From Variovorax dokdonensis (GTDB lineage Bacteria; Pseudomonadota; Gammaproteobacteria; Burkholderiales; Burkholderiaceae_C), in contig NZ_JASZYV010000003.1 in NCBI RefSeq assembly GCF_030316895.1, positions 620,001 to 684,000 on the forward strand: a stretch of DNA of 64,000 bases, read 5' to 3'. Shown here in pieces: positions 1-64,000 of this stretch. The notes under the pieces were generated by a model. That model searched no databases. It was not told the origin of the DNA and saw only the letters and a program-made list of their open reading frames with translations. The translations under genes and the position numbers were made by a program. Every line of letters begins with the position of its first letter. The stretch's first letter is position 1.

Positions 1-524
1 GCGGCCTGCACCCAGTGCCGCCGCTGGTGGTGGAAACGCGTTTTCCGCTCGGAACGTTTCGCGTGTGGACGGTCTGGCGCCCTGCGGCCAAGGTGCTGGT
101 GTACCCGGCGCCCGAGGCTCATCCGCCGCCGCTGCCGCCCGGTGAACCCCGCACCGACACGCAGGTCGGCGCAAATGCCCGCATCAATTCGCAAGCCGGC
201 GAGTTCGATGGCGTGCGCGCCTATCGGCGTGGCGACCCGCTCAAGATGTTGGCATGGAAGCAGGTCGCGCGCGCCATGGCGGCCGGCTCCGACGATCTCT
301 ACAGCCGCGACGCGCAGCAAGTCCGACAAAGCGAGCTTTGGCTGGACGCGCAGCATGCCGGCCTGCCTTCGCACGAGGCGCGGCTGTCTCGGCTGACGGC
401 ATGGGTCCTGATGGCTGACCGCCTGGGCACCGACTACGGACTGCGCGTGGCGGGCCGGCAGGTCTCGCCCAGCCAGGGCGAGGCGCACAAGCGCCAATGC
501 CTCGAGATGCTCGCCACATGCTGA
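1..524 (+). CDS. DUF58 domain protein, C-terminal part (cut by window edge)
   Basis: The reading frame is open from the first complete codon at position 3, so the 5' part lies outside the window. The visible ~173 residues contain the DUF58 signature EFDGVRAYRRGD followed by AWKQVARA, the conserved region of the von Willebrand-like DUF58 family. An upstream stretch with FPLGTFRVWTVWRP matches the usual segment before the signature. DUF58 proteins are normally encoded between a MoxR AAA ATPase and a TgpA-type transglutaminase; here the next gene is such a transglutaminase, overlapping by 7 nt (ATG at 518, stop at 522-524). A moxR gene would be expected just to the left. The biochemical role of the family is not settled; a chaperone-like membrane role with MoxR is the usual inference. 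Confidence 0.88.
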   Translation, partial: GLHPVPPLVVETRFPLGTFRVWTVWRPAAKVLVYPAPEAHPPPLPPGEPRTDTQVGANARINSQAGEFDGVRAYRRGDPLKMLAWKQVARAMAAGSDDLYSRDAQQVRQSELWLDAQHAGLPSHEARLSRLTAWVLMADRLGTDYGLRVAGRQVSPSQGEAHKRQCLEMLATC

Positions 525-2524
525 AGCTGCCACGCCCATCGAGCCTGCCCCGGGAAGCGCGGGACACGCTCTTCCTGCTGGCGGTCATTGGCGTCATCGT
601 CATGCCGCAGGTGCCCAATCTGCCGATCTGGTGCAGCGTGCTCACGGGGCTGATTTTGTTGTGGCGGGCGCGCCTGGCCCTGCGTGGCCAGCCGCTGCCT
701 GGGCGCATCGTGCGCATCACCCTGCTGCTGGCTGCGCTGGGCGCCACCGCGCTGACCTTCCGGACCCTGCTCGGGCGGGACGCGGGTGTGACGCTGGTGG
801 TGCTGCTGCTGGCCATGAAGACGCTGGAGATGCGTGCGCGGCGCGATGCCTTCGTCATCTTCTTCCTGGGCTTCTTCGCGATGCTCACGAACTTCTTCTA
901 CTCGCAGTCGCTGCCGACGGCACTGGCCATGCTGGTCGCGTTGCTCGGCCTGCTGACGGCACTCGTCAATGCCCACATGCCGGTGGGGCGTCCGCCGCTG
1001 ATGCTGGCGGCTCGGATGGCCGGACGGATGGCATTGCTGGGGGCCCCGATCATGTTCGCGCTGTTCGTCCTGTTTCCGCGCGTCGCGCCGCTCTGGGGCA
1101 TGCCCAGCGATGCGATGGCCGGGCGATCCGGCCTGGGCGGCGAGATGCGCGTCGGCTCAGTCACCGAACTGGCGCTGGACGACGGGATCGCCGCGCGGGT
1201 GAAATTCGCCGACGACCGCGTTCCACCGCAGCGAGACCTGTACTTTCGCGGCCCCGTGCTCAGCCGGTTCGACGGACGCGAGTGGCGCGCCCTGCCCGAT
1301 TACCTGGCCAGCCGCGTGCCGGCAAACATTCAAGTCCAGGGGGCACCGATCGATTACGAAGTGACGCTGGAACCCAGCCACCGGCCTTGGCTGCTCACCC
1401 TGGACGTCACGCCCGCCAGGCCGGAAGGTCCGCCCGACCTGCAGGTCCGCCAGACCAGCGAACTGCAATGGGTGTCGCTGCAGCCAGTGCGCGAACTGCT
1501 GCGCTACAGCGTGCGCAGCTATCCCCAGTTTCGCAGCGGCCCCATCGGCTTCGACCCCAACCTCGGCATCTACACGCAACTGCCGCCACAGGCCGACCCG
1601 CGAACGCGCGAGATGGCACAGCAGATGCGCGCCGAGCCGGGCCTGGCCCAGGACAACGCGGCCTTCGTCCGCGCCGCGCTCGCGCGCCTGCGCACCGGCG
1701 GCTACAGCTACACGCTCGAGCCTGGCGTCTACGGCCAGCACACGGCCGACGAGTTCTGGTTCGACCGCAAGGCGGGCTTTTGCGAACACATCGCCTCCGC
1801 GTTCGCGGTCCTGATGCGCTCGGCCGGCATTCCGGCGCGCATCGTCACCGGCTACCAGGGCGGCGACCGCAACCCCATGGACGGCGTCTGGACCCTGCGT
1901 CACCGCGACGCCCACGCCTGGACCGAGGTCTGGCTGGCTGGCCAGGGCTGGGTGCGCGTCGACCCGACCGGCGCCATCTCGCCCGACCGTGTCGGCGCCT
2001 TCAGGCGCCTGAGCGCGCCCGAAGGCGTGTTCGCCGGCGCGGTCAATGCCATCGATCCCGGCCTGATGCTGAACCTGCGCGGCGCCTGGGAGGCCGTGAA
2101 CAATCGCTGGAACCAGTGGGTGCTCAACTACACCCAAGGCCGCCAGATGGACCTGATGCGCAAGCTCGGCATTTCGGCCCCCAGCATGCAGGACCTGATG
2201 GTGCTGCTGCTTTCGCTCGTCGTTCTCGCCAGCCTGGCCGGAGCCCTATGGACGCTGTGGGAGCGCCACCGCCAGGACCCGTGGCTGCGCCTCCTGGCGC
2301 GCGCCCGCCGGCAACTGCAGCGCGCCGGCCTCGATACGACCGATGCGACGACGCCGCGCGAAATGGCTGCCCTCGTCAGACAGCGGTTCGGCGATGGCGA
2401 CGCCAGGGCCATCGCGCTGTCCGACTGGCTGCTGCAGCTCGAAGCGCAGCGCTACGCGCCGGTCTCCCATGGCTCGCTGGCGATGTTGCGGGCCCAATGG
2501 CGCGGGTTGCCTTCGCTGGCTTGA
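518..2524 (+). CDS. tgpA: TgpA-type membrane protein with periplasmic transglutaminase domain
   Basis: A 668-residue protein if the ATG at 518, which overlaps the DUF58 stop, is used; an in-frame ATG at 497 would add seven residues. The N-terminal ~200 residues are a block of hydrophobic segments (DUF3488). A periplasmic transglutaminase-like domain follows, with the catalytic triad visible as C422 in GFCEH, H466 in DAHAW and D482 in VDPTG. The 44 and 16 residue spacings agree with the family. A further membrane segment near residue 570 and a short cytoplasmic DUF4129-like tail complete the architecture. Pseudomonas aeruginosa TgpA is essential and has been linked to envelope or peptidoglycan biology. 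The lytic transglycosylase gene 58 nt downstream fits an envelope theme. Confidence 0.9.
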   Translation: MLKLPRPSSLPREARDTLFLLAVIGVIVMPQVPNLPIWCSVLTGLILLWRARLALRGQPLPGRIVRITLLLAALGATALTFRTLLGRDAGVTLVVLLLAMKTLEMRARRDAFVIFFLGFFAMLTNFFYSQSLPTALAMLVALLGLLTALVNAHMPVGRPPLMLAARMAGRMALLGAPIMFALFVLFPRVAPLWGMPSDAMAGRSGLGGEMRVGSVTELALDDGIAARVKFADDRVPPQRDLYFRGPVLSRFDGREWRALPDYLASRVPANIQVQGAPIDYEVTLEPSHRPWLLTLDVTPARPEGPPDLQVRQTSELQWVSLQPVRELLRYSVRSYPQFRSGPIGFDPNLGIYTQLPPQADPRTREMAQQMRAEPGLAQDNAAFVRAALARLRTGGYSYTLEPGVYGQHTADEFWFDRKAGFCEHIASAFAVLMRSAGIPARIVTGYQGGDRNPMDGVWTLRHRDAHAWTEVWLAGQGWVRVDPTGAISPDRVGAFRRLSAPEGVFAGAVNAIDPGLMLNLRGAWEAVNNRWNQWVLNYTQGRQMDLMRKLGISAPSMQDLMVLLLSLVVLASLAGALWTLWERHRQDPWLRLLARARRQLQRAGLDTTDATTPREMAALVRQRFGDGDARAIALSDWLLQLEAQRYAPVSHGSLAMLRAQWRGLPSLA

Positions 2525-2582
2525 GTGCAACGGGCTGTCACGCCGGGCGCGGCCATGGCGCCGGGAACGGCACAATGAAACG

Positions 2583-3671
2583 ATGCGTCGTCGCGATCTC
2601 AATTTCCTTCCCCTCGCCCTGGCCGCGCTCGAGCTGACCAGCCCCGTCAGCGCCTGGGCACAGGGCAAACGTTCACCCAACCGCTCGCGCGCCGAAGCCG
2701 CGCCCATCTACTACGCCGGCCGCGCCGATGCCATGGATCTGGCCGACCAGATCGCCATCCGCAATCGCCTCGACCGCATGTGGGTGCGCGACATGATCGG
2801 CCAGGCGCGTTTCCTGACCAACGTGCCCCGGCTCATGCTGCCGCGCGGGGGCGGCGGTGGGGGGCGTCGCCGCAACTGGCAAGCCTATCGGCAGCGCTTC
2901 GTCGAGCCCATCCGCATCAATGCCGGCGCCGAGTTCTGGCGCACCCACGCTGCGACGCTCTCGCGCGCCGAGCGCGACTTCGGCGTGCCGCCCGAGATCG
3001 TGGTGGGCATCATCGGCGTGGAGACTATCTACGGCCGCATCATGGGCAACTTCCGCGTGATCGATGCCCTGGCCACCCTGTCCTTCGACTTTCCCCTGGA
3101 GCACCCACGCGCCGACCAGCGCATCGCCTATTTTCGCGGCGAGCTCGAAAGCTTCCTGACGGCCGCCAGCCGCCAGGGCGACAGCCCGCTCGATCCCCTG
3201 GGCAGCTACGCGGGCGCCATGGGCATGCCGCAGTTCATGCCGAGCAGCATCGACAAGTACGCGGTGGACTACGACGGCAACGGGCACATCGACCTCGCCG
3301 GCAGCCCGGTGGACGCCATCGGCTCGGTGGCCAACTACTTCAAGGGCTATGGCTGGCAGGCCGGGCAGCCGTCGTTCTTTCCCGCCAGCGTGGACGAGAC
3401 CAACCCGCTGATGCCGACGCTCCTCGCGCCGGACATCGTCCCCAGCTTCAGCGCCGACAGCATCAGCGCCGCCGGCGTCGAACTGCCGCCGGTCGCCAAG
3501 CGCTACGGCGGTCTGCTGGCGCTGATCGAATTGCAGAACGGAAGCGCGCCCACCACCTTCGTGGCCGGCACGCAGAATTTCTACGTCATCACCCGCTACA
3601 ACTGGAGCAGCTTCTACGCGATGTCGGTGCTGGATCTGGGGCAGGAAGTGAAGGCGGCGCTGTCGCTCTAG
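2583..3671 (+). CDS. mltB: Lytic murein transglycosylase B (GH103)
   Basis: A 362-residue exported protein that should cleave the MurNAc-GlcNAc bond of peptidoglycan with formation of 1,6-anhydroMurNAc. The start at 2583 gives a signal peptide beginning MRRRDLNFLP and ending near AWA-QG (residues 25-28); it has no lipobox, so it looks soluble rather than a lipoprotein. The catalytic glutamate is E147 in GVETIYGR. Other GH103 hallmarks are AMGMPQFMPSS, the DYDGNGHIDL segment and SVANYFKGYGW. A Gly-Arg-rich insert (RGGGGGGRRRN, about residues 88-98) sits before the catalytic region. It lies 58 nt behind tgpA and probably belongs to that transcription unit; the next gene is convergent, 16 nt away. 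Confidence 0.92.
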   Translation: MRRRDLNFLPLALAALELTSPVSAWAQGKRSPNRSRAEAAPIYYAGRADAMDLADQIAIRNRLDRMWVRDMIGQARFLTNVPRLMLPRGGGGGGRRRNWQAYRQRFVEPIRINAGAEFWRTHAATLSRAERDFGVPPEIVVGIIGVETIYGRIMGNFRVIDALATLSFDFPLEHPRADQRIAYFRGELESFLTAASRQGDSPLDPLGSYAGAMGMPQFMPSSIDKYAVDYDGNGHIDLAGSPVDAIGSVANYFKGYGWQAGQPSFFPASVDETNPLMPTLLAPDIVPSFSADSISAAGVELPPVAKRYGGLLALIELQNGSAPTTFVAGTQNFYVITRYNWSSFYAMSVLDLGQEVKAALSL

Positions 3672-3687
3672 GCACCGCCGCGGCCGT

Positions 3688-4290
3688 TCAGGCCACGCCG
3701 AAGCTCGACCTCCCCACCACCTTCGCCGACGCATCCAGCACCACGGCCTCGCCCATCGAGGTCGACTCACCCGTCAAGGCGGTGATGTTGACCTGGTGCG
3801 TGACCCACACTTCGAAACGACCGGGCGCGATTGACCGCAGGCGCGCCAGCAATTGCGGCCTGGCCTGCTGCGCCTGCTCGCCCCGACCGAAGCTGGAGTC
3901 CAGCGCGGGCCAGGGCTCCTGTTGGCCGAACGCCAGCGTGGCGGTGTCGATGCAGCGGCACCACGCGCTGGAAAGCACGGCAGAAGGCTTCAGCGCCCTC
4001 GTCTCGAACCACCGACCGATCGCGGCGGACTGCTCGCGACCTGCGGCACTCAGGTTGCGTTGCGTCCGGCATTGGCCGATGACGAACTCCGGCGGGTCGC
4101 CCACGCCGGGGTCGGTTCGTGAATGGCGCAGCATGACGGCGCATCCGCCGGCCCGAAGACGCGCAGCCAGCTCGGCGTCGGTGGTCGGCGCCTGCGCCGC
4201 CGCGCCTTGCGCAGACAGCAAGCCCAGCATCAACCCGCCGAAGCGACGGCGATCCAGGCGGTGCAGTGCGATATGGTGTGGGTCGTTCAT
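3688..4290 (-). CDS. Exported histidine phosphatase superfamily protein
   Basis: A 200-residue protein from the internal ATG at 4290 (an upstream ATG at 4329 lacks a sensible leader). The start MNDPHHIALHRLDRRRFGG followed by a hydrophobic stretch to AAAQA looks like a Tat signal peptide, so export is likely. The phosphoglycerate mutase-like core is shown by MLRHSRTDPG (His56 as the likely phospho-acceptor, with Ser in place of the usual Gly), CRTQRNLSAAGREQ, SSAWCRC, and the second histidine H165 in VTHQVN. Substrate is unknown. The gene is convergent with mltB and 86 nt downstream of glpV on the same strand, separated by a GC-rich hairpin, so co-transcription with the glycerol operon is uncertain. 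Confidence 0.85.
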   Translation of the reverse strand: MNDPHHIALHRLDRRRFGGLMLGLLSAQGAAAQAPTTDAELAARLRAGGCAVMLRHSRTDPGVGDPPEFVIGQCRTQRNLSAAGREQSAAIGRWFETRALKPSAVLSSAWCRCIDTATLAFGQQEPWPALDSSFGRGEQAQQARPQLLARLRSIAPGRFEVWVTHQVNITALTGESTSMGEAVVLDASAKVVGRSSFGVA

Positions 4291-4336
4291 CGGCGCAGCG
4301 TAACAACGCCGCGCCGACCTCCATGGCAACAGGGGC

Positions 4337-4364
4337 GCTCGGGTCCGGGCACTCGGCCCCGAGC
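4337..4364 (-). terminator. Hairpin after glpV, possible operon terminator
   Basis: An 11-bp inverted repeat with one mismatch (4337-4347 and 4354-4364, arms GCTCGGGTCCG and CGGCCCCGAGC) with a 6-base loop lies 13 nt beyond the glpV stop. There is no clear T-run after it on the minus strand, so intrinsic termination is possible but not certain; it could also act as an mRNA 3'-end stabiliser. Confidence 0.4.
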
Positions 4365-4376
4365 TGCTTCATGCCG

Positions 4377-6107
<1,731 letters not shown>

Positions 6108-6205
6108 CGCTTGTCTCCTCTTTGCGCACCGCCCCGATTTCGTGGCATTCGACCGCGGCCCAGGGGCGGCATAAGGGCCGGATTGGAAAGAACCTTGCAG
6201 GGGAG

Positions 6206-6514
6206 TCAGCCCTTGCGCATGACCAGCACCAGCACCGCCATCGAGATGACGAAGCTGATCCAGACCGACGGCTCGGCATCGAGCGAAAGCATGTCCTGCA
6301 GCCATCCGCCCATGCCGACGAAGGCGAGATTGATGTAGGCGGCCAGCAGCAGGCCGATGAAGAGGCGATCGCCACGCGTGGTGGCGATGGGCAGCCAACC
6401 ACGACGCAAGGTCGTCGGCGAGCGAAGCTCCCAGATCGTCATGCCGACCAGCAGCAAGGCGATGCAGCAGAAGAACACGGCCACCGGGGTGGTCCAGACC
6501 ATCCAGTTGAACAT
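6206..6514 (-). CDS. glpU: Small membrane protein GlpU (DUF2160)
   Basis: A 102-residue integral membrane protein. Three hydrophobic segments are visible: PVAVFFCCIALLLVGM (about residues 10-25), LFIGLLLAAYINLAFVGMGG (about 51-70) and VWISFVISMAVLVLVM (about 84-99). This matches DUF2160, the predicted small membrane protein encoded in Rhizobium-type glycerol ABC operons between the permease and binding-protein genes. The ATG shares one base with the glpQ stop (TGATG), implying translational coupling. Its molecular job is unknown; an accessory subunit of the importer is the natural inference. Confidence 0.88.
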   Translation of the reverse strand: MFNWMVWTTPVAVFFCCIALLLVGMTIWELRSPTTLRRGWLPIATTRGDRLFIGLLLAAYINLAFVGMGGWLQDMLSLDAEPSVWISFVISMAVLVLVMRKG

Positions 6515-7325
6515 CACACCCTCCCCATGGCAAAGCCCTTGGCGATGTAGTGCCGCACGAACCAGATGACGATGGCGCCCGGCACGATGGTGAGCACGCC
6601 CGCAGCGGCGAGCGTGGCCCAGTCCATGCCCGATGCGCTCACCGTGCGCGTCATGGTGGCGACGATGGGCTTGGCATCCACGCTGGTCAGCGTGCGCGCC
6701 AGAAGCAGTTCGACCCAGCTGAACATGAAGCAGAAGAAAGCCGCCACGCCCACCCCCGCCTTGATGAGCGGCAGGAAGATGGTGACGAAGAAGCGCGGGA
6801 AGGAGTAGCCGTCGATGTAGGCCGTCTCGTCGATCTCGCGCGGGATGCCGCTCATGAAGCCTTCGAGAATCCACACCGCCAGCGGCACGTTGAACACCAG
6901 ATGCGCCAGCGCCACGCCCAGGTGCGTGTCCATCAGGCCCACGGTCGCGTAGAGCTGGAAGAACGGCAGCAGGAACACCGCGGGCGGCGTCATTCGGTTC
7001 GTCAGCAGCCAGAAGAACACATGCTTGTCGCCCAGGAAGGTGTAGCGCGAGAACGCATAGGCGGCCGGCAGGGCGACGGTCAGCGAGATCACGGTGTTGA
7101 TCGCCACGTAGATCAGGCTGTTGATGTAGCCCGAGTACCACGACTCATCGGTGAAGATGCGCGCGTAGTTCTCCCAGGTGAACTCGGCCGGAAAGAACGA
7201 GAAGCTCGACAGGATCTCGCTGTTGGTCTTGAAGCTCATGTTGACCATCCAGTAGATGGGCAGCAGCGCGAAGACAAGGTAGAGCAGCAGGAAGATGCTG
7301 CGCTTGCGAAAGCGGCGTGCGTCGT

Positions 7326-7329
<4 letters not shown>
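6514..7329 (-). CDS. glpQ: Glycerol ABC transporter permease GlpQ
   Basis: A 271-residue inner-membrane permease of the MalG type. It begins MNDARRFRKR, followed by a first membrane helix (SIFLLLYLVFALLPIYW). The EAA-loop region that contacts the ATPases is recognisable as EIDETAYIDGYSFPRFFVTI before FLPLIKAGV. The start overlaps the glpP stop by 4 nt (ATGA). With GlpP it should form the translocation channel. The symbol follows the rhizobial glycerol operon and is not the glycerophosphodiester phosphodiesterase GlpQ of enterics. Confidence 0.88.
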
Positions 7330-8219
<890 letters not shown>

Positions 8220-8234
8220 GTCTTGCTCCCTCCT

Positions 8235-9305
8235 TCAGGCCACCAGCTTCTCGTCCTGGTAGAAGCAGGTATTGAGATCGATCACCCGCAGCCAGACCGT
8301 CTCCCCCACCGCCGGCTGCGCGGTGCCGTTGGGCAGCCGCGCCTTGAGGGTCGCGCCTTGCGCCTGTGCGGTCAGCAGGATGCAGGTGCCGATGTCCTGC
8401 TCGGCCAGCACGGTGGCAGGCACTGCGCCGGGATCGCCCTCGTCGACCAGCTTCAGGTGCTCGGGCCGGATGCCCACCTTCAGCTCGCCTTCGGGCAGCG
8501 ATTGCGGTGTTGTCAGGTCCACCCCGCCCAGGTGAAGATGACCGCGCCGGCTGTCGGCGGGCATGAAGTTCATGCCCGGCGAGCCGATGAAGTGGCCCAC
8601 GAAGGTGTGCTCCGGCCGCTGGAACAAGGCCTCGGCGGTGCCCACCTGCACCGCGCGGCCGCGCGACATCACCACCACCTCGTCGGCGAAGGTGAGCGCC
8701 TCGACCTGGTCGTGCGTCACGTAGATCAGCGTGAGCTTGAGCTCGCGATGGATCTCCTTGAGCTTGCGCCGAAGCTGCCACTTGAGATGCGGATCGATCA
8801 CCGTCAGCGGTTCGTCGAACAGCACTGCCGAGACGTCTTCGCGCACCAGGCCGCGCCCGAGCGAGATCTTCTGCTTCGCATCGGCCGACAACCCGGCCGC
8901 GCGCTGATCGAGCTGCCCCGTGAGTTCGAGCATGTCGGCGATGCGCGCAACGCGCTCTCGAATGCGTGCCGCCGGCACCCCGCGATTGCGCAGCGGGAAC
9001 GCCAGGTTCTGCGCCACCGTCATCGTGTCGTAGATCACCGGAAACTGGAACACCTGCGCGATGTTGCGCTGCTGCGGCGTCTGGCGCGTCACGTCCTGCC
9101 CATCGAACTTCACGCTGCCCTGCGACGGCGTGAGCAAGCCGGAGATGATGTTGAGCATCGTCGTCTTGCCGCAGCCCGACGGCCCCAGCAGCGCGTAGGC
9201 GCCGCCGTCGGAAAAGCTCATCTTCAAGGGCAGCAGCGCGTAGTCGCTGTCGGCTTTCGGGTCGGACCGATAAGCATGCGCGAGATCGAGGTCGATGCGG
9301 GCCAT
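8235..9305 (-). CDS. glpT: Glycerol ABC transporter ATPase GlpT (non-canonical signature motif)
   Basis: A 356-residue MalK-like ATPase from the ATG at 9305 (MARIDLDLAHAYR). Walker A is GPSGCGKTT (41-49), the Q-loop is QVFQF (near 84-88), Walker B is AVLFDEP (160-166), and the H-loop histidine is H198 in YVTHDQ. The ABC signature is degenerate: LSADAKQ at 139-145 where LSGGQ is expected. A C-terminal TOBE-like regulatory domain follows (about 240-350). GlpS has the complementary defect, so the pair should form one competent and one impaired nucleotide site. The gene lies between glpS (7 nt) and glpP (15 nt). The name follows the rhizobial operon and is unrelated to the glycerol-3-phosphate antiporter GlpT. 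Confidence 0.88.
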   Translation of the reverse strand: MARIDLDLAHAYRSDPKADSDYALLPLKMSFSDGGAYALLGPSGCGKTTMLNIISGLLTPSQGSVKFDGQDVTRQTPQQRNIAQVFQFPVIYDTMTVAQNLAFPLRNRGVPAARIRERVARIADMLELTGQLDQRAAGLSADAKQKISLGRGLVREDVSAVLFDEPLTVIDPHLKWQLRRKLKEIHRELKLTLIYVTHDQVEALTFADEVVVMSRGRAVQVGTAEALFQRPEHTFVGHFIGSPGMNFMPADSRRGHLHLGGVDLTTPQSLPEGELKVGIRPEHLKLVDEGDPGAVPATVLAEQDIGTCILLTAQAQGATLKARLPNGTAQPAVGETVWLRVIDLNTCFYQDEKLVA

Positions 9306-9312
9306 GGCTTGT

Positions 9313-10401
9313 TCATCCTTGCGTTTTGCGCGAGTGCGGCGCGAGCACCAGATCGCCCGCCGCGTCGAACACATGAAGCTGGGACAGGTTGAATCGCAGC
9401 ACGAGCAGTTCGCCCAGCGCGAAGCGATGCACGCCTGTCAACTGGGCGACCAGCTCACCCGCCGGGCTCTCCAGGTGGACGAAGGTGTCGGAGCCGGCGA
9501 TCTCCGCCAGCACGATGCGCGCAGCCAACTCGACACCCCCGGGTTCGGCGGCATGCCCCGCGCCGACGGTCAACGCGCTCGCGCGCAGCCCCACCGTCAC
9601 GTCGCCCTGCACTTCGGGCGGCAAGTCCAAGGGCAGCGCCAGTCCGCCGCCAAGCTGCACGCCGGCGCTGCTGGCCTTGCCGGGCAGCAGGTTCATCGGC
9701 GGGTCGCTGAACGCGCGTGCCACCCGCAGCGAGCGCGGCGCATGAAAGACCTCGGCCGTCGGCCCGTACTGCAGCAGTTCGCCCGCGTCGAGCACCGCCG
9801 TGTGTCCGCCCAGCAGCAAGGCTTCGCCCGGCTCGGTGGTCGCATAGATGACCGTCGATTCGCCCGCGGCGAAGATCTGTGCCAGCTCCTCGCGAAGCTC
9901 TTCGCGAAGCTTGTAGTCGAGGTTGACCAGCGGCTCGTCGAGCAGCATCAGGGGCGCGTTCTTCGCCAGAGCGCGCGCCAGGGCAACGCGCTGCTGCTGG
10001 CCGCCCGACAGCTCGGACGGATAGCGGTCGAGAAAGGCGCTGATGTGCAGCTTGTCGGCAAGTTCATTGACCTGCTCGTCCACATGCCTGGCGCCCCGCA
10101 GGCGCAGCGGCGAGGCGATGTTGCGCGCCACCGTGAGCGATGGGTAGTTGATGAACTGCTGATACACCATGGCCACGTTGCGCTCGCGCACGGGCACGCC
10201 GGTCACGTCCTTGCCGTCGACGAGCACGCGACCGCTGCTGGGCGCATCGAGCCCCGCCATCAGCCGCATCAGGCTGGTCTTGCCCGACTGCGTGGCGCCC
10301 AGCAAAACGGTCACCGCGCCGGGTCGCGGCGCGATGCTCATCTCGTACAACCAGGTCTGGGCACCCACTTTCTTCGTGACGCGCTCTAGGCTCAGCTGCA
10401 A
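9313..10401 (-). CDS. glpS: Glycerol ABC transporter ATPase GlpS (H-loop His missing)
   Basis: A 362-residue MalK-like ATPase. The start is TTG at 10401 (TTG CAG CTG), supported by a perfect AAGGAGG six nucleotides upstream and by the lack of an in-frame ATG before Walker A. Walker A reads GATQSGKTS (35-43), the Q-loop is VYQQF, the signature is a canonical LSGGQQQR (131-138), and Walker B is LMLLDEP (151-157) with the catalytic Glu. The switch histidine expected near residue 189 is replaced: the segment reads [11 protein letters not shown] instead of VTHDQ. A TOBE-like domain follows. It is 30 nt behind glpD and 7 nt ahead of glpT. Confidence 0.88.
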
Positions 10402-10431
10402 GGCGGACCTCCTTGTGTCGTTGTTGACTAC

Positions 10432-12042
10432 CTACCGTGGCGCCGGATGCGCCTCCATCCATCGTTCGATCTGACCGCAGGCTTCGCGGGGCAGGCTCAG
10501 GCCCAGCTTGGAGCGGCGCCACAGCACGTCCTGGCCGCTCACCGCCCATTCTTCATCTTGCAGATAGCGCAGTTCGCGCTCGTAGACGCCGGGCGCCACT
10601 TGCTCACCCAGGTCCTGCAGCGACTGCGCGTCGCCCAGCACCCGCTCGATGCGCGCACCATAGGCCCGCGCCAGGCGCCGCGCCAGCGCTTCGCCCAGCC
10701 ACGGGTGGCGCGCGTGCAGCGCTTCGACGAAACGGTCGAAGTCGGTATCGGGCCGATCGGCGGCGCCGATCCAGCCGGACAGGTCGCCCCCGGCCAGGAA
10801 AGCGCCTTCGGTCCAGGCCGGGCGCGCTTCGCCGAGCATGCGACCCACCTCGTCGGCCGCATCCTCGGCCAGCTTGCGGAAGGTGGTGATCTTGCCGCCC
10901 CACACCGACAGCAGCGGGGCACCGTCGCGCTGGCTTTCGAGCATGTAGTCGCGCGTGACGGCGGATGGGTCGCCCGACGCATCGTCGAGCAAGGGGCGCA
11001 CGCCCGAATAGGTCCACACCACGTCCTCGGGCCGGATGGGCTTTTCGAAGTAGCGGCTGGCCTGCGTGCACAGGTATTGCACTTCCTCTTCGGCGATGCG
11101 CGCCGCGCCCGGGTCGTCGCCTTCCAGCTCGATGTCGGTGGTGCCGATCAGGGTGAACTTTTCCTGGTACGGAATGGCAAAGATGATTCGCTTGTCCGGG
11201 TTCTGGAAGATGTAGGCGTGGTCATGCTCGAACACGCGCGGCACGACGATGTGGCTGCCCTTGACGAGCCGAAGGCTGCGCGTCGCCAGCGTCTCGGCCG
11301 CCGACGGGCGCGCGACCTGGCGCAGGAACGACTCGGCCCACGGCCCCGCGGCATTGACCAGCGCGCGGGCGCGCACCGCCTGGCGCACGCCGTCCGGTCC
11401 TTCGAGCACTGCGCTCCAGCCCTGCGCGTCGCGCCGCGCCTCCACGCAGCGCGTGCGCGTGAGCACCTGCGCACCGCGCTCGCGTGCGTCGATGGCATTG
11501 AGCACCACCAGGCGCGCATCGTCCACCCAGCCATCCGAATAGACGAAACCCCGCCGGTACTGCCCCTTGAGCGGCACGCCCGCTTCATGCGCACGCAGGT
11601 CGATGCCGCGCGAACCCGGCAGCACCTCGCGCCGGGCCAGGTGGTCGTACATGAACAGGCCGATGCGGATCATCCAGGCCGGCCGCATGGCCGGGTCGTG
11701 CGGCATGACGAAGCGCAGCGGCCACATGATGTGCGGGGCGCTCTTGAGCAGCACCTCGCGCTCCTGCAACGCCTTGCGCACCAGCGAGAACTCGTAGTAC
11801 TCCAGATAGCGCAGCCCGCCGTGGATCAGCTTGGTGGACGACGAGGACGTGTGCGACGCCAGATCGTCCTTCTCGGCCAACAGCACCCGCCAGCCGCGCC
11901 CGGCCAGGTCGCGAGCGATGCCGCAGCCGTTGATGCCACCGCCCACCACCAGCACGTCCACCTCCTGCACTGCCGAGGATTGCGGCACCTGCGAGGCGGG
12001 CGAAGGGTTCGAAGAAATGGTCGTTATGGGAACTGCGCTCAT
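10432..12042 (-). CDS. glpD: Aerobic glycerol-3-phosphate dehydrogenase
   Basis: A 536-residue FAD-dependent enzyme that oxidises sn-glycerol-3-phosphate to dihydroxyacetone phosphate and passes electrons to the quinone pool at the inner membrane. The FAD-binding Rossmann motif is VLVVGGGINGCGIARDL (about residues 30-46), followed by the family block SSSSTKLIHGGLRYLE. Other conserved segments are GLFMYDHLARR, RGFVYSDGWVDDARLV, FTLIGTTDIE and VWTYSGVRPL. The first ~25 residues (MSAVPITTISSNPSPASQ) are a low-complexity extension. It is the first gene of the minus-strand glycerol operon, 187 nt from the divergent repressor gene glpR, whose operators probably lie between them. Confidence 0.95.
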   Translation of the reverse strand: MSAVPITTISSNPSPASQVPQSSAVQEVDVLVVGGGINGCGIARDLAGRGWRVLLAEKDDLASHTSSSSTKLIHGGLRYLEYYEFSLVRKALQEREVLLKSAPHIMWPLRFVMPHDPAMRPAWMIRIGLFMYDHLARREVLPGSRGIDLRAHEAGVPLKGQYRRGFVYSDGWVDDARLVVLNAIDARERGAQVLTRTRCVEARRDAQGWSAVLEGPDGVRQAVRARALVNAAGPWAESFLRQVARPSAAETLATRSLRLVKGSHIVVPRVFEHDHAYIFQNPDKRIIFAIPYQEKFTLIGTTDIELEGDDPGAARIAEEEVQYLCTQASRYFEKPIRPEDVVWTYSGVRPLLDDASGDPSAVTRDYMLESQRDGAPLLSVWGGKITTFRKLAEDAADEVGRMLGEARPAWTEGAFLAGGDLSGWIGAADRPDTDFDRFVEALHARHPWLGEALARRLARAYGARIERVLGDAQSLQDLGEQVAPGVYERELRYLQDEEWAVSGQDVLWRRSKLGLSLPREACGQIERWMEAHPAPR

Positions 12043-12095
12043 TGCGTGAAAGCCTAGCTGCCGAACATTTCAAGGCGACGCATCGGCCGTCTTGG

Positions 12096-12129
12096 TTCGC
12101 TCTGATTCATTTTGATTCGCTCATTTTCC
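12096..12129. promoter_or_regulatory. Candidate GlpR operator between glpD and glpR
   Basis: The AT-rich glpD-glpR intergenic region carries tandem T-rich elements. TTCGCTC occurs at 12096-12102 and again at 12116-12122, exactly 20 bp (two helical turns) apart, and each is followed by an ATTTT stretch. Further T-rich elements (CATTTTGC, TTTCTTTCGTTTT) run up to about 12178. A weak sigma70-like pair for glpR, TTGCAT (12154-12159) and TAAAGT (12176-12181) with a 16-bp spacer, overlaps the latter. DeoR-family repressors commonly bind repeated TTCG-rich elements, so this is a plausible operator; the exact bases are inference. Confidence 0.45.
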
Positions 12130-12229
12130 ATTTTGCATGGCGTTTTCCCTCGGTTGCATTCGGTTTCTTTCGTTTTAAAGTTTCCACCATTGACGCGGCC
12201 GCCCCAGGCCGCTACCCACGCGCCGCCTC

Positions 12230-13006
12230 ATGGCCCTTGCGAATTCGAATCCTCGACAGATCAACCTGCTCGACACGGTGCGCCAGCGCGGCGCCATCAG
12301 CGTCGAGGAGCTGGCCGACATGCTCGGCGTGACGCTGCAGACCGTGCGGCGCGATGTTCAGCGCCTGGCCGACGCCGGCCTGCTCACCCGCTTCCATGGC
12401 GGCGTGCGCGTGCCCTCCTCCACCACCGAGAACATCGGCTACCAGCAGCGCGAGACGCTGCACGCCGAGGGCAAGGCCCGGATCGCGCAAGCGGTGGCGG
12501 CCAAGGTGCCCGACGGCAGCTCGCTGATCCTCAACATCGGCACCACCACCGAAGCGGTGGCCAAGGCGCTGCTGCGCCACCGGGGCCTGCGCGTGATCAC
12601 CAACAACCTGAACGTCGCCAACATCCTGTGCGCCAACGCGCAGTGCGAGGTGATCGTGGCCGGCGGCACCGTGCGGGCGCGCGACCGCGCCATCGTCGGC
12701 GAGCCGACGGTGGACTTCATGCGGCAGTTCAAGGTCGACATCGCGGTGATCGGCATCTCGGGCATCGAGGCGGACGGCTCGCTGCGCGACTTCGACCTGC
12801 GCGAGGTGAAGGTGGCCCAGACCATCATTTCGCAGGCGCGCGAGGTCTGGCTCGCCGCCGACGCGAGCAAGTTCAACCGACCGGCGATGGTGCAACTGGC
12901 CGAGCTGTCGCAGATCGACTGCCTGTTCACCGACGCGCCGCCGCCACCGCCTTTTCCGGAACTTCTGGAGCAGGCCCAAGTCCGTCTTGAAATCGCCAAT
13001 CCATGA
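12230..13006 (+). CDS. glpR: DeoR-family glycerol regulon repressor
   Basis: A 258-residue transcriptional repressor. The N-terminal winged helix-turn-helix is recognisable as [15 protein letters not shown] followed by [18 protein letters not shown] (about residues 20-55). The C-terminal effector domain carries the DeoR sensor motif [16 protein letters not shown] and a [15 protein letters not shown] segment. In characterised GlpR proteins the inducer is glycerol-3-phosphate. The gene diverges from glpD and overlaps glpK by 4 nt (ATGA at 13003-13006), so repressor and kinase are translationally coupled. It should control both the divergent operon and its own unit through the intergenic repeats. 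Confidence 0.92.
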
Positions 13007-14496
13007 CCTATCTCCTCGCCCTCGACCAAGGCACCTCCAGTTCGCGCAGCATCGTCTTCGATGCCGACGGCCGCATCGTGGCCATGGCCCAGCGCGAGCT
13101 GACGCAGCATTACCCCCAACCCGGCTGGGTCGAGCACGATCCGATCGAGATCTGGGAAAGCCAGCTCGCCACCGCGCGCGAAGCGCTGGCCAACGCCAAG
13201 CTCGAGACCAAGGACATCCGCGCCATCGGCATCACCAACCAGCGCGAAACCACGCTGGTCTGGAACCGCAAGACCGGCAGGCCGGTGCACCATGCCATCG
13301 TCTGGCAGGACCGCCGCGCCGAGCCGCTTTGCGCCCAGCTGCGCGCGGAAGGCCTGGCCGACACCATCCGCGACAAGACGGGGTTGGTGGTCGACGCCTA
13401 CTTCTCGGCCACCAAGCTGCGCTGGCTGCTCGACAACGTGCCTGGCGTGCGCGCCCAGGCAGAGGCCGGCGAGCTGGCCTTCGGCACGGTGGACAGCTGG
13501 CTCATCTGGCAATTCACGGCCGGCAAGGTGCACGTGACCGACGTGACCAACGCATCGCGCACCATGCTCTTCAACGTGCATGACAACCGCTGGGACGAAG
13601 AGCTGCTGGAGGCGCTTCGCATTCCCGCCGCGCTGATGCCGCAGGTGCAGCCGTCGAGCAGCCACTTTGCCGACATCGATGCCCATCTGCTGGGCGGTTC
13701 TCTGCCCATTGGCGGCGTGGCCGGCGACCAGCAGAGCGCGATGGTGGGCCAGGCCTGCCTGAAGGCCGGCATGGCCAAGAACACCTACGGCACCGGCTGC
13801 TTCCTGCTGCTGCACACGGGCGCGGAGTTCCAGCCCTCGAACAACGGCCTGCTCGTCACCAGCGCGGCGCAGTTCGACGCCACGCCGCAATACGCGATGG
13901 AAGGCAGCGTCTTCGTCGGCGGCGCGGTCGTTCAGTGGCTGCGCGACGGGCTCAAGGCCATTCCCGGCAGCGCGCAGGTGCAAGGCCTGGCCGAAAGCGT
14001 GCCCGATGCCGGCGGCGTGATGATGGTGCCGGCCTTCACCGGCCTGGGCGCGCCTTACTGGAATGCCGAGGCACGCGGCACCATCACCGGTCTGACGCGC
14101 GGCACCACGGTGGCCCACATCGCCCGCGCGGCGCTGGAAAGCATTGCCTACCAGAGCGCCGCCCTGCTCGGTGCGATGAGCCGCGACACCCTGGCCGCTG
14201 GCGGCACGCCGGTGTCCGAACTGCGTGTGGACGGCGGCGCCAGTGTCAACGACATGCTGATGCAGTTCCAGGCCGACCTGCTGGGCATTCCGGTGGTGCG
14301 GCCGCAGGTCACCGAAACCACCGCGCTGGGCGCCGCCTACCTCGCCGGCCTGTTCTGCGGCGTGTACAAGAGCACGGCGCAACTGGCTTCGCAGTGGCAG
14401 GAGGAACGTCGCTTCGTGCCCACCTGGAGCAAGGCCCGGTCGGACGAAGCCATGGCGCGCTGGGAGCGCGCGGTGCGACAGGCCACGGCCACCTGA
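13003..14496 (+). CDS. glpK: Glycerol kinase
   Basis: A 497-residue FGGY-family kinase that phosphorylates glycerol to sn-glycerol-3-phosphate, trapping imported glycerol and making the GlpD substrate and the GlpR inducer. Diagnostic segments are [16 protein letters not shown] at the N-terminus, [40 protein letters not shown] and [13 protein letters not shown], and the FGGY signature region [17 protein letters not shown]. Length is normal for the family. It overlaps glpR and is followed after 13 nt by an aldo/keto reductase gene that may share its transcript. Confidence 0.96.
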
Positions 14497-14509
14497 CCGA
14501 AGCGGCGCC

Positions 14510-15442
14510 ATGCAGGCTGATCGACCGCCACGCCTTGCGCGCCGAACCTTCCTCCAGATGCTGGCGGCCGGCGTCGTGCCCGCCGCTACGGCGCCCGTGC
14601 TGGCACAGACAAGCGCGCCGCTGACACGCGCCATTCCCGCCAGCGGCGAACGCGTGCCGCTCATCGGCCTGGGCACCTGGATCACTTTCAACGTCGGCGC
14701 CGATCCGGCGGCGCGCCAGTCGTGCGCCGACGTGATGCGCGCCTTCTTCGATGCCGGCGGACGCATGATCGATTCGTCGCCCATGTACGGCTCGTCGCAG
14801 TCCGTCGTCGGCGAAGGCCTGTCGCGCATCGGGCGCACGGGCGATGTGTTCTCCGCCGACAAGGTGTGGATCGGCGACGGGCGACGCGGCCCCGCGCAGA
14901 TCGAAGAGTCGCGCAGCAACTGGCAAGTGCCGCGCTTCGACCTGCTCCAGGTGCACAACCTGCTCGCGTGGGAAGACCACCTGCCGCAACTCTTCGCGAT
15001 GAAGGCAGCGGGCCGGCTGCGCTACGTGGGCATCACCACGTCGGAGGGCCGACGGCATCGCGAGTTCGAATCGGTGATGGCCGGCCACCCCATCGACTTC
15101 GTGCAGGTCAGCTACAACCTGCTCGATCGCGAGGTGGAGTCGCGCATCCTTCCGCTGGCGCGCGAGCGGCGCATTGCGGTCATCGTCAATCGGCCGTTTC
15201 GCCAAGGCGCCCTGCTGCGCGCCTTGCAGCGCCAACCGTTGCCGGCGTGGGCGGCAGAGATCGGCTGCGACAGCTGGGCGCAGGTGGCGCTGAAGTTCGT
15301 CGTTTCGCACCCCGACGTGACCTGCGCCATTCCCGCGACCAGCCGCGTGGACCATGTGCGGCAGAACATGGCCGCCGCGCGCGGCCCGCTGCCGGATGCG
15401 GCAATGCGAAAACGCATGGCCGACCACGTGCGTTCGCTCTGA
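14510..15442 (+). CDS. Exported (Tat-type leader) aldo/keto reductase
   Basis: A 310-residue aldo/keto reductase. The leader contains ARRTFLQM followed by a hydrophobic stretch ending near LAQT (about residue 33), a typical twin-arginine signal, which would place the enzyme in the periplasm. The AKR catalytic tetrad can be traced as D88 (RMIDSS), Y93 (PMYGSS), K118 (SADKVW) and H149 (LLQVHN). The C-terminal half has the cofactor-side segments VQVSYNLLDR, ALKFVVSHPDV and AIPATSRVDHV. Substrate is unknown. It lies 13 nt after glpK and 19 nt before the DUF6064 gene. A carbonyl or aldehyde detoxification role beside glycerol metabolism is only a guess. Confidence 0.87.
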   Translation: MQADRPPRLARRTFLQMLAAGVVPAATAPVLAQTSAPLTRAIPASGERVPLIGLGTWITFNVGADPAARQSCADVMRAFFDAGGRMIDSSPMYGSSQSVVGEGLSRIGRTGDVFSADKVWIGDGRRGPAQIEESRSNWQVPRFDLLQVHNLLAWEDHLPQLFAMKAAGRLRYVGITTSEGRRHREFESVMAGHPIDFVQVSYNLLDREVESRILPLARERRIAVIVNRPFRQGALLRALQRQPLPAWAAEIGCDSWAQVALKFVVSHPDVTCAIPATSRVDHVRQNMAAARGPLPDAAMRKRMADHVRSL

Positions 15443-15461
15443 CCGGCGCAAGGAATACGCA

Positions 15462-16106
15462 ATGGGCGAGTGGTGGAGCGAATGGTCCAGCTACCGGCCT
15501 TCGGACTTCCTGCTGTTCTCGGCACGCACCTACCAGCGCATGTTCGAGTCGTACAACGCGCAGGTCTGGCCGGTGCATGTGCTGGCCCTGGCACTGGGGC
15601 TCGGCGTGTTGACGGCGCTGGCACTGCGCAGGCCGTCCGTCTCGCTCACGGCGCGAGTGGCATTCGCGTCGCTCGGGGTAGCCTGGCTCTGGATGGCCTG
15701 GGCCTTCCATTGGCAGCGCTATGCGCAGATCAACTGGGCCGCCACCTGGTTTGCGGCGGGCTTTGCGGTGCAAGGCGCGTTGATGCTCGTGGCCGCATCG
15801 TTCGAATGGCAGCGGCACGACGGGGCGCGAGGCTGGGCCGGCTTGATGCTGCTCGGCTTCGCGATCGTGGTCCAGCCGTGGTTGACGCTCGCCTTGACCG
15901 ACCGTCCCTGGACCGAAGCCGAGCTCTTCGGGCTCGCGCCCGATCCGACGGCAATCGGCACGGTGGGCTTGTTGCTGGCGATGCGGCTTTCGGCGCGGTC
16001 AGCAGGGGTTCGCATGGTGGGCCTGCTGCTCTGGCCCATGGCGCTGACGTGGTGCCTGATCGGCGGCATGACTCGATGGACGCTGTGCGCGGCTTGTCAC
16101 GCATAG
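15462..16106 (+). CDS. DUF6064 family multi-pass membrane protein
   Basis: A 214-residue integral membrane protein with about six hydrophobic segments. The start MGEWWSEWSSYRPSDFLLFSARTYQRM matches the family N-terminus (YRPSDFL then FSxRTY). No catalytic motif is evident. Its last residues read WTLCAACHA, a CxxCH sequence identical in form to a haem c attachment site but placed at the extreme C-terminus with no cytochrome-like surroundings. Function is unknown. It follows the exported aldo/keto reductase by 19 nt and is the last gene before the haem uptake operon. Confidence 0.75.
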   Translation: MGEWWSEWSSYRPSDFLLFSARTYQRMFESYNAQVWPVHVLALALGLGVLTALALRRPSVSLTARVAFASLGVAWLWMAWAFHWQRYAQINWAATWFAAGFAVQGALMLVAASFEWQRHDGARGWAGLMLLGFAIVVQPWLTLALTDRPWTEAELFGLAPDPTAIGTVGLLLAMRLSARSAGVRMVGLLLWPMALTWCLIGGMTRWTLCAACHA

Positions 16107-16130
16107 GCAACGCGCCAGCAGGCCTTTTGT

Positions 16131-16151
16131 AAATAAGAATTCCTCTCATAT
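16131..16151. promoter_or_regulatory. Candidate Fur box upstream of the haem operon
   Basis: The segment 16132-16148 is an imperfect inverted repeat whose arms ATAAGAAT and TCTCAT match the classic ATGAGAAT-N-ATTCTCAT Fur core at 13 of 16 defined positions. It lies about 105 nt before the receptor start in an AT-rich patch, as expected for an iron-repressed haem uptake operon. Confidence 0.6.
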
Positions 16152-16255
16152 ACTCCATCGCTGGCCGTGACGGCCAATGAACGAGCCAGCGAGATCGCCG
16201 CGCCGCGCGCGCCGAATCCAGCGAGCAGTCGAACAACTGTTACCTGGATTCACAC

Positions 16256-18475
16256 GTGACCCTTTCCCGACCTTGCTTGCCGGAGTTCCGGCTTCGACTC
16301 CTAGCTGGCCTCATCGGCAGCGTCTTTGCCACCGGCGCCGTTGCGCAGGAAAGCGTCCGCACGGCCGCGCTCGACACCATCGTGGTCAGCGGCTCGCGCT
16401 CCGAGCAGAAGCGCGACGACGTGCCCGCCAGCATGGAAGTGCTCGACCGCGAGACGATGGAAGCAGAGCAGGTCAACGACATCCGCGATGCGGTGCGCGA
16501 CATGCCCAACGTTTCGGTCAAGCGCGCGCCTGCCCGCTTCGGCCTGGCCGCCGGCAACACCGGGCGGGACGGCAACGCGGGCTTCAACATCCGCGGCCTG
16601 GACGGCAACCGGGTGCTGCTGCTCACCGACGGCATTCGCACGCCGCGCAGCTATGTGTTCTCGGCCAACGCCTTCGGCCGCGACTACTTCGACATCGGCC
16701 TGATCGAGCGCATCGAGGTGCTCAAGGGCCCGGCCTCGGCGCTGTATGGCTCGGATGGCATGGCCGGCCTGGTCAACCTCATCACGCGTGAGCCGCAGTC
16801 CTTCCTGCAAGGCGACACCACCTTCGGCGGCAGCGCCAGCGTCGGCTACAGCGGCGAGGACGACGGCTGGCACACCGGACTGTCCTTGGCAGGCAAGGCT
16901 TCGGACACGGTGCAGTGGCTGCTTTCCGCCAGCGGCAGCAAGACCGAGGGGCTGAAGAACATGGGCACCAACGATTCGGCCAACAGCGATCGCACCACGC
17001 CCAACCCGCAGGACGACACCAACCGGGCCCTGCTGGCCAAGGTGATCCTGACGCCGACAGCCGACCAGCGCCACGCCCTGACCTACGAGCACATCGACAA
17101 GACCTCCGACTACGACATGCTCAGCGGGCGTTCGAAGCCGCCCTACACCTCCACATCGGTGATTGACTTGCAGTCGGAGACGACGATGAAGCGCGACCGC
17201 TTCACCTACGATGGCCGCATCAAGGTCGACAGCGCCATGGCCGATTCGATCCAGGCGGTGCTGAGCTACCAGAAGGCCGGTTCGAACGAATACGCCTACG
17301 AGAACCGCTACACCGCCGCCGACCGCGTGCGCGACGTCGACTACGACGAGGACACCTGGCAAGCCATATTGCAGGCCAACAAGGTGGTGCGCGTGAGCCC
17401 GGACTGGGCGCACAGCCTCACCTACGGCTTCGACTTCACGCGCACCGACGTGACCAACCTGCAGACCGGCCTGGTCCCGCCCGCCGGCGAGACTTATCCG
17501 CTCAAACGCTTCCCGGACACGCGCGAAACAAGCTCGGCCTTCTACATCCAGGACGAGATCATCCACGACCGCTGGAGCATCACCCCCGGGCTGCGTTTCG
17601 ACCAGTACGACATCGATGCCGACCAGACCGGCTTCAACGCCACCGCGGCATCGACCTCGGGATCGGCCGTTTCGCCCAAGCTGGGTGTGCTGTTCCGCGC
17701 CACGCCTTCCTACAGCCTCTACGGCAATTACGCCACCGGCTTCAAGGCGCCCAACGCCTTCCAGGTGAACAACTTCTTCGAGAACGTCCAGGCCGGCTAC
17801 AAGACCATCCCCAACCCGGACCTCAAGCCCGAGAAGAGCCAGAACTTCGAGATCGGCGTTCGTGGACGAACCGGCATCGTCAACTTCGACGTGGCCGCCT
17901 TCACCGGCAACTACAAGGACCTGATCGAGGAAAACCGCCTGGTGGGCGGACGCGGCATTCCGCGCATCGATCCGCTCGTGTTCCAGTCGGTCAACATCGG
18001 CGAGGCACGCATCAGCGGCTTCGAGTTCAAGGGCGATGTGGACTTCACCGAGCAGGGCCGAGGCTTCTCCGTGCCCTTCGCCTACGGCCACACCGAGGGC
18101 ACCAACAAGACCGACGACCGCCCGCTCAACTCGGTCGATCCCGACAAGGGCAGCGTGGGCCTGAAATACAACGCCGGCGCCTGGAGCGCCCGCCTCGACG
18201 TCGTCTACTACGCCGGCAAGAAGCGCGGCGATGTCGACCCGAGCGAAGTGACCACCGGCCAGCAGTTCCTGCCGCCTTCGGCCACCACGCTGGACATCAG
18301 CGCCCAATGGCGCATCAATCCCAGGTTGCGACTGAACGTGGGCATCGTGAACGTCACCGACAAGAAATACTGGCGCTGGTCCGACGTGCGCGGCCTGGCC
18401 AGCAACTCGACGGTGCTGGACGCCTACAGCCAGCCCGGCCGCACTTTCAACGCGACCCTGGTCGCAGACTTCTGA
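16256..18475 (+). CDS. hmuR: TonB-dependent haem/haemoglobin receptor
   Basis: A 739-residue outer-membrane receptor. The likely start is the GTG at 16256, giving a leader that ends GAVAQ-ES near residue 31. The plug domain begins with the TonB-box-like LDTIVVSGSR and continues through FNIRGLDGNRVLLLTDGIR and IERIEVLKGPASALYGSDG. In the barrel, the haem-receptor FRAP/NPNL region is visible as YATGFKAPNAFQ and then NPDLKPEKSQNFEIG. The protein ends with a C-terminal Phe (LVADF), the usual BAM signal. The candidate Fur box lies upstream, and hmuS, a VOC gene and hmuTUV follow. Haem is the likely ligand from context. No tonB/exbBD is in the window. Confidence 0.9.
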   Translation: MTLSRPCLPEFRLRLLAGLIGSVFATGAVAQESVRTAALDTIVVSGSRSEQKRDDVPASMEVLDRETMEAEQVNDIRDAVRDMPNVSVKRAPARFGLAAGNTGRDGNAGFNIRGLDGNRVLLLTDGIRTPRSYVFSANAFGRDYFDIGLIERIEVLKGPASALYGSDGMAGLVNLITREPQSFLQGDTTFGGSASVGYSGEDDGWHTGLSLAGKASDTVQWLLSASGSKTEGLKNMGTNDSANSDRTTPNPQDDTNRALLAKVILTPTADQRHALTYEHIDKTSDYDMLSGRSKPPYTSTSVIDLQSETTMKRDRFTYDGRIKVDSAMADSIQAVLSYQKAGSNEYAYENRYTAADRVRDVDYDEDTWQAILQANKVVRVSPDWAHSLTYGFDFTRTDVTNLQTGLVPPAGETYPLKRFPDTRETSSAFYIQDEIIHDRWSITPGLRFDQYDIDADQTGFNATAASTSGSAVSPKLGVLFRATPSYSLYGNYATGFKAPNAFQVNNFFENVQAGYKTIPNPDLKPEKSQNFEIGVRGRTGIVNFDVAAFTGNYKDLIEENRLVGGRGIPRIDPLVFQSVNIGEARISGFEFKGDVDFTEQGRGFSVPFAYGHTEGTNKTDDRPLNSVDPDKGSVGLKYNAGAWSARLDVVYYAGKKRGDVDPSEVTTGQQFLPPSATTLDISAQWRINPRLRLNVGIVNVTDKKYWRWSDVRGLASNSTVLDAYSQPGRTFNATLVADF

Positions 18476-18487
18476 TTCGAGCCAACC

Positions 18488-19543
18488 ATGAACACATCGA
18501 CCCACGATCTGCTGGACCGCTTCGCCCAGACGCGCGAAGCGGGCAAGCGCCACAAGGACGCCGCCAAGGCCATCGGCATCAGCGAAGGCCAGGCCATTGC
18601 GTTGCACGCGGGCACGAGTGGCCGAGCCATCCAGGCAACGCCGCTGCGCGGCCCCTGGCTGGAACTTCTGCAAGGCCTGGAGGCCTGCGGCCCGGTGCTC
18701 GCCCTGACCCGCAACGAAAGCACGGTGCACGAGAAGACGGGGACGTATCGCAACCTTTCGGGCAGCGGGCACGTCGCGCTGGCGCTGGGCGAAGAGATCG
18801 ACCTGCGCCTGTTCTTCAACCATTGGCATGCCGGCTTCGCGGTCAGCGAGGGTGCGAGCCAGAGCCTGCAGTTCTTCGACAAGTCCGGCGTGGCCGTGCA
18901 CAAGGTGTTCGCACGCGACGCGACGGACAGGGCTGCCTTCCAGGCGCTGATCGACAAGCATGCCGATCATGGCCAGGTGGTGGCATTCGTGGCGTCCGAG
19001 TCCAAGCCGCAACCGCGCCCCGACGGCGCCATCGATGCCAGCGCCCTGTCGGGCGCGTGGGCCGAGATGAAGGACACGCACGAATTCTTCAGCCTGCTGA
19101 AGAAGTTCGACGTCGAGCGCCAGCAGAGCTTTCGCCTGACCGAAGGCGCCTTCACCCATCGAGCGGCCAAGAGCACGTTGCGCGACCTGCTGCACGAAGC
19201 CGCATTCGACGGTACGCCCATCATGGTCTTCGTCGGCAGCCCCGGTTGCATCCAGATCCACAGCGGGCCGGTGCAGCGCATCGAGCCGATGGAGATGCAT
19301 GGCATGCGGTGGCTCAACGTGCTCGACCCGGGATTCAACCTGCATCTGCGCGAAGACCTTGTCGAATCGGTCTGGGTCGTGCGCAAACCGACCAGCGATG
19401 GCGTGGTCACCTCGGTCGAGGCCTTCGACGTCGACGGCACCCTCATGGCCATGTTCTTCGGCGTGCGCAAGCCCGGCAAGCCGGAGCTGGACGCCTGGCG
19501 CGCCATCGTCGAGAAGGTTGCACCGCAAGGGGCCGCGGCATGA
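18488..19543 (+). CDS. hmuS: Haemin-degrading/trafficking factor HmuS
   Basis: A 351-residue cytoplasmic protein with the two-repeat HemS/ChuX architecture. The first repeat includes VLALTRNESTVHEKTG and GSGHVALALGEEIDLRLF. The second includes RAAKSTLRDLLHEAAFDGTPI, IQIHSGPVQRI and WLNVLDPGFNLHLREDLV followed by SVWVVRKP. HemS-family proteins bind incoming haem and release its iron or pass it on. It lies 12 nt after the receptor gene and overlaps the VOC gene by 4 nt. Confidence 0.92.
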   Translation: MNTSTHDLLDRFAQTREAGKRHKDAAKAIGISEGQAIALHAGTSGRAIQATPLRGPWLELLQGLEACGPVLALTRNESTVHEKTGTYRNLSGSGHVALALGEEIDLRLFFNHWHAGFAVSEGASQSLQFFDKSGVAVHKVFARDATDRAAFQALIDKHADHGQVVAFVASESKPQPRPDGAIDASALSGAWAEMKDTHEFFSLLKKFDVERQQSFRLTEGAFTHRAAKSTLRDLLHEAAFDGTPIMVFVGSPGCIQIHSGPVQRIEPMEMHGMRWLNVLDPGFNLHLREDLVESVWVVRKPTSDGVVTSVEAFDVDGTLMAMFFGVRKPGKPELDAWRAIVEKVAPQGAAA

Positions 19544-19926
19544 CGTTGAAAAGCATCGAGCTCAAGGCCTTCGTGCCTGCGCAGGACTTCGAGCTGTCCA
19601 AGCGCTTCTATCGCGAAATCGGCTTCACCATGGCGTCGGAGGGTGGCGGCATTGCCTACTTCCACCACCAGGGCAGCTGCCCTTTCCTGCTGCAAAGCTA
19701 CTACGTGAAGGAGTTTGCCGAGAACCTGCAACTCCACTTGCTGGTGGAGGACGTACAGGCCTGGTGGTCGCATCTGAAGGCCATCGACATCACCGGACGC
19801 TACGGCGTTCGCATGACGGACCCCGTCGAGCAGCCCTGGGTCATGATCGACTTCAGCTTGACCGACCCGTGCGGCGTCTGCTGGCGCATCGGGCAGAACA
19901 TCCCGCGCAAGGACGCAACGCCATGA
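19540..19926 (+). CDS. VOC-fold (glyoxalase/bleomycin-resistance-like) protein inside the haem operon
   Basis: A 128-residue small protein with the beta-alpha-beta-beta-beta pattern of the vicinal oxygen chelate superfamily: KAFVPAQDFELSKRFYREIGF, HHQGSCPFLLQSYY, LQLHLLVEDVQAWWSHLKAI and MIDFSLTDPCGVCWRIGQN. Candidate metal ligands (several His and acidic residues, and Cys in DPCGVCW) are present, but the canonical H/E set is not clear to me. It overlaps hmuS upstream and hmuT downstream by 4 nt each, so it is built into the haem operon, which is not standard for hmu loci. Function is unknown; a role with haem, its breakdown products or a metallophore is inference from position. Confidence 0.8.
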   Translation: MTLKSIELKAFVPAQDFELSKRFYREIGFTMASEGGGIAYFHHQGSCPFLLQSYYVKEFAENLQLHLLVEDVQAWWSHLKAIDITGRYGVRMTDPVEQPWVMIDFSLTDPCGVCWRIGQNIPRKDATP

Positions 19927-20816
19927 GCCCGACCCCCAACCTGGCGAAGTCTGCCGGTCGGCGAACCGTGTTGCGCATGATCGCGGCCGCCGCAGCCGGC
20001 GCGCTGGCGCTGCCTGCCACGCGCGCCGCCAGCCGACCCGAGGCCCGCATCATCACCATCAGCGGCGCCGTCACCGAAGTGGCGTACGCGCTCGGCGCGG
20101 AGGGGCAAGTGGTGGGCACCGATACCACCAGCATCTTCCCGGCTGCGGCCCTCAAGACGCCCAAGGTGGGCTACATGCGCCAGTTGTCGGCCGAGGGCCT
20201 TCTGTCGCTGCGCCCCAATGCCGTCATCGCGACCACCGAGGCCGGTCCGCCTGTGGTCCTCGATCAGTTGCGCAGCGCCGGCGTCAAGCTCGAACTGATC
20301 GAAGCCGATCACACCTGGGGCGAAGTCCAGCGCAAGGTGCATGCGGTGGGCCGCGCCGCCGGACGCGAGACGCAAGCCGCCGATCTGCAGCGCAATCTCG
20401 ATGCGCGATGGGCCGAGGTCCAATCCCGCGTGGCCTCGGCCAGCGGAAGGCGCAAGCCGCGCGTGCTGTTCGTTCTTTCGCACAGCGCGAGTCCGCAGGT
20501 TTCCGGCGAGAAGACCGCCGCCAACGCGGTGATCGGCTTCGCCGGCGGCGTCAATTGCCTGTCGGGCTTCCAGGGCTACCGACCGATGACGGCAGAGGCC
20601 ATGGCCAGCGCTGCGCCCGACGTGATCCTGACCAGCACGCAGAGCATCGAGGCACATGGTGGCGCAGACCGCTTCTGGCAGCGTCCCGAACTTGCGTTGA
20701 CGCCCGCCTTTGCCAGGCGCGCGCTCATCACGCAGGACGCGCTGCTTCTGCTCGGATTCGGCCCGCGCCTGCCGCAGGCCGTCGACGAACTGCACCGGCA
20801 GCTTCAGGCGCTATGA
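19923..20816 (+). CDS. hmuT: Haemin ABC transporter periplasmic binding protein HmuT
   Basis: A 297-residue cluster-A binding protein. The start at 19923 overlaps the VOC stop; the leader has GRRTVLRMI followed by an Ala-rich hydrophobic stretch to TRAAS, possibly Tat-type. The body shows ITISGAVTEVAYALG, VVGTDTTSIFPAAALKTPKVGYMRQLSAEGLLSL in pieces and RPNAVIATTEAGPP, the usual pattern of HmuT/ShuT. It should hand haem to HmuU. It overlaps hmuU by 4 nt. Confidence 0.92.
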   Translation: MSPTPNLAKSAGRRTVLRMIAAAAAGALALPATRAASRPEARIITISGAVTEVAYALGAEGQVVGTDTTSIFPAAALKTPKVGYMRQLSAEGLLSLRPNAVIATTEAGPPVVLDQLRSAGVKLELIEADHTWGEVQRKVHAVGRAAGRETQAADLQRNLDARWAEVQSRVASASGRRKPRVLFVLSHSASPQVSGEKTAANAVIGFAGGVNCLSGFQGYRPMTAEAMASAAPDVILTSTQSIEAHGGADRFWQRPELALTPAFARRALITQDALLLLGFGPRLPQAVDELHRQLQAL

Positions 20817-21868
20817 GCCTGGCCATGGAAACGCGGCACCGTCTGCCGACGCGCACGGTGCTGGTCGCCGGCGGCGCCCTGCTGCTCGTGGCGTTTGCAG
20901 TCGCCGCGTCGAGCGGCGCCTACGCCATCAGCACCGGACAACTCTGGGGCGTGCTGCGCGATGCGTGGCAAGGCGTGGCGTCGCCCTCGCCGGAACATCT
21001 GGTCTTCATGAACATCCGGCTGCCGCGCCTTCTGCTGGGCGTGGCCGCCGGCTGCGGGCTCGGCATGGCCGGCGCATTGATGCAGGGGCTGTTTCGCAAC
21101 CCGCTGGCCGACCCGGGGCTGATCGGCATCAGCAGCGGCGCTGCATTGGCGGCCGGCATCACCATCGTCATGGGCGCCTGGTTGTGGCCGGTGCTGCCGC
21201 GCACGCTGGGCAGCTGGACGCTGGTGGCCACCGCCTTCTGCGGCGGCTTCGCCGTCACCTTTCTGATCTACGTGCTCTCGCGCAGCGAAGGCGGCACGCG
21301 CATGGCGCTGATGCTGCTGGCCGGCATCGCCGTCAATGCGCTGGCCGGCGCCGGCCTGGGGCTGCTGAGCGTGCTGGCCACCGACGAACAGTTGCGCAGC
21401 CTGCAGTTCTGGTTGCTCGGAAGCCTGGGCGGCGCGCGTTGGAGCGCCGTGATGCTGGTCGGCGTGGTCGTGGCGCTGGCCTGCGCTGTCGCACTCACGC
21501 TGGCGCCAGCGCTCAACGCGATGGCGCTGGGCGAGCCGCAGGCGCGCCTGCTCGGCATCGACGTCGAGCGCGTCAAGCGTCGTGCCATCGTGGTCACAGC
21601 CTTCGCGGTCGGCGCCGTCACGGCCACGACGGGCGTCATCGGATTCATCGGCCTGATCGCGCCGCACTGGGTGCGCATGGTGGCGGGGCCAGACCACCGC
21701 ATCGTGCTGCCCGCCTCCGGCCTGCTGGGCGCTGCACTGGTGCTGGCGGCCGACACCGTGGCGCGCACCATCCTCGCGCCGGCCGAGCTACCTCTGGGCG
21801 TGCTCACCGCTTTCATCGGCGTGCCCATGTTCCTGCTGATGCTGCGCCACTACCGCAACCGCCTATGA
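20813..21868 (+). CDS. hmuU: Haemin ABC transporter permease HmuU
   Basis: A 351-residue FecCD-family permease rich in hydrophobic helices. Family landmarks are NIRLPRLLLGVAAGCGLGMAG, LMQGLFRNPLADPGLIGIS, LLLAGIAVNALAGAG, LGSLGGARW and GFIGLIAPHWVRMVAGPDHR, the last near the ATPase-contact loop. It should act as a homodimer with HmuV. It overlaps both hmuT and hmuV by 4 nt (ATGA). Confidence 0.95.
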   Translation: MSLAMETRHRLPTRTVLVAGGALLLVAFAVAASSGAYAISTGQLWGVLRDAWQGVASPSPEHLVFMNIRLPRLLLGVAAGCGLGMAGALMQGLFRNPLADPGLIGISSGAALAAGITIVMGAWLWPVLPRTLGSWTLVATAFCGGFAVTFLIYVLSRSEGGTRMALMLLAGIAVNALAGAGLGLLSVLATDEQLRSLQFWLLGSLGGARWSAVMLVGVVVALACAVALTLAPALNAMALGEPQARLLGIDVERVKRRAIVVTAFAVGAVTATTGVIGFIGLIAPHWVRMVAGPDHRIVLPASGLLGAALVLAADTVARTILAPAELPLGVLTAFIGVPMFLLMLRHYRNRL

Positions 21869-22647
21869 GCATCGCCTGCACCGATGCCGGCCTGTCGGTC
21901 GGCCACAAGACCTTGCTGGAAGGCGTGGACGCCCGGTTCTTGCCGGGGCGCGTTTGCGCCATCCTCGGCCCGAACGGCGCGGGCAAATCGACATTGCTGT
22001 CGTTGCTCTGCGCCCAGCGGCCGCCCACTCGCGGACGCGTGATGCTCGATGACCGAGACATCGGCTCGCATTCGCCGGCAGCGCTGGCGCTGCGACGCGC
22101 GGTGATGCCGCAGGAAAGCAGCGTCGCCTTCGACTTCAACGCCGAGGAGATCGTCGCCCTGGGTCGCCTGCCGCATCGCCTTGCGCCCGAACCGCAAGAG
22201 CATCGCATCGTTCCGGAAGCGATGACGCTCACCGGCGTGGCAGGCCTGGCGCATCGCGTCCTCAACACCCTCTCGGGCGGCGAGAAGGCCCGTGTGCACC
22301 TGGCCCGCGCGCTTGCGCAACTGTGGCACCCCCGCCCGGACGGCACGACGCGCTGGCTGATGCTCGACGAGCCTACCGCTGCGCTGGACGTTGCGCATCA
22401 GCATTCGGTGATGGCGCTAGCTCGGCGATGGGCCGGGCAAGGCGTCGGCGTGGTCGCCGTGCTGCACGACCTGAACCTGGCGCTGCGCTATGCCGACGAA
22501 GTGATCGTGCTCAGCCAGGGCCGCAAGGTGGCGCAGGGCGAGACCGCGCAGGTGCTGCAGCCCGCATTGGTCAGCGAGATCTGGCGGACCCCCTGCGAGC
22601 TGGTCAGCGGTCGGGACGGCGCGCCGCAGTTTCTTTTCGGCGGCTGA
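21865..22647 (+). CDS. hmuV: Haemin ABC transporter ATPase HmuV
   Basis: A 260-residue ATPase with Walker A GPNGAGKST (about residues 34-42), signature LSGGEKARVHLARAL, Walker B WLMLDEPTAALD and switch histidine in AVLHDLNLAL. Length and the HmuV-specific segment VMPQESSVAFDFNAEEIVALGRLPH in pieces support haem specificity. It is the last gene of the haem unit; kdpA starts 99 nt downstream with its own regulatory repeats. Confidence 0.94.
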   Translation: MSIACTDAGLSVGHKTLLEGVDARFLPGRVCAILGPNGAGKSTLLSLLCAQRPPTRGRVMLDDRDIGSHSPAALALRRAVMPQESSVAFDFNAEEIVALGRLPHRLAPEPQEHRIVPEAMTLTGVAGLAHRVLNTLSGGEKARVHLARALAQLWHPRPDGTTRWLMLDEPTAALDVAHQHSVMALARRWAGQGVGVVAVLHDLNLALRYADEVIVLSQGRKVAQGETAQVLQPALVSEIWRTPCELVSGRDGAPQFLFGG

Positions 22648-22650
22648 TTC

Positions 22651-22702
22651 TTTACGCATTCTTGACGCCTCACCCCCGGCGTCGAATGGATTGTTTACGC
22701 CC
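22651..22702 (+). promoter_or_regulatory. TTTACG-type direct repeats before kdpA, candidate KdpE site
   Basis: Three similar hexamers occur on the plus strand: TTTACGCAT at 22651, TTGACGCCT at 22662 and TTTACGCCC at 22694. The first two are 11 bp apart, one helical turn, as expected for an OmpR/KdpE-type response regulator dimer, and TTTACnCCC resembles the known Escherichia coli KdpE site. The TTGACG at 22662 could also serve as a -35 element. Confidence 0.45.
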
Positions 22703-22746
22703 TTCGGGAGAACACTGCCAGCGATTCGACAACGATTCCTGCTGGC

Positions 22747-24459
22747 ATGACCGAAACCATCCTCGTCTTCGCCCTGGCCCTGCTTCTAGGCTGGCCATTG
22801 GGCAACTACCTCGCGGCCGTGATGCGCGGCGCGCCAATGCGCGGCGACGCGTTCTTCCGTTACATCGAGCAGCCCATCTACCGGCTGCTGGGCACGAAGC
22901 CCGAACACGGCATGGACTGGAAGGGCTACGCCCTTGCCTTCCTGGCCAGCAACCTGGTGCTGGCCATTCTGGTCTGGCTCATCTTCATGACGCAGGCCTG
23001 GTTGCCGCTCAACCCCAACGACGCGCCCAACATGCGCTGGGATCTGGCGCTGCACACCATGGTGTCGTTCCTGACGAACACCAACCAGCAGCACTATTCC
23101 GGCCAGGCCCAGCTGTCCTACCTGGCGCAGATGACCGGCATCGTCGGCCTGCAAGTGGTGACGCCCATGATGGGGCTGGCCATCGTCGCCGCGACGCTGC
23201 GCGGCATCTTCGGCGGGCGCAACGCCAGCCGTTCGACGGGCGCCAATACCCCGACATCCGGCCAGGTCTACGTGGGCAACTACTGGGCCGACGTGATCCG
23301 CCCCACCGTGCGCTTCATGCTGCCGCTGTGCCTCGTGTTCTCCCTGGCGCTCACACAGCAGGGTGTTCCGGCCACGCTGCTTGGCGGACCGGTGGTCGCG
23401 CCGGTGGATTCGAGCGTGCAAATGAAGGAGCAGAAGATCCCGCTCGGCCCGGTGGCGCCCATGGTGGCCATCAAGCAACTCGGCACCAACGGCGGCGGCT
23501 GGTACGGCCCCAACAGTGCGGCGCCGCTGGAGAATCCGACGCCTTTGACCAACCTGCTGGAAACGCTGGCCATCATCCTGGTGCCGGTGGCCGTGGCCTT
23601 CATGGTCGGGCCTTTTACCGGCCGACGTCGCTTCGCCGCGCTGGTGGTGGGCTGCATGCTGCTGATGTCGGTGGCGTCGAGCGGCCTCGCCATCTGGTCC
23701 GAAGGCCACTCCGTCACCTCGGCCGACATCGCGCTGATGGAAGGCAAGGAAGTGCGCCTGGGCGCGGATGCGTCGGCCTTGTGGGCTTCGCTGACCACGC
23801 AGACTTCCAACGGCTCGGTCAACGCCATGCACGACTCGCTCGCGCCGCTGACCGGCCTCGTCACGATCAGCGACATGCTGGTCAATGCCGTGTGGGGCGG
23901 CATCGGCTGCGGACTGCAGCAGTTCCTGGTCTACCTGATGCTGAGCGTGTTCATCGCCGGCCTCATGACCGGACGCACGCCCGAACTCTTCGGCCGCAAG
24001 ATCGAGGCGTCCGAGGTGCGCCTGCTGGCCGTGCTGGTGCTGCTGCAGCCGCTCGTGCTGCTCGGCCTGACGGCGCTCACGCTGTCGTGGCCCGGATTGG
24101 CGGGCACGTCGAACCCGGGCTTCCATGGCATCAGCCAGGTCTTCTATGAGTTCACCTCGGCCTTCGCCAACAACGGCTCGGGCTTCGAAGGCCTGGGCGA
24201 CGCCACCTACTGGTGGAACCTGAGCTGCGCGGTCGTGCTGGCGCTGGGCCGCTACCCCGCACTGATCATCCCGCTGGCCATCGCCGCGATGCTCGCCAGC
24301 AAGCGCCGTGCGCCCGAAGGCGCTGGCAGCCTGCAGATCGAGACGCCGACCTTCGCACTCACCTTGATCGCCGTGATCGTGATCCTCACGCTGCTGCAGT
24401 TCATGCCCGTGCTCGTGCTGGGCCCGGTGGCCGACCACCTGTCGCTGGCCGTGCGATGA
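22747..24459 (+). CDS. kdpA: K+-transporting ATPase subunit A
   Basis: A 570-residue membrane subunit that binds and conducts K+. The four pore-loop filter regions can be read as [37 protein letters not shown] and [10 protein letters not shown], each with the conserved Gly. The start at 22747 gives [23 protein letters not shown], the usual N-terminal helix. No kdpF is seen in the 99 nt upstream. The stop overlaps the kdpB ATG by 4 nt. Confidence 0.96.
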
Positions 24460-26516
24460 ATACGAAAGAGAAAGCCACTGTCATGACCCGAACCACTGAA
24501 AAAGATACCGGCCGGAGGGCTTCGCCAATGGGCGCAGCGCTGGTCGACGCTTTCGTCAAGCTTTCGCCCCAACATGCCCTTCGCAACCCCGTCATGGCGG
24601 TCGTCTGGCTGGGCACGCTCGTGACCGCCGTGATCACCGCCACCGGCCACACGGAGCTGGGCTTCGGCATCGCCGTGACGGCGCTGCTGCTGATCACCGT
24701 GCTGTTCGCCAACTTCGCCGAAGCCATCGCCGAAGCGCGCGGACGCGGCCAGACCGCATCGCTGCGCCGGGCCCGCCAGGACCTGATGGCGCGCCGCATC
24801 GACCGTTCGGGCGGCAGCCTCGCCGAAAGCCGCATTCCCGCGGCCGAGCTGCGGCCCGGCGACGAAGTGGTGGTGGAGGCCGGCCAATGGATTCCCGCCG
24901 ACGGCGAGATCGTCGAAGGCCTGGCCACCGTCAACGAAGCAGCCGTCACCGGCGAGTCCGCGCCGGTGCTGCGCGAAGCCGGAACCGACCGCTCGGGCGT
25001 CATCGGCGGCACGCAGGTGCTGTCCGACCGCATCGTCGTGCGCATCACTGCCGAGCCGGGGCACAGCTTCCTGGACCGGATGATCGCGCTGGTCGAAGGC
25101 GCCAACCGCCAGAAGACGCCGAACGAGATCGCCCTGGGCATTCTGCTGGCGGTGATGACACTGACCTTCGTGATCGTCGTCGTCACGCTGCCGTTCATCT
25201 CCGGCGCGGTCGGCGTGGACATCAATCCCGTGCTGCTCGTGGCCCTGCTGGTGTGTCTGATCCCGACCACCATCGGCGGCTTGCTGCCGGCGATCGGCAT
25301 CTCCGGCATGAACCGGGCACTGCGCGCCAATGTGCTGGCCAAGTCCGGCAAGTCGGTGGAGGTGGCCGGCGACGTGGACGTGCTGCTGCTGGACAAGACC
25401 GGCACCATCACCCACGGCGACCGTCAGGCCACGGCGTTCCACGCGCTGGCCGGTGTGGATGCCGCGACGCTGCGCGAAGCCGCCCTGCTCGCCTCGCTGG
25501 CCGACCCCACGCCCGAAGGCAAGTCGATCGTGAAGCTGGCTCGCGAAAAGGGCGTGGCGCCCACCGAGCCGGCCGAGGCCCACTTCATCGCCTTCACCGC
25601 CCAGACGCGCATGTCCGGTGTCGACCTGCCGGACGGCCGCATGATCCGCAAGGGCGCGCTCGATGCCGTCATGCGGCACGTGCAGCAGATGGACGGCCGC
25701 GTGCCGGCCGAACTGGTGGCGCGCGTGGAGCAGGTCGCGCGTGGCGGCGCGACGCCGCTGGTGGTGGCCGACGGGCGTCATCTCCTGGGCGTGATCGAGC
25801 TGTCCGACGTGGTCAAGCATGGCATCAAGGAGCGCTTTGCACGCCTGCGGGCCATGGGCATCCGCACCGTGATGATCACCGGCGACAACCGGCTCACCGC
25901 CGCCAGCATCGCCGCCGAGGCGGGCGTGGACGACTACATCGCCGAGGCTCGCCCCGAGGACAAGCTGGCCCGCATCCGCGAAGAGCAGGCACAGGGCAGG
26001 CTCGTGGCCATGGTGGGCGACGGCACGAACGATGCCCCCGCCCTGGCGCAGGCCGACATCGGCCTGGCGATGAATTCCGGCACGCAGGCCGCCAAGGAGG
26101 CCGGCAACATGATCGACCTGGACTCCGACCCCGCCAAGCTTCTGGCCGTGGTGGAGATCGGCAAGCAGCAGCTCATCACGCGCGGCGCGCTCACCACCTT
26201 TTCGCTGGCCAACGACGTGTCGAAGTACTTCGCGATCCTGCCGGCCCTGTTCGCCGCGGCCATCCCGCAGATGGCGGCGCTGGACGTGATGAACCTTTCC
26301 AGCCCGACCGGCGCGGTGCTGTCGGCGCTGGTGTTCAACGCCATCATCATCCCGCTGCTGATTCCGCTTGCGCTGCGCGGCGTTCGCTTCCGGCCCGCCA
26401 GCGCCACCGAGCTGCTGCGCAACAACATGCTGGTCTACGGCGTGGGTGGCGTGCTCCTGCCCTTTGTGGCCATCAAGCTCATCGACGTGGTGCTGTCCAG
26501 CGCCTTCCCGATCTGA
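24456..26516 (+). CDS. kdpB: K+-transporting ATPase subunit B
   Basis: A 686-residue P-type ATPase. The phosphorylated aspartate is D313 in [20 protein letters not shown] is present in [11 protein letters not shown], and the hinge is [25 protein letters not shown] in pieces. The start at 24456 overlaps the kdpA stop (ATGA); a second ATG at 24483 is possible and would remove nine poorly conserved residues. It energises K+ uptake through KdpA. kdpC follows after 19 nt. Confidence 0.96.
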
Positions 26517-26535
26517 AAACATCCGAAAGCAAATC

Positions 26536-27174
26536 ATGGCAACGAATGAACGATCCGTCGCGCTGACAGCCCCGCGCGAGCCGGCCCAGGCCAGCATCAC
26601 TGGCAGCGCGCCCTGGCGCGGCGCCATCGGCCTGGCGGTGCTCGCGCTCGGCGGCTTCGGCTTTCTCTACTCGCTGGCCGGCGTCGGCCTGGGGCAGGCG
26701 CTGTTTCCGGCCAGCGCGCAAGGCAACCTGATCGAGCAAGGGGGCAAGGTCGTCGGGTCTGAATGGGTGGCGCAGCCCTTCGCGGATGCGCGCTACTTCT
26801 CGCCGCGACCCTCCGCGGTGGACTGGCAGCCGATGTCGGCCGGCGGCAGCAACCAGGCCCGCACCAATCCGCAGATGCGTGAACGCGTCGAGGCGGCACG
26901 CGCCGAGGTCGCGAAGCGCGAGAACGTCGATCCCGCGCAGGTTCCATCCGACCTCGTGACGCAGTCGGGCGGCGGCTTCGATCCGCACATCAGCCTGGAG
27001 GCCGCACGCATCCAGGTGCCGCGCGTCGCCCAGGCGCGCGGGCTCGATCCAGCGGTGGTGCAGCGCCTGATCGACGGCACCGCCGAGGGCGCACAGTTCG
27101 GCATCCTCGGGCAGCCGCGGGTGAACGTGCTGGCCCTCAATCTCGCCCTCGACCGGTCGGCAGGTGCGCGATGA
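26536..27174 (+). CDS. kdpC: K+-transporting ATPase subunit C
   Basis: A 212-residue single-span periplasmic subunit. It has a cytoplasmic extension of about 25 residues, a membrane helix (IGLAVLALGGFGFLYSLAGVGLGQ in pieces, about residues 33-56), then LFPASAQGNLIE, YFSPRPSAVDWQP and the conserved VTQSGGGFDPHISLEAARIQVPRVA block in pieces. It is required for assembly and activity of KdpFABC. The kdpD ATG is 10 nt downstream. Confidence 0.95.
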   Translation: MATNERSVALTAPREPAQASITGSAPWRGAIGLAVLALGGFGFLYSLAGVGLGQALFPASAQGNLIEQGGKVVGSEWVAQPFADARYFSPRPSAVDWQPMSAGGSNQARTNPQMRERVEAARAEVAKRENVDPAQVPSDLVTQSGGGFDPHISLEAARIQVPRVAQARGLDPAVVQRLIDGTAEGAQFGILGQPRVNVLALNLALDRSAGAR

Positions 27175-27183
27175 TCGGGGCCG

Positions 27184-29919
27184 ATGGGATCTGAACAGCA
27201 ACACGAGCGGGCCGACGCCCTCGCCGGCGAACTGCGCCGGCAGGCCGCCGGCCGGCTCACCGTCTTCCTGGGCGCCGCGCCCGGCGTCGGCAAGACCTAC
27301 GCCATGCTGGCGCGGGCGCGCGAACTGCATCGGCAGGGCGAAGACGTCGTCATCGGCATCGTCGAGACCCACGGCCGCAGCGAGACGCAGGCCATGGTCG
27401 ACGGCCTGCCGGCCGTGCCCCGGCGCAGGGTGGAGTACCAAGGCCGCTCGCTCGAGGAGATGGACCTCGACGCCCTGCTCGCGCGCAAGCCCGCCATCGT
27501 CCTCGTCGACGAGCTGGCCCATCGCAACGCTCCCGGCAGCCGGCACGAGCGCCGTTGGCAGGACGTGCAGGAACTGCTGGACGCCGGCATCGACGTCTAC
27601 ACCACCGTCAACGTCCAGCACCTGGAGAGCCTGAACGACGAGGTGCACCACATCACCGGCGTTCGCGTGAGCGAGACGGTGCCAGACGCCGTGTTCGACC
27701 GCCTGCGCGACATCCGACTGGTCGACCTTCCACCGCGCGAACTGATCGAGCGGCTGAACCAGGGCAAGGTGTACCTGCCCACGCAAGCCGCCCAGGCGCT
27801 ACAGGCCTTCTTCTCGCCCTCGAACCTCACCGCCTTGCGCGAACTGGCGATGCAGACCGTGGCCGAGCAGGTGGACGCCGACCTGCGCGAAGCTCGGGCG
27901 GCGCGCGGCCTGCCTGGGCTGCCGATCCAGCGCCACGTGATCATCGCCATCGACGGCCAGGGCGAATCCGAATATCTCGTGCGCGCCGGCGCCCGCCTGG
28001 CCGAGCGGCGCGGGGCGCCCTGGTCGGTGGTGACGGTCGACACCGGCCGCTCCGCCTCGGCCACGTCGCAGGCCGACACCGCCCGGCGCGGCGCCGCGCG
28101 GCTGCAAGGCTCGGCGGCCGCCGAGCAGGCGCGCCAGCTCGAGATCGATCGTGCCTTCGCGCTCGCGCGCAAGCTGGGCGGCGCCACCGAGGTCCTGCAT
28201 GGCGGCGACGTGGCCGGCGCACTGCTCGACGCGGCAGCGGCCCGCGGCGCGCGCGCCATCGTCATCGGCCGCACGCGCGAGCGCCCGCTGGCGCGTGCCT
28301 TCAACCGCACGCTGACGCAGCAACTGCTCCAACGCGGGGCACGTTACGAACTGACCATCGTCAGCACGCCGCGCGAGCGCGTCCGCGAACGCCGCGTGCC
28401 GTGGCTCAACGGCACCCGGCTGACGCCACGCGAAGCCATGCTCACCGTCGCTGCCACCGCGCTGGCCGTGGGCGCGGCCATGGTGGGCGAGAAGTTCATC
28501 GGGCTGCAGGACCTGTCGATGGTGTTCATCGTCGCCGTGATCGGCGTGGCCGCGCGCACGCGCATGTCGGCCGCCGTCGCCACCGCGACCTTCTGCTTCC
28601 TGGCCTACAACTACTTCTTCATCGAGCCGCGCTTCACCTTCCTCATCACCGGCAACCAGGGCGTGGCCACGGTGATGATCTTCCTGGCGGCGGCACTCAT
28701 CGCCGGCCGGCTCGCGTCGCGGCTGCGCATGCAGGTGATTGCGCTGCGCGCGGCCAACGCGCATGCCACGGCCATCCAGGACTTGGGACGCCGGCTGGCC
28801 AGTGCGGCCGACCTGGGCCAGGTGGTGGCCGCCGGCACCACGGCGCTCGAATCCACGCTGCAGGCGCAAGCCTGGATCAGCATCGGCGACCTGCAGGCGC
28901 CCTCGGCGCCGGGTGCATCGCCGGACGACAAGGACCGGGTGGCCGCCGACTGGACGAAGCGGCGCGGACTGGCCAGCGGCCGCTTCACCGACACGCTCAC
29001 CCAGTGCCCTTGGTGGTTTCTGCCGGTACGCCTGGACGACGAGACCGTGGGCGTCGTCGGCTTGCGCTTTTCGGACAAGGTGTCGCGCCTGGCCTTTGAA
29101 CAGCGCCGCCTCGCCGAAAGCATGGTCGAGGACATCGCCCTGGCGGTGCAGCGTGCCCGGCTGGTGGAAGACCTCGAAACCGCGCGCGTCGGCGGCGAGA
29201 CGGAGCGCCTGCGCTCCGCGCTCCTGTCGTCGGTCTCGCACGACTTGCGCTCGCCGCTGTCGTCGATGATCGGCGCGGCCGGCAGCCTGTCGAGCTACGG
29301 CGCGGACATGAGCGAGGACGATCGGCGCGAACTGCTGCAAACCATCCGCCAGGAAGGCGAACGCCTCGATCGCTACATCCAGAACCTGCTGGACATGACC
29401 CGGCTGGGGCACCAGGGCCTGACGCTCGCGCGCGACTGGATCGGCGTGGACGAACTCATCGGCTCGGCCGCCCGGCGCTTGCAGCGCTATCTGCCTGCCT
29501 CGCGCGTGGAGGCCGACGTGCCGCCCGGCCTCGCGCCCCTGCACGTGCACCCCGCCCTCATCGAGCAAGCGCTGTTCAACGTGATGGAAAATGCCGCCAA
29601 GTTCTCGCCCCCGGGCGAGCCGATTCGCGTCGCGGTGAGCCGCATGCAGGGCGACACCTTGTGCATCGACATCAGCGACCGGGGCCCGGGCATCCCCGAG
29701 GACGAACGCAAGAGGATCTTTGACATGTTCTACAGCGTGGAGCGCGGCGACCGCGGCAAGCAGGGCACCGGCCTCGGGCTGGCCATCGTCCAGGGCATCG
29801 TCGGCGCGCACATGGGCAAGGTAGAGGCGCTGCCGGGGCCGCAGGGCGCCGGAACCACCATCCGCATCACGCTGCCCTGGGGCGAAGCGCCCGCGGCGCC
29901 CGACAAGGCCGGCGCGTGA
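27184..29919 (+). CDS. kdpD: K+-sensing histidine kinase
   Basis: A 911-residue kinase with the full KdpD order. The N-terminal KdpD domain has Walker A-like GAAPGVGKTYAM (about 31-42), the VLVDELAHRNAPGSRH block and VNVQHLESLND. A universal-stress-like domain follows (about 250-400), then four hydrophobic segments (DUF4118, about 420-510), a GAF-like region, HisKA with H686 in SVSHDLRSPLSSM, and HATPase motifs NVMENAAKFS and DRGPGIPEDE. It should phosphorylate KdpE under K+ limitation. The stop overlaps the kdpE GTG by 4 nt. Confidence 0.95.
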   Translation: MGSEQQHERADALAGELRRQAAGRLTVFLGAAPGVGKTYAMLARARELHRQGEDVVIGIVETHGRSETQAMVDGLPAVPRRRVEYQGRSLEEMDLDALLARKPAIVLVDELAHRNAPGSRHERRWQDVQELLDAGIDVYTTVNVQHLESLNDEVHHITGVRVSETVPDAVFDRLRDIRLVDLPPRELIERLNQGKVYLPTQAAQALQAFFSPSNLTALRELAMQTVAEQVDADLREARAARGLPGLPIQRHVIIAIDGQGESEYLVRAGARLAERRGAPWSVVTVDTGRSASATSQADTARRGAARLQGSAAAEQARQLEIDRAFALARKLGGATEVLHGGDVAGALLDAAAARGARAIVIGRTRERPLARAFNRTLTQQLLQRGARYELTIVSTPRERVRERRVPWLNGTRLTPREAMLTVAATALAVGAAMVGEKFIGLQDLSMVFIVAVIGVAARTRMSAAVATATFCFLAYNYFFIEPRFTFLITGNQGVATVMIFLAAALIAGRLASRLRMQVIALRAANAHATAIQDLGRRLASAADLGQVVAAGTTALESTLQAQAWISIGDLQAPSAPGASPDDKDRVAADWTKRRGLASGRFTDTLTQCPWWFLPVRLDDETVGVVGLRFSDKVSRLAFEQRRLAESMVEDIALAVQRARLVEDLETARVGGETERLRSALLSSVSHDLRSPLSSMIGAAGSLSSYGADMSEDDRRELLQTIRQEGERLDRYIQNLLDMTRLGHQGLTLARDWIGVDELIGSAARRLQRYLPASRVEADVPPGLAPLHVHPALIEQALFNVMENAAKFSPPGEPIRVAVSRMQGDTLCIDISDRGPGIPEDERKRIFDMFYSVERGDRGKQGTGLGLAIVQGIVGAHMGKVEALPGPQGAGTTIRITLPWGEAPAAPDKAGA

Positions 29920-30665
29920 CGAGTCCGGCCAGCTCCGGCGATGCCTCCCAGGCCAACGCGCTGTCGCCGCGTGTGCTCGTCATCGACGACGAGCCGCAGA
30001 TCCGCAAGTTCGTCGACATCAGCCTGCGCTCGCAGGGCTACCGCACGCTCTTGGCCGAGACCGGTGAGCAGGGGCTGATGCTGATGGCCACCCAGGGCGC
30101 CGACCTGGTCGTGCTCGACCTGGGCCTGCCCGACCGCGATGGTCGGGACGTTTTAAAGGAACTGCGCGGCTGGTCGCGCGCGCCCGTCATCGTGCTCACC
30201 GTGCGCGCCGACGAAGCGCAGAAAGTGGCTTTGCTGGACGCGGGCGCCAACGACTACGTGACCAAGCCTTTCGGCATCGAGGAGCTGATGGCGCGCATCC
30301 GCGTTCTGCTGCGCAACGCCAGGCAGGCCCAGGGCGAGGCGGCGGCGCCGGTCTACGACGATGGCGTGCTGCGCATCGACCTCGCCGCACGCGACGTGCA
30401 GGTTCATGGCGAGCCGGTGTCGCTCACCCGCAAGGAGTTCGCGCTGCTGTCGATGCTCGCGCGCCAGCCGGGCAGGCTCGTCACGCAGACGCAGCTGTTG
30501 CGCGAGATGTGGGGGCCGACCCATCAGGACGACGCGCACTACCTGCGCGTGCTGGTCGGCAAGCTGCGCGGCAAGCTGGGCGACAACGCCGCTGCGCCGC
30601 GATACATCGTGACGGAGCCGGGGGTGGGGTTGCGGTTCTTGCCGCACGACCGGGCCGCGTCCTGA
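29916..30665 (+). CDS. kdpE: OmpR-family response regulator for kdp
   Basis: A 249-residue response regulator starting with GTG at 29916, coupled to kdpD by a 4-nt overlap. The receiver domain has the acidic pair in VLVIDDEPQIRKFVD, the phospho-acceptor D68 in VVLDLGLPDRDG and the switch lysine in YVTKPFG. The C-terminal winged helix is recognised by SLTRKEFALLSMLARQPGRL and the recognition part HYLRVLVGKLRGKLGD. The ~16-residue N-terminal extension (MTSPASSGDASQANAL) is longer than in E. coli KdpE. Probable targets are the repeats before kdpA. Confidence 0.95.
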   Translation: MTSPASSGDASQANALSPRVLVIDDEPQIRKFVDISLRSQGYRTLLAETGEQGLMLMATQGADLVVLDLGLPDRDGRDVLKELRGWSRAPVIVLTVRADEAQKVALLDAGANDYVTKPFGIEELMARIRVLLRNARQAQGEAAAPVYDDGVLRIDLAARDVQVHGEPVSLTRKEFALLSMLARQPGRLVTQTQLLREMWGPTHQDDAHYLRVLVGKLRGKLGDNAAAPRYIVTEPGVGLRFLPHDRAAS

Positions 30666-30683
30666 CGGGCCGGCCACTTTCGC

Positions 30684-31400
30684 TCAGCGCGCCAACACCC
30701 GCCACACCATCTCGATCCCCGCCGACCACAGGTCGGTCGTCAGGTCCAGGCGCTCCTTGCGCTCCTCGCGCTGTGCGTTGGCGCGATCGCGCTCGATGGC
30801 CATCAGCGCATCGGCCAGGTCAGCGCTGCGCGAAGGCTGCGCACCCGGCTTTGCAGCGGCGCTGGAATGGCGCTGCAGCGCCTGTTCCACCGCGGCCGGA
30901 TCAAGCAGCGAAAACGGCGCGCGGCAATGCGGGCACGCATGGTCCTTGCGGATGTCCACCGGCGCGCCGCAGCCGGTGCAGAAGATGGCGTCCACGCGCC
31001 GAGCCAGGTCTTCGATCTCGGGCCGAGTCATCTGCCGCACGAATCCCTTCTCGACCATGAACGACGAGAAGGTGGCGAAGCGGCCGTGGGCCTTCGCACA
31101 GCGGTAGGTGACGTAGCGGCCGCTCTTGACCACGTCGAAGCCGCGCGACAGGACCGACCTGCAGCGCGGGCAGCGCAGCGTGTCGCTCAACGGCGCATGG
31201 GCGTCGGCGCGGTGGCGGTGCAGCAGTTCGAACAGCTCGAGCACCGCATCGGGCGCGAGCTGCGTGTTCTCGTTGGGATCGAACCACAGCCCCTGGCAGC
31301 CGAAGCAGATGTCCAGTTCGACGTGGCCGCCGTTTCGAGTGGCGAAACGGTGCGCCTCCATGGGGTGGAGGCAGGAGGGGCAGTTCGACGTTGCAAGCAC
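30684..31400 (-). CDS. Zinc-ribbon (TFIIB-type) protein
   Basis: A 238-residue protein with three Cys-pair sets: CPSC (7-10) with CFGC near 33, which together form the zf-TFIIB nucleotide-like ribbon ending in LWFD; then CPRC in TLRCPRCRSVLSRGFD; then CTGCGAPVD with ACPHCRAPF. The C-terminal ~70 residues are charged, Arg/Glu-rich and probably helical (AIERDRANAQREERKERL). No catalytic domain is visible. Function is unknown; binding of nucleic acid or another protein through the ribbons is the general expectation. It is convergent with kdpE and followed after 58 nt by nothing on its own strand other than its promoter side, the alpha-E gene lying upstream-to-right in the same direction. Confidence 0.75.
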   Translation of the reverse strand: MLATSNCPSCLHPMEAHRFATRNGGHVELDICFGCQGLWFDPNENTQLAPDAVLELFELLHRHRADAHAPLSDTLRCPRCRSVLSRGFDVVKSGRYVTYRCAKAHGRFATFSSFMVEKGFVRQMTRPEIEDLARRVDAIFCTGCGAPVDIRKDHACPHCRAPFSLLDPAAVEQALQRHSSAAAKPGAQPSRSADLADALMAIERDRANAQREERKERLDLTTDLWSAGIEMVWRVLAR

Positions 31401-31457
31401 GCGGCGAGTATCGCGCAGGCGGCGGCCGGTCCGGACGGGCCGGCGATCAACGCATGC

Positions 31458-32417
31458 TCAATGCGTCGCCGGCATCAAAAAGTCTTGGCTGATGCGTCCG
31501 CCCAGGTCGTTGACCCGGTCGAGGAACTGCGTCAGGTACGCGTGCAGGCCCGTGGCCAGGATCTCCTCGACCTTGCTGTACTGCAAGTCGGCCAGCAACT
31601 TGCCGGCGCGCCGCTGCGTCTCGCTGCTCTGCTGGTTCTTCACCTTCTCCAGGTTCATCACCACCTCGTGCATGCAGGCGTGCAGCGAGCGCGGCATGTC
31701 GGCGCGAAGGATGAGCAGATCGGCCACGCGCTCGGGGCGGATCACGTCGCGGTAGACCTTGCGGTAGATCTCGAAGGCCGAGACCGATCGCAGGATGGAA
31801 CTCCAGTGGTAGAAGTCGTATTCCTGGTCTTCCTCGGTGGCAGCGCCGAAGAACTCGGTGTTGAGGGCGTGGAACTTCACGTCCACTAGGCGCGCCGTGT
31901 TGTCGGCACGCTCCAGGAACGTGCCCAGGCGCGCGAAGTAGAAGGCATCGTCCTGCAGCATGGTGCCCAGCACCACACCGCGCGAGAGGTGCGAGCGGAA
32001 CTTCACCCACTCGAACACGTTGGCCGGATCGCGCTCGAAGTCGCCGGAACGCAGCATGCGGTTGATGTCCAGCCACGTGGTGTTCATCGTCTCCCACGCC
32101 TCGGTGGTGAGCGCACCGCGAACCGCACGCGCGTTCTCGCGCGCCGCGCGCAGGCACGAGACGATCGACGACGGGTTGTCCTCGTCGCACACCATGAAGT
32201 GCATGGTGGCCTCGGGCGTGATCTGCTCGTGCTTGCTGTTGAAGTTGGGCAGCAGTTCGCTGATCGACAGCAGGCCCTGCCAGCCGTACTTGGCCACTTC
32301 GGCCGACTGCGGCAGCAGCGAGGTCTGGTAGTTGACGTCCAGCAGGCGGGCCGTGTTCTCGGCGCGCTCGGTATAGCGGGCCATCCAGTAGAGGTGATCG
32401 GCGGTGCGCGACAGCAT
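31458..32417 (-). CDS. Alpha-E domain protein (stand-alone)
   Basis: A 319-residue, all-helical alpha-E protein (COG2307). The diagnostic N-terminus is MLSRTADHLYWMARYTERAENTARLLDV; later hallmarks are DEDNPSSIVSCLRAARENAR, SHLSRGVVLGTMLQDDAFYFARLGTFLERADNTARLVDVKF in pieces, and DFYHWSSILRSVSAFEIYRK. The start has AGGAG about 10 nt upstream. It lies 24 nt downstream of the circularly permuted ATP-grasp gene, its near-invariant partner. Molecular activity is unproven; comparative genomics predicts a component of a peptide-like ligase system. A second alpha-E domain is fused to an ATP-grasp at 53.4-56.1 kb. Confidence 0.9.
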   Translation of the reverse strand: MLSRTADHLYWMARYTERAENTARLLDVNYQTSLLPQSAEVAKYGWQGLLSISELLPNFNSKHEQITPEATMHFMVCDEDNPSSIVSCLRAARENARAVRGALTTEAWETMNTTWLDINRMLRSGDFERDPANVFEWVKFRSHLSRGVVLGTMLQDDAFYFARLGTFLERADNTARLVDVKFHALNTEFFGAATEEDQEYDFYHWSSILRSVSAFEIYRKVYRDVIRPERVADLLILRADMPRSLHACMHEVVMNLEKVKNQQSSETQRRAGKLLADLQYSKVEEILATGLHAYLTQFLDRVNDLGGRISQDFLMPATH

Positions 32418-32441
32418 CTTCGTGTGCTCCTGTTCTTTTTG

Positions 32442-33959
32442 TCAGAGGCCAGGTGCCGTCTGGGTTTGGGACTGCGTGCCTTGCAACTGGCTCTGCGACA
32501 TGGTCCGGGTGCGCGGGCCTTCGAGGATCCAGGTGTCCTTGGTGCCGCCGCCTTGCGACGAGTTGACGACGAGCGAGCCTTCCTTGAGCGCCACGCGGGT
32601 GAGGCCACCAGGCACCATCTGCACTTCCTTGCCCGTGAGCACGAAGGGGCGCAGGTCGATGTGGCGTGGGGCAATGCCCGCTTCCACGAAGGTGGGCGAC
32701 GACGACAGGCTCAACGTCGGTTGCGCGATGTAGCCGTCGGGCTTGGCAATGACCGCGGCGCGGAATTCCTCGATCTCCGCCTGCGTGGCGGCCGGGCCGA
32801 TCAGCATGCCGTAGCCGCCCGCGCCGTGCACTTCCTTGACGACCAGGTCCTTCAGGTGCGCGAGGGTGTAGTCCAGGTCTTCCTTGTTGCGGCACATCCA
32901 GGTCGGCACGTTCTTCAGGATGGGTTGCTCGCCCAGGTAGAACTCGATCATCTTGGGCACGTAGGGGTAGATGGACTTGTCGTCCGCCACGCCGGTGCCC
33001 ACCGCATTGCAGATCGCCACGTTGCCGGCGCTGTAGGCGCGCATGAGGCCGGCGCAGCCCAGCGTGGAATTGGGCCGGAACACATCGGGGTCGAGGAAGT
33101 CGTCGTCCACGCGGCGGTAGATCACGTCGATCTTCATCGGGCCCTGCGTGGTGCGCATGTAGACGAAGTCGTCCTTGACGAACAGGTCCTGCCCCTCGAC
33201 CAACTCCACGCCCATCTGCTGCGCCAGGAACGCATGCTCGAAGTAGGCGCTGTTGTACATGCCGGGCGTGAGCACGACCACCGTCGGGTCGGCGCTGGCC
33301 GGCGGCGCGCTGGCGCGCAGGGTCTCGAGCAGCAGGTCGGGATAGTGGGCCACCGGCGCGACCCGGTTCTGGCTGAACAGCTCGGGAAACAGCCGCATCA
33401 TCATCTTGCGGTTTTCCAGCATGTAGCTCACGCCGCTGGGCACGCGCAGGTTGTCTTCGAGCACGTAGTACTCGCCGTTGCCGCCGGAATCCGCCGCCCG
33501 GATGATGTCGATGCCCGCGATGTTGGAGTAGACGTTGTTGGGCACCGTCACGCCCATCATCTGTGGCCGGAACTGCGCGTTCTTCGTGATCTGCTCGGCC
33601 GGCACGATGCCCGCCTTGATGATCTCCTGGTCGTGATAGACGTCGTGGATGAATCGGTTGAGGGCCGTCACACGCTGGACCAGGCCTTTTTCCATGCTCG
33701 CCCATTCGTGGGGCGGGATGATGCGCGGCAACAGGTCGAAGGGAATGAGCCGCTCGGTGCCGGCGCCGTCTTCGTCCTTGGCGCCATAGACCGCGAAGGT
33801 GATGCCAACCCGCCGGAAGATGACTTCGGCCTCTTCGCGCCGGCTGCGCATCAGGTCCTCGGGCTGACGCGCCAACCACTGCGCGTACCGCTGATAGTGG
33901 TCCCGAACCGGTGCACCTTCGTAGGGCAGCCTGTCGTACATCTCGTCGAATTTCTGCAT
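32442..33959 (-). CDS. Circularly permuted type 2 ATP-grasp protein (stand-alone)
   Basis: A 505-residue protein of the circularly permuted ATP-grasp family (COG2308). The ATG at 33959 (MQKFDEMYDRLPYEGAPVRDHY in pieces) was chosen because family members begin here; an ATG at 34004 would add an unlikely leader. Hallmarks are FNAVPRxL-like DLLPRIIPPHEW, the block YYVLEDNLRVPSGVSYMLENR in pieces, VVVLTPGMYNSAYFEHAFLAQQMG in pieces, and GGGTKDTWILEG near the end. The C-terminal ~20 residues are Gln/Thr/Ser-rich. ATP-grasp folds ligate a carboxylate to an amine, but the substrate here is unknown. It forms a two-gene unit with the alpha-E gene and diverges from the alpha-2-macroglobulin gene. Confidence 0.9.
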   Translation of the reverse strand: MQKFDEMYDRLPYEGAPVRDHYQRYAQWLARQPEDLMRSRREEAEVIFRRVGITFAVYGAKDEDGAGTERLIPFDLLPRIIPPHEWASMEKGLVQRVTALNRFIHDVYHDQEIIKAGIVPAEQITKNAQFRPQMMGVTVPNNVYSNIAGIDIIRAADSGGNGEYYVLEDNLRVPSGVSYMLENRKMMMRLFPELFSQNRVAPVAHYPDLLLETLRASAPPASADPTVVVLTPGMYNSAYFEHAFLAQQMGVELVEGQDLFVKDDFVYMRTTQGPMKIDVIYRRVDDDFLDPDVFRPNSTLGCAGLMRAYSAGNVAICNAVGTGVADDKSIYPYVPKMIEFYLGEQPILKNVPTWMCRNKEDLDYTLAHLKDLVVKEVHGAGGYGMLIGPAATQAEIEEFRAAVIAKPDGYIAQPTLSLSSSPTFVEAGIAPRHIDLRPFVLTGKEVQMVPGGLTRVALKEGSLVVNSSQGGGTKDTWILEGPRTRTMSQSQLQGTQSQTQTAPGL

Positions 33960-34092
33960 ACAGCCTCGTTCCTCTGCAAGGTAGCAAAGCAATTTCAGGA
34001 CCAACCTGGTGCACAGCCCGAAAAAGTGCGGGTCGGGATGCCTTGTCCGTGCTCTAAGCTCGACATCCTGCCATCAGGGGAATAAGAAACAA
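33960..34092. promoter_or_regulatory. Divergent promoter region, ATP-grasp/alpha-E versus A2M/pbpC
   Basis: This 133-nt intergenic segment separates two oppositely oriented units and must hold both promoters. It is less GC-rich than its flanks and includes an AGGGGAATAAG stretch just before the A2M ATG that may serve as its ribosome site. I could not identify convincing -35/-10 pairs or an operator. Confidence 0.4.
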
Positions 34093-37000
34093 ATGAGTAA
34101 CTTCAAGGACATCGTAGGCGAGTTTGCATCGCATGGTACGCGGCAGACGCGTCCCTATCCTCGCCTGACGGTCCGCCGCGGGGCGGGGAAATGTCTGCTG
34201 GCCACGCTGGCGCTGCTCGCCGGCCAGGGGGCACTGGCGCTCAAGTTGACGCAGGTGTCGCCGCGCGGCGAGGTCGCGCAGGTCAACCAGGTCGTCGCCA
34301 CGTTCGACGCCGCTGCGGTTCGCCTGGGCAATGCGAAGGCGCCCGATCCCCTGGAAGTGACCTGCGACAACGCCGAGGCCGCCCGAGGCACAGGGCGCTG
34401 GACCAGCGAGCGCCGCTGGGTCTTCGATTTCGAACGCCCCCTGCCCCCCGGCGTGCGCTGCACCGTCTCGACACGCGCCGATTTCCGGGCCACCGGCGGC
34501 GAGGCGCTGCCCGCGGCCACCAGCCGCTTCCAGACGGGCGGCCCCGCCGTCGTCAACCGCTGGCCCTACGGCGGCCAGATCGAGGAAGACCAGGCCTTCC
34601 TGCTCGAACTCAATGGCCCGGCCACGCCCGAGAGCCTGGACAGCGGCGTCTGGTGCGCGGTAGAAGGCATCGGCGAGCAGGTGCCCGTGCGGCGCCTGGA
34701 CGACGCCACCCGCAAGGCGCTGGCCGATGCGCGCGGCATCGACGCCAAGCGCCAGACCATCGCCCTGCAATGCAAGCGCACCTTGCCTGCGGGCGCCAAG
34801 GTGCAATTGGTCTGGGGCAGCGGCGTGCAGACGCCATCGGGCGTGCCCAACAAGGTGGAGCGGCGCTTCGACTACAAGGTGCGCGAACCGTTTGCCGCCG
34901 AGTTCAGCTGCGAGCGCGAGAACGCGCGCGCCGGCTGCCTGCCGATCCGGCCGATGACGCTGCGCTTCAACGCGCCGGTGCCGCGCGCCATGGCCGAGCA
35001 GGCGCGCCTGGCCGGTGGCGACAAGGCGCGCGAGCCGAAGATCGACGAAGGCGGCGGCCCTGACGACCTCGTTTCGTCCCTGCAGTTCGCGCCGCCCTTT
35101 GCCGAAAAGACCAACTACCGCATCGAGCTACCCGCCGACTTCAAGGACGCCTCCGGGCGTTCGCTGGCCAGCGCACAGTCCTTCCCGATGACCGTTGCCA
35201 CCGGGGCGATGCCGCCGTTGGCCAAGTTTTCCGCCGCGCCTTTCGGCGTGATCGAGCGACTGGCCGAGCCCGATGGCCAGGCCTACATGCCCATCACCGT
35301 GCGGCGGGTCGAGAACGACCTGCAGGTTCGCCAATTGGCCGACCTGCAAGTGAAGGACGACGCCGAGATCATCCGGTGGAGCCGCCTGCTGCCGCGCTAC
35401 GACAGCGGCACCATCGCCCGCACCGACGCGCGGCGCGACAGTCCCAAGCCCTTGCCGCCGCCTCGCGACAAAGACGACCGCAACGACGTCGAAACGCGCG
35501 TGGTGTCGCTGCTGGACGGCCGCGCCGGCGTGCGCCAGGCATCGTTGCCCAAGCTCGACGGCAATGCCGAACGCCCGTTTGAAGTCATCGGTGTGCCGCT
35601 TGCGCCGGGCTTTCACGTGCTGGAAGTCGCCTCGCCCTTGCTGGGCCAATCGCTGCTCGATCCGCGCTACGGCGAGCAGCGCACGATGTACGTCCGCACG
35701 AGCGCGCTCGTCACCAATCTGGCGGTTCACTTCAAGCAAGGCCGGGAGAACGCGATGGCCTGGGTGACCAGCCTGGACCGTGGTGCGCCGGTGGCTGGCG
35801 CGCAGGTGCGGGTGCTCGGTTGCGACGGCAAGGAAGCAGCCGCCGGCCGGACCGACGAGCAGGGCCGAGCGATGTTCGCCAGCCTTTCCGGGCGGCCGCC
35901 GGCCTGCCCGGGCGCCGATGAGTGGGAAGAGCGCGCCTGGTTCGTCAGCGCCCGCGCCGCCGACGACAAGGGCGTGCAGGACATGGCCTTCGTGTGGAGC
36001 AACTGGCAGCGCGGCATCGAAAGCTGGCGCTTCAACTTCCCGACCAGCACTTCGCCACAGGCCGATGTGGTGGCGCACACGGTGTTTGATCGCTCGCTCT
36101 TGCGCGCTGGCCAGACCGTGTCGATGAAGCACTTCCTGCGCAGCCAGACCGCCGCCGGTTTCGGCCTGCCTTCGGACCGTCCGCAAACGCTGGCCATCAT
36201 CCACGAGGGCAGCGACCAGGAGTTCACCCAGCCGCTGAAGTGGCGCAAGACCGGCAGCGGCGGGCTGAGCGCGGAAAGCAGCTTCACGCTGCCCGCTTCC
36301 GCCAAGCTGGGCAGCTACCGCGTCGAGCTTCGCCCCGCCGAGGAAGGCGAGGGCGAGGACGATGGCATGCGCACCTTCCAGAGCGGCAGCTTTCGGGTCG
36401 AGGACTTCCGCCTTCCCGTGCTGTCCGGCCGCATCGGCGCCGGTGGCGACGCGCCGCTGATCGCGCCGGAAAGCATCGATGCGGACGTGCATCTGCAATA
36501 CGTCGCGGGTGGCGCCGCCGGCAACATGCCGGTCAAGGTTTCGGCGATGGTGCGCCCGCGCATGCTGCAGTTCGCGGACTACGAGGCCTACAGCTTCAGC
36601 CCGCCCCGCAAAGTGCGCGGCGGCGAAGAGGCGGACTCGCAGGACAGCAACGAAGCCCGCGTGATTGCCGATGCGCTGGCACTCGACCTCAACGCGGAGG
36701 GCGACGGACGTACCCGCATCGCGCCCCTGCCCAAGCTCGAGCAGACGCCGCGCGAGCTGGTGCTCGAAGCCACCTACGCCGACCCCAGCGGCGAGATCCA
36801 GACCCTTCGCAGCAACAAGACCCTGTGGCCCGCCGAAGTGATTGCCGGCGTGCGCGCGGAAAGCTGGATCTCGGTGGACAAGGCCCTGCCCTTCCAGGCA
36901 CTTGCGCTCGATCTGAGCGGCAAGCCGCGCGCCGATGTGCCGATCGAAGTCAAGGCCGTGGCGCGCATCACCACCAGCAGCCGCAAGCGCCTGGTGGGCG

Positions 37001-40000
37001 GCTTCTACAGCTACGACAACCACACCGAGGTGCGTCAGCTGGGAACCGTGTGCAGCGGGCGCAGCAATGCCCTGGGCCTCCTCGAATGCAAGGCCAAGCT
37101 GGAGACGGCGGGTGAAGTGGAACTCGTGGCAATCGCCAAGGACGGCCAGGGCCGCACCAGCGCCGCGTCCACCGGCGTTTACGTCACGCGCCAGGGCGAA
37201 CTCTGGTTCGGCGGCGAAGACCACGACCGCATGGACGTGCTGCCCGAAAAGAAGAGCTACAAGCCCGGCGAGACGGCACGCTTTCAGGTGCGCAGCCCCT
37301 ATCGCCATGCCACCGCGCTGGTCACGGTGGAACGCGAAGGCGTGCTCGACACGCAGGTGGTCCACATCGACGGCGACGACCCCACCGTCTCGCTGAAGAT
37401 CAAGCCCGAGTGGGGGCCCAACGTCTACGTGGGCGTGCTGGCGCTGCGCGGCCGGCTGTACGAAGTGCCGTGGTACTCCTTCTTCACCTGGGGCTGGCGC
37501 AAGCCGCTGTCGTGGTGGCAGGCGTATCGGGAAGCCGGCAAGGACTACACGCCACCAACGGCGATGGTCGACCTGAGCAAGCCCAGCTTCCGCTTCGGCG
37601 CGGCAGAGATCAATGTGGGCACCGACGCCAACCGCATCCAGCTTGCGCTGTCGACCGACCAGGCGCGCTACCAGGTCCGCGGGCAGGCCGTGCTGCGCAT
37701 CCGAGGCACGCTGCCCGGCGGCGCACCGGCGGCCGGTGCCGAAGTGGCCGTGGCGGCCGTGGACGAAGCCCTGCTCGAACTGCAGCCCAACACGAGTTGG
37801 AACCTGCTCGATGCCCTGATGCAGCGCCGCAGTTGGGGCGTCGAGACGTCCACCGCGCAGATGGAGATCGTCGGCCGTCGCCACTATGGCAAGAAGGCCG
37901 CTCCGCCCGGCGGAGGCGGCGGCAAGAAGCCCACCCGCGAGTTGCTCGACACGCTGCTGCTCTGGCAGCCGCGCATCGTGCTCGACGCACAGGGCCAGGC
38001 CGAAGTGCGCGTGCCGCTCAACGACGCGCTGACCAGCTTCCGCCTGGTGGCGATCGCCGATTCGGGCGCCAGCCTGTTCGGCACCGGCCAGACCAGCATC
38101 CAGACCACGCAGGACCTGCAGATCATCAGCGGCCTGCCGCCGCTGGTGCGCGAAGAAGACCGCTTCCGCGCCCAGTTCACGCTGCGCAACACGACCGACA
38201 AGCCGATGAAGGTCAAGCTCGCGCCTCGGGCCACGCTGCTCACGCTGTCGCCGCAGACCATCGACCTCGGCGCCGGCCAGTCGCAGGAGGTGGCCTGGGA
38301 AGTCACCGCGCCGGCTCAACTGGCACGCACCCGCGCCGAGTCGATCCTGTGGGAGATCGAGGCCGAAGACACGCTGGGCAAGGCGCGCGACGCGCTCAAG
38401 ATCATCCAGCGCATCCTGCCCTCGCTGCCGCTGACGGTCCAGCAGGGCACGCTGGTGCAGTTGGCCAACGCGCTGGGTGCGCCATTCCAGGTGGATGTTG
38501 CGCCGCCACCCGGCGCACTGGCGGACAACGGCCAGCCCCGTGGCGGCCTGCAGATGTCTCTGCAGCCGCGCCTGGCCGACGGACTGCCCGGCGTGCGCGA
38601 CTGGTTCCTGCGCTACCCCTACAGCTGCCTGGAGCAAAAGAGCAGCATCGCATTCGGGCTGCAGGACGTGCAGCGCTGGCAGAAGGTCGTCGCCGACATG
38701 CCGGCCTACCTCGACCGCGACGGCCTGCCCAACTACTTCCCGCCACGCGACGGTGACAGCAGCAGCGGCAGCGACACACTCGCCGCCTACCTGCTTTCGG
38801 CCAGCGACCAGGCCGCCAAGCTCGATGCGCGATTTGCATTGCCGCCCGAGTTGCGCCGTCGGCTGGAAGACGGCCTGGTCGCCTTCGTCGAAGGCCGGCT
38901 GGAACGCAAGTTCTGGAGCCCGCGCAGCGACCTCGACGTGCGCAAGCTGGCGGCGATTGAAGCGCTGTCCCGCCACGGCCGCGCTTCGGGCGCCATGATC
39001 ACGTCGATCACCATCGCGCCCAACCAATGGCCCACCGGCGCCGTCATCGACTGGCTGCAGGTGCTGCAGCGTGTGAAGGACGTTCCGAGGCGCACAGAGC
39101 GGCTGGAAGAAGTGCAGCAGATCCTGCGTGCCCGTCTGTCCTACCAGGGCACGCGGCTGCTCTTCGCCGACGAGCGCGGCGACGACTGGTGGTGGCTGAT
39201 GACCGGCGCCGACGTCAATGCCGCACGCCTGCTGCTGGCGGTGATGGACGATCCGGCCTGGCGTGATGATGTGGGCCGCCTGGCCACCGGCCTGATCGGC
39301 CGCCAGACCCGCGGGGCCTGGCAGACCACCACCGCCAACGTGTGGGGCAGCCTGGCGCTGGCACGGTTCAGCGCGCTCTTCGAACGCGAGCCGGTCGAAG
39401 GCCGAACGCTGGCCGAACTGCGGCCCGCCGGTGGCGGCAATGCGCAGGAAGCGATGGTGGACTGGCGCCAGCTCGGCAAGCCGGCTGCTTCGCCTGTCGC
39501 CGGCACCACGAGCGGGCCGACCGACCCTGGCATGTTCCTGCCCTGGCCCAAGGGCGGCGACGCCACATTGCAGGTCCGGCACAACGGCGGCGGCCAGCCC
39601 TGGCTGACCCTGCAGGCCACGGCCGCCGTGCCGCTCGCCGGGCCGCTGGATGCCGGCCTGCGCGTTCGCCGCAGCGTCACACCCGTGCAGCAGGCGCGCA
39701 CCGACCTGCCGCCGGGCCGCTACAGCCGTGGCGACGTGCTGCGCGTGACGCTCGATGTGACCTCCAGCACCGACCTCACCTGGGTCGTGCTGAGCGACCC
39801 GGTGCCCGGCGGCGCCACCGTGCTGGGCGGCGGGCTGGGGCGCGATTCGCAGATCGCGACGCAGGGCGAGAAATCGCCACGCGGCGCCTGGCCGGTCTAC
39901 GAGGAGCGCAGCTTCGAGGCCTATCGCGCCTACTACGACTACTTCCCCAAGGGCAGCATGAAAGTCGAATACACCCTGCGCCTGAACAACGCCGGCGACT

Positions 40001-40095
40001 TCGCCCTGCCGCCCACGCGCATCGAGGCCATGTACGCGCCCGAGATCTTCGGCATGTCGCCCAACGCCCGCGTGCAGGTGGAGGCCGGCAAGTGA
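34093..40095 (+). CDS. Large bacterial alpha-2-macroglobulin family protein with thioester motif
   Basis: A 2000-residue protein from the ATG at 34093. Residues 34-50 (CLLATLALLAGQGALAL) form a signal peptide or anchor after a 33-residue basic leader; no lipobox cysteine follows, unlike E. coli YfhM. The many-domain macroglobulin body ends in the A2M core with LLDTLLLWQPRIVLD, PLNDALTSFRLVAIAD and GLPPLVREEDRFR. The thioester motif CLEQ is at 1512-1515 in YPYSCLEQKSS. A Gly/Lys/Pro-rich loop (PPGGGGGKKP, about 1271-1280) sits where a protease bait segment would be expected. Bacterial A2Ms are thought to trap proteases in the periplasm. The stop overlaps the pbpC GTG by 4 nt, the classic A2M-PBP1C pairing. 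It is ~350 residues longer than E. coli YfhM. Confidence 0.9.
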   Translation: MSNFKDIVGEFASHGTRQTRPYPRLTVRRGAGKCLLATLALLAGQGALALKLTQVSPRGEVAQVNQVVATFDAAAVRLGNAKAPDPLEVTCDNAEAARGTGRWTSERRWVFDFERPLPPGVRCTVSTRADFRATGGEALPAATSRFQTGGPAVVNRWPYGGQIEEDQAFLLELNGPATPESLDSGVWCAVEGIGEQVPVRRLDDATRKALADARGIDAKRQTIALQCKRTLPAGAKVQLVWGSGVQTPSGVPNKVERRFDYKVREPFAAEFSCERENARAGCLPIRPMTLRFNAPVPRAMAEQARLAGGDKAREPKIDEGGGPDDLVSSLQFAPPFAEKTNYRIELPADFKDASGRSLASAQSFPMTVATGAMPPLAKFSAAPFGVIERLAEPDGQAYMPITVRRVENDLQVRQLADLQVKDDAEIIRWSRLLPRYDSGTIARTDARRDSPKPLPPPRDKDDRNDVETRVVSLLDGRAGVRQASLPKLDGNAERPFEVIGVPLAPGFHVLEVASPLLGQSLLDPRYGEQRTMYVRTSALVTNLAVHFKQGRENAMAWVTSLDRGAPVAGAQVRVLGCDGKEAAAGRTDEQGRAMFASLSGRPPACPGADEWEERAWFVSARAADDKGVQDMAFVWSNWQRGIESWRFNFPTSTSPQADVVAHTVFDRSLLRAGQTVSMKHFLRSQTAAGFGLPSDRPQTLAIIHEGSDQEFTQPLKWRKTGSGGLSAESSFTLPASAKLGSYRVELRPAEEGEGEDDGMRTFQSGSFRVEDFRLPVLSGRIGAGGDAPLIAPESIDADVHLQYVAGGAAGNMPVKVSAMVRPRMLQFADYEAYSFSPPRKVRGGEEADSQDSNEARVIADALALDLNAEGDGRTRIAPLPKLEQTPRELVLEATYADPSGEIQTLRSNKTLWPAEVIAGVRAESWISVDKALPFQALALDLSGKPRADVPIEVKAVARITTSSRKRLVGGFYSYDNHTEVRQLGTVCSGRSNALGLLECKAKLETAGEVELVAIAKDGQGRTSAASTGVYVTRQGELWFGGEDHDRMDVLPEKKSYKPGETARFQVRSPYRHATALVTVEREGVLDTQVVHIDGDDPTVSLKIKPEWGPNVYVGVLALRGRLYEVPWYSFFTWGWRKPLSWWQAYREAGKDYTPPTAMVDLSKPSFRFGAAEINVGTDANRIQLALSTDQARYQVRGQAVLRIRGTLPGGAPAAGAEVAVAAVDEALLELQPNTSWNLLDALMQRRSWGVETSTAQMEIVGRRHYGKKAAPPGGGGGKKPTRELLDTLLLWQPRIVLDAQGQAEVRVPLNDALTSFRLVAIADSGASLFGTGQTSIQTTQDLQIISGLPPLVREEDRFRAQFTLRNTTDKPMKVKLAPRATLLTLSPQTIDLGAGQSQEVAWEVTAPAQLARTRAESILWEIEAEDTLGKARDALKIIQRILPSLPLTVQQGTLVQLANALGAPFQVDVAPPPGALADNGQPRGGLQMSLQPRLADGLPGVRDWFLRYPYSCLEQKSSIAFGLQDVQRWQKVVADMPAYLDRDGLPNYFPPRDGDSSSGSDTLAAYLLSASDQAAKLDARFALPPELRRRLEDGLVAFVEGRLERKFWSPRSDLDVRKLAAIEALSRHGRASGAMITSITIAPNQWPTGAVIDWLQVLQRVKDVPRRTERLEEVQQILRARLSYQGTRLLFADERGDDWWWLMTGADVNAARLLLAVMDDPAWRDDVGRLATGLIGRQTRGAWQTTTANVWGSLALARFSALFEREPVEGRTLAELRPAGGGNAQEAMVDWRQLGKPAASPVAGTTSGPTDPGMFLPWPKGGDATLQVRHNGGGQPWLTLQATAAVPLAGPLDAGLRVRRSVTPVQQARTDLPPGRYSRGDVLRVTLDVTSSTDLTWVVLSDPVPGGATVLGGGLGRDSQIATQGEKSPRGAWPVYEERSFEAYRAYYDYFPKGSMKVEYTLRLNNAGDFALPPTRIEAMYAPEIFGMSPNARVQVEAGK

Positions 40096-42317
40096 CGCCT
40101 TGGCGCAGCGCCGTCTCGGCCGCCCTGATGCTGGCGTGCGCGGCTGCGTGTGCCACCGGCACCTCTTTCGAGGAAGTGCGCGCCGGATGGCGCCCCTCGT
40201 ACACCATGGTGCAAGACCGCAACGGCGAGCCATTGCAGCGCGTGCGCACCGATTTCGGCGCCAGGCGCGGGGCCTGGGTGTCGCTGGCCGAAGTCTCTCC
40301 CGCCCTGCGCGCGGCCCTGCTCTACAGCGAGGACCGCCGCTTCTGGGAACACAGCGGCGTCGATTGGCAGGCCGTGCCGGCCGCGGCCTGGGGCAACCTG
40401 TGGCACACCCGCACGCGCGGCGCGTCGACCATCACGATGCAGCTGGTGGGCCTGCTCGACGACAACGACGCACCCGGGCGGCGCGACATTGGCCAGAAGC
40501 TCGACCAGGCCATCGGTGCCTTGCAACTGGAGCGCAGCTGGCGCAAGGACCAGATCCTCGAGGCCTACCTGAATCTGCTGCCGCTGCGCGGCGAACTGGT
40601 GGGCATCGACGCGCTTTCGCGGCAGCTCTTCGGCAAGGCGCCGCACGGATTGAATGCGCGCGAGTCTGCCGTCACCGCGGCACTGGTTCGCGCGCCCAAT
40701 GCCGCGCCGACGGTCGTGGCGCGGCGCGCCTGCGAGATCTGGCGCACGGCCGACGCGGAGCATGCGGACTGCGCCGCCCTCGCCTTCTACGCCGAGGCGG
40801 TGCTGCGGCGACGCGAGTTCGCACCCAGCGCCGGCGACGCGCCGCATGCCGCACGCCAGGGGCTGCGCGTCTGGCGCGAAGCACATCCCGATACGCAGCA
40901 GGCACCAGAGCAGCTGCGCACCACGCTCAGTGCGCCGCTGCAGCGCATGGCGGTCGCGCTGCTCGATCGACAGCTGCGCGAACTGCGCGATCGCAACGTG
41001 CGCGATGGCGCCGTGGTCGTGCTCGACAACGCCAGCGGCAACGTGCTCGCCTGGGTGGGATCGTCGGGCAAGGCCAGTCGCGCGCCGGAAGTCGATACCG
41101 TCCTCGCCCGCCGCCAGCCGGGCTCCACGCTCAAGCCCTTTCTCTACGAACAGGCCATCGAGCAGCAACGGCTGACGGCGGCGTCGCTGCTGGACGATTC
41201 ATCGGCGCAGATTCCCACGCCGGGCGGCCTCTACATCCCGCAGAACTACGACCGCCAGTTCAAGGGCCTGGTCAGCGTACGGACCGCGCTGGCCGCTTCG
41301 CTCAACGTGCCTGCGGTGCGCACCCTGGTCGCCGTCACGCCCGACGCCTTTGCGCGCAGGCTCGTCGCGCTGGGACTGCCCCTTGACCGGCCGGGCGACC
41401 ACTACGGATACAGCCTGGCACTGGGCAGCGCCGAAGTCACCCTGCTGTCGCTGACCAACGCGTTTCGCACGCTGGCCAATGGCGGCCGATACGCACCGAC
41501 GCGACTGCTGCCCGGCGACCCGTCCGCCGCGCCGACCCAGGTCATGGACGAACGCGCCGCCTTCATCGTCGGCGACATCCTCTCCGACCCGAATGCACGC
41601 ATCCGCACCTTCGGCCTCGACAGCCTCCTGGCCACGCCGTTCTGGAGCGCGGTGAAGACCGGCACCAGCAAGGACATGCGCGACAACTGGGCCGTGGGAT
41701 TCTCCGAGCGCTACACCATCGGCGTGTGGGTAGGCAACGCCAACGGCGAGCCGATGTGGGATGTGAGCGGCGTGAGTGGCGCCGCGCCGGTCTGGAGCGA
41801 GCTGATGCGCGCCCTGCATCGCGAACTGCCCAGCCATGCGCCCGCGCGGCCGCAGGGCGTCGTCCGCAGCCAGGTGAAGTTCGGCCCAGTGCTGGACGGG
41901 ACTGGCGCGCCCATCGAAGCCGCTCGCGGCGAGTGGTTCGTCGCGGGCACGGAGCAGGCCGAATTCATCGCGCAGCGCGATCGCCCAACGGCCCCGGATG
42001 GCGCCACCGAGACGGCGCGCATTGCGCGGCCTGCGCCCGGCACGTTGCTGGCGCTGGACCCCGACATCCCGCCCAGCCACCAGCGCCTGCGGCTGGAGGC
42101 CATCGGCCTGGCACGCGATGCGAGCAGCGCCCAGCAGGTGCAATGGCGCATCGGCGGACGCACCATTGCGAGCGGTGCGCAAGCACAGTGGCTGCCCTGG
42201 CCGGGAAGGCACACGCTCGAACTGGCCGACGCGCAGGGCCGCGTGCTGGATCAGGTGCAGTTCGAGGTGCGTGGGGCCGGCGTCGTGGCGGGTGCTGCCA
42301 TGCCGGCGGCTCGATGA
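40092..42317 (+). CDS. pbpC: Penicillin-binding protein 1C
   Basis: A 741-residue bifunctional peptidoglycan synthase starting with GTG at 40092, overlapping the A2M stop. After an N-terminal anchor (LMLACAAACA region), the GT51 domain shows catalytic E80 in LYSEDRRFWEHSGVDW and GASTITMQLVG. The transpeptidase has S345 and K348 in GSTLKPF, SLN in AASLNVPAVR and K522-T-G in VKTGTSKD. A C-terminal BiPBP_C beta domain (about 640-735) is typical of PBP1C. In E. coli, pbpC is likewise next to the A2M gene, and repair of the cell wall after protease or lysozyme attack has been proposed. The following gene is convergent, 2 nt away. Confidence 0.94.
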   Translation: MTPWRSAVSAALMLACAAACATGTSFEEVRAGWRPSYTMVQDRNGEPLQRVRTDFGARRGAWVSLAEVSPALRAALLYSEDRRFWEHSGVDWQAVPAAAWGNLWHTRTRGASTITMQLVGLLDDNDAPGRRDIGQKLDQAIGALQLERSWRKDQILEAYLNLLPLRGELVGIDALSRQLFGKAPHGLNARESAVTAALVRAPNAAPTVVARRACEIWRTADAEHADCAALAFYAEAVLRRREFAPSAGDAPHAARQGLRVWREAHPDTQQAPEQLRTTLSAPLQRMAVALLDRQLRELRDRNVRDGAVVVLDNASGNVLAWVGSSGKASRAPEVDTVLARRQPGSTLKPFLYEQAIEQQRLTAASLLDDSSAQIPTPGGLYIPQNYDRQFKGLVSVRTALAASLNVPAVRTLVAVTPDAFARRLVALGLPLDRPGDHYGYSLALGSAEVTLLSLTNAFRTLANGGRYAPTRLLPGDPSAAPTQVMDERAAFIVGDILSDPNARIRTFGLDSLLATPFWSAVKTGTSKDMRDNWAVGFSERYTIGVWVGNANGEPMWDVSGVSGAAPVWSELMRALHRELPSHAPARPQGVVRSQVKFGPVLDGTGAPIEAARGEWFVAGTEQAEFIAQRDRPTAPDGATETARIARPAPGTLLALDPDIPPSHQRLRLEAIGLARDASSAQQVQWRIGGRTIASGAQAQWLPWPGRHTLELADAQGRVLDQVQFEVRGAGVVAGAAMPAAR

Positions 42318-42319
42318 AG

Positions 42320-43243
42320 TCAGGCGGCCGACCGGCGCCCTGACACGCGGCTGCGCAACGAACCCATCACCGCATAGCGCAGTGCCATCGGCCAGAAGCG
42401 CGGGGGCAGATGCATCACGTCGCGCAAGGCGCCGGCGATGGAATCGCCCGCCCGCCTGCGCAGCGGCGAATCGATGGCGATCCAGTAGAGCCACTCCTGA
42501 TAAGCCGCGAGGATCCGCCGGGCCGCCGCGCGGCGCGGGCCGGGCTCGCCCACCGGCAAGCGCGATGCGCTCGCCACCACGCGACGCACGCCGCGCCACA
42601 TGGCCGGCCCGTTCTTGCTGAGCGATCCGCTGCGCTGCCGGTACACCGCCAGCGTGTGATCCATGCGGACCCAGCGCGGTGAGGCGACCGCCAGGCGCAG
42701 CCAAAGGTCGAGGTCTTCGGCGTGCGTCAGGTCCGGCCGGAACAGGCCGCAGCGCGCGAACAGTTCGCGCCGCACGATGATCCCGTTGGTCGGCACCGTC
42801 TCGGCGTTCAGCACGCTCAGGAACGGGGTCGGCTGCAGGCTCGGCGCATCGTGGTGGCCGACGTGCCGCCCGGCTTCGTCGATGAGCTGCATGCCGCAGA
42901 TGAACACGTCGGCATCGGGGTTGGCGGCCCAGGCCTTCTCGAAGGCCTCGCGATAACCGGGCCGCAGCAGGTCGTCGCTGTCCAGGAAGAGCACGAAGTC
43001 GGCACGGCTTTCCAGAATGGCCCGGTTGCGCGCCACCGAAGGTCCGGCGTTGCGCTGACGGATCACCCGCACGCCTTCGTGTCGCTCCGCGTCGTCGGCC
43101 GAGCCGTCGGTGGAGCCGTCGTCCACCAGCAATACGGGAATGCGGTTGTCGTTCCAGGACGAATCGAGCGTCTGGCCCAGCGTGGCCTTCGCGTTGTACG
43201 AGGCCGTCAGGGCTTCGAGGCTGGGGCGCTTGTCATCGGCCAC
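42320..43243 (-). CDS. Family 2 glycosyltransferase (diverged N-terminus)
   Basis: A ~307-residue GT-A fold glycosyltransferase. The GTG at 43243, overlapping the upstream glycosyltransferase stop by 11 nt, is preferred; an ATG at 43300 would add 19 residues of no clear homology. The nucleotide-sugar site is shown by LLVDDGSTDGSADDAE and the metal-binding FLDSDDLLRPGY; RNAGPSVARNRAI and LTHAEDLDLWLRLA follow. The usual first strand (VSVIIPAYN type) is poorly preserved, reading LEALTASYNAKATLGQ. I checked the neighbouring frame for a frameshift and found a stop after eleven codons. It is the last gene of the wzm-wzt locus; sugar specificity is unknown. Confidence 0.82.
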   Translation of the reverse strand: MADDKRPSLEALTASYNAKATLGQTLDSSWNDNRIPVLLVDDGSTDGSADDAERHEGVRVIRQRNAGPSVARNRAILESRADFVLFLDSDDLLRPGYREAFEKAWAANPDADVFICGMQLIDEAGRHVGHHDAPSLQPTPFLSVLNAETVPTNGIIVRRELFARCGLFRPDLTHAEDLDLWLRLAVASPRWVRMDHTLAVYRQRSGSLSKNGPAMWRGVRRVVASASRLPVGEPGPRRAAARRILAAYQEWLYWIAIDSPLRRRAGDSIAGALRDVMHLPPRFWPMALRYAVMGSLRSRVSGRRSAA

Positions 43244-44192
43244 TGGCGACTCCCGAGATCGGCCTGCCCTGGCGCCAGTCCGCGACGATGCGTGCGCCAA
43301 GCTCTCGCCCCTTGATCTCGGCCAGGTAGAAGCGTCCGATGGGCTCCGGAAGCCGAAACGCGCGCCAGCGCTGCGCGAGCTTTTGCAGGGCGCCCAGGCG
43401 ACGTGGCGGCGGCCTTTCGAAACGGATCTGGTCGACCAGCACCATGCCCAGGTAGATGCTGGTCAGCAGCTCTTCCATGTAGGGCGCGGTCAGCCGCCCC
43501 GCCGGCATGATGTGCTCCAGCTTGAGCGCCGCGAAGCGGCCGAAGCCGAGGCCGACGTCGAGCGACGTCAGCATCAGGTCCATGTCTTCGCCGCCGATGC
43601 GAACGGTCCCTCTCGGCCCAAGGATCTGGCGCAGCGGATGCGTGCCATAGATCGCCAGGTATTTTTCCCAGACGGCACGGCGCACGAAGGCGCCGGCAGA
43701 AGGCGGAATGCCGTCGTGCGACCCGACTTCCGTGCAGACGATGTCGCCGGCAAGCGGGAAGATGGCCAGGTACTTCTGGTAGTTGGGCAGCCACTCGGGC
43801 GGCGGCGCGAGGAAGCGCGCGATCAGCTGTCCGCCCCAGCAGCCAAGCTCGGGATGCTCGGTGGCGATGCGCAGTCCTTGCGCCAGGTAGTCGGGCGCAA
43901 GGATGTTGTCGTCGTCCACGAAGAGCAGCAGCGATGCACCCTGCGCCGATGCTTCTTGCAAGGCGCGCGCGCGGGCGGCCGAAATGCCCAGCGACGCTTC
44001 GACGACGATCCGCGCGCGCGGGTGCCAGTCCAGGTCGAGGCGGTCCGACAAGGCGGGCGTCGACGCGTTGTCGATGACCAGCAACGACCATTCGGTGACC
44101 GGCACCGTCTGGGCACGCAGCGCGGCGAGCGTTTCGTCGATGAATTCCTTGCGCGGGTTGTGCGCGCAAATGGCAACCGTCAGTTCGGACAT
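43233..44192 (-). CDS. Family 2 glycosyltransferase
   Basis: A 319-residue glycosyltransferase. The N-terminus MSELTVAICAHNPRKEFIDETLAAL and LLVIDNASTPALSDRL form the nucleotide-binding half, ISAARARALQEA is the canonical follow-up helix, and LLFVDDDNILAPDYL is the DxD metal site. GGEDMDLMLTSLDVGLGFGRF lies in the acceptor half. The protein probably acts at the inner face of the inner membrane, building the glycan exported by Wzm/Wzt. It follows the acyltransferase by 12 nt and overlaps the next glycosyltransferase. Confidence 0.87.
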   Translation of the reverse strand: MSELTVAICAHNPRKEFIDETLAALRAQTVPVTEWSLLVIDNASTPALSDRLDLDWHPRARIVVEASLGISAARARALQEASAQGASLLLFVDDDNILAPDYLAQGLRIATEHPELGCWGGQLIARFLAPPPEWLPNYQKYLAIFPLAGDIVCTEVGSHDGIPPSAGAFVRRAVWEKYLAIYGTHPLRQILGPRGTVRIGGEDMDLMLTSLDVGLGFGRFAALKLEHIMPAGRLTAPYMEELLTSIYLGMVLVDQIRFERPPPRRLGALQKLAQRWRAFRLPEPIGRFYLAEIKGRELGARIVADWRQGRPISGVASGR

Positions 44193-44204
44193 GTGCCGCG
44201 CCAG

Positions 44205-44855
44205 CTAGGTCCGCCGCCAGTCGTCCGGGCACTCGAACGTTCCCAGCGGCCGTGCGGGATTGCCGCCAACCATGGTGCGTGCGGGAACGTCCTTGGTCAC
44301 GACGGCGCCGGCACCGATCACGGCATGATCGCCCACGCTCACGCCGGCAAGCACGATGGCGCGGTGGCCGATCCACACGTTGCGCCCGATGCGCACCGGC
44401 GCGGTCTTGACCGGCTGGTCGGGCGAAACGCAATGGAAATGGGTGTCATGGATCGCGACGAACTCGCCGATGTGGCAATGCTCGCCAATCTCGACCGAGC
44501 AGGCCGCGGCCATCGTGGTGCCCTGGTTGATGAAGGTGCCCGCGCCGATGGCCATGCCAGCGCCATCGCCGACGAAGACCTCCACCGGATGAACCGGCGA
44601 ATAGAAGTCGACGCCGTGGCTCAACTGGAGCCGCCCGTGATTGACGATGCGCGGCAAAACGCCGGAGGCAAACACTTCACCCTCGGCAACGACGCCTTGC
44701 CGGCGCAGGAACCTGGCAACGCTCTTGCTGCGCACGCCCTGCCGCCATTTGTCCAGGCGCCCGCCGATGCGCGACAACAGCCTCATGGCGCCGCTCCCAC
44801 CAAGCGATTGCGATCCGGCGCCGGCCTGGGGAATGGGTGCGTGGGAGTTGCCCAT
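44205..44855 (-). CDS. Hexapeptide-repeat acyltransferase
   Basis: A 216-residue left-handed beta-helix acyltransferase (WbbJ/LbH type). Hexapeptide repeats run from about residue 95 to 200, including [34 protein letters not shown] in pieces, and [37 protein letters not shown] in pieces, ending in [11 protein letters not shown]. The likely catalytic His is in IHDTHFH. The first 23 residues are low-complexity, and [14 protein letters not shown] at residue 24 is an alternative start. It should acetylate or otherwise acylate a sugar. Its position directly after wzt fits a role in modifying the exported glycan end that the Wzt C-domain recognises; that link is inference. Confidence 0.87.
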
Positions 44856-44858
44856 GGC

Positions 44859-46163
44859 TTACCCCCTTGCAAGGGGCGTCTTGAACGGGCTCTGGTTCGC
44901 GCCTTCCGGGCCGAGGCCGGATGTCGGATCCGCCTCGCTGCGCGTGGTCAGGCTGGAGGCCATCCGCAGCAGTCCGTGGCGGCCTTCATGCACGTTGGGA
45001 TAGGCGCGCGGCGCGCCCGGCAACGCCAGCGGATGCAGTTCGAGCTCGACGCACTCGGGCGCGGAAAAAACTTCGTTGACCGGATCGAAGAGATAGAAGT
45101 CGACGAAATAGCGCCCAGGCAGCACGGTCATCGAGTTGAGCTTCAGGCGAAACGAGAAGCGGCCTTCGTAGCGCTGGAAGTCCACGCCCTCTTCAGGGCC
45201 CCAGACGTCCGACAGCTTGAGCCCATTGGCATCGTGCCAGCGAAACAGCGGCACGCATGAAGGCGTGGGCGTGGGCGTTTCCAGCACCACTTCGATCTCG
45301 ACGGGCTCCAGGAAGTCGATCGCGCTCATGTTCGTCGCAACGCCGTTGACCTTGATCTCCACCAGGTCCACGCCGATCGAACTCTTGTACTGCACTTCCG
45401 ATACCGACGGCGTGCGCCTGGCGTACTCCTCCAGCACTTCCTGCGCCGTGCCCTGCAAGGCGAGGCGGCCGTTGGCCAGCAGCAGGCCCTTGTTGCACAA
45501 GGACTTGACCACCGCCATGTTGTGGCTGACGAACAGCACCGTCTTGCCGCCCTCGGTGCTGACTTCGCGCATCTTGCCCAGGCACTTGTTCTGGAACTGC
45601 GTGTCACCGACGGCCAGCACCTCGTCGATGATGAGGATCTCCGGATTCAGGTGCGCGGCCACCGCGAAGGCCAGGCGCACGTGCATGCCGCTTGAATAGC
45701 GCTTGACCGGCGTATCCAGGAAGCGCTCGACCTCCGAGAAATCGACGATGGCGTCGAACTGCCGGTCGATCTCGCGCTTGCGCATGCCCAGGATCGAGCC
45801 ATTGAGGTAGATGTTCTCGCGCCCGGTCAGCTCGGGGTGGAACCCTGTTCCCACTTCGAGCAGCGAGCCCACCTTGCCATACAGGCGCACTTCTCCCGCG
45901 GTCGGCTCGGTGATGCGGCTGAGCACCTTCAGCAAGGTGCTCTTGCCGGCGCCGTTGCGGCCCACGACGCCGACCACGTCGCCCTTCTTGATATCGAAGG
46001 AAACGTCATCCAGCGCGCGGAAATCCTCGAACTGCTGCGGACGGAAAAGATTCTTCACCGCGGCGAAGGCAGCATCCGTCACCTTGTCGTGGCGCTGGGC
46101 CAGGTGCGAGATGCGGTATTCCTTGGTCAGGCCGCGAACGGAAAGCGCGAGATCAGACGACAT
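44859..46163 (-). CDS. wzt: Polysaccharide ABC exporter ATPase (Wzt type)
   Basis: A 434-residue ATPase with a Wzt C-terminal domain. Walker A is GRNGAGKST (about 68-76), the signature is the Wzt/KpsT-specific RYSSGMHVRLAFAVAAHL, Walker B is ILIIDEVLAVGD, and the switch His is in FVSHNMAVV. The C-terminal ~150 residues (from about 280) match the Wzt carbohydrate-binding beta-sandwich, including RFSFRLKLNSMTVLPGRYFVDFYL in pieces. It drives export of a lipid-linked polysaccharide through Wzm. Start overlaps the wzm stop by 11 nt. Confidence 0.92.
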   Translation of the reverse strand: MSSDLALSVRGLTKEYRISHLAQRHDKVTDAAFAAVKNLFRPQQFEDFRALDDVSFDIKKGDVVGVVGRNGAGKSTLLKVLSRITEPTAGEVRLYGKVGSLLEVGTGFHPELTGRENIYLNGSILGMRKREIDRQFDAIVDFSEVERFLDTPVKRYSSGMHVRLAFAVAAHLNPEILIIDEVLAVGDTQFQNKCLGKMREVSTEGGKTVLFVSHNMAVVKSLCNKGLLLANGRLALQGTAQEVLEEYARRTPSVSEVQYKSSIGVDLVEIKVNGVATNMSAIDFLEPVEIEVVLETPTPTPSCVPLFRWHDANGLKLSDVWGPEEGVDFQRYEGRFSFRLKLNSMTVLPGRYFVDFYLFDPVNEVFSAPECVELELHPLALPGAPRAYPNVHEGRHGLLRMASSLTTRSEADPTSGLGPEGANQSPFKTPLARG

Positions 46164-46992
46164 CGGCGAACCTCCGCTCGGACCGCTGGAAAATGGCCAG
46201 CCCCACCACGAACATCAGCACCGAAGCTACCCCGCTCCAGGCCACAGCGCCCCAACTGGTCACAGGAGTTCCAAGGACCGCCCAGCGGAAGGAATCGAGG
46301 ATGCCCACCAGTGGGTTGAGCGCCACCAGCCACTGCACCGACTGAGGAATGGCCGAAGCCGCGTACGCCACCGGGCTGGCCCAAAGCAGGAACTGGGTGA
46401 GCACAGGCATCAGGTGACGCACATCGCGGTAGCTCACGTTGAGCGCCGCCGCCCACAGGCCCATCCCCAGGGCGAGCAGGATGGCCATGACCAGGGCCAC
46501 CGGAAGAAACAGCAGCTCCAGCCCCGGAACGATGCGGTAGACGAACATCAGCGCCACCATCACCGCGGCGCCGATGCTGAAGTCCAGCATCACGCCGTAG
46601 ATCGAGGACAAGGGCAGCACCATGCGCGGGAAGTAGATCTTGCTGATCAGCCCCGCGTTGACCACCATCGAATCATTGGTCTTGGTGAACACCTGCAGAA
46701 AGGCGTTCCAGATCAGCAGCCCGGCATAGCCGAACACGAAATACGGCACGCGGTCGTCGCCCGTGGGCAGCTTGGCGATCACGCCGAACACGAAGGTGAA
46801 CAGGCCCGCTCCGATCAGCGGCTGCAGCAGCACCCAGGCCACGCCCACCACCGTCTGGCGATAGCGCAGCTTGATGTCGCGCTGCGCCATGATGTGCAGC
46901 AGGTCGCGGTATTCCAGCAGGTCGCGCCAGGGCAGCAGTGCGCCGCGCCGTCGCGGCTTGATGATGAGCAAGGGTTCGCCGGCGGTAGTCAT
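46153..46992 (-). CDS. wzm: Polysaccharide ABC exporter permease (Wzm type)
   Basis: A 279-residue ABC-2 permease with about six membrane segments. Family landmarks are LLHIMAQRDIKLRYRQTVVGVAWVLLQPL in pieces at the N-terminus, GLLIWNAFLQVFTKTNDSMVVNAGLISKIYFPRMVLPLSS in pieces, and LNVSYRDVRHLMPVLTQFLLWASPVAYA in pieces. It forms the channel for glycan export with Wzt. It is the first gene of a five-gene minus-strand locus and has an AT-rich 127-nt promoter region upstream. Confidence 0.93.
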   Translation of the reverse strand: MTTAGEPLLIIKPRRRGALLPWRDLLEYRDLLHIMAQRDIKLRYRQTVVGVAWVLLQPLIGAGLFTFVFGVIAKLPTGDDRVPYFVFGYAGLLIWNAFLQVFTKTNDSMVVNAGLISKIYFPRMVLPLSSIYGVMLDFSIGAAVMVALMFVYRIVPGLELLFLPVALVMAILLALGMGLWAAALNVSYRDVRHLMPVLTQFLLWASPVAYAASAIPQSVQWLVALNPLVGILDSFRWAVLGTPVTSWGAVAWSGVASVLMFVVGLAIFQRSERRFADVV

Positions 46993-47119
46993 CGATCAGA
47001 CAGCTCCAAATCCAAGCCACGCTGGCCGATCAGCCGACAGCGTTTATAAGACATTAGTTTCACTATCTTACACATGGATGACCCAAGGTTAATCAGCCAG
47101 ACAGCCATCTGACGGACGG
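46993..47119 (-). promoter_or_regulatory. AT-rich upstream region of the polysaccharide export locus
   Basis: This 127-nt gap between comEC and wzm is clearly less GC-rich than the surroundings, especially 47041-47095. On the minus strand a TATAAA at 47043-47048 could serve as a -10 element for wzm; I see no convincing -35 at the right distance. Low local GC is common at polysaccharide loci and may also mark transfer. Confidence 0.4.
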
Positions 47120-49570
47120 CTAGGGCTCGGCGGCCGTCTGGCGCGCCTCATGATTCCAGTAGCGGCCCCGGGCCTGTCGCTCGCACGTCCACGCTCCGGG
47201 ATCGAGGCTGCGCCAATGCAGGGCGCCGCAGCCTGGCGAGTCGAGCGTCTGGACTCCGGCGTGCACATAGCGTGCCCGCACCGCGGCCGCAGGATGGCCG
47301 AACCGATTCCGATAACCCGCCTGGAACACAACGATGGACGGGTCCACCGCTGCCACGAAGGGCGGCGACGACGAGGTCCGGCTGCCGTGGTGCGGCGCCA
47401 GGAGCAGGTCGGCTCGCAGCCCCTGCGGCCCGACCCGGCGCAGCAATTCGGCTTCTTGCGCGGACTCGATGTCGCCGGTCAGGAGTGCGGCGGCGCCGTC
47501 GGCCGCGACGATGCGCAGGACGCACGATTGCCCGTTCGGGCGGGTTCTGGGCGTCGCCTCGGGCGGCTCCAGCGGATGCAGGATCTCGAAGCGCACGCCG
47601 TCCCACATCCAGCCGCGCTCCGCCACGCACGGCGTGAAGGGGCGCCCGGTTCGCAGGGCATGGCCTTCGGGCAGCGAACCCATCCATCGGGCCTGCGGGA
47701 GCGCTCGCATCAGCGCCGGTGCGCCGCCGATGTGGTCCAGGTCGCTGTGGCTCAACACCACCAGATCCGGCGAATCGCCCAGCGCCCGCAGCAAGGGCAC
47801 CAGCACCTGCTGGCCTGCATCCTGGCCCGTCAGTCCGAAACGCGGGCCGGCGTCGAAAAGAAGGCTGTGGCCAGCCGTGCGGACCAGGATCGCGCTGCCC
47901 TGCCCCACGTCGGCGGCGAGCACCTCGAAGCCGCCAGGCTCGGGCCTCGACGGCTGCCAGAGCAACGCCGGCAGCAGGAGCGGCAAGCCGAGAAGCCGCA
48001 TCGGCCACGGCCAGCGCATCGCCAGCACCAGTCCGCCCGCCACGCCGGCCGCCGCCGCCCACAGGGGCGGCGCCGCCATGCCCACCTGTGCCATCGGCCA
48101 GGCCGCGAGCACTTCCAGCAGGCTCATCAGCCCCTGCAGCGACCAGGCCGCGATCGACCAGAGCGGCGGCGCCGCGACCCCCAGCAATGCCAGGGGAAGC
48201 ACGCCGAGCGTGACCCACGGAATCGAGACCAGATTGGCCAGCAGACCCACGAGCGAAGCCTGCTGGAAAAGCAGCAGCGTCAGCGGCGTGAGGGCCAGCG
48301 TCACCGAGGCCTGTTCGCGCAGCAGCCGAAGCGGTGCGGTCCACCAGGCGGAGCGCGTGTCCCGCGACTTGCCGGCATCGGCGGCGAACAGGACGCCCAC
48401 CGCCACGAAGCTCAACCAGAATCCCGCCTGGGTGAGGGCCCACGGATCGAGCGCCACGACGGTCGCGCAGGTCAGCAGCCAAGCCATGGGCCAAGGCCAG
48501 CGTAAACCGCTGCCGCGCAGCAGCGCCATGACGGCCAGCATGCACACCGTGCGCTGCGACGGCACACCCCAGCCGCTGAAAAGCGCATAGGCGGCAGCAA
48601 GCACCACGCCCCCGAAGGCAGCCGCATGCTGGGCCGGCCAGCGCAGCATCAGACGACGGCTGCGCCGCCAAAGCCAACCGACCGCGCCGCCCGCCATCCA
48701 TGCGAAGAGCGTGACGTGCAAGCCCGAGATGCTCATCAAGTGGGCAACGCCGGTGGCACGGAACAGGTCCCAGTCGGCGCGATCGATGGCCGCCTGGTCG
48801 CCCACCGCGAGCGCGGAAAGCACGCCGGCCATGCGCGCGTCGCTCACACGGGCGGCAATGGCATCGCGGACGTGTTCGCGCGCCTGCTCGACCGGATGCG
48901 ACCAGCCGGCCGATGACAGGCGTTCCGGCGCGGCGCCCGCGGCAGAGCGCACGTAGCCGCTGGCCTGCAGCCCCTGCACCCAGGCCCAGAGTTCGACGTC
49001 GAAGCCATAGGGGTTGAAGCTGCCGTGCGGCGCCTTCAGGCGCACCGGCAATCGCCATCGTTCGCCGGCGCGCGGCATGTCGACGGGCGGTGCGGCCGCC
49101 ATGCCGGTGGGCGCTGCCTCTTCATCGGAACCCCATCGACGGTCCTGCGACGCATACCAGGAAAGGGCAATGCGCGGCGGCACGCCGGCCGGCCCGTCAT
49201 CCACGTCGAGCCTGAAGCGCAGGCCGCCTTCGAAGGGCGTCGGCATCTGCACGACCACGCCGGTCAGGAGCAGATCGCGACCCTGAAGTGCCGGATCGAG
49301 CGCCGTGGCCACGAAGGCGCAGCCTCTGACCCCGGCCAGGCCCGCACCCAGGGCGGCGCCCCCGATCAATGCCACCAACCACGCGCGGCGTGTGGCGAGC
49401 CGTCTTGCGCGGATCACCGTGCCGATGCACGTCGCGCCGGCCAGGACCAACGCCACATAGGCGGCCCAGTGCCAAAGCGCTGCCTGCTGCAATTGCAGCG
49501 CACTTCCCGCCACGAAGCCGCCCAAACCCACGAAGGGCCAGGCCGCGCGTGCGGCATGCCGATCCCTCAT
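47120..49570 (-). CDS. comEC: ComEC/Rec2 DNA internalisation protein
   Basis: An 816-residue inner-membrane DNA uptake channel. The start at 49570 is supported by AGGGGGAG three nucleotides upstream. Domains in order are N-terminal helices, a DUF4131 OB-like domain (about 90-225), the Competence membrane domain with SDARMAGVLSALAVGDQAAI in pieces and ATGVAHLMSISGLHVTLFAWM in pieces, and a C-terminal metallo-beta-lactamase-like domain with DVGQGSAILVRTAGHSLLFDAG in pieces and the metal motif VLSHSDLDHIGG. Full length suggests function. Other competence genes are not in the window. It is divergent from the DUF2126 gene. Confidence 0.93.
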   Translation of the reverse strand: MRDRHAARAAWPFVGLGGFVAGSALQLQQAALWHWAAYVALVLAGATCIGTVIRARRLATRRAWLVALIGGAALGAGLAGVRGCAFVATALDPALQGRDLLLTGVVVQMPTPFEGGLRFRLDVDDGPAGVPPRIALSWYASQDRRWGSDEEAAPTGMAAAPPVDMPRAGERWRLPVRLKAPHGSFNPYGFDVELWAWVQGLQASGYVRSAAGAAPERLSSAGWSHPVEQAREHVRDAIAARVSDARMAGVLSALAVGDQAAIDRADWDLFRATGVAHLMSISGLHVTLFAWMAGGAVGWLWRRSRRLMLRWPAQHAAAFGGVVLAAAYALFSGWGVPSQRTVCMLAVMALLRGSGLRWPWPMAWLLTCATVVALDPWALTQAGFWLSFVAVGVLFAADAGKSRDTRSAWWTAPLRLLREQASVTLALTPLTLLLFQQASLVGLLANLVSIPWVTLGVLPLALLGVAAPPLWSIAAWSLQGLMSLLEVLAAWPMAQVGMAAPPLWAAAAGVAGGLVLAMRWPWPMRLLGLPLLLPALLWQPSRPEPGGFEVLAADVGQGSAILVRTAGHSLLFDAGPRFGLTGQDAGQQVLVPLLRALGDSPDLVVLSHSDLDHIGGAPALMRALPQARWMGSLPEGHALRTGRPFTPCVAERGWMWDGVRFEILHPLEPPEATPRTRPNGQSCVLRIVAADGAAALLTGDIESAQEAELLRRVGPQGLRADLLLAPHHGSRTSSSPPFVAAVDPSIVVFQAGYRNRFGHPAAAVRARYVHAGVQTLDSPGCGALHWRSLDPGAWTCERQARGRYWNHEARQTAAEP

Positions 49571-49683
49571 CCACTCCCCCTGCCGGCGCCTTGCTGGCGC
49601 ACTACTTGCATCCTTCTCCGCTAGTATGCGCCGGACCACGGCATCGCCGCGGCCAGCCTGCAGCACCAACGCCCGGGAGAACC

Positions 49684-52600
49684 ATGTCCATTCACGCAGC
49701 GCTTCACCACGTCACGCATTACAAGTACGACCGTCCGGTGCAACTCGGTCCGCAGGTTGTCAGGCTCCGTCCGGCACCGCACTGCCGAAGCAATGTCATC
49801 TCCTATTCGCTGCGGATCGAACCCGCGCAGCACTTCATCAACTGGCAGCAGGACCCCTTCGCCAACTACCAGGCCAGGCTGGTGTTTCCCGAGAAGACGC
49901 GCGAATTCAAGGTCACGGTGGACCTGGTCGTGGAGATGGCGGTCTACAACCCCTTCGACTTCTTCCTGGAGCCAGAGGCCGAGAACTTCCCCTTCCGATA
50001 CGCGCCCGCCGTCAAGGAAGAACTGACGCCCTACCTGGCCACCGAGCCGATGACGCCGCTGGTGGAGCAGTACCTGTCGAAGGTCGACCGCAGCGAACAG
50101 CGCACCATCGACTTCCTGGTCAAGATCAACCAGCAGGTCCAGCAGGACGTGCGCTACCTGATCCGCATGGAGCCCGGCGTTCAAACGCCCGAAGAAACGC
50201 TCAGCGCCGGCAGCGGCTCCTGCCGCGACTCGGGCTGGCTGCTGGTGCAGCTGCTGCGCCACTTGGGGCTGGCCGCCCGCTTCGTCTCGGGCTACCTGAT
50301 CCAGCTCACGCCCGACGTCAAGGCGCTGGACGGGCCGAGCGGCACCGAAGTCGACTTCACCGACCTGCACGCCTGGTGCGAGGTTTACCTTCCAGGCGCC
50401 GGCTGGATCGGCCTGGACGCCACCTCGGGCCTGCTCGCCGGCGAAGGCCACATTCCGCTCGCATGCACGCCGCAGCCTTCCGGCGCCGCGCCAATCGAAG
50501 GCCTGGTGGACGACGCCGAAGTGGAGTTCGGCCATGACATGAAGGTCAGCCGCATCTACGAGGCACCGCGCGTCACCAAACCCTATACCGACGACCAATG
50601 GGACGCCGTGCTCGCCCTTGGGGACAAGGTCGACCAACAACTCGTGGCCGGCGACGTGCGCCTGACCATGGGCGGCGAACCCACCTTCGTGGCCACCAGC
50701 GACCGTGACGCGGCCGAGTGGAACACCGATGCGCTCGGCCCCACGAAGCGCGGCTATGCCACGGAGCTGGTGCACCGCCTGCGTGCACGCTACGGCGACG
50801 GCGGCTTCCTGCACTTCGGCCAAGGCAAGTGGTACCCCGGCGAGCAACTGCCGCGCTGGGCCCTGTCGATCTACTGGCGTGCCGACGGCCAGCGAATCTG
50901 GAGCAATCCCGCGCTGTTCGCCGACGAACGCCATCCGACCCACTACACCAGCGACGACGCCCAGCGCTTCATCCGCACACTGGCCGGCAAGCTGGGCATC
51001 ACCGAGCGCTACATCCAGCCCGGCTACGAAGACGTCTACTACTACCTCTGGCGCGAGCGCCGCCTGCCGGTCAACGTCGACCCCTTCGACTCGCGCCTGG
51101 ACGACGAGATGGAGCGTGCCCGCCTGCGCCGCGTGTTCACGCAAAAGCTCGACGCCGTCATCGGCTACATGTTGCCGCTGGCACCCGCCAACGCGGAGGC
51201 CGGGCTGCCGGCCCTTTCCGGCCCGGGCTGGCAGACCGGCCCCTGGTTCCTGCGCGACGACCGCCTCTACCTCGTGCCGGGCGATTCGCCGATGGGCTGG
51301 CGGCTGCCGCTCGATTCGCAGCCCTGGACCTCCAAAGGCGACTTTCCCTATCTGGTCGAACGCGACCCCATGGCCCCGACCGGGGAACTGCCGGACGCCG
51401 AGACCCTTCGCGCCCGCTATGCCGAAGCCGGCGGCATGGCCACCGACCTGCGCGACCTGCCCTACGACATGACCGCCCCCCCGGCGACGGCCGCCGCGCT
51501 GCGCATGCAGACCGCGCTCGACCTGGGCACCGGCGCAGGCGCGGGCGATGCCGGCTTGCCGCCCGCCAAGTCGGCCGCCGCGAGCAACACCCGTTCGCCC
51601 CAGCGCTTCGAATCGGCCCACTGGATCACCCGCACCGCGCTTTGCGTGGAAGTGCGCGATCCGCGTCGTGCCAACGGCCCCGCGGCCGAGAAGGTGGGCG
51701 CGGCATCTGGTGTGCTGTATGTCTTCATGCCGCCGCTGGCGCGGCTGGAGGACTACCTCGACCTGCTCACCGCCGTCGAGGCCTCCGCGGCCGAACTGGG
51801 CGTGCAGATCGTGCTGGAGGGCTATCCGCCGCCGCGAGATCCGCGCCTGAAGCTGCTGCAGGTCACGCCCGACCCCGGCGTGATCGAGGTGAACATCCAC
51901 CCCGCGCACAACTGGGGCGAACTGGTCGAGCACACCGAATTTCTCTACGAGGCCGCCTTCGAGACGCGCCTTTCGGCCGAGAAATTCATGACCGACGGCC
52001 GCCACACCGGCACCGGCGGCGGCAACCACTTCGTGCTGGGCGGCGCCACGCCCGCCGACAGCCCCTTCCTGCGCCGTCCCGAGGTGCTCGCCAGCCTGCT
52101 GCTTTACTGGCACAACCATCCATCGCTGAGCTACCTCTTCTCGGGCATGTTCATCGGCCCGACCAGCCAGGCCCCGCGTGTGGACGAGGCGCGCAACGAC
52201 CAGCTCTACGAACTGGAGATCGCCCTCAAGCAGATCGCCCGCAATCGCGAGATCTACGGCGAGAGCATGCCGCCCTGGCTGGTCGACCGCACCCTGCGCA
52301 ACATCCTGATCGACGTGACGGGCAACACCCATCGCAGCGAGTTCTGCATCGACAAGATGTATTCGCCCGATTCCACCACCGGCCGCCTCGGCCTGCTGGA
52401 ACTGCGCGCCTTCGAGATGCCGCCGCATGCCCGCATGAGCGTGGCCCAGCAACTGCTGATGCGCGCCCTCATCGCCCGCTTCTGGGACACGCCCTATCAG
52501 GCACCCGCCACGCGCTGGGGCACCGAGCTGCACGACCGCTTCCTGCTGCACACCTTCGTCAAGGCCGACTTCGAGGATGTGATCGCCGAGATGAACCTGG

Positions 52601-53199
52601 CGGGCTTCGCCTTCGATGCCGCCTGGTTCGCACCGCACCTGGAATTCCGCTTCCCCCTGGTGGGCCAAGTCAGTGCGATGGGCATGGAACTGACCGTGCG
52701 CAATGCGCTAGAGCCGTGGCACGTAATGGGCGAGGAAACCGTGTCTGGCGGTACCGCGCGCTATGTCGATTCGTCGCTGGAGCGCATCGAGGTGCGCGCC
52801 ACCGGGCTGAACGAAAGCCGCTACGTCGTCACCGTCAACGGTCGCGCGCTGCCGCTGCAGCCCACGGGCACGGTGGGCGAGTTCGTGGCCGGCGTGCGCT
52901 ACAAGGCATGGAACCCGCCTTCGTCGCTGCATCCGAGCATCGGCGTGCACGCACCGCTCACCTTCGACCTGGTCGACACCTGGATGAAGCGATCGGTGGG
53001 CGGCTGCCAATACCACGTGGCCCATCCGGGCGGACGCAACTACGACACCTTCCCGGTCAATGCCTACGAGGCCGAAAGCCGCCGCCTGGCGCGCTTCTCG
53101 CGCATGGGCCACACGCCGGGCACGATGGCCACGCCGCCAGCGAACATCGAGGTGACCGGCAGCCGCGAATTTCCGTTCACGCTGGATTTGCGGCGCTAG
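49684..53199 (+). CDS. Transglutaminase fused to DUF2126 putative amidoligase
   Basis: A 1171-residue two-part protein; the ATG at 49684 follows GGGAGAACC. The N-terminal ~300 residues are a bacterial transglutaminase with its N-terminal beta domain (ALHHVTHYKYDRPVQLGPQ) and the triad C180 (GSCRDSGW), H229 (DLHAWCEV) and D245 (GLDATSG), so it is probably a peptidase or amide-bond enzyme. The rest is DUF2126 (about 310-1170), annotated in Pfam as a putative amidoligase, with LTMGGEPTFVATSD, EFCIDKMYSPDSTTGRLGLLELRAFEMPPHARM in pieces, and VGGCQYHVAHPGGRNYDTFPVNAYEAESRR in pieces. No signal peptide is seen. It heads a three-gene unit with a fused ATP-grasp/alpha-E gene and another transglutaminase. 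Confidence 0.9.
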   Translation: MSIHAALHHVTHYKYDRPVQLGPQVVRLRPAPHCRSNVISYSLRIEPAQHFINWQQDPFANYQARLVFPEKTREFKVTVDLVVEMAVYNPFDFFLEPEAENFPFRYAPAVKEELTPYLATEPMTPLVEQYLSKVDRSEQRTIDFLVKINQQVQQDVRYLIRMEPGVQTPEETLSAGSGSCRDSGWLLVQLLRHLGLAARFVSGYLIQLTPDVKALDGPSGTEVDFTDLHAWCEVYLPGAGWIGLDATSGLLAGEGHIPLACTPQPSGAAPIEGLVDDAEVEFGHDMKVSRIYEAPRVTKPYTDDQWDAVLALGDKVDQQLVAGDVRLTMGGEPTFVATSDRDAAEWNTDALGPTKRGYATELVHRLRARYGDGGFLHFGQGKWYPGEQLPRWALSIYWRADGQRIWSNPALFADERHPTHYTSDDAQRFIRTLAGKLGITERYIQPGYEDVYYYLWRERRLPVNVDPFDSRLDDEMERARLRRVFTQKLDAVIGYMLPLAPANAEAGLPALSGPGWQTGPWFLRDDRLYLVPGDSPMGWRLPLDSQPWTSKGDFPYLVERDPMAPTGELPDAETLRARYAEAGGMATDLRDLPYDMTAPPATAAALRMQTALDLGTGAGAGDAGLPPAKSAAASNTRSPQRFESAHWITRTALCVEVRDPRRANGPAAEKVGAASGVLYVFMPPLARLEDYLDLLTAVEASAAELGVQIVLEGYPPPRDPRLKLLQVTPDPGVIEVNIHPAHNWGELVEHTEFLYEAAFETRLSAEKFMTDGRHTGTGGGNHFVLGGATPADSPFLRRPEVLASLLLYWHNHPSLSYLFSGMFIGPTSQAPRVDEARNDQLYELEIALKQIARNREIYGESMPPWLVDRTLRNILIDVTGNTHRSEFCIDKMYSPDSTTGRLGLLELRAFEMPPHARMSVAQQLLMRALIARFWDTPYQAPATRWGTELHDRFLLHTFVKADFEDVIAEMNLAGFAFDAAWFAPHLEFRFPLVGQVSAMGMELTVRNALEPWHVMGEETVSGGTARYVDSSLERIEVRATGLNESRYVVTVNGRALPLQPTGTVGEFVAGVRYKAWNPPSSLHPSIGVHAPLTFDLVDTWMKRSVGGCQYHVAHPGGRNYDTFPVNAYEAESRRLARFSRMGHTPGTMATPPANIEVTGSREFPFTLDLRR

Positions 53200-53215
53200 C
53201 CCCGCCGGGTTGGCA

Positions 53216-53236
53216 CCGGCGCGCTGGCCGCGCCGG
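53216..53236. repeat. Perfect GC hairpin after the DUF2126 gene
   Basis: An 8-bp perfect inverted repeat, CCGGCGCG at 53216-53223 and CGCGCCGG at 53229-53236 with a 5-base loop, begins 17 nt after the DUF2126 stop. No T-run follows, so it may attenuate or stabilise the transcript rather than terminate it. Confidence 0.45.
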
Positions 53237-53262
53237 GCGTCAATCTTGCTTGCACCGCTCGG

Positions 53263-53279
53263 TGGCGGCAGGGCCGCCA
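53263..53279. repeat. Second short GC hairpin in the same gap
   Basis: A 7-bp inverted repeat TGGCGGC / GCCGCCA with a 3-base loop lies 26 nt after the previous hairpin. Two hairpins in the 166-nt gap suggest differential expression between the DUF2126 gene and the downstream genes. Confidence 0.4.
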
Positions 53280-53365
53280 ATCTGCGGCCCAATCTGCGCA
53301 GAACTTGCCAGATGCGCCTTGCCTCGCGTCCCCCGAATTGATGGGAATGTGAAAATCGACCGGTT

Positions 53366-56098
53366 GTGGATTCACTAAACCCCTCCTTGTTCGACGTCAA
53401 TTCGCCGCAGGCGCTGGCTGCCCTGGCCGCCAACCTTGCGCCGCCGGCTGCGCCCGGCCATTTCGACGAACTGCGCGGCCGCTTCACGCCACCGCCCCCC
53501 CCATCCAACGCCGTCAGCACCTCCGCCAGCGCCACGGGCGCATCGGCCGGCGCTCCGTTGCGCGACGCCGCTGCACCCGCCATCGCGCCACCAACCATCG
53601 ACGACGCGGCGGCTGGCTCCTCCAGGCTGGCCGAAGCCGCCCCGTTGTCGCCCGCCTGGACGCAATTCTTCGAAGAACTCGGCACCGACGGCTTCGACAG
53701 CCTGTCCGAAAGGGCTCGCAGCCTGGCGCATCAGATCCGCGACAACGGCGTCACCTACAACGTCTATGCCGACCAGAACGGTCCGCAGCGCCCCTGGTCG
53801 CTCGACCTGTTCCCGCTCATCCTCTCGCCCGAGACCTGGGCCACGATCGAAGCCGGCGTGCTGCAGCGGGTCAAGCTGCTCGACCGCATCCTGGCCGACG
53901 TGTACGGCCCGCAGACGCTGCTGTCGAAGGGCTTGCTGCCCAGTGCCCTCGTACAGGGTCACCCGAGCTACCTGCGCGGCATGCACGGCGTGCGGCCGCC
54001 GGGTGACACCTGGCTGCACATCGCCGCCTTCGACCTGGGCCGCGGCCCCCACGGCAACTGGCGCGTGCTTTCGCAGCGCACGCAGGCGCCCTCGGGCCTG
54101 GGCTACCTGCTCGAAAACCGCATCGCGGTCTCGCGCCAGTTCCCGCAGGCCTTCGAGTCGCTGCACGTGCAGCGACTGGCCTCCACCTACATCGCGCTGA
54201 TGGACGCCCTGCAGCGCATGTGCCCCACCGAGGCCCAACCGCACATCGCGCTGCTCACACCGGGCCCGTACAACGAGACCTACTTCGAGCACGCCTACCT
54301 GGCGCGCTACCTGGGCATCACGCTGGTCGAAGGCAGCGACCTCACCGTGCGCGACTCGCACCTGTTCCTCAAGACGCTCGAAGGCCTGCGACCGGTGCAT
54401 GGGCTCATCAAGCGCCTGGACGATCAGTTCCTCGACCCGCTCGAACTGCGCCCCGACTCCACGCTGGGCGTGCCCGGCCTGCTGCAAGCCATCCGAGCCG
54501 GCAACGTGCTGGTGGCGAACATGCCGGGCTCGGGCTTCCTGGAGTCGCCCGCGCTGCTGGGCTTCCTGCCCGGAATCGCACAGGCCTTGACGGGCGAGAG
54601 CCTGCAGCTGCCCTCGCTGCCGACGTGGTGGTGTGGCGAGCACGCGGCCATGGAAGCCGTGCTGCCGCAACTGAGCGAAAGCGTCATCAAGTCCACCTAC
54701 CCGGACTCGAACGGGCAGTTCCAGGTCGTGCTGGGCAGCCAGATGGATCGCCGCACGCGCGAGGAGTGGGCGGGGCGCATCGCCCTGGCCGGCGAAGCGC
54801 ATACGGTGCAGGGCTACCTGCCGCTGTCGCAGATGCCGACCTGGGCGGGCGGCGACGCGCGCAGCGGCCAGATCGCGCCACGCGCCGTGGTGCTGCGCGT
54901 GTTCGCCATCAGCGACGGCCCGGGCAGCTGGCGCATGCTGCCCGGCGGCATGGCGCGCATCGCCGGACCCGACACCAAGATCGCCTCGATGCAGCGCGGC
55001 GGCAGCAGCGCCGACACCTGGGTGCAGACCCATGACGTCATCGACCGCACCACCTTGCTGGCCACGCATGCCAGCATGCATGCACTCACCCGCAACCGCG
55101 CGCCGGTCACCAGCCGGGCGGCCGAAAACCTTTTCTGGTTCGGCCGCTACACCGAGCGCGCCGAAAACACCGTCCGCCTGGCCCGCCTGGCGCTCAACCT
55201 GCTGCCGGGCGAAGACCAGGCGTCGCCGGCGCTGCTCGACTGGCTCTACCAACTGGCGCGTCACAACGGCCTGGTGCCGCGCGACGCCCAGACGCTGCCG
55301 CGATCGCGCCGCGTGTTCGAGCGCACCCTCATCGCCGAGCTGGGCAACCCCGACGGCGGCAGCGTCTCCTTTTCGTTGCGCTGCATCCGCGATGCAGCCA
55401 GCGCCGTGCGAGAACGCCTGTCTGTGGACCATTGGAACCAGATCGAGCGCACCAACGCCGACTTCGCCGAAGCCGCCGCCGAGCTCGTCGGTGGCATAGG
55501 CAACGGCCCAAACGCCACATATGCCGCCCTCGGCGCGCTCGAACGCGCCACGCAGGCGCTGGCCGCGCTGACCGGCGCGCAGACCGACCGCATGACGCGC
55601 GACGACGGCTGGCGCCTGCTGTCCATCGGCCGTCACATCGAGCGCCTGGCCTTTCTGACCGACGCGCTGATGGTGGGCATCGCCAACGGCGCCGTGCATG
55701 AACTGCCGGGCTTCGAGGCCATCCTGGCCCTGTTCGACAGCACCATCACCTTCCATGCCCGCTACCAGCAGCGGCGCGACGTGGCGCCGCTGGTCGACCT
55801 GCTCGTGCTCGACCGCGACAACCCGCGTTCCCTGGCCTGGGTCACGCACACCCTGCGCGGCCGCATCGCGCGGCTGGCGGGCAGCGCGCCGGGCGAACTG
55901 GCCGAGTTGTCGCACCGCTTGCCGGACCCGGCCGAATGGTCGCTCGCTCGCCTTTGCGCGCCCGAGGAATCGCCCGACCATCCCACGCTGATGGCCCTGA
56001 TCGATTCGCTCGAGACCGCGACCTACCAGGTGTCCGACGAGATCGGTGCCCGCTACTTCACCCTGACGGCCGAGTCCCTGCGTTCCGTGGGCGCCTGA
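53366..56098 (+). CDS. Fused circularly permuted ATP-grasp / alpha-E protein
   Basis: A 910-residue fusion of the two proteins encoded separately at 31.5-34.0 kb. The likely start is GTG at 53366 (weak ribosome site, so the start is uncertain). Residues 1 to about 90 are a Pro/Ala/Ser-rich linker. The ATP-grasp part (about 95-575) has DLFPLILSPETWATIE, GYLLENRIAVSRQFPQAF, LLTPGPYNETYFEHAYLARYLGITLVEG in pieces, and RGGSSADTWVQTHD. The alpha-E part begins near 582 with SRAAENLFWFGRYTERAENTVRLARL in pieces and has LLSIGRHIERLAFLTDAL and VLDRDNPRSLAWVTHTLRGR. Activity is unproven; carboxylate-amine ligation is the family expectation. The transglutaminase gene follows after 10 nt. Confidence 0.9.
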   Translation: MDSLNPSLFDVNSPQALAALAANLAPPAAPGHFDELRGRFTPPPPPSNAVSTSASATGASAGAPLRDAAAPAIAPPTIDDAAAGSSRLAEAAPLSPAWTQFFEELGTDGFDSLSERARSLAHQIRDNGVTYNVYADQNGPQRPWSLDLFPLILSPETWATIEAGVLQRVKLLDRILADVYGPQTLLSKGLLPSALVQGHPSYLRGMHGVRPPGDTWLHIAAFDLGRGPHGNWRVLSQRTQAPSGLGYLLENRIAVSRQFPQAFESLHVQRLASTYIALMDALQRMCPTEAQPHIALLTPGPYNETYFEHAYLARYLGITLVEGSDLTVRDSHLFLKTLEGLRPVHGLIKRLDDQFLDPLELRPDSTLGVPGLLQAIRAGNVLVANMPGSGFLESPALLGFLPGIAQALTGESLQLPSLPTWWCGEHAAMEAVLPQLSESVIKSTYPDSNGQFQVVLGSQMDRRTREEWAGRIALAGEAHTVQGYLPLSQMPTWAGGDARSGQIAPRAVVLRVFAISDGPGSWRMLPGGMARIAGPDTKIASMQRGGSSADTWVQTHDVIDRTTLLATHASMHALTRNRAPVTSRAAENLFWFGRYTERAENTVRLARLALNLLPGEDQASPALLDWLYQLARHNGLVPRDAQTLPRSRRVFERTLIAELGNPDGGSVSFSLRCIRDAASAVRERLSVDHWNQIERTNADFAEAAAELVGGIGNGPNATYAALGALERATQALAALTGAQTDRMTRDDGWRLLSIGRHIERLAFLTDALMVGIANGAVHELPGFEAILALFDSTITFHARYQQRRDVAPLVDLLVLDRDNPRSLAWVTHTLRGRIARLAGSAPGELAELSHRLPDPAEWSLARLCAPEESPDHPTLMALIDSLETATYQVSDEIGARYFTLTAESLRSVGA

Positions 56099-56108
56099 CG
56101 AGATCACC

Positions 56109-57038
56109 ATGCTCCTGCGCGTCACCCACGAAACCCGCTATGCGTATTCGCCGGCCGTCGAGACGGCGCAGCACATGGCGCACCTCAAGCCGCTGGACGA
56201 CCGGCATCAGACCCTCCTCACGCATTCGCTCGAGATCTCGCCGCAGCCCACGCAGCGCAGCGAATCGGTCGATGTCTACGGCAACACCCGCGCGTTCTTC
56301 GCGTTCGATTCGACGCACGACGCGCTCTCGGTGGTGGCAAGCAGCCTGGTGCGCACCTGCGCGCCACCCGCACCAGCTTCCGCCTCACTCCTGCCCTGGG
56401 AAGACGTGCGCCGCCGCTACACCTACCGCAAGCACGCCGCCTACGATCCCGCATGGGAATTCGTCTTCGCATCCACCTACGTGCCGCGCCATGACGACTT
56501 CGCCGCCTACGCACGGCCCAGTTTCGTCCCCGGCCGCCCGCTGTTCGAGGCGGCCATGGACCTCACTCGGCGCATGTATGCCGAATTCATCTACGACGGC
56601 GACAGCACCCAGATCAACACGCCGGCGGTCGAGGCGCTCGCGCAGCGCCGCGGCGTGTGCCAGGACTTCGCCCACATCATGATCGGCTGCCTGCGCACGC
56701 TGGGCTTGCCGGCGCGCTATGTCAGCGGCTACATGCTCACGCAGCCGCCTCCGGGACAGGATCGGCTGATCGGCGCCGATGCCTCGCATGCGTGGGCTTC
56801 GGTGTACCTGCCGGGCGCCGACGGCGCACCGGGCATGTGGACCGACTTCGATCCCACCAACGGCCGCCAGCCCGGCGAAGACTATGTGGTGCTGGCCGTG
56901 GGCCGCGACTTTGCCGACGTCTCGCCGATGCGCGGCGTACTGCACGGCGGCGCCCGCCACACGCTGGGCGTCGCGGTGACGGTGGAGCCGGTGGACGAGC
57001 CCGAGGACGACGCCGTCGAAGCCGACGACGCGGCCTGA
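56109..57038 (+). CDS. Stand-alone transglutaminase-like peptidase
   Basis: A 309-residue bacterial transglutaminase-family protein. The N-terminal beta domain starts MLLRVTHETRYAYSPAVETAQH. The catalytic triad is C184 (RRGVCQDFAHI), H227 (DASHAWASVYLP) and D248 (TDFDPTNGR). A short acidic tail (EDDAVEADDAA) ends the protein. There is no signal peptide, so a cytoplasmic location is likely. It is the last gene of the DUF2126/ATP-grasp unit, 10 nt after the fusion gene. In such loci these enzymes have been proposed to cleave or transfer peptide bonds made by the ligase partners. Confidence 0.92.
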   Translation: MLLRVTHETRYAYSPAVETAQHMAHLKPLDDRHQTLLTHSLEISPQPTQRSESVDVYGNTRAFFAFDSTHDALSVVASSLVRTCAPPAPASASLLPWEDVRRRYTYRKHAAYDPAWEFVFASTYVPRHDDFAAYARPSFVPGRPLFEAAMDLTRRMYAEFIYDGDSTQINTPAVEALAQRRGVCQDFAHIMIGCLRTLGLPARYVSGYMLTQPPPGQDRLIGADASHAWASVYLPGADGAPGMWTDFDPTNGRQPGEDYVVLAVGRDFADVSPMRGVLHGGARHTLGVAVTVEPVDEPEDDAVEADDAA

Positions 57039-57107
57039 ACCGGGCCGCCAGGGCGCGGTCCGGCAACCAGTCAAAATGGGCGTTTTGCACCCAAGGAGCG
57101 AACACCC

Positions 57108-57563
57108 ATGAACGTCTACGACAAGATCAAGCAACTCGGCTTCGAACTGCCGCCGGTGGCGGTGCCTGCGGCCGCCTACGTGCCTTTCATGCGCACCGGC
57201 AACCTGGTGTTCCTGTCGGGTCACATCGCGAAGAAGGACGGCAAGGTCTGGGCTGGCCAACTGGGCGGCGGCATCGGCACCGAAGAAGGCCAGCAAGCCG
57301 CGCGCGCCGTCGGCATCGACCTGCTGGGCACGCTGCATGCGGCCGTGGGCGACCTGAACAAGGTGCGCCGCATCGTCAAGCTGATGAGCCTGGTCAACTC
57401 CACGCCGACCTACACCGAGCAGCACCTGGTGACCAATGGCGCCAGCCAACTCATGGCCGAAGTGTTCGGCGACAAGGGCGCGCATGCGCGCAGCGCCTTC
57501 GGCGTGGCGCAATTGCCGATGGGCGCCTGCGTCGAGATCGAACTGATCGCCGAAGTCGAGTAA
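57108..57563 (+). CDS. RidA family protein
   Basis: A 151-residue YjgF/YER057c/UK114-fold protein with a good ribosome site (AAGGAG, 10 nt before the ATG). Family segments are RTGNLVFLSGHIAKKDGKVW, the DLNKVRRIVKLMSLVNST region and ARSAFGVAQLPMGACVEIELIAEVE in pieces. The conserved Arg in HARSAFG is where RidA uses Arg105 to hydrolyse reactive enamines, but this longer COG0251 subgroup is less characterised. It stands alone, 69 nt after the transglutaminase gene. Confidence 0.88.
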   Translation: MNVYDKIKQLGFELPPVAVPAAAYVPFMRTGNLVFLSGHIAKKDGKVWAGQLGGGIGTEEGQQAARAVGIDLLGTLHAAVGDLNKVRRIVKLMSLVNSTPTYTEQHLVTNGASQLMAEVFGDKGAHARSAFGVAQLPMGACVEIELIAEVE

Positions 57564-57586
57564 CCGGCACGCATGCGATGCGCCGG
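57564..57586. terminator. Hairpin between convergent RidA and outer-membrane protein genes
   Basis: CCGGC (57564-57568) pairs with GCCGG (57582-57586) and GCAT (57571-57574) with ATGC (57578-57581), leaving a two-base bulge and a 3-base loop. It fills the 44-nt gap between converging genes, where a bidirectional terminator is expected; there is no strong T-run on either strand. Confidence 0.4.
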
Positions 57587-57607
57587 CCCATCAAGCCCGG
57601 CGCATGG

Positions 57608-58453
57608 CTACCAGCGCAAGGTGGCGCCGACCATCGGCCCGTTGAAGTTCAGGTCTTGCAGCATGCCGCCGGACTTCATGTCGTACGACACGTAGCGCCA
57701 CATGCCGGTGATCTCGCCCCACGAAAAGCCGTAGCTCACGCCGAGCGCGGCCTGCCACGTGAGTTTGGATTCGCCGGTGCCCAGGTCCAAGTAGAAGGGC
57801 ACGCTCCAGGGCCCGCTGCCACCGGGCGTCCAGCGCCCCTTGGCGCCGACAATGCCGTCCCACAGCGTCTCGCTGGTTTGCACCTGGCCGGTTCGCGAGC
57901 CCGACGCAATGCCTTGCAGATCGCCCTGGATGCTCCAACCCAAGCTGGGCTTGAGCCAGAACGCGCGCACGCCGCCCAGCAGGTCGAGGCGCAGGCTCGG
58001 GTCGGTCGGCACGCGGTACTGGCCCGCCACTGTCCAGAGAATGCCCTTCAGATCCCATTTCAGATTGGCCGAGGTGCTGCCCGAAACCGGCGTGTCGCCG
58101 ATTGAAAAGTCGCGGCTGTTGGCCTTGCTGCCGCCCAGGTCGAGGTAGATGAAGTCGGTGAACACCCCGTATCGGCCGTTGTGGGCATCGAAGCTCGTCA
58201 TGAAGGCGAACTTGAGCGCGTCGATCACCTTGCCGGCATCCACATTCAGCGAAGGGCCGCCGGCCGACGTCGGTGCGCTGGTGCTTCCGCCCACGCTTGG
58301 AAAGTAGCCATAGACCGACAGGCCGTAGCGCCAGGCGCCGGTGTCCTGCATCGAGGACTGGGCCTGGGCCGCGCAAGGCGCCAGGGCTGCCAGCAAGGCC
58401 GGGGCGGCCCACCGGCCGGGTGACATCGACATGCGAGAGATACTGAATGGCAC
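57608..58453 (-). CDS. Outer-membrane beta-barrel protein of unknown function
   Basis: A 281-residue protein from the GTG at 58453, chosen because GGAGGAG lies 8 nt upstream; ATGs at 58489, 58432 and 58426 are alternatives. A signal peptide ends near CAAQA-QS. The mature part alternates polar and aromatic residues (WRYGLSVYGYFPSVGG, YGVFTDFIYLDLGG, YDMKSGGMLQDLNF) and ends in TLRW, the aromatic C-terminus used by the BAM machinery. It resembles the barrel proteins annotated only as hypothetical; no ligand or enzyme motif is visible. It lies 77 nt downstream of the GMC oxidoreductase gene on the same strand. Confidence 0.75.
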   Translation of the reverse strand: MPFSISRMSMSPGRWAAPALLAALAPCAAQAQSSMQDTGAWRYGLSVYGYFPSVGGSTSAPTSAGGPSLNVDAGKVIDALKFAFMTSFDAHNGRYGVFTDFIYLDLGGSKANSRDFSIGDTPVSGSTSANLKWDLKGILWTVAGQYRVPTDPSLRLDLLGGVRAFWLKPSLGWSIQGDLQGIASGSRTGQVQTSETLWDGIVGAKGRWTPGGSGPWSVPFYLDLGTGESKLTWQAALGVSYGFSWGEITGMWRYVSYDMKSGGMLQDLNFNGPMVGATLRW

Positions 58454-58530
58454 TGTGAGCACTCCTCCAGGCGACAAGGCCGCCAGCATAGTTCACCCGT
58501 GCGCGAAGCCGCTGTCTGCCCGCCTGGCAT

Positions 58531-60156
58531 TCAAGGCGAAAGCAACAGCTCGGCCCCCTTCTCGCCGATGACGATCGCGGCGGCGTTGGTGTTGGCCGAA
58601 GTCATCGTCGGCATGACGGCTGCGTCGATCACCCGCAGCCGCTCCACGCCGCGAACGCGCAGCGCGGGGTCGACCACCGAAAGCGCATCCCCGCCCATGC
58701 GGCACGTGCCTACGGGATGGAACACCGTGCCGCCGCGCGCGCGCGCAAATGCTTCGAGGTCGACCTCGGTGGCCACGGCGTTGCCCGGCATGTATTCCAC
58801 GCCGGTGACCAGATCGCGGAAAGCGGGTTGGGCATAAATCTGGCGCAGGATCTTCAGGCCTTCGACCAGCACCTTCACGTCGTGCGGCGCGGTCAGGTAG
58901 TTGGTGACGATGCGCGGCGGGGCCAGTGGATCGGCACTGGCCAGCGACACGCTGCCGCGCGACTCGGGCCGACATTGCGCGGCCGATGCGGAAAAGCCGG
59001 AGAAGCCGTGCAGCGCATCGCCCGGCTTGTCGACCGACAACGGCATCACGTTGAACAGCACGTCGGCGCGCTCGTCCTTGGCCACGTGCGTTCGGACCAT
59101 GCCCCCGACCTGCCCTGCGCCGACCGTGAGCGGACCGCGCTGCTGGAAGAGCCACTGCGCGCCCATCCTGGCAAGGCCCAACGGGCTGCGCACCTGGTCG
59201 TTGAGCGACATGCGCTCGCGCAGCTTGACGATGACGCGCGCCTGGTAGTGGTCTTGAAGGTTCTGGCCCACCTCGGGCGCATCGGCATGAACGCGGATGC
59301 CATGCGCCTGCAAGGCGGCCGCGGGCCCGATGCCCGAAAGCTGCAGCAGTTGCGGGCTCTGCAACGCGCCCGCGGCAAGGACGACTTCGGCGTCGGCGCG
59401 CGCGCTCTGGAGCTGGCCGCCTTCGTCCAACCATTCGACGCCGACCGCGCGGCCTTGTTCGATCAACACGCGCGTCACGCGCACGCCGCAGGTCACCTGC
59501 AGGTTGGGGCGATGCCGCACCGGCGCGAGAAAGGCCGTGGCCGCGTCGCAGCGCCAGCGTCCGCCCAGCGTGAGCTGGTAGGCGCCCAGGCCTTCGTCAT
59601 GCTCGCCGTTGAAGTCGTCGCTGGTCGGATAGCCCGCCTCCGCGCCGGCCTGCAGCCACGCCGCGCAGTAGGGATGATCGTTGCGAAGGTCGGACACGCG
59701 CAGTTCGCCCGAACCGCCGTGGAAGGCCGTCTCGCCGCCGTCGTAGCGCTCGGACTTCTTGAACAAGGGCAGCAGGTCGCGATAGCCCCACCCGCCGCCA
59801 TCGGTGGAGCCAGCGGCACGCGCCCAATCGTCGAAATCGGCGCGCTGCCCACGGATGTAGATCAGGCCGTTGATGGCGCTGGAGCCCCCCACCACCTTGC
59901 CGCGTGGCCAGACGATGCGACGGTCGGCCGTCTCGGGCTGCGGCTCGGTCTCGAACTGCCAGGAAAAGCGCGTGTCGTAGATCGAGCGAAAGTAGCCGAC
60001 CGGCAGCCGCAACCAGAAGTGGCGGCTGTCGCGCCCCGCTTCCAGCAGCAACACGCGGCGACGCGGATCGGCGCTCAAGCGATTGGCCAGCACGCAGCCG
60101 GCCGAGCCGGCCCCGACGATGATGTAGTCGAAGCCGGCGCCTTGCGAAGCAATCAC
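58531..60156 (-). CDS. GMC family FAD-dependent oxidoreductase (choline dehydrogenase-like)
   Basis: A 541-residue glucose-methanol-choline oxidoreductase, starting with GTG at 60156 (VIASQGAGFDY; no nearby ATG in frame). The FAD motif is YIIVGAGSAGCVLANRL, with RVLLLEAGRDS after it; the GMC signature is WPRGKVVGGSSAINGLIYIRG in pieces, and the C-terminal catalytic region has FHPVGTCRMGGDALSV and PTMTSANTNAAAIVIGEKGAELL in pieces. Such enzymes oxidise an alcohol to an aldehyde. It lies 49 nt after the substrate-binding protein gene, so its substrate is plausibly the imported compound. Choline itself is not supported by any bet genes here. Confidence 0.9.
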   Translation of the reverse strand: MIASQGAGFDYIIVGAGSAGCVLANRLSADPRRRVLLLEAGRDSRHFWLRLPVGYFRSIYDTRFSWQFETEPQPETADRRIVWPRGKVVGGSSAINGLIYIRGQRADFDDWARAAGSTDGGGWGYRDLLPLFKKSERYDGGETAFHGGSGELRVSDLRNDHPYCAAWLQAGAEAGYPTSDDFNGEHDEGLGAYQLTLGGRWRCDAATAFLAPVRHRPNLQVTCGVRVTRVLIEQGRAVGVEWLDEGGQLQSARADAEVVLAAGALQSPQLLQLSGIGPAAALQAHGIRVHADAPEVGQNLQDHYQARVIVKLRERMSLNDQVRSPLGLARMGAQWLFQQRGPLTVGAGQVGGMVRTHVAKDERADVLFNVMPLSVDKPGDALHGFSGFSASAAQCRPESRGSVSLASADPLAPPRIVTNYLTAPHDVKVLVEGLKILRQIYAQPAFRDLVTGVEYMPGNAVATEVDLEAFARARGGTVFHPVGTCRMGGDALSVVDPALRVRGVERLRVIDAAVMPTMTSANTNAAAIVIGEKGAELLLSP

Positions 60157-60205
60157 GATGCGCGCCCTTTTGCTCGCCCGCTGGGCGCCAACGCCGGCAT
60201 GCGCA

Positions 60206-61216
60206 TCAAGCCTTCACCAGGCCGGTGAACAGCGACGGATCGAAATACTGCTTGGCCGTCAGCGCGTTCTGGATGTTCGCATTGCTCACGAAGAAGTCGG
60301 TCACCTGCTGAAGCCAGCCGGTCACCGTGCCGTCGGCATACTTGGCGCGCCACTCGGCCGACGAGTAGTACTTGCTTGCCTTGAACTGTTCCTTGAACTG
60401 GTCCAGCGGCACTTCCTTGTACTGCGACTTCTGCAGTGCGGTGGCGGCGCCGTCCGGGTCGTTGATCATCCGCTCGTTGGCCGGCAGCCAGCCGGCGATG
60501 AGCTTTTGAAGCACCGGCTTGTTCTTCTCGTAGAAGTCGTTGCGCGCGGCCCAGCCGCCCACGATGGCCGCCTGCGGGAAGAAGGCCGACGCATCGATGA
60601 GCTTCTTGGCGCCGGGCACCTTCTGCCGCACCGTGGTGTCGAAGGGCGACCACAAGGCCACAGCCGGCACCGCGCCCGAGATGAAAGACGTGACCGCCTC
60701 CGACATCCGCTGGTTGACGATGTTCACGTCCTTGGCCGGATCGAGCTTGGCCGAGCGCAGTGCGCGATCGAGGAACACGTGCGCCGTCGTGCCGGTGGTG
60801 GTCGAGATCTGCTTGCCCTTGAGGTCCGCCAGCGTTTTGATGCCCGAGTCCTCGCGCACCCACAGTTGGGCGGTCGCGTACTCGATGTTGTTGATCAGGA
60901 AGACCTTGCCCTGCCCGCGCGCGGGAAAGTTCGACAGCACCGCGCCGGTGGCCAGCACGTCCAGGCTTCCACCGACCATCGCCTGGAAGATCTCCAGCCC
61001 GGTGGTGAACTGGCGCAGTTGCAGATCGAGCCCCTGCTTGGCAAAGGTGCCCATCTCCTGGCCGAGCCAGATCTGGCCGTCGACCGCGGGCGTGTGCAGA
61101 TAGCCCACGTTGACCTTGGTGCGCGCCTGCGCCCAGGCTGGCAGCGACAGGCTGGATGCGGCGGTGGCGGCCAGTGCGGCGCCGCCGGTGATGAAGCTTC
61201 TGCGTTGAATCGTCAT
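60206..61216 (-). CDS. NitT/TauT-type ABC transporter substrate-binding protein
   Basis: A 336-residue periplasmic protein with a Tat-like leader (MTIQRRSFITGGAALAAT, then LPAWAQA). The body shows KVNVGYLHTPAVDGQIWLGQEMGTFAKQGLDLQL in pieces, GGSLDVLATGAVLS and DLKGKQISTTTGTTAHVFLDRAL in pieces, typical of the sulfonate/taurine/nitrate SBP family. Real ligands of this family are very varied, so substrate is unknown. It is 66 nt downstream of the ATPase gene. Confidence 0.88.
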   Translation of the reverse strand: MTIQRRSFITGGAALAATAASSLSLPAWAQARTKVNVGYLHTPAVDGQIWLGQEMGTFAKQGLDLQLRQFTTGLEIFQAMVGGSLDVLATGAVLSNFPARGQGKVFLINNIEYATAQLWVREDSGIKTLADLKGKQISTTTGTTAHVFLDRALRSAKLDPAKDVNIVNQRMSEAVTSFISGAVPAVALWSPFDTTVRQKVPGAKKLIDASAFFPQAAIVGGWAARNDFYEKNKPVLQKLIAGWLPANERMINDPDGAATALQKSQYKEVPLDQFKEQFKASKYYSSAEWRAKYADGTVTGWLQQVTDFFVSNANIQNALTAKQYFDPSLFTGLVKA

Positions 61217-61282
61217 GTCTACTCCTTTGAAGCAAGAAACCCGAAACCATGCCCAGGCCGCGAGGGCCGAGCGCCCACACGA

Positions 61283-62131
61283 TCAATCCGACAGGCGCAC
61301 CTGCTGCCGTGACTGGGCCGCGTACTCCTGCATCACGAGTTCGCGGATCTGCGCTCGCAGCGCGGCAAAGCGCGGGTCTTCGTGCACCGATTCGCCGCGC
61401 GGATAACCGAAAGGCACGTCGATCACGGTGCGGATGCGCGCCGGCCGGGCGGTGACCACGACGATGCGGGACGAGAGGTAGATCGCCTCGTCCACCGAAT
61501 GGGTGATGAGCATGACCGTCTTGCCTTCGGCCTGCAGCACGTCGAGCAGCAGGTCTTGCATGGCGCTGCGCGTCTGCGCATCGAGCGCGCCGAAGGGCTC
61601 GTCCATCAGCAGGAACTCGGGTCGCACGGCATAGGCCCGCGCAAGGGCCAGGCGCTGGCGCATGCCGCCGGAAAGATGCTTGGGATGGTGGTCGGCAAAG
61701 TCCGCCAGCCCCATCAGCCGCATGTAGCGATCGACGATGCCGGCATGCCCCGACTTGGGTGTCTTGTTGGCTGAAAGGCGCAGGCCGAAGGCGATGTTCT
61801 GCCGCACGGTCAGCCACGGGAACACGCCGTATTCCTGAAAGATCACGCCGCGGTCCGGCCCCGGCTCGGTGACGGGCTTGCCGTCGAGCAGCACCCGCCC
61901 CTGGGTGGGCTGCACGAAGCCGGCCAGCATGTTCATCAGCGTGGTCTTGCCGCAGCCCGACGGGCCGATGATCGACACGAACTCGCCCTGGTGGATGTCG
62001 AGCGAAAGCCCGTCGAGCACGCGCATCGGCCCCTGGGCGGTGGGGAACTCGACCACCACATCCTCGAAGCGCACGCGTGGCGTGCCGGTGGTGGCATGGG
62101 TCGAAGGGTTATCCATGGTGGCGGTGTTCAT
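61283..62131 (-). CDS. NitT/TauT-type ABC transporter ATPase
   Basis: A 282-residue ATPase with Walker A GPSGCGKTT (about 57-65), Q-loop FQEYGVFPWLTV, signature LSGGMRQRLALARA, Walker B LLMDEPFGALD and switch His in LITHSVDEAIYL. All motifs are canonical for the SsuB/TauB group. The first ~18 residues (MNTATMDNPSTHATTGTP) are a low-complexity extension. The start overlaps the permease stop by 4 nt. Confidence 0.93.
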   Translation of the reverse strand: MNTATMDNPSTHATTGTPRVRFEDVVVEFPTAQGPMRVLDGLSLDIHQGEFVSIIGPSGCGKTTLMNMLAGFVQPTQGRVLLDGKPVTEPGPDRGVIFQEYGVFPWLTVRQNIAFGLRLSANKTPKSGHAGIVDRYMRLMGLADFADHHPKHLSGGMRQRLALARAYAVRPEFLLMDEPFGALDAQTRSAMQDLLLDVLQAEGKTVMLITHSVDEAIYLSSRIVVVTARPARIRTVIDVPFGYPRGESVHEDPRFAALRAQIRELVMQEYAAQSRQQVRLSD

Positions 62132-62895
62132 GCGAGCCTGTCTTGCCAGGCCACCATGCGCCGCGTGGCGGCGCGCAGCAGCAGGTCCATCGACAGCGCG
62201 ATGAAGCCGATGCAGATGATCCCGACATAGATGATGTCGAGCTGGAAGAAGGCCGATGCGTTCTGGATGAGCGCGCCAAGACCCTGCTGCGCCGCGATCA
62301 ACTCCGACGCCACCAGCGTGGCCCAGGCCACACCGAGCGCCACGCGCACCGCCGTGAGGATGTGCGGCACCGTCAGCGGCACGATCACGCGGCCGAAGAT
62401 TTCCAGGTCGCTCGCGCCCAGCGTGCGGGCCACGCGAACATAGATCGGGCTGATCTGCGCAATGCCTTCGTACATGACGATCACGCCGGCGAAGAAAGAT
62501 GCATAGAACAGGATCACCGTCTTGGCGATCTCGCCGATGCCGAAGTAGACGATCACCAGCGGAATGAGCGCGATCGGCGGCAGCGCGCGAAAGAAGTTGA
62601 TGACCGGGTCGATGAACACCCGCACGCCCCGATACCAGCCCAGGCAGAAGCCCACCGGCACGGCCACCAGCGTGCCCAGCGCCACGCCGATGAACACGCG
62701 CTGGGTGGACATGAAGATGTCCATCGGCAGGCGGTCGCCCATCAGGGAAACGAAGCGCTGTGCCACCTCGTGCGGGGCCGGCACCAGCGCGGGATTGACC
62801 AGGCCGCTGTAGCGAAGGGCATACCAGATCGCCAGCATGAGCAGCCAGGGCAGGAGGATCAGAACCACGCGGCGCGCGGCCGAGCTGGAAGGCAT
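62128..62895 (-). CDS. NitT/TauT-type ABC transporter permease
   Basis: A 255-residue permease of the SsuC/TauC group with about six membrane segments. The EAA-loop is visible as RTLGASDLEIFGRVIVPLTVPHIL in pieces, followed by AWATLVASELIAAQQGLGALI. It is the first gene of the minus-strand unit and diverges from the GntR regulator across a 101-nt region holding a candidate operator. Confidence 0.93.
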   Translation of the reverse strand: MPSSSAARRVVLILLPWLLMLAIWYALRYSGLVNPALVPAPHEVAQRFVSLMGDRLPMDIFMSTQRVFIGVALGTLVAVPVGFCLGWYRGVRVFIDPVINFFRALPPIALIPLVIVYFGIGEIAKTVILFYASFFAGVIVMYEGIAQISPIYVRVARTLGASDLEIFGRVIVPLTVPHILTAVRVALGVAWATLVASELIAAQQGLGALIQNASAFFQLDIIYVGIICIGFIALSMDLLLRAATRRMVAWQDRLA

Positions 62896-62954
62896 GGGCT
62901 TGCTTGTCTCTCTATCGAAAAGAGGTGGCGCGCGGCCGGCCCCTTCTGCTATAT

Positions 62955-62977
62955 TGGTTTAAACGTACTATAGACCA
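62955..62977. promoter_or_regulatory. Candidate GntR/HutC operator in the divergent region
   Basis: A 23-bp imperfect inverted repeat with outer arms TGGTTTA and TATAGACCA (14 of 22 paired positions symmetric) lies between the transporter and regulator genes, 20 nt before the regulator ATG. HutC-type GntR proteins commonly bind GT-N-TA-N-AC palindromes such as GTCTATAGAC, which this resembles. It may control both directions. Confidence 0.55.
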
Positions 62978-62996
62978 TACCTTTAGAACACCGAAG

Positions 62997-63731
62997 ATGG
63001 CAAGTGCGGATTCCCCCCGCTTCTCCGACAGCCCGATTCCCCGCTATCTGCAGCTGGCCGAATTGATGCGCCAGCGCGTTTCGCGCGGCATCTGGCCGCA
63101 GGGGCATCGCCTTCCTTCGCTCGACGAGCTCGGGCAGGAATTCGGCGTGGCGCGCGTCACGGTGCGCCAGGCAGTCGACCTGCTGGCGCGCGACGGACTG
63201 CTGTCGCCGCAACAGGGTCGCGGCACCTTCGTCACCGGCCAGGCCAGCGAGCGCTGGCTGAGCGTGCAGACTTCGCTCGAATCGTTAGCGCGCATGTATG
63301 CCGACACCGAGCCGCAGATCGTCAACATCGACGAGTCGACCAACGCGCCCGCGCTGAGACCCGGCGAAGGCCATGCGGCCAGCCGCTACGTGTTCATGCG
63401 CCGCGTGCATTCGCGCCAGGGCGAGCCGTATTGCGTCATCAACATCCACCTGGCCGAACAGGTGTTCCGCCGATCGCCCAAGCGCTTTCGGGACGAGCCG
63501 GTCATACCCATCCTGGTCGCCCAGAAAAGCCTGCGTATCACCAAGGCGCACCAGGTGCTGACCATCGGAACGGCCGACATCGAAGTGGCTCGCCTGCTCG
63601 GCGTGCCCGTCAACTCGCCCGTGGCCGAAGTGCGCCGCGTGTTCCGCGACGACAAGGACTGCGTCGTCTACCTGGGCGAAGTCACCTACCGCGGCGATGC
63701 GGTGCATGTGGAGATGAACCTGCTGCCATGA
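62997..63731 (+). CDS. GntR family (HutC subfamily) transcriptional regulator
   Basis: A 244-residue regulator from the ATG at 62997. The winged helix is recognised by IPRYLQLAELMRQRVSRGIWPQG in pieces, RLPSLDELGQEFGVARVTVRQA in pieces, and LLSPQQGRGTFV (about residues 15-80). The rest is a UTRA effector domain ending in VVYLGEVTYRGDAVHVEMNLLP in pieces. The effector is unknown but is presumably the substrate of the adjacent transporter or a metabolite of it. Its stop overlaps the next start by 4 nt. Confidence 0.92.
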   Translation: MASADSPRFSDSPIPRYLQLAELMRQRVSRGIWPQGHRLPSLDELGQEFGVARVTVRQAVDLLARDGLLSPQQGRGTFVTGQASERWLSVQTSLESLARMYADTEPQIVNIDESTNAPALRPGEGHAASRYVFMRRVHSRQGEPYCVINIHLAEQVFRRSPKRFRDEPVIPILVAQKSLRITKAHQVLTIGTADIEVARLLGVPVNSPVAEVRRVFRDDKDCVVYLGEVTYRGDAVHVEMNLLP

Positions 63732-64000
63732 CCACCCACGCCACGCCCGCCCTCCCCCGCGACCGCTTGCGCATTGCCAGCGTCGAGGCGCATGTGTTCC
63801 GCTATCCGATCCAGGTGCCGGTGCGAACATCGTTCGGCACCATGACCGACCGGCCCGCCGTGTTCGTCAAGATCACCGACGACGAAGGCGCCACCGGCTG
63901 GGGCGAGGTGTGGTGCAACTTTCCGGCATGCGGGGCAGAACACCGTGCACGACTGGTGCACACCGTGATGGCGCCGCTGCTGCAGGGCCGCAGCTTCGAC
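63728..64000 (+). CDS. Mandelate racemase/muconate lactonising family enzyme, N-terminal part (cut by window edge)
   Basis: The first 91 residues of an enolase-superfamily enzyme; the frame is open to the right edge. The visible part is the MR_MLE N-terminal capping domain: IASVEAHVFRYPIQVPVRTSFGTM in pieces, RPAVFVKITDDEGATGWGEVWCNFP in pieces. The catalytic barrel lies outside the window, so reaction type (dehydratase, racemase or cycloisomerase) cannot be told. It overlaps the GntR gene by 4 nt and probably metabolises the compound imported and oxidised by the neighbouring genes. Confidence 0.87.
   Translation, partial: MTTHATPALPRDRLRIASVEAHVFRYPIQVPVRTSFGTMTDRPAVFVKITDDEGATGWGEVWCNFPACGAEHRARLVHTVMAPLLQGRSFD

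Follow-up and report, generated by a model that had tools for sequence, protein, structure and literature searches.

What does a small VOC-type gene do in the middle of a haem-uptake operon? The window analyzed here, a 64-kb stretch of the Variovorax dokdonensis genome, contains a complete hmuRSTUV set, that is, a haem receptor, a HemS protein and a haem ABC transporter in one operon, as judged by matches above cut-off to TIGR01786 and NF010068 and by matches to PF05171, PF01497 and PF01032. All of its genes lie on the plus strand. The first, hmuR (16256..18475, GTG start as called), encodes a TonB-dependent haem/haemoglobin receptor that scores 412.7 bits against the NCBIfam haemoglobin/transferrin-receptor model TIGR01786 (cut-off 323.75) and also matches Pfam PF00593 and PF07715. 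After a gap of only 12 nt follows hmuS (18488..19543), for a cytoplasmic haem-binding/degrading protein of the HemS/ChuS type (Pfam domains HemS PF05171, 252 bits, and ChuX_HutX PF06228, 176 bits). The transporter is encoded by hmuT (19923..20816; periplasmic haem-binding protein, Peripla_BP_2 PF01497, 110.7 bits), hmuU (20813..21868; permease, FecCD PF01032, 294.8 bits) and hmuV (21865..22647; ATPase, NF010068, 291.7 bits against a cut-off of 261, and ABC_tran). Receptor, HmuS and TUV transporter stand in the same order as in the hmuRSTUV, bhuRSTUV and chuPRSTUV operons, from which the window differs by one extra gene: between hmuS and hmuT lies VOC1 (19540..19926), whose 128-aa product resembles bleomycin-resistance proteins. 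About 100 nt past hmuV, an ORF on the same strand (window 22747-24459) appears kdpA-like by eye.

A sequence-only reading of this locus had described ATGA overlaps on both sides of the VOC gene, within a run of consecutive genes from hmuS to hmuV that each overlap by 4 nt, and the coordinates confirm both: each of the four junctions (hmuS, VOC1, hmuT, hmuU, hmuV) is a 4-nt ATGA, that of hmuS and VOC1 lying at 19540..19543 on the plus strand. From this tight coupling it had argued for a role in haem handling. Such overlaps are common in bacterial operons, and an ATGA overlap alone is thus weak evidence of function; the role itself stands mainly on other ground, the repeated recruitment of VOC1 into hmu loci of several families. 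Across 14 loci with VOC1 in the S-T slot, the VOC1 start overlaps the hmuS stop by 4 nt in every one (ATGA, or GTGA in three), three of them also offering another VOC1 start. The junction with hmuT is variable in these loci, from -4 to about +45, and in one (G171) no start was found. Pairwise dN/dS in 11 S-T-slot loci is 0.08-0.30 for VOC1, 0.11-0.44 for hmuS and 0.05-0.35 for hmuT. VOC1 is under purifying selection within the range of its neighbors, and these values together with the invariant start overlap make its placement more than chance.

Upstream of the operon, a Fur-box-like site (16132..16149, plus strand) starts 124 nt before hmuR, with three mismatches to an 18-base sequence that we take to be the Fur-box consensus. 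The pattern matches once in the 64 kb and in none of 100 shuffles, the site having been seen before the pattern was chosen. In 14 of 15 loci of the genus, a comparable site with at most four mismatches starts approximately 120-145 nt ahead of hmuR, the fifteenth (G219) having only a poor one with six mismatches; as a control, among 400 random stretches of 280 nt taken from the retrieved loci, 4 match as well, some of which may be true Fur sites. Five hmu loci with VOC1 from another family (f22) lack a Fur-type site within 250 nt upstream of hmuR (7-9 mismatches). In the window, Fur probably controls the whole operon, VOC1 included.

VOC1 is the sole match in its 4.97-Mb source genome at E 0.001, and its distribution among relatives is uneven. 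Among 100 genomes of the genus, HmuS was matched in 30, or 29 once the weak match in G218 is set aside, and VOC1 in 16, of which 13 were strong (the weak matches in G173, G187 and G172 were left out). Twelve of those 13 are hmu copies (Fisher p=5e-7). Variovorax sp. dw_308 (L042) and KK3 (L043), counted once each as G213 and G219, have the same arrangement as the window. In the family, HmuS occurs in 61 of 299 genomes searched, excluding the window genome and G218, and 49 of these 61 loci, all outside the genus, were examined, one (L112) being without hmuT. The sequence-only reading had proposed a survey for absence of the gene from related hmu loci, and the result divides: VOC1 lies between hmuS and hmuT in 12 of the 28 genus loci that have both genes and is missing from 16, and in the rest of the family it occupies this slot in only two loci (G340 and G377), being missing from 47 of 49. 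A match to VOC1 was found in 23 of 150 genomes of the family, mostly away from hmu outside the genus, and besides the window only one of the 23 (G054) has VOC1 at most about 1.5 kb from a TUV-type transporter. Outside the genus there is no sign that VOC1 and hmuS co-occur in the family, with hmuS in 4 of the 23 VOC1 genomes compared to 63 of 299, among the matches listed.

Several further features of these loci were recorded. G054 carries, besides its hmu locus, a second and divergent T-VOC1-U-V transporter set (L150:5549-8582), in which a more distant VOC1 lies between the T- and U-like genes. Several genera of the family encode, in the space from hmuR to hmuS, a conserved protein of roughly 110 aa (EEYxLPxxEALLAxTLALMTGxxQxCC...; L172:5835-6176, minus strand; L174:6926-7252; L092:1052-1414; L169:5893-6231), and the one example tested had no Pfam match. 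G377 and G340 each have an ORF of about 150 aa downstream of their hmu genes, and the two share a Cys-rich C-terminus (CQTGC...CRRTG..C; L169:11149-11595, and the reverse strand of L172 at 11367-11828 in that orientation). We also considered VOC1 as a substitute for haem oxygenase. Of the hmu genomes of the genus, PF01126 is present in 7 of the 12 with VOC1 and in 8 of the 16 without it, and with frequencies so similar VOC1 does not simply replace the canonical enzyme. No HmuS column separating VOC-bearing from VOC-free loci passed our filter.

At the level of the order, HmuS was found in 52 of 300 genomes (E 1e-30) and VOC1 in 18 (E 1e-12, searched with a 25-row family alignment). Comparison of coordinates with the HmuS matches and inspection of loci place VOC1 in or beside an hmu locus in 10 of the 18; of the other eight, five have hmuS elsewhere and three have no hmuS at E 1e-30. 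The positions occupied differ: 1) the S-T slot in G000; 2) the T-U slot in G542, G578, G637, G608 and G415; 3) directly after hmuV and followed by a cupin gene in G419 and G465; 4) after hmuV and a tonB-like gene in G666; and 5) between an hmuY-type gene and hmuS in G447. The G415 match spans only model positions 3-108 with no gene called, and was counted in the T-U gap by its coordinates. In the G447 hmu locus, the protein encoded directly upstream of VOC1 has a HmuY domain (PF14064, 50.8 bits; L236:8542-9813). Yet another position is found in a Burkholderia stagnalis record, where a 42% identical VOC1-family gene lies between hmuU and hmuV, just where the legend of a review figure notes a VOC gene between bhuU and bhuV (PMC5681537). 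The legend makes this a passing note with no function proposed, and the slot differs from the S-T slot of the window. The gene was rightly described as lying outside the textbook hmu set, this legend notwithstanding.

The association with hmuS is strong in the order, with hmuS in 15 of the 18 VOC1 genomes compared to 52 of 300 overall (Fisher p=3e-10), and it holds when the window genome and G548 are omitted (p=7.5e-9); the G548 match (L232) by sequence resembles another VOC family, and counts among the 18 but was excluded from this one repeat test. The order-level figure is partly inflated, since two rows of the search alignment A1 (L201 and L206) were found via f22 hmu loci and matches in f22 are consequently not independent. 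Without the f22 hits and the genus of the window, hmuS is present in 8 of 11 VOC1 genomes (p=1.5e-5), a test in which only f22 genomes with matches were removed, the number of f22 genomes without matches not being known. Three of those 11 (G419, G447 and G465) have VOC1 in hmu loci. The class-level survey was sparse, with VOC1 in 2 and hmuS in 4 of 198 genomes, the window genome included in both.

Phylogenies agree with a history of gain and loss. In a VOC1 tree of 70 rows and 118 columns, in which many forks are unresolved, the division between hmu-linked and other copies needs at least 7 changes if the ChaN and TUV-like rows are ignored, and 9 if they are scored as other, three of these being forced by starred branches. 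Three partial matches were left out of the VOC1 sequence set, and L232, L024 and L026 out of the tree. On a HmuS tree of 43 rows, built by a quick method without L072 and the truncated L063, the presence or absence of VOC1 needs 6 changes, 3 of them forced. VOC1 is an optional, recurrent hmu accessory that comes and goes, and it has been recruited several separate times, at different hmu positions, in several families. A functional link to haem uptake is well supported, mainly by this repeated recruitment at differing positions.

The protein itself narrows what this link may be. VOC1 is a member of the VOC superfamily by its Pfam match to Glyoxalase PF00903 (22.0 bits, cut-off 20.6), against which three of its relatives score 35-44 bits and one falls slightly under the cut-off (20.2). 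The VOC fold is predicted by an AlphaFold2 model based on the 25-row family alignment (pLDDT 94.8, pTM 0.87), and the folds nearest to this model are those of Ble, ZbmA and TnmS. Foldseek lists bleomycin- or zorbamycin-binding proteins in its top ten rows (best E 2e-9). VIA gives these two kinds and tiancimycin-binding proteins in rows 1 to 12, with Z from 15.6 (rmsd 2.3 over 116 residues) down to 13.8. In length, fold and best structural matches, VOC1 is similar to Ble, BLMT, ZbmA and TnmS, which makes binding without catalysis likely; bleomycin-binding VOC proteins are homodimers that bind their ligand without changing it. VOC1 differs from these proteins in its low identity (17-22% to the first 12 VIA rows), in scores far under cut-off against NCBIfam ble models (19.8 vs 140 bits and 17.3 vs 260 bits), and in its location, iron-uptake operons as opposed to antibiotic loci.

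Kinship of fold with drug-binding resistance proteins could mean that VOC1 serves in self-protection, sequestering toxic haem mimics or antibiotics imported via HmuR and HmuTUV. An optional defence gene would suit the patchy presence, with its at least three forced changes on the HmuS tree, and one copy also accompanies a second TUV-like transporter. The coupling in the S-T slot, however, is to hmuS and not to hmuR, and no biosynthetic or resistance gene recurs beside VOC1 in the loci viewed by eye, so that such a role seems decidedly unlikely.

A catalytic role can be examined through individual residues. The presumed metal-ligand positions, assigned by motif comparison, include E7 and Q52, both mostly conserved, and a last position that is R or H in most alignment rows. 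Together with the drug-binding nearest folds, this leaves the metal binding suggested by the sequence-only reading unsupported, if still conceivable. The genomic evidence (hmu positions, recruitment, overlap with hmuS) would apply equally to an enzyme acting on a linear tetrapyrrole or tripyrrole from HmuS, for example a metal-dependent VOC oxygenase that cleaves a ring or bond; many VOC enzymes are oxygenases, and the polar residues E7, K9, Q52 and H66 are largely conserved. The replacement of the presumed last ligand argues against such an enzyme, as does the fold comparison, in which glyoxalase I (1f9z, VIA Z 12.2) ranks below the drug-binding proteins, and we regard it as unlikely. A glyoxalase-like activity removing reactive carbonyls or oxidative by-products of haem breakdown has a parallel in Pseudomonas aeruginosa, where a figure legend places the haem-binding protein PA0709 in one operon with the glyoxalase GloA2 (PMC7857532), a fold match to the VOC1 model at VIA Z 12.4. 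VOC1, however, matches no NCBIfam glyoxalase I model with an E-value of 0.01 or lower, and with the last ligand position apparently lost this activity is highly improbable.

Do hmu-linked copies differ from the rest of the VOC1 family? E7, K9, Q52, Y55, H66 and W100 are largely common to hmu-linked and stand-alone copies. Y55 is found in all 24 hmu-linked rows and in 31 of 45 others, and a search of these 24 and 45 rows for a residue signature peculiar to hmu-linked VOC1 yielded none. Given that no residue marks the hmu-linked proteins, the ligand may belong to a broader class than haem. Neighbors of stand-alone copies offer little guidance: none recurs across families in 24 loci viewed by eye or in six more loci, and recurrences within one genus (e.g. 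Pseudomonas, Caballeronia) resemble inherited synteny. Only one of the 24 stand-alone copies scanned has a Fur-type site. In that genome (G426), VOC1 lies outside hmu and ends 7 nt before chaN (PF04187, haem-binding, 143 bits), and a Fur-box-like site with two mismatches starts 71 nt upstream of the called VOC1 start codon; VOC1 and chaN (L241:6571-7762) possibly form a small Fur-controlled haem operon.

Three genomes have a second, very different VOC-like gene (VOC2) in the T-U slot, its start overlapping hmuT by ATGA: G262 (L170:8425-8880), G132 (L171:6608-7033, minus strand) and G377 (L169:8752-9225), the last of which carries both VOC1 and VOC2. VOC2 is called VOC-like because its PF00903 scores (14.8 and 16.8 bits) are under the cut-off. 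Profile comparison with VOC1 gives a probability of 57 (E 1e-4), and its structure model (pLDDT 37.8) is unusable. These additional iron links bear on whether VOC1 might be a passenger in hmu operons, a general small-molecule binder with no haem-related role. The many stand-alone relatives, the shared pocket-type residues and the absence of a VOC1-hmuS association in the family outside the genus are all in keeping with a passenger. Repeated insertion at several positions, purifying selection, the pairing of chaN with a Fur box in G426 and the occurrence of VOC2 in some hmu operons speak against it, and we give it little credence.

The reading that we prefer, tentatively and at a probability of roughly 0.4, is that VOC1 would form a dimer in the cytoplasm and there bind either haem or the open-chain compound that HmuS produces. 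No signal peptide is visible in VOC1, which is therefore probably cytoplasmic, and binding without catalysis is suggested by its distant fold relatives. Small cytoplasmic partners of haem uptake are familiar in IsdG/ABM, HugZ, HutX and canonical haem oxygenase, the folds of which differ from VOC; VOC1 would resemble these accessory haem-degradation proteins in size and compartment and differ in fold. Haem would enter via HmuR and HmuTUV and be received by HmuS, which would open the ring. VOC1, whose synthesis the conserved 4-nt overlap would keep in step with that of HmuS, would then bind a flat or open-chain pyrrole compound, either haem or the HmuS product, and by doing so would relieve product inhibition or toxicity or hand the compound on. 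Relatives of HmuS open the haem ring in vitro. A small VOC binding protein made together with HmuS fits a holder or carrier of haem or of the open-chain product. According to a 2018 review, ChuS yields a tripyrrole and haematinic acid in vitro and Yersinia HmuS yields biliverdin isomers; it describes the in vitro products as differing among HemS, ChuS and HmuS and the whole-cell proof as missing or partial (PMC6018153).

A broader proposal is that VOC1 and the VOC-like gene between hmuT and hmuU together represent an undescribed step of haem-iron use, which would bind or convert an open-chain pyrrole from HemS/HmuS-type enzymes and has been recruited repeatedly in Burkholderiales; this is possible, with doubt outweighing confidence. 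Neither the hmu operon nor the VOC fold is new, and a VOC gene in the haem operon of one species has been noted in passing. The main text on Chromobacterium violaceum chuPRSTUV describes six genes and contains neither 'glyoxalase' nor 'VOC' (PMC9131926). In a limited literature search, the figure legend on B. stagnalis was the only place found to mention a VOC gene within an operon for haem uptake (PMC5681537), and nothing was found on recurrence across families and positions, on the invariant hmuS overlap or on the link to chaN.

The recurrence of VOC1 suggests an unrecognized helper step in the handling of haem or its breakdown products. The fate of haem and its products past HemS, ChuS and HmuS is unsettled, and VOC1 makes this question testable in harmless strains of Variovorax: a small soluble protein, translationally coupled to hmuS and repeatedly recruited, is a concrete and purifiable candidate for the step after HmuS. 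If this proves true, the bleomycin-resistance fold would gain a physiological role in iron nutrition.
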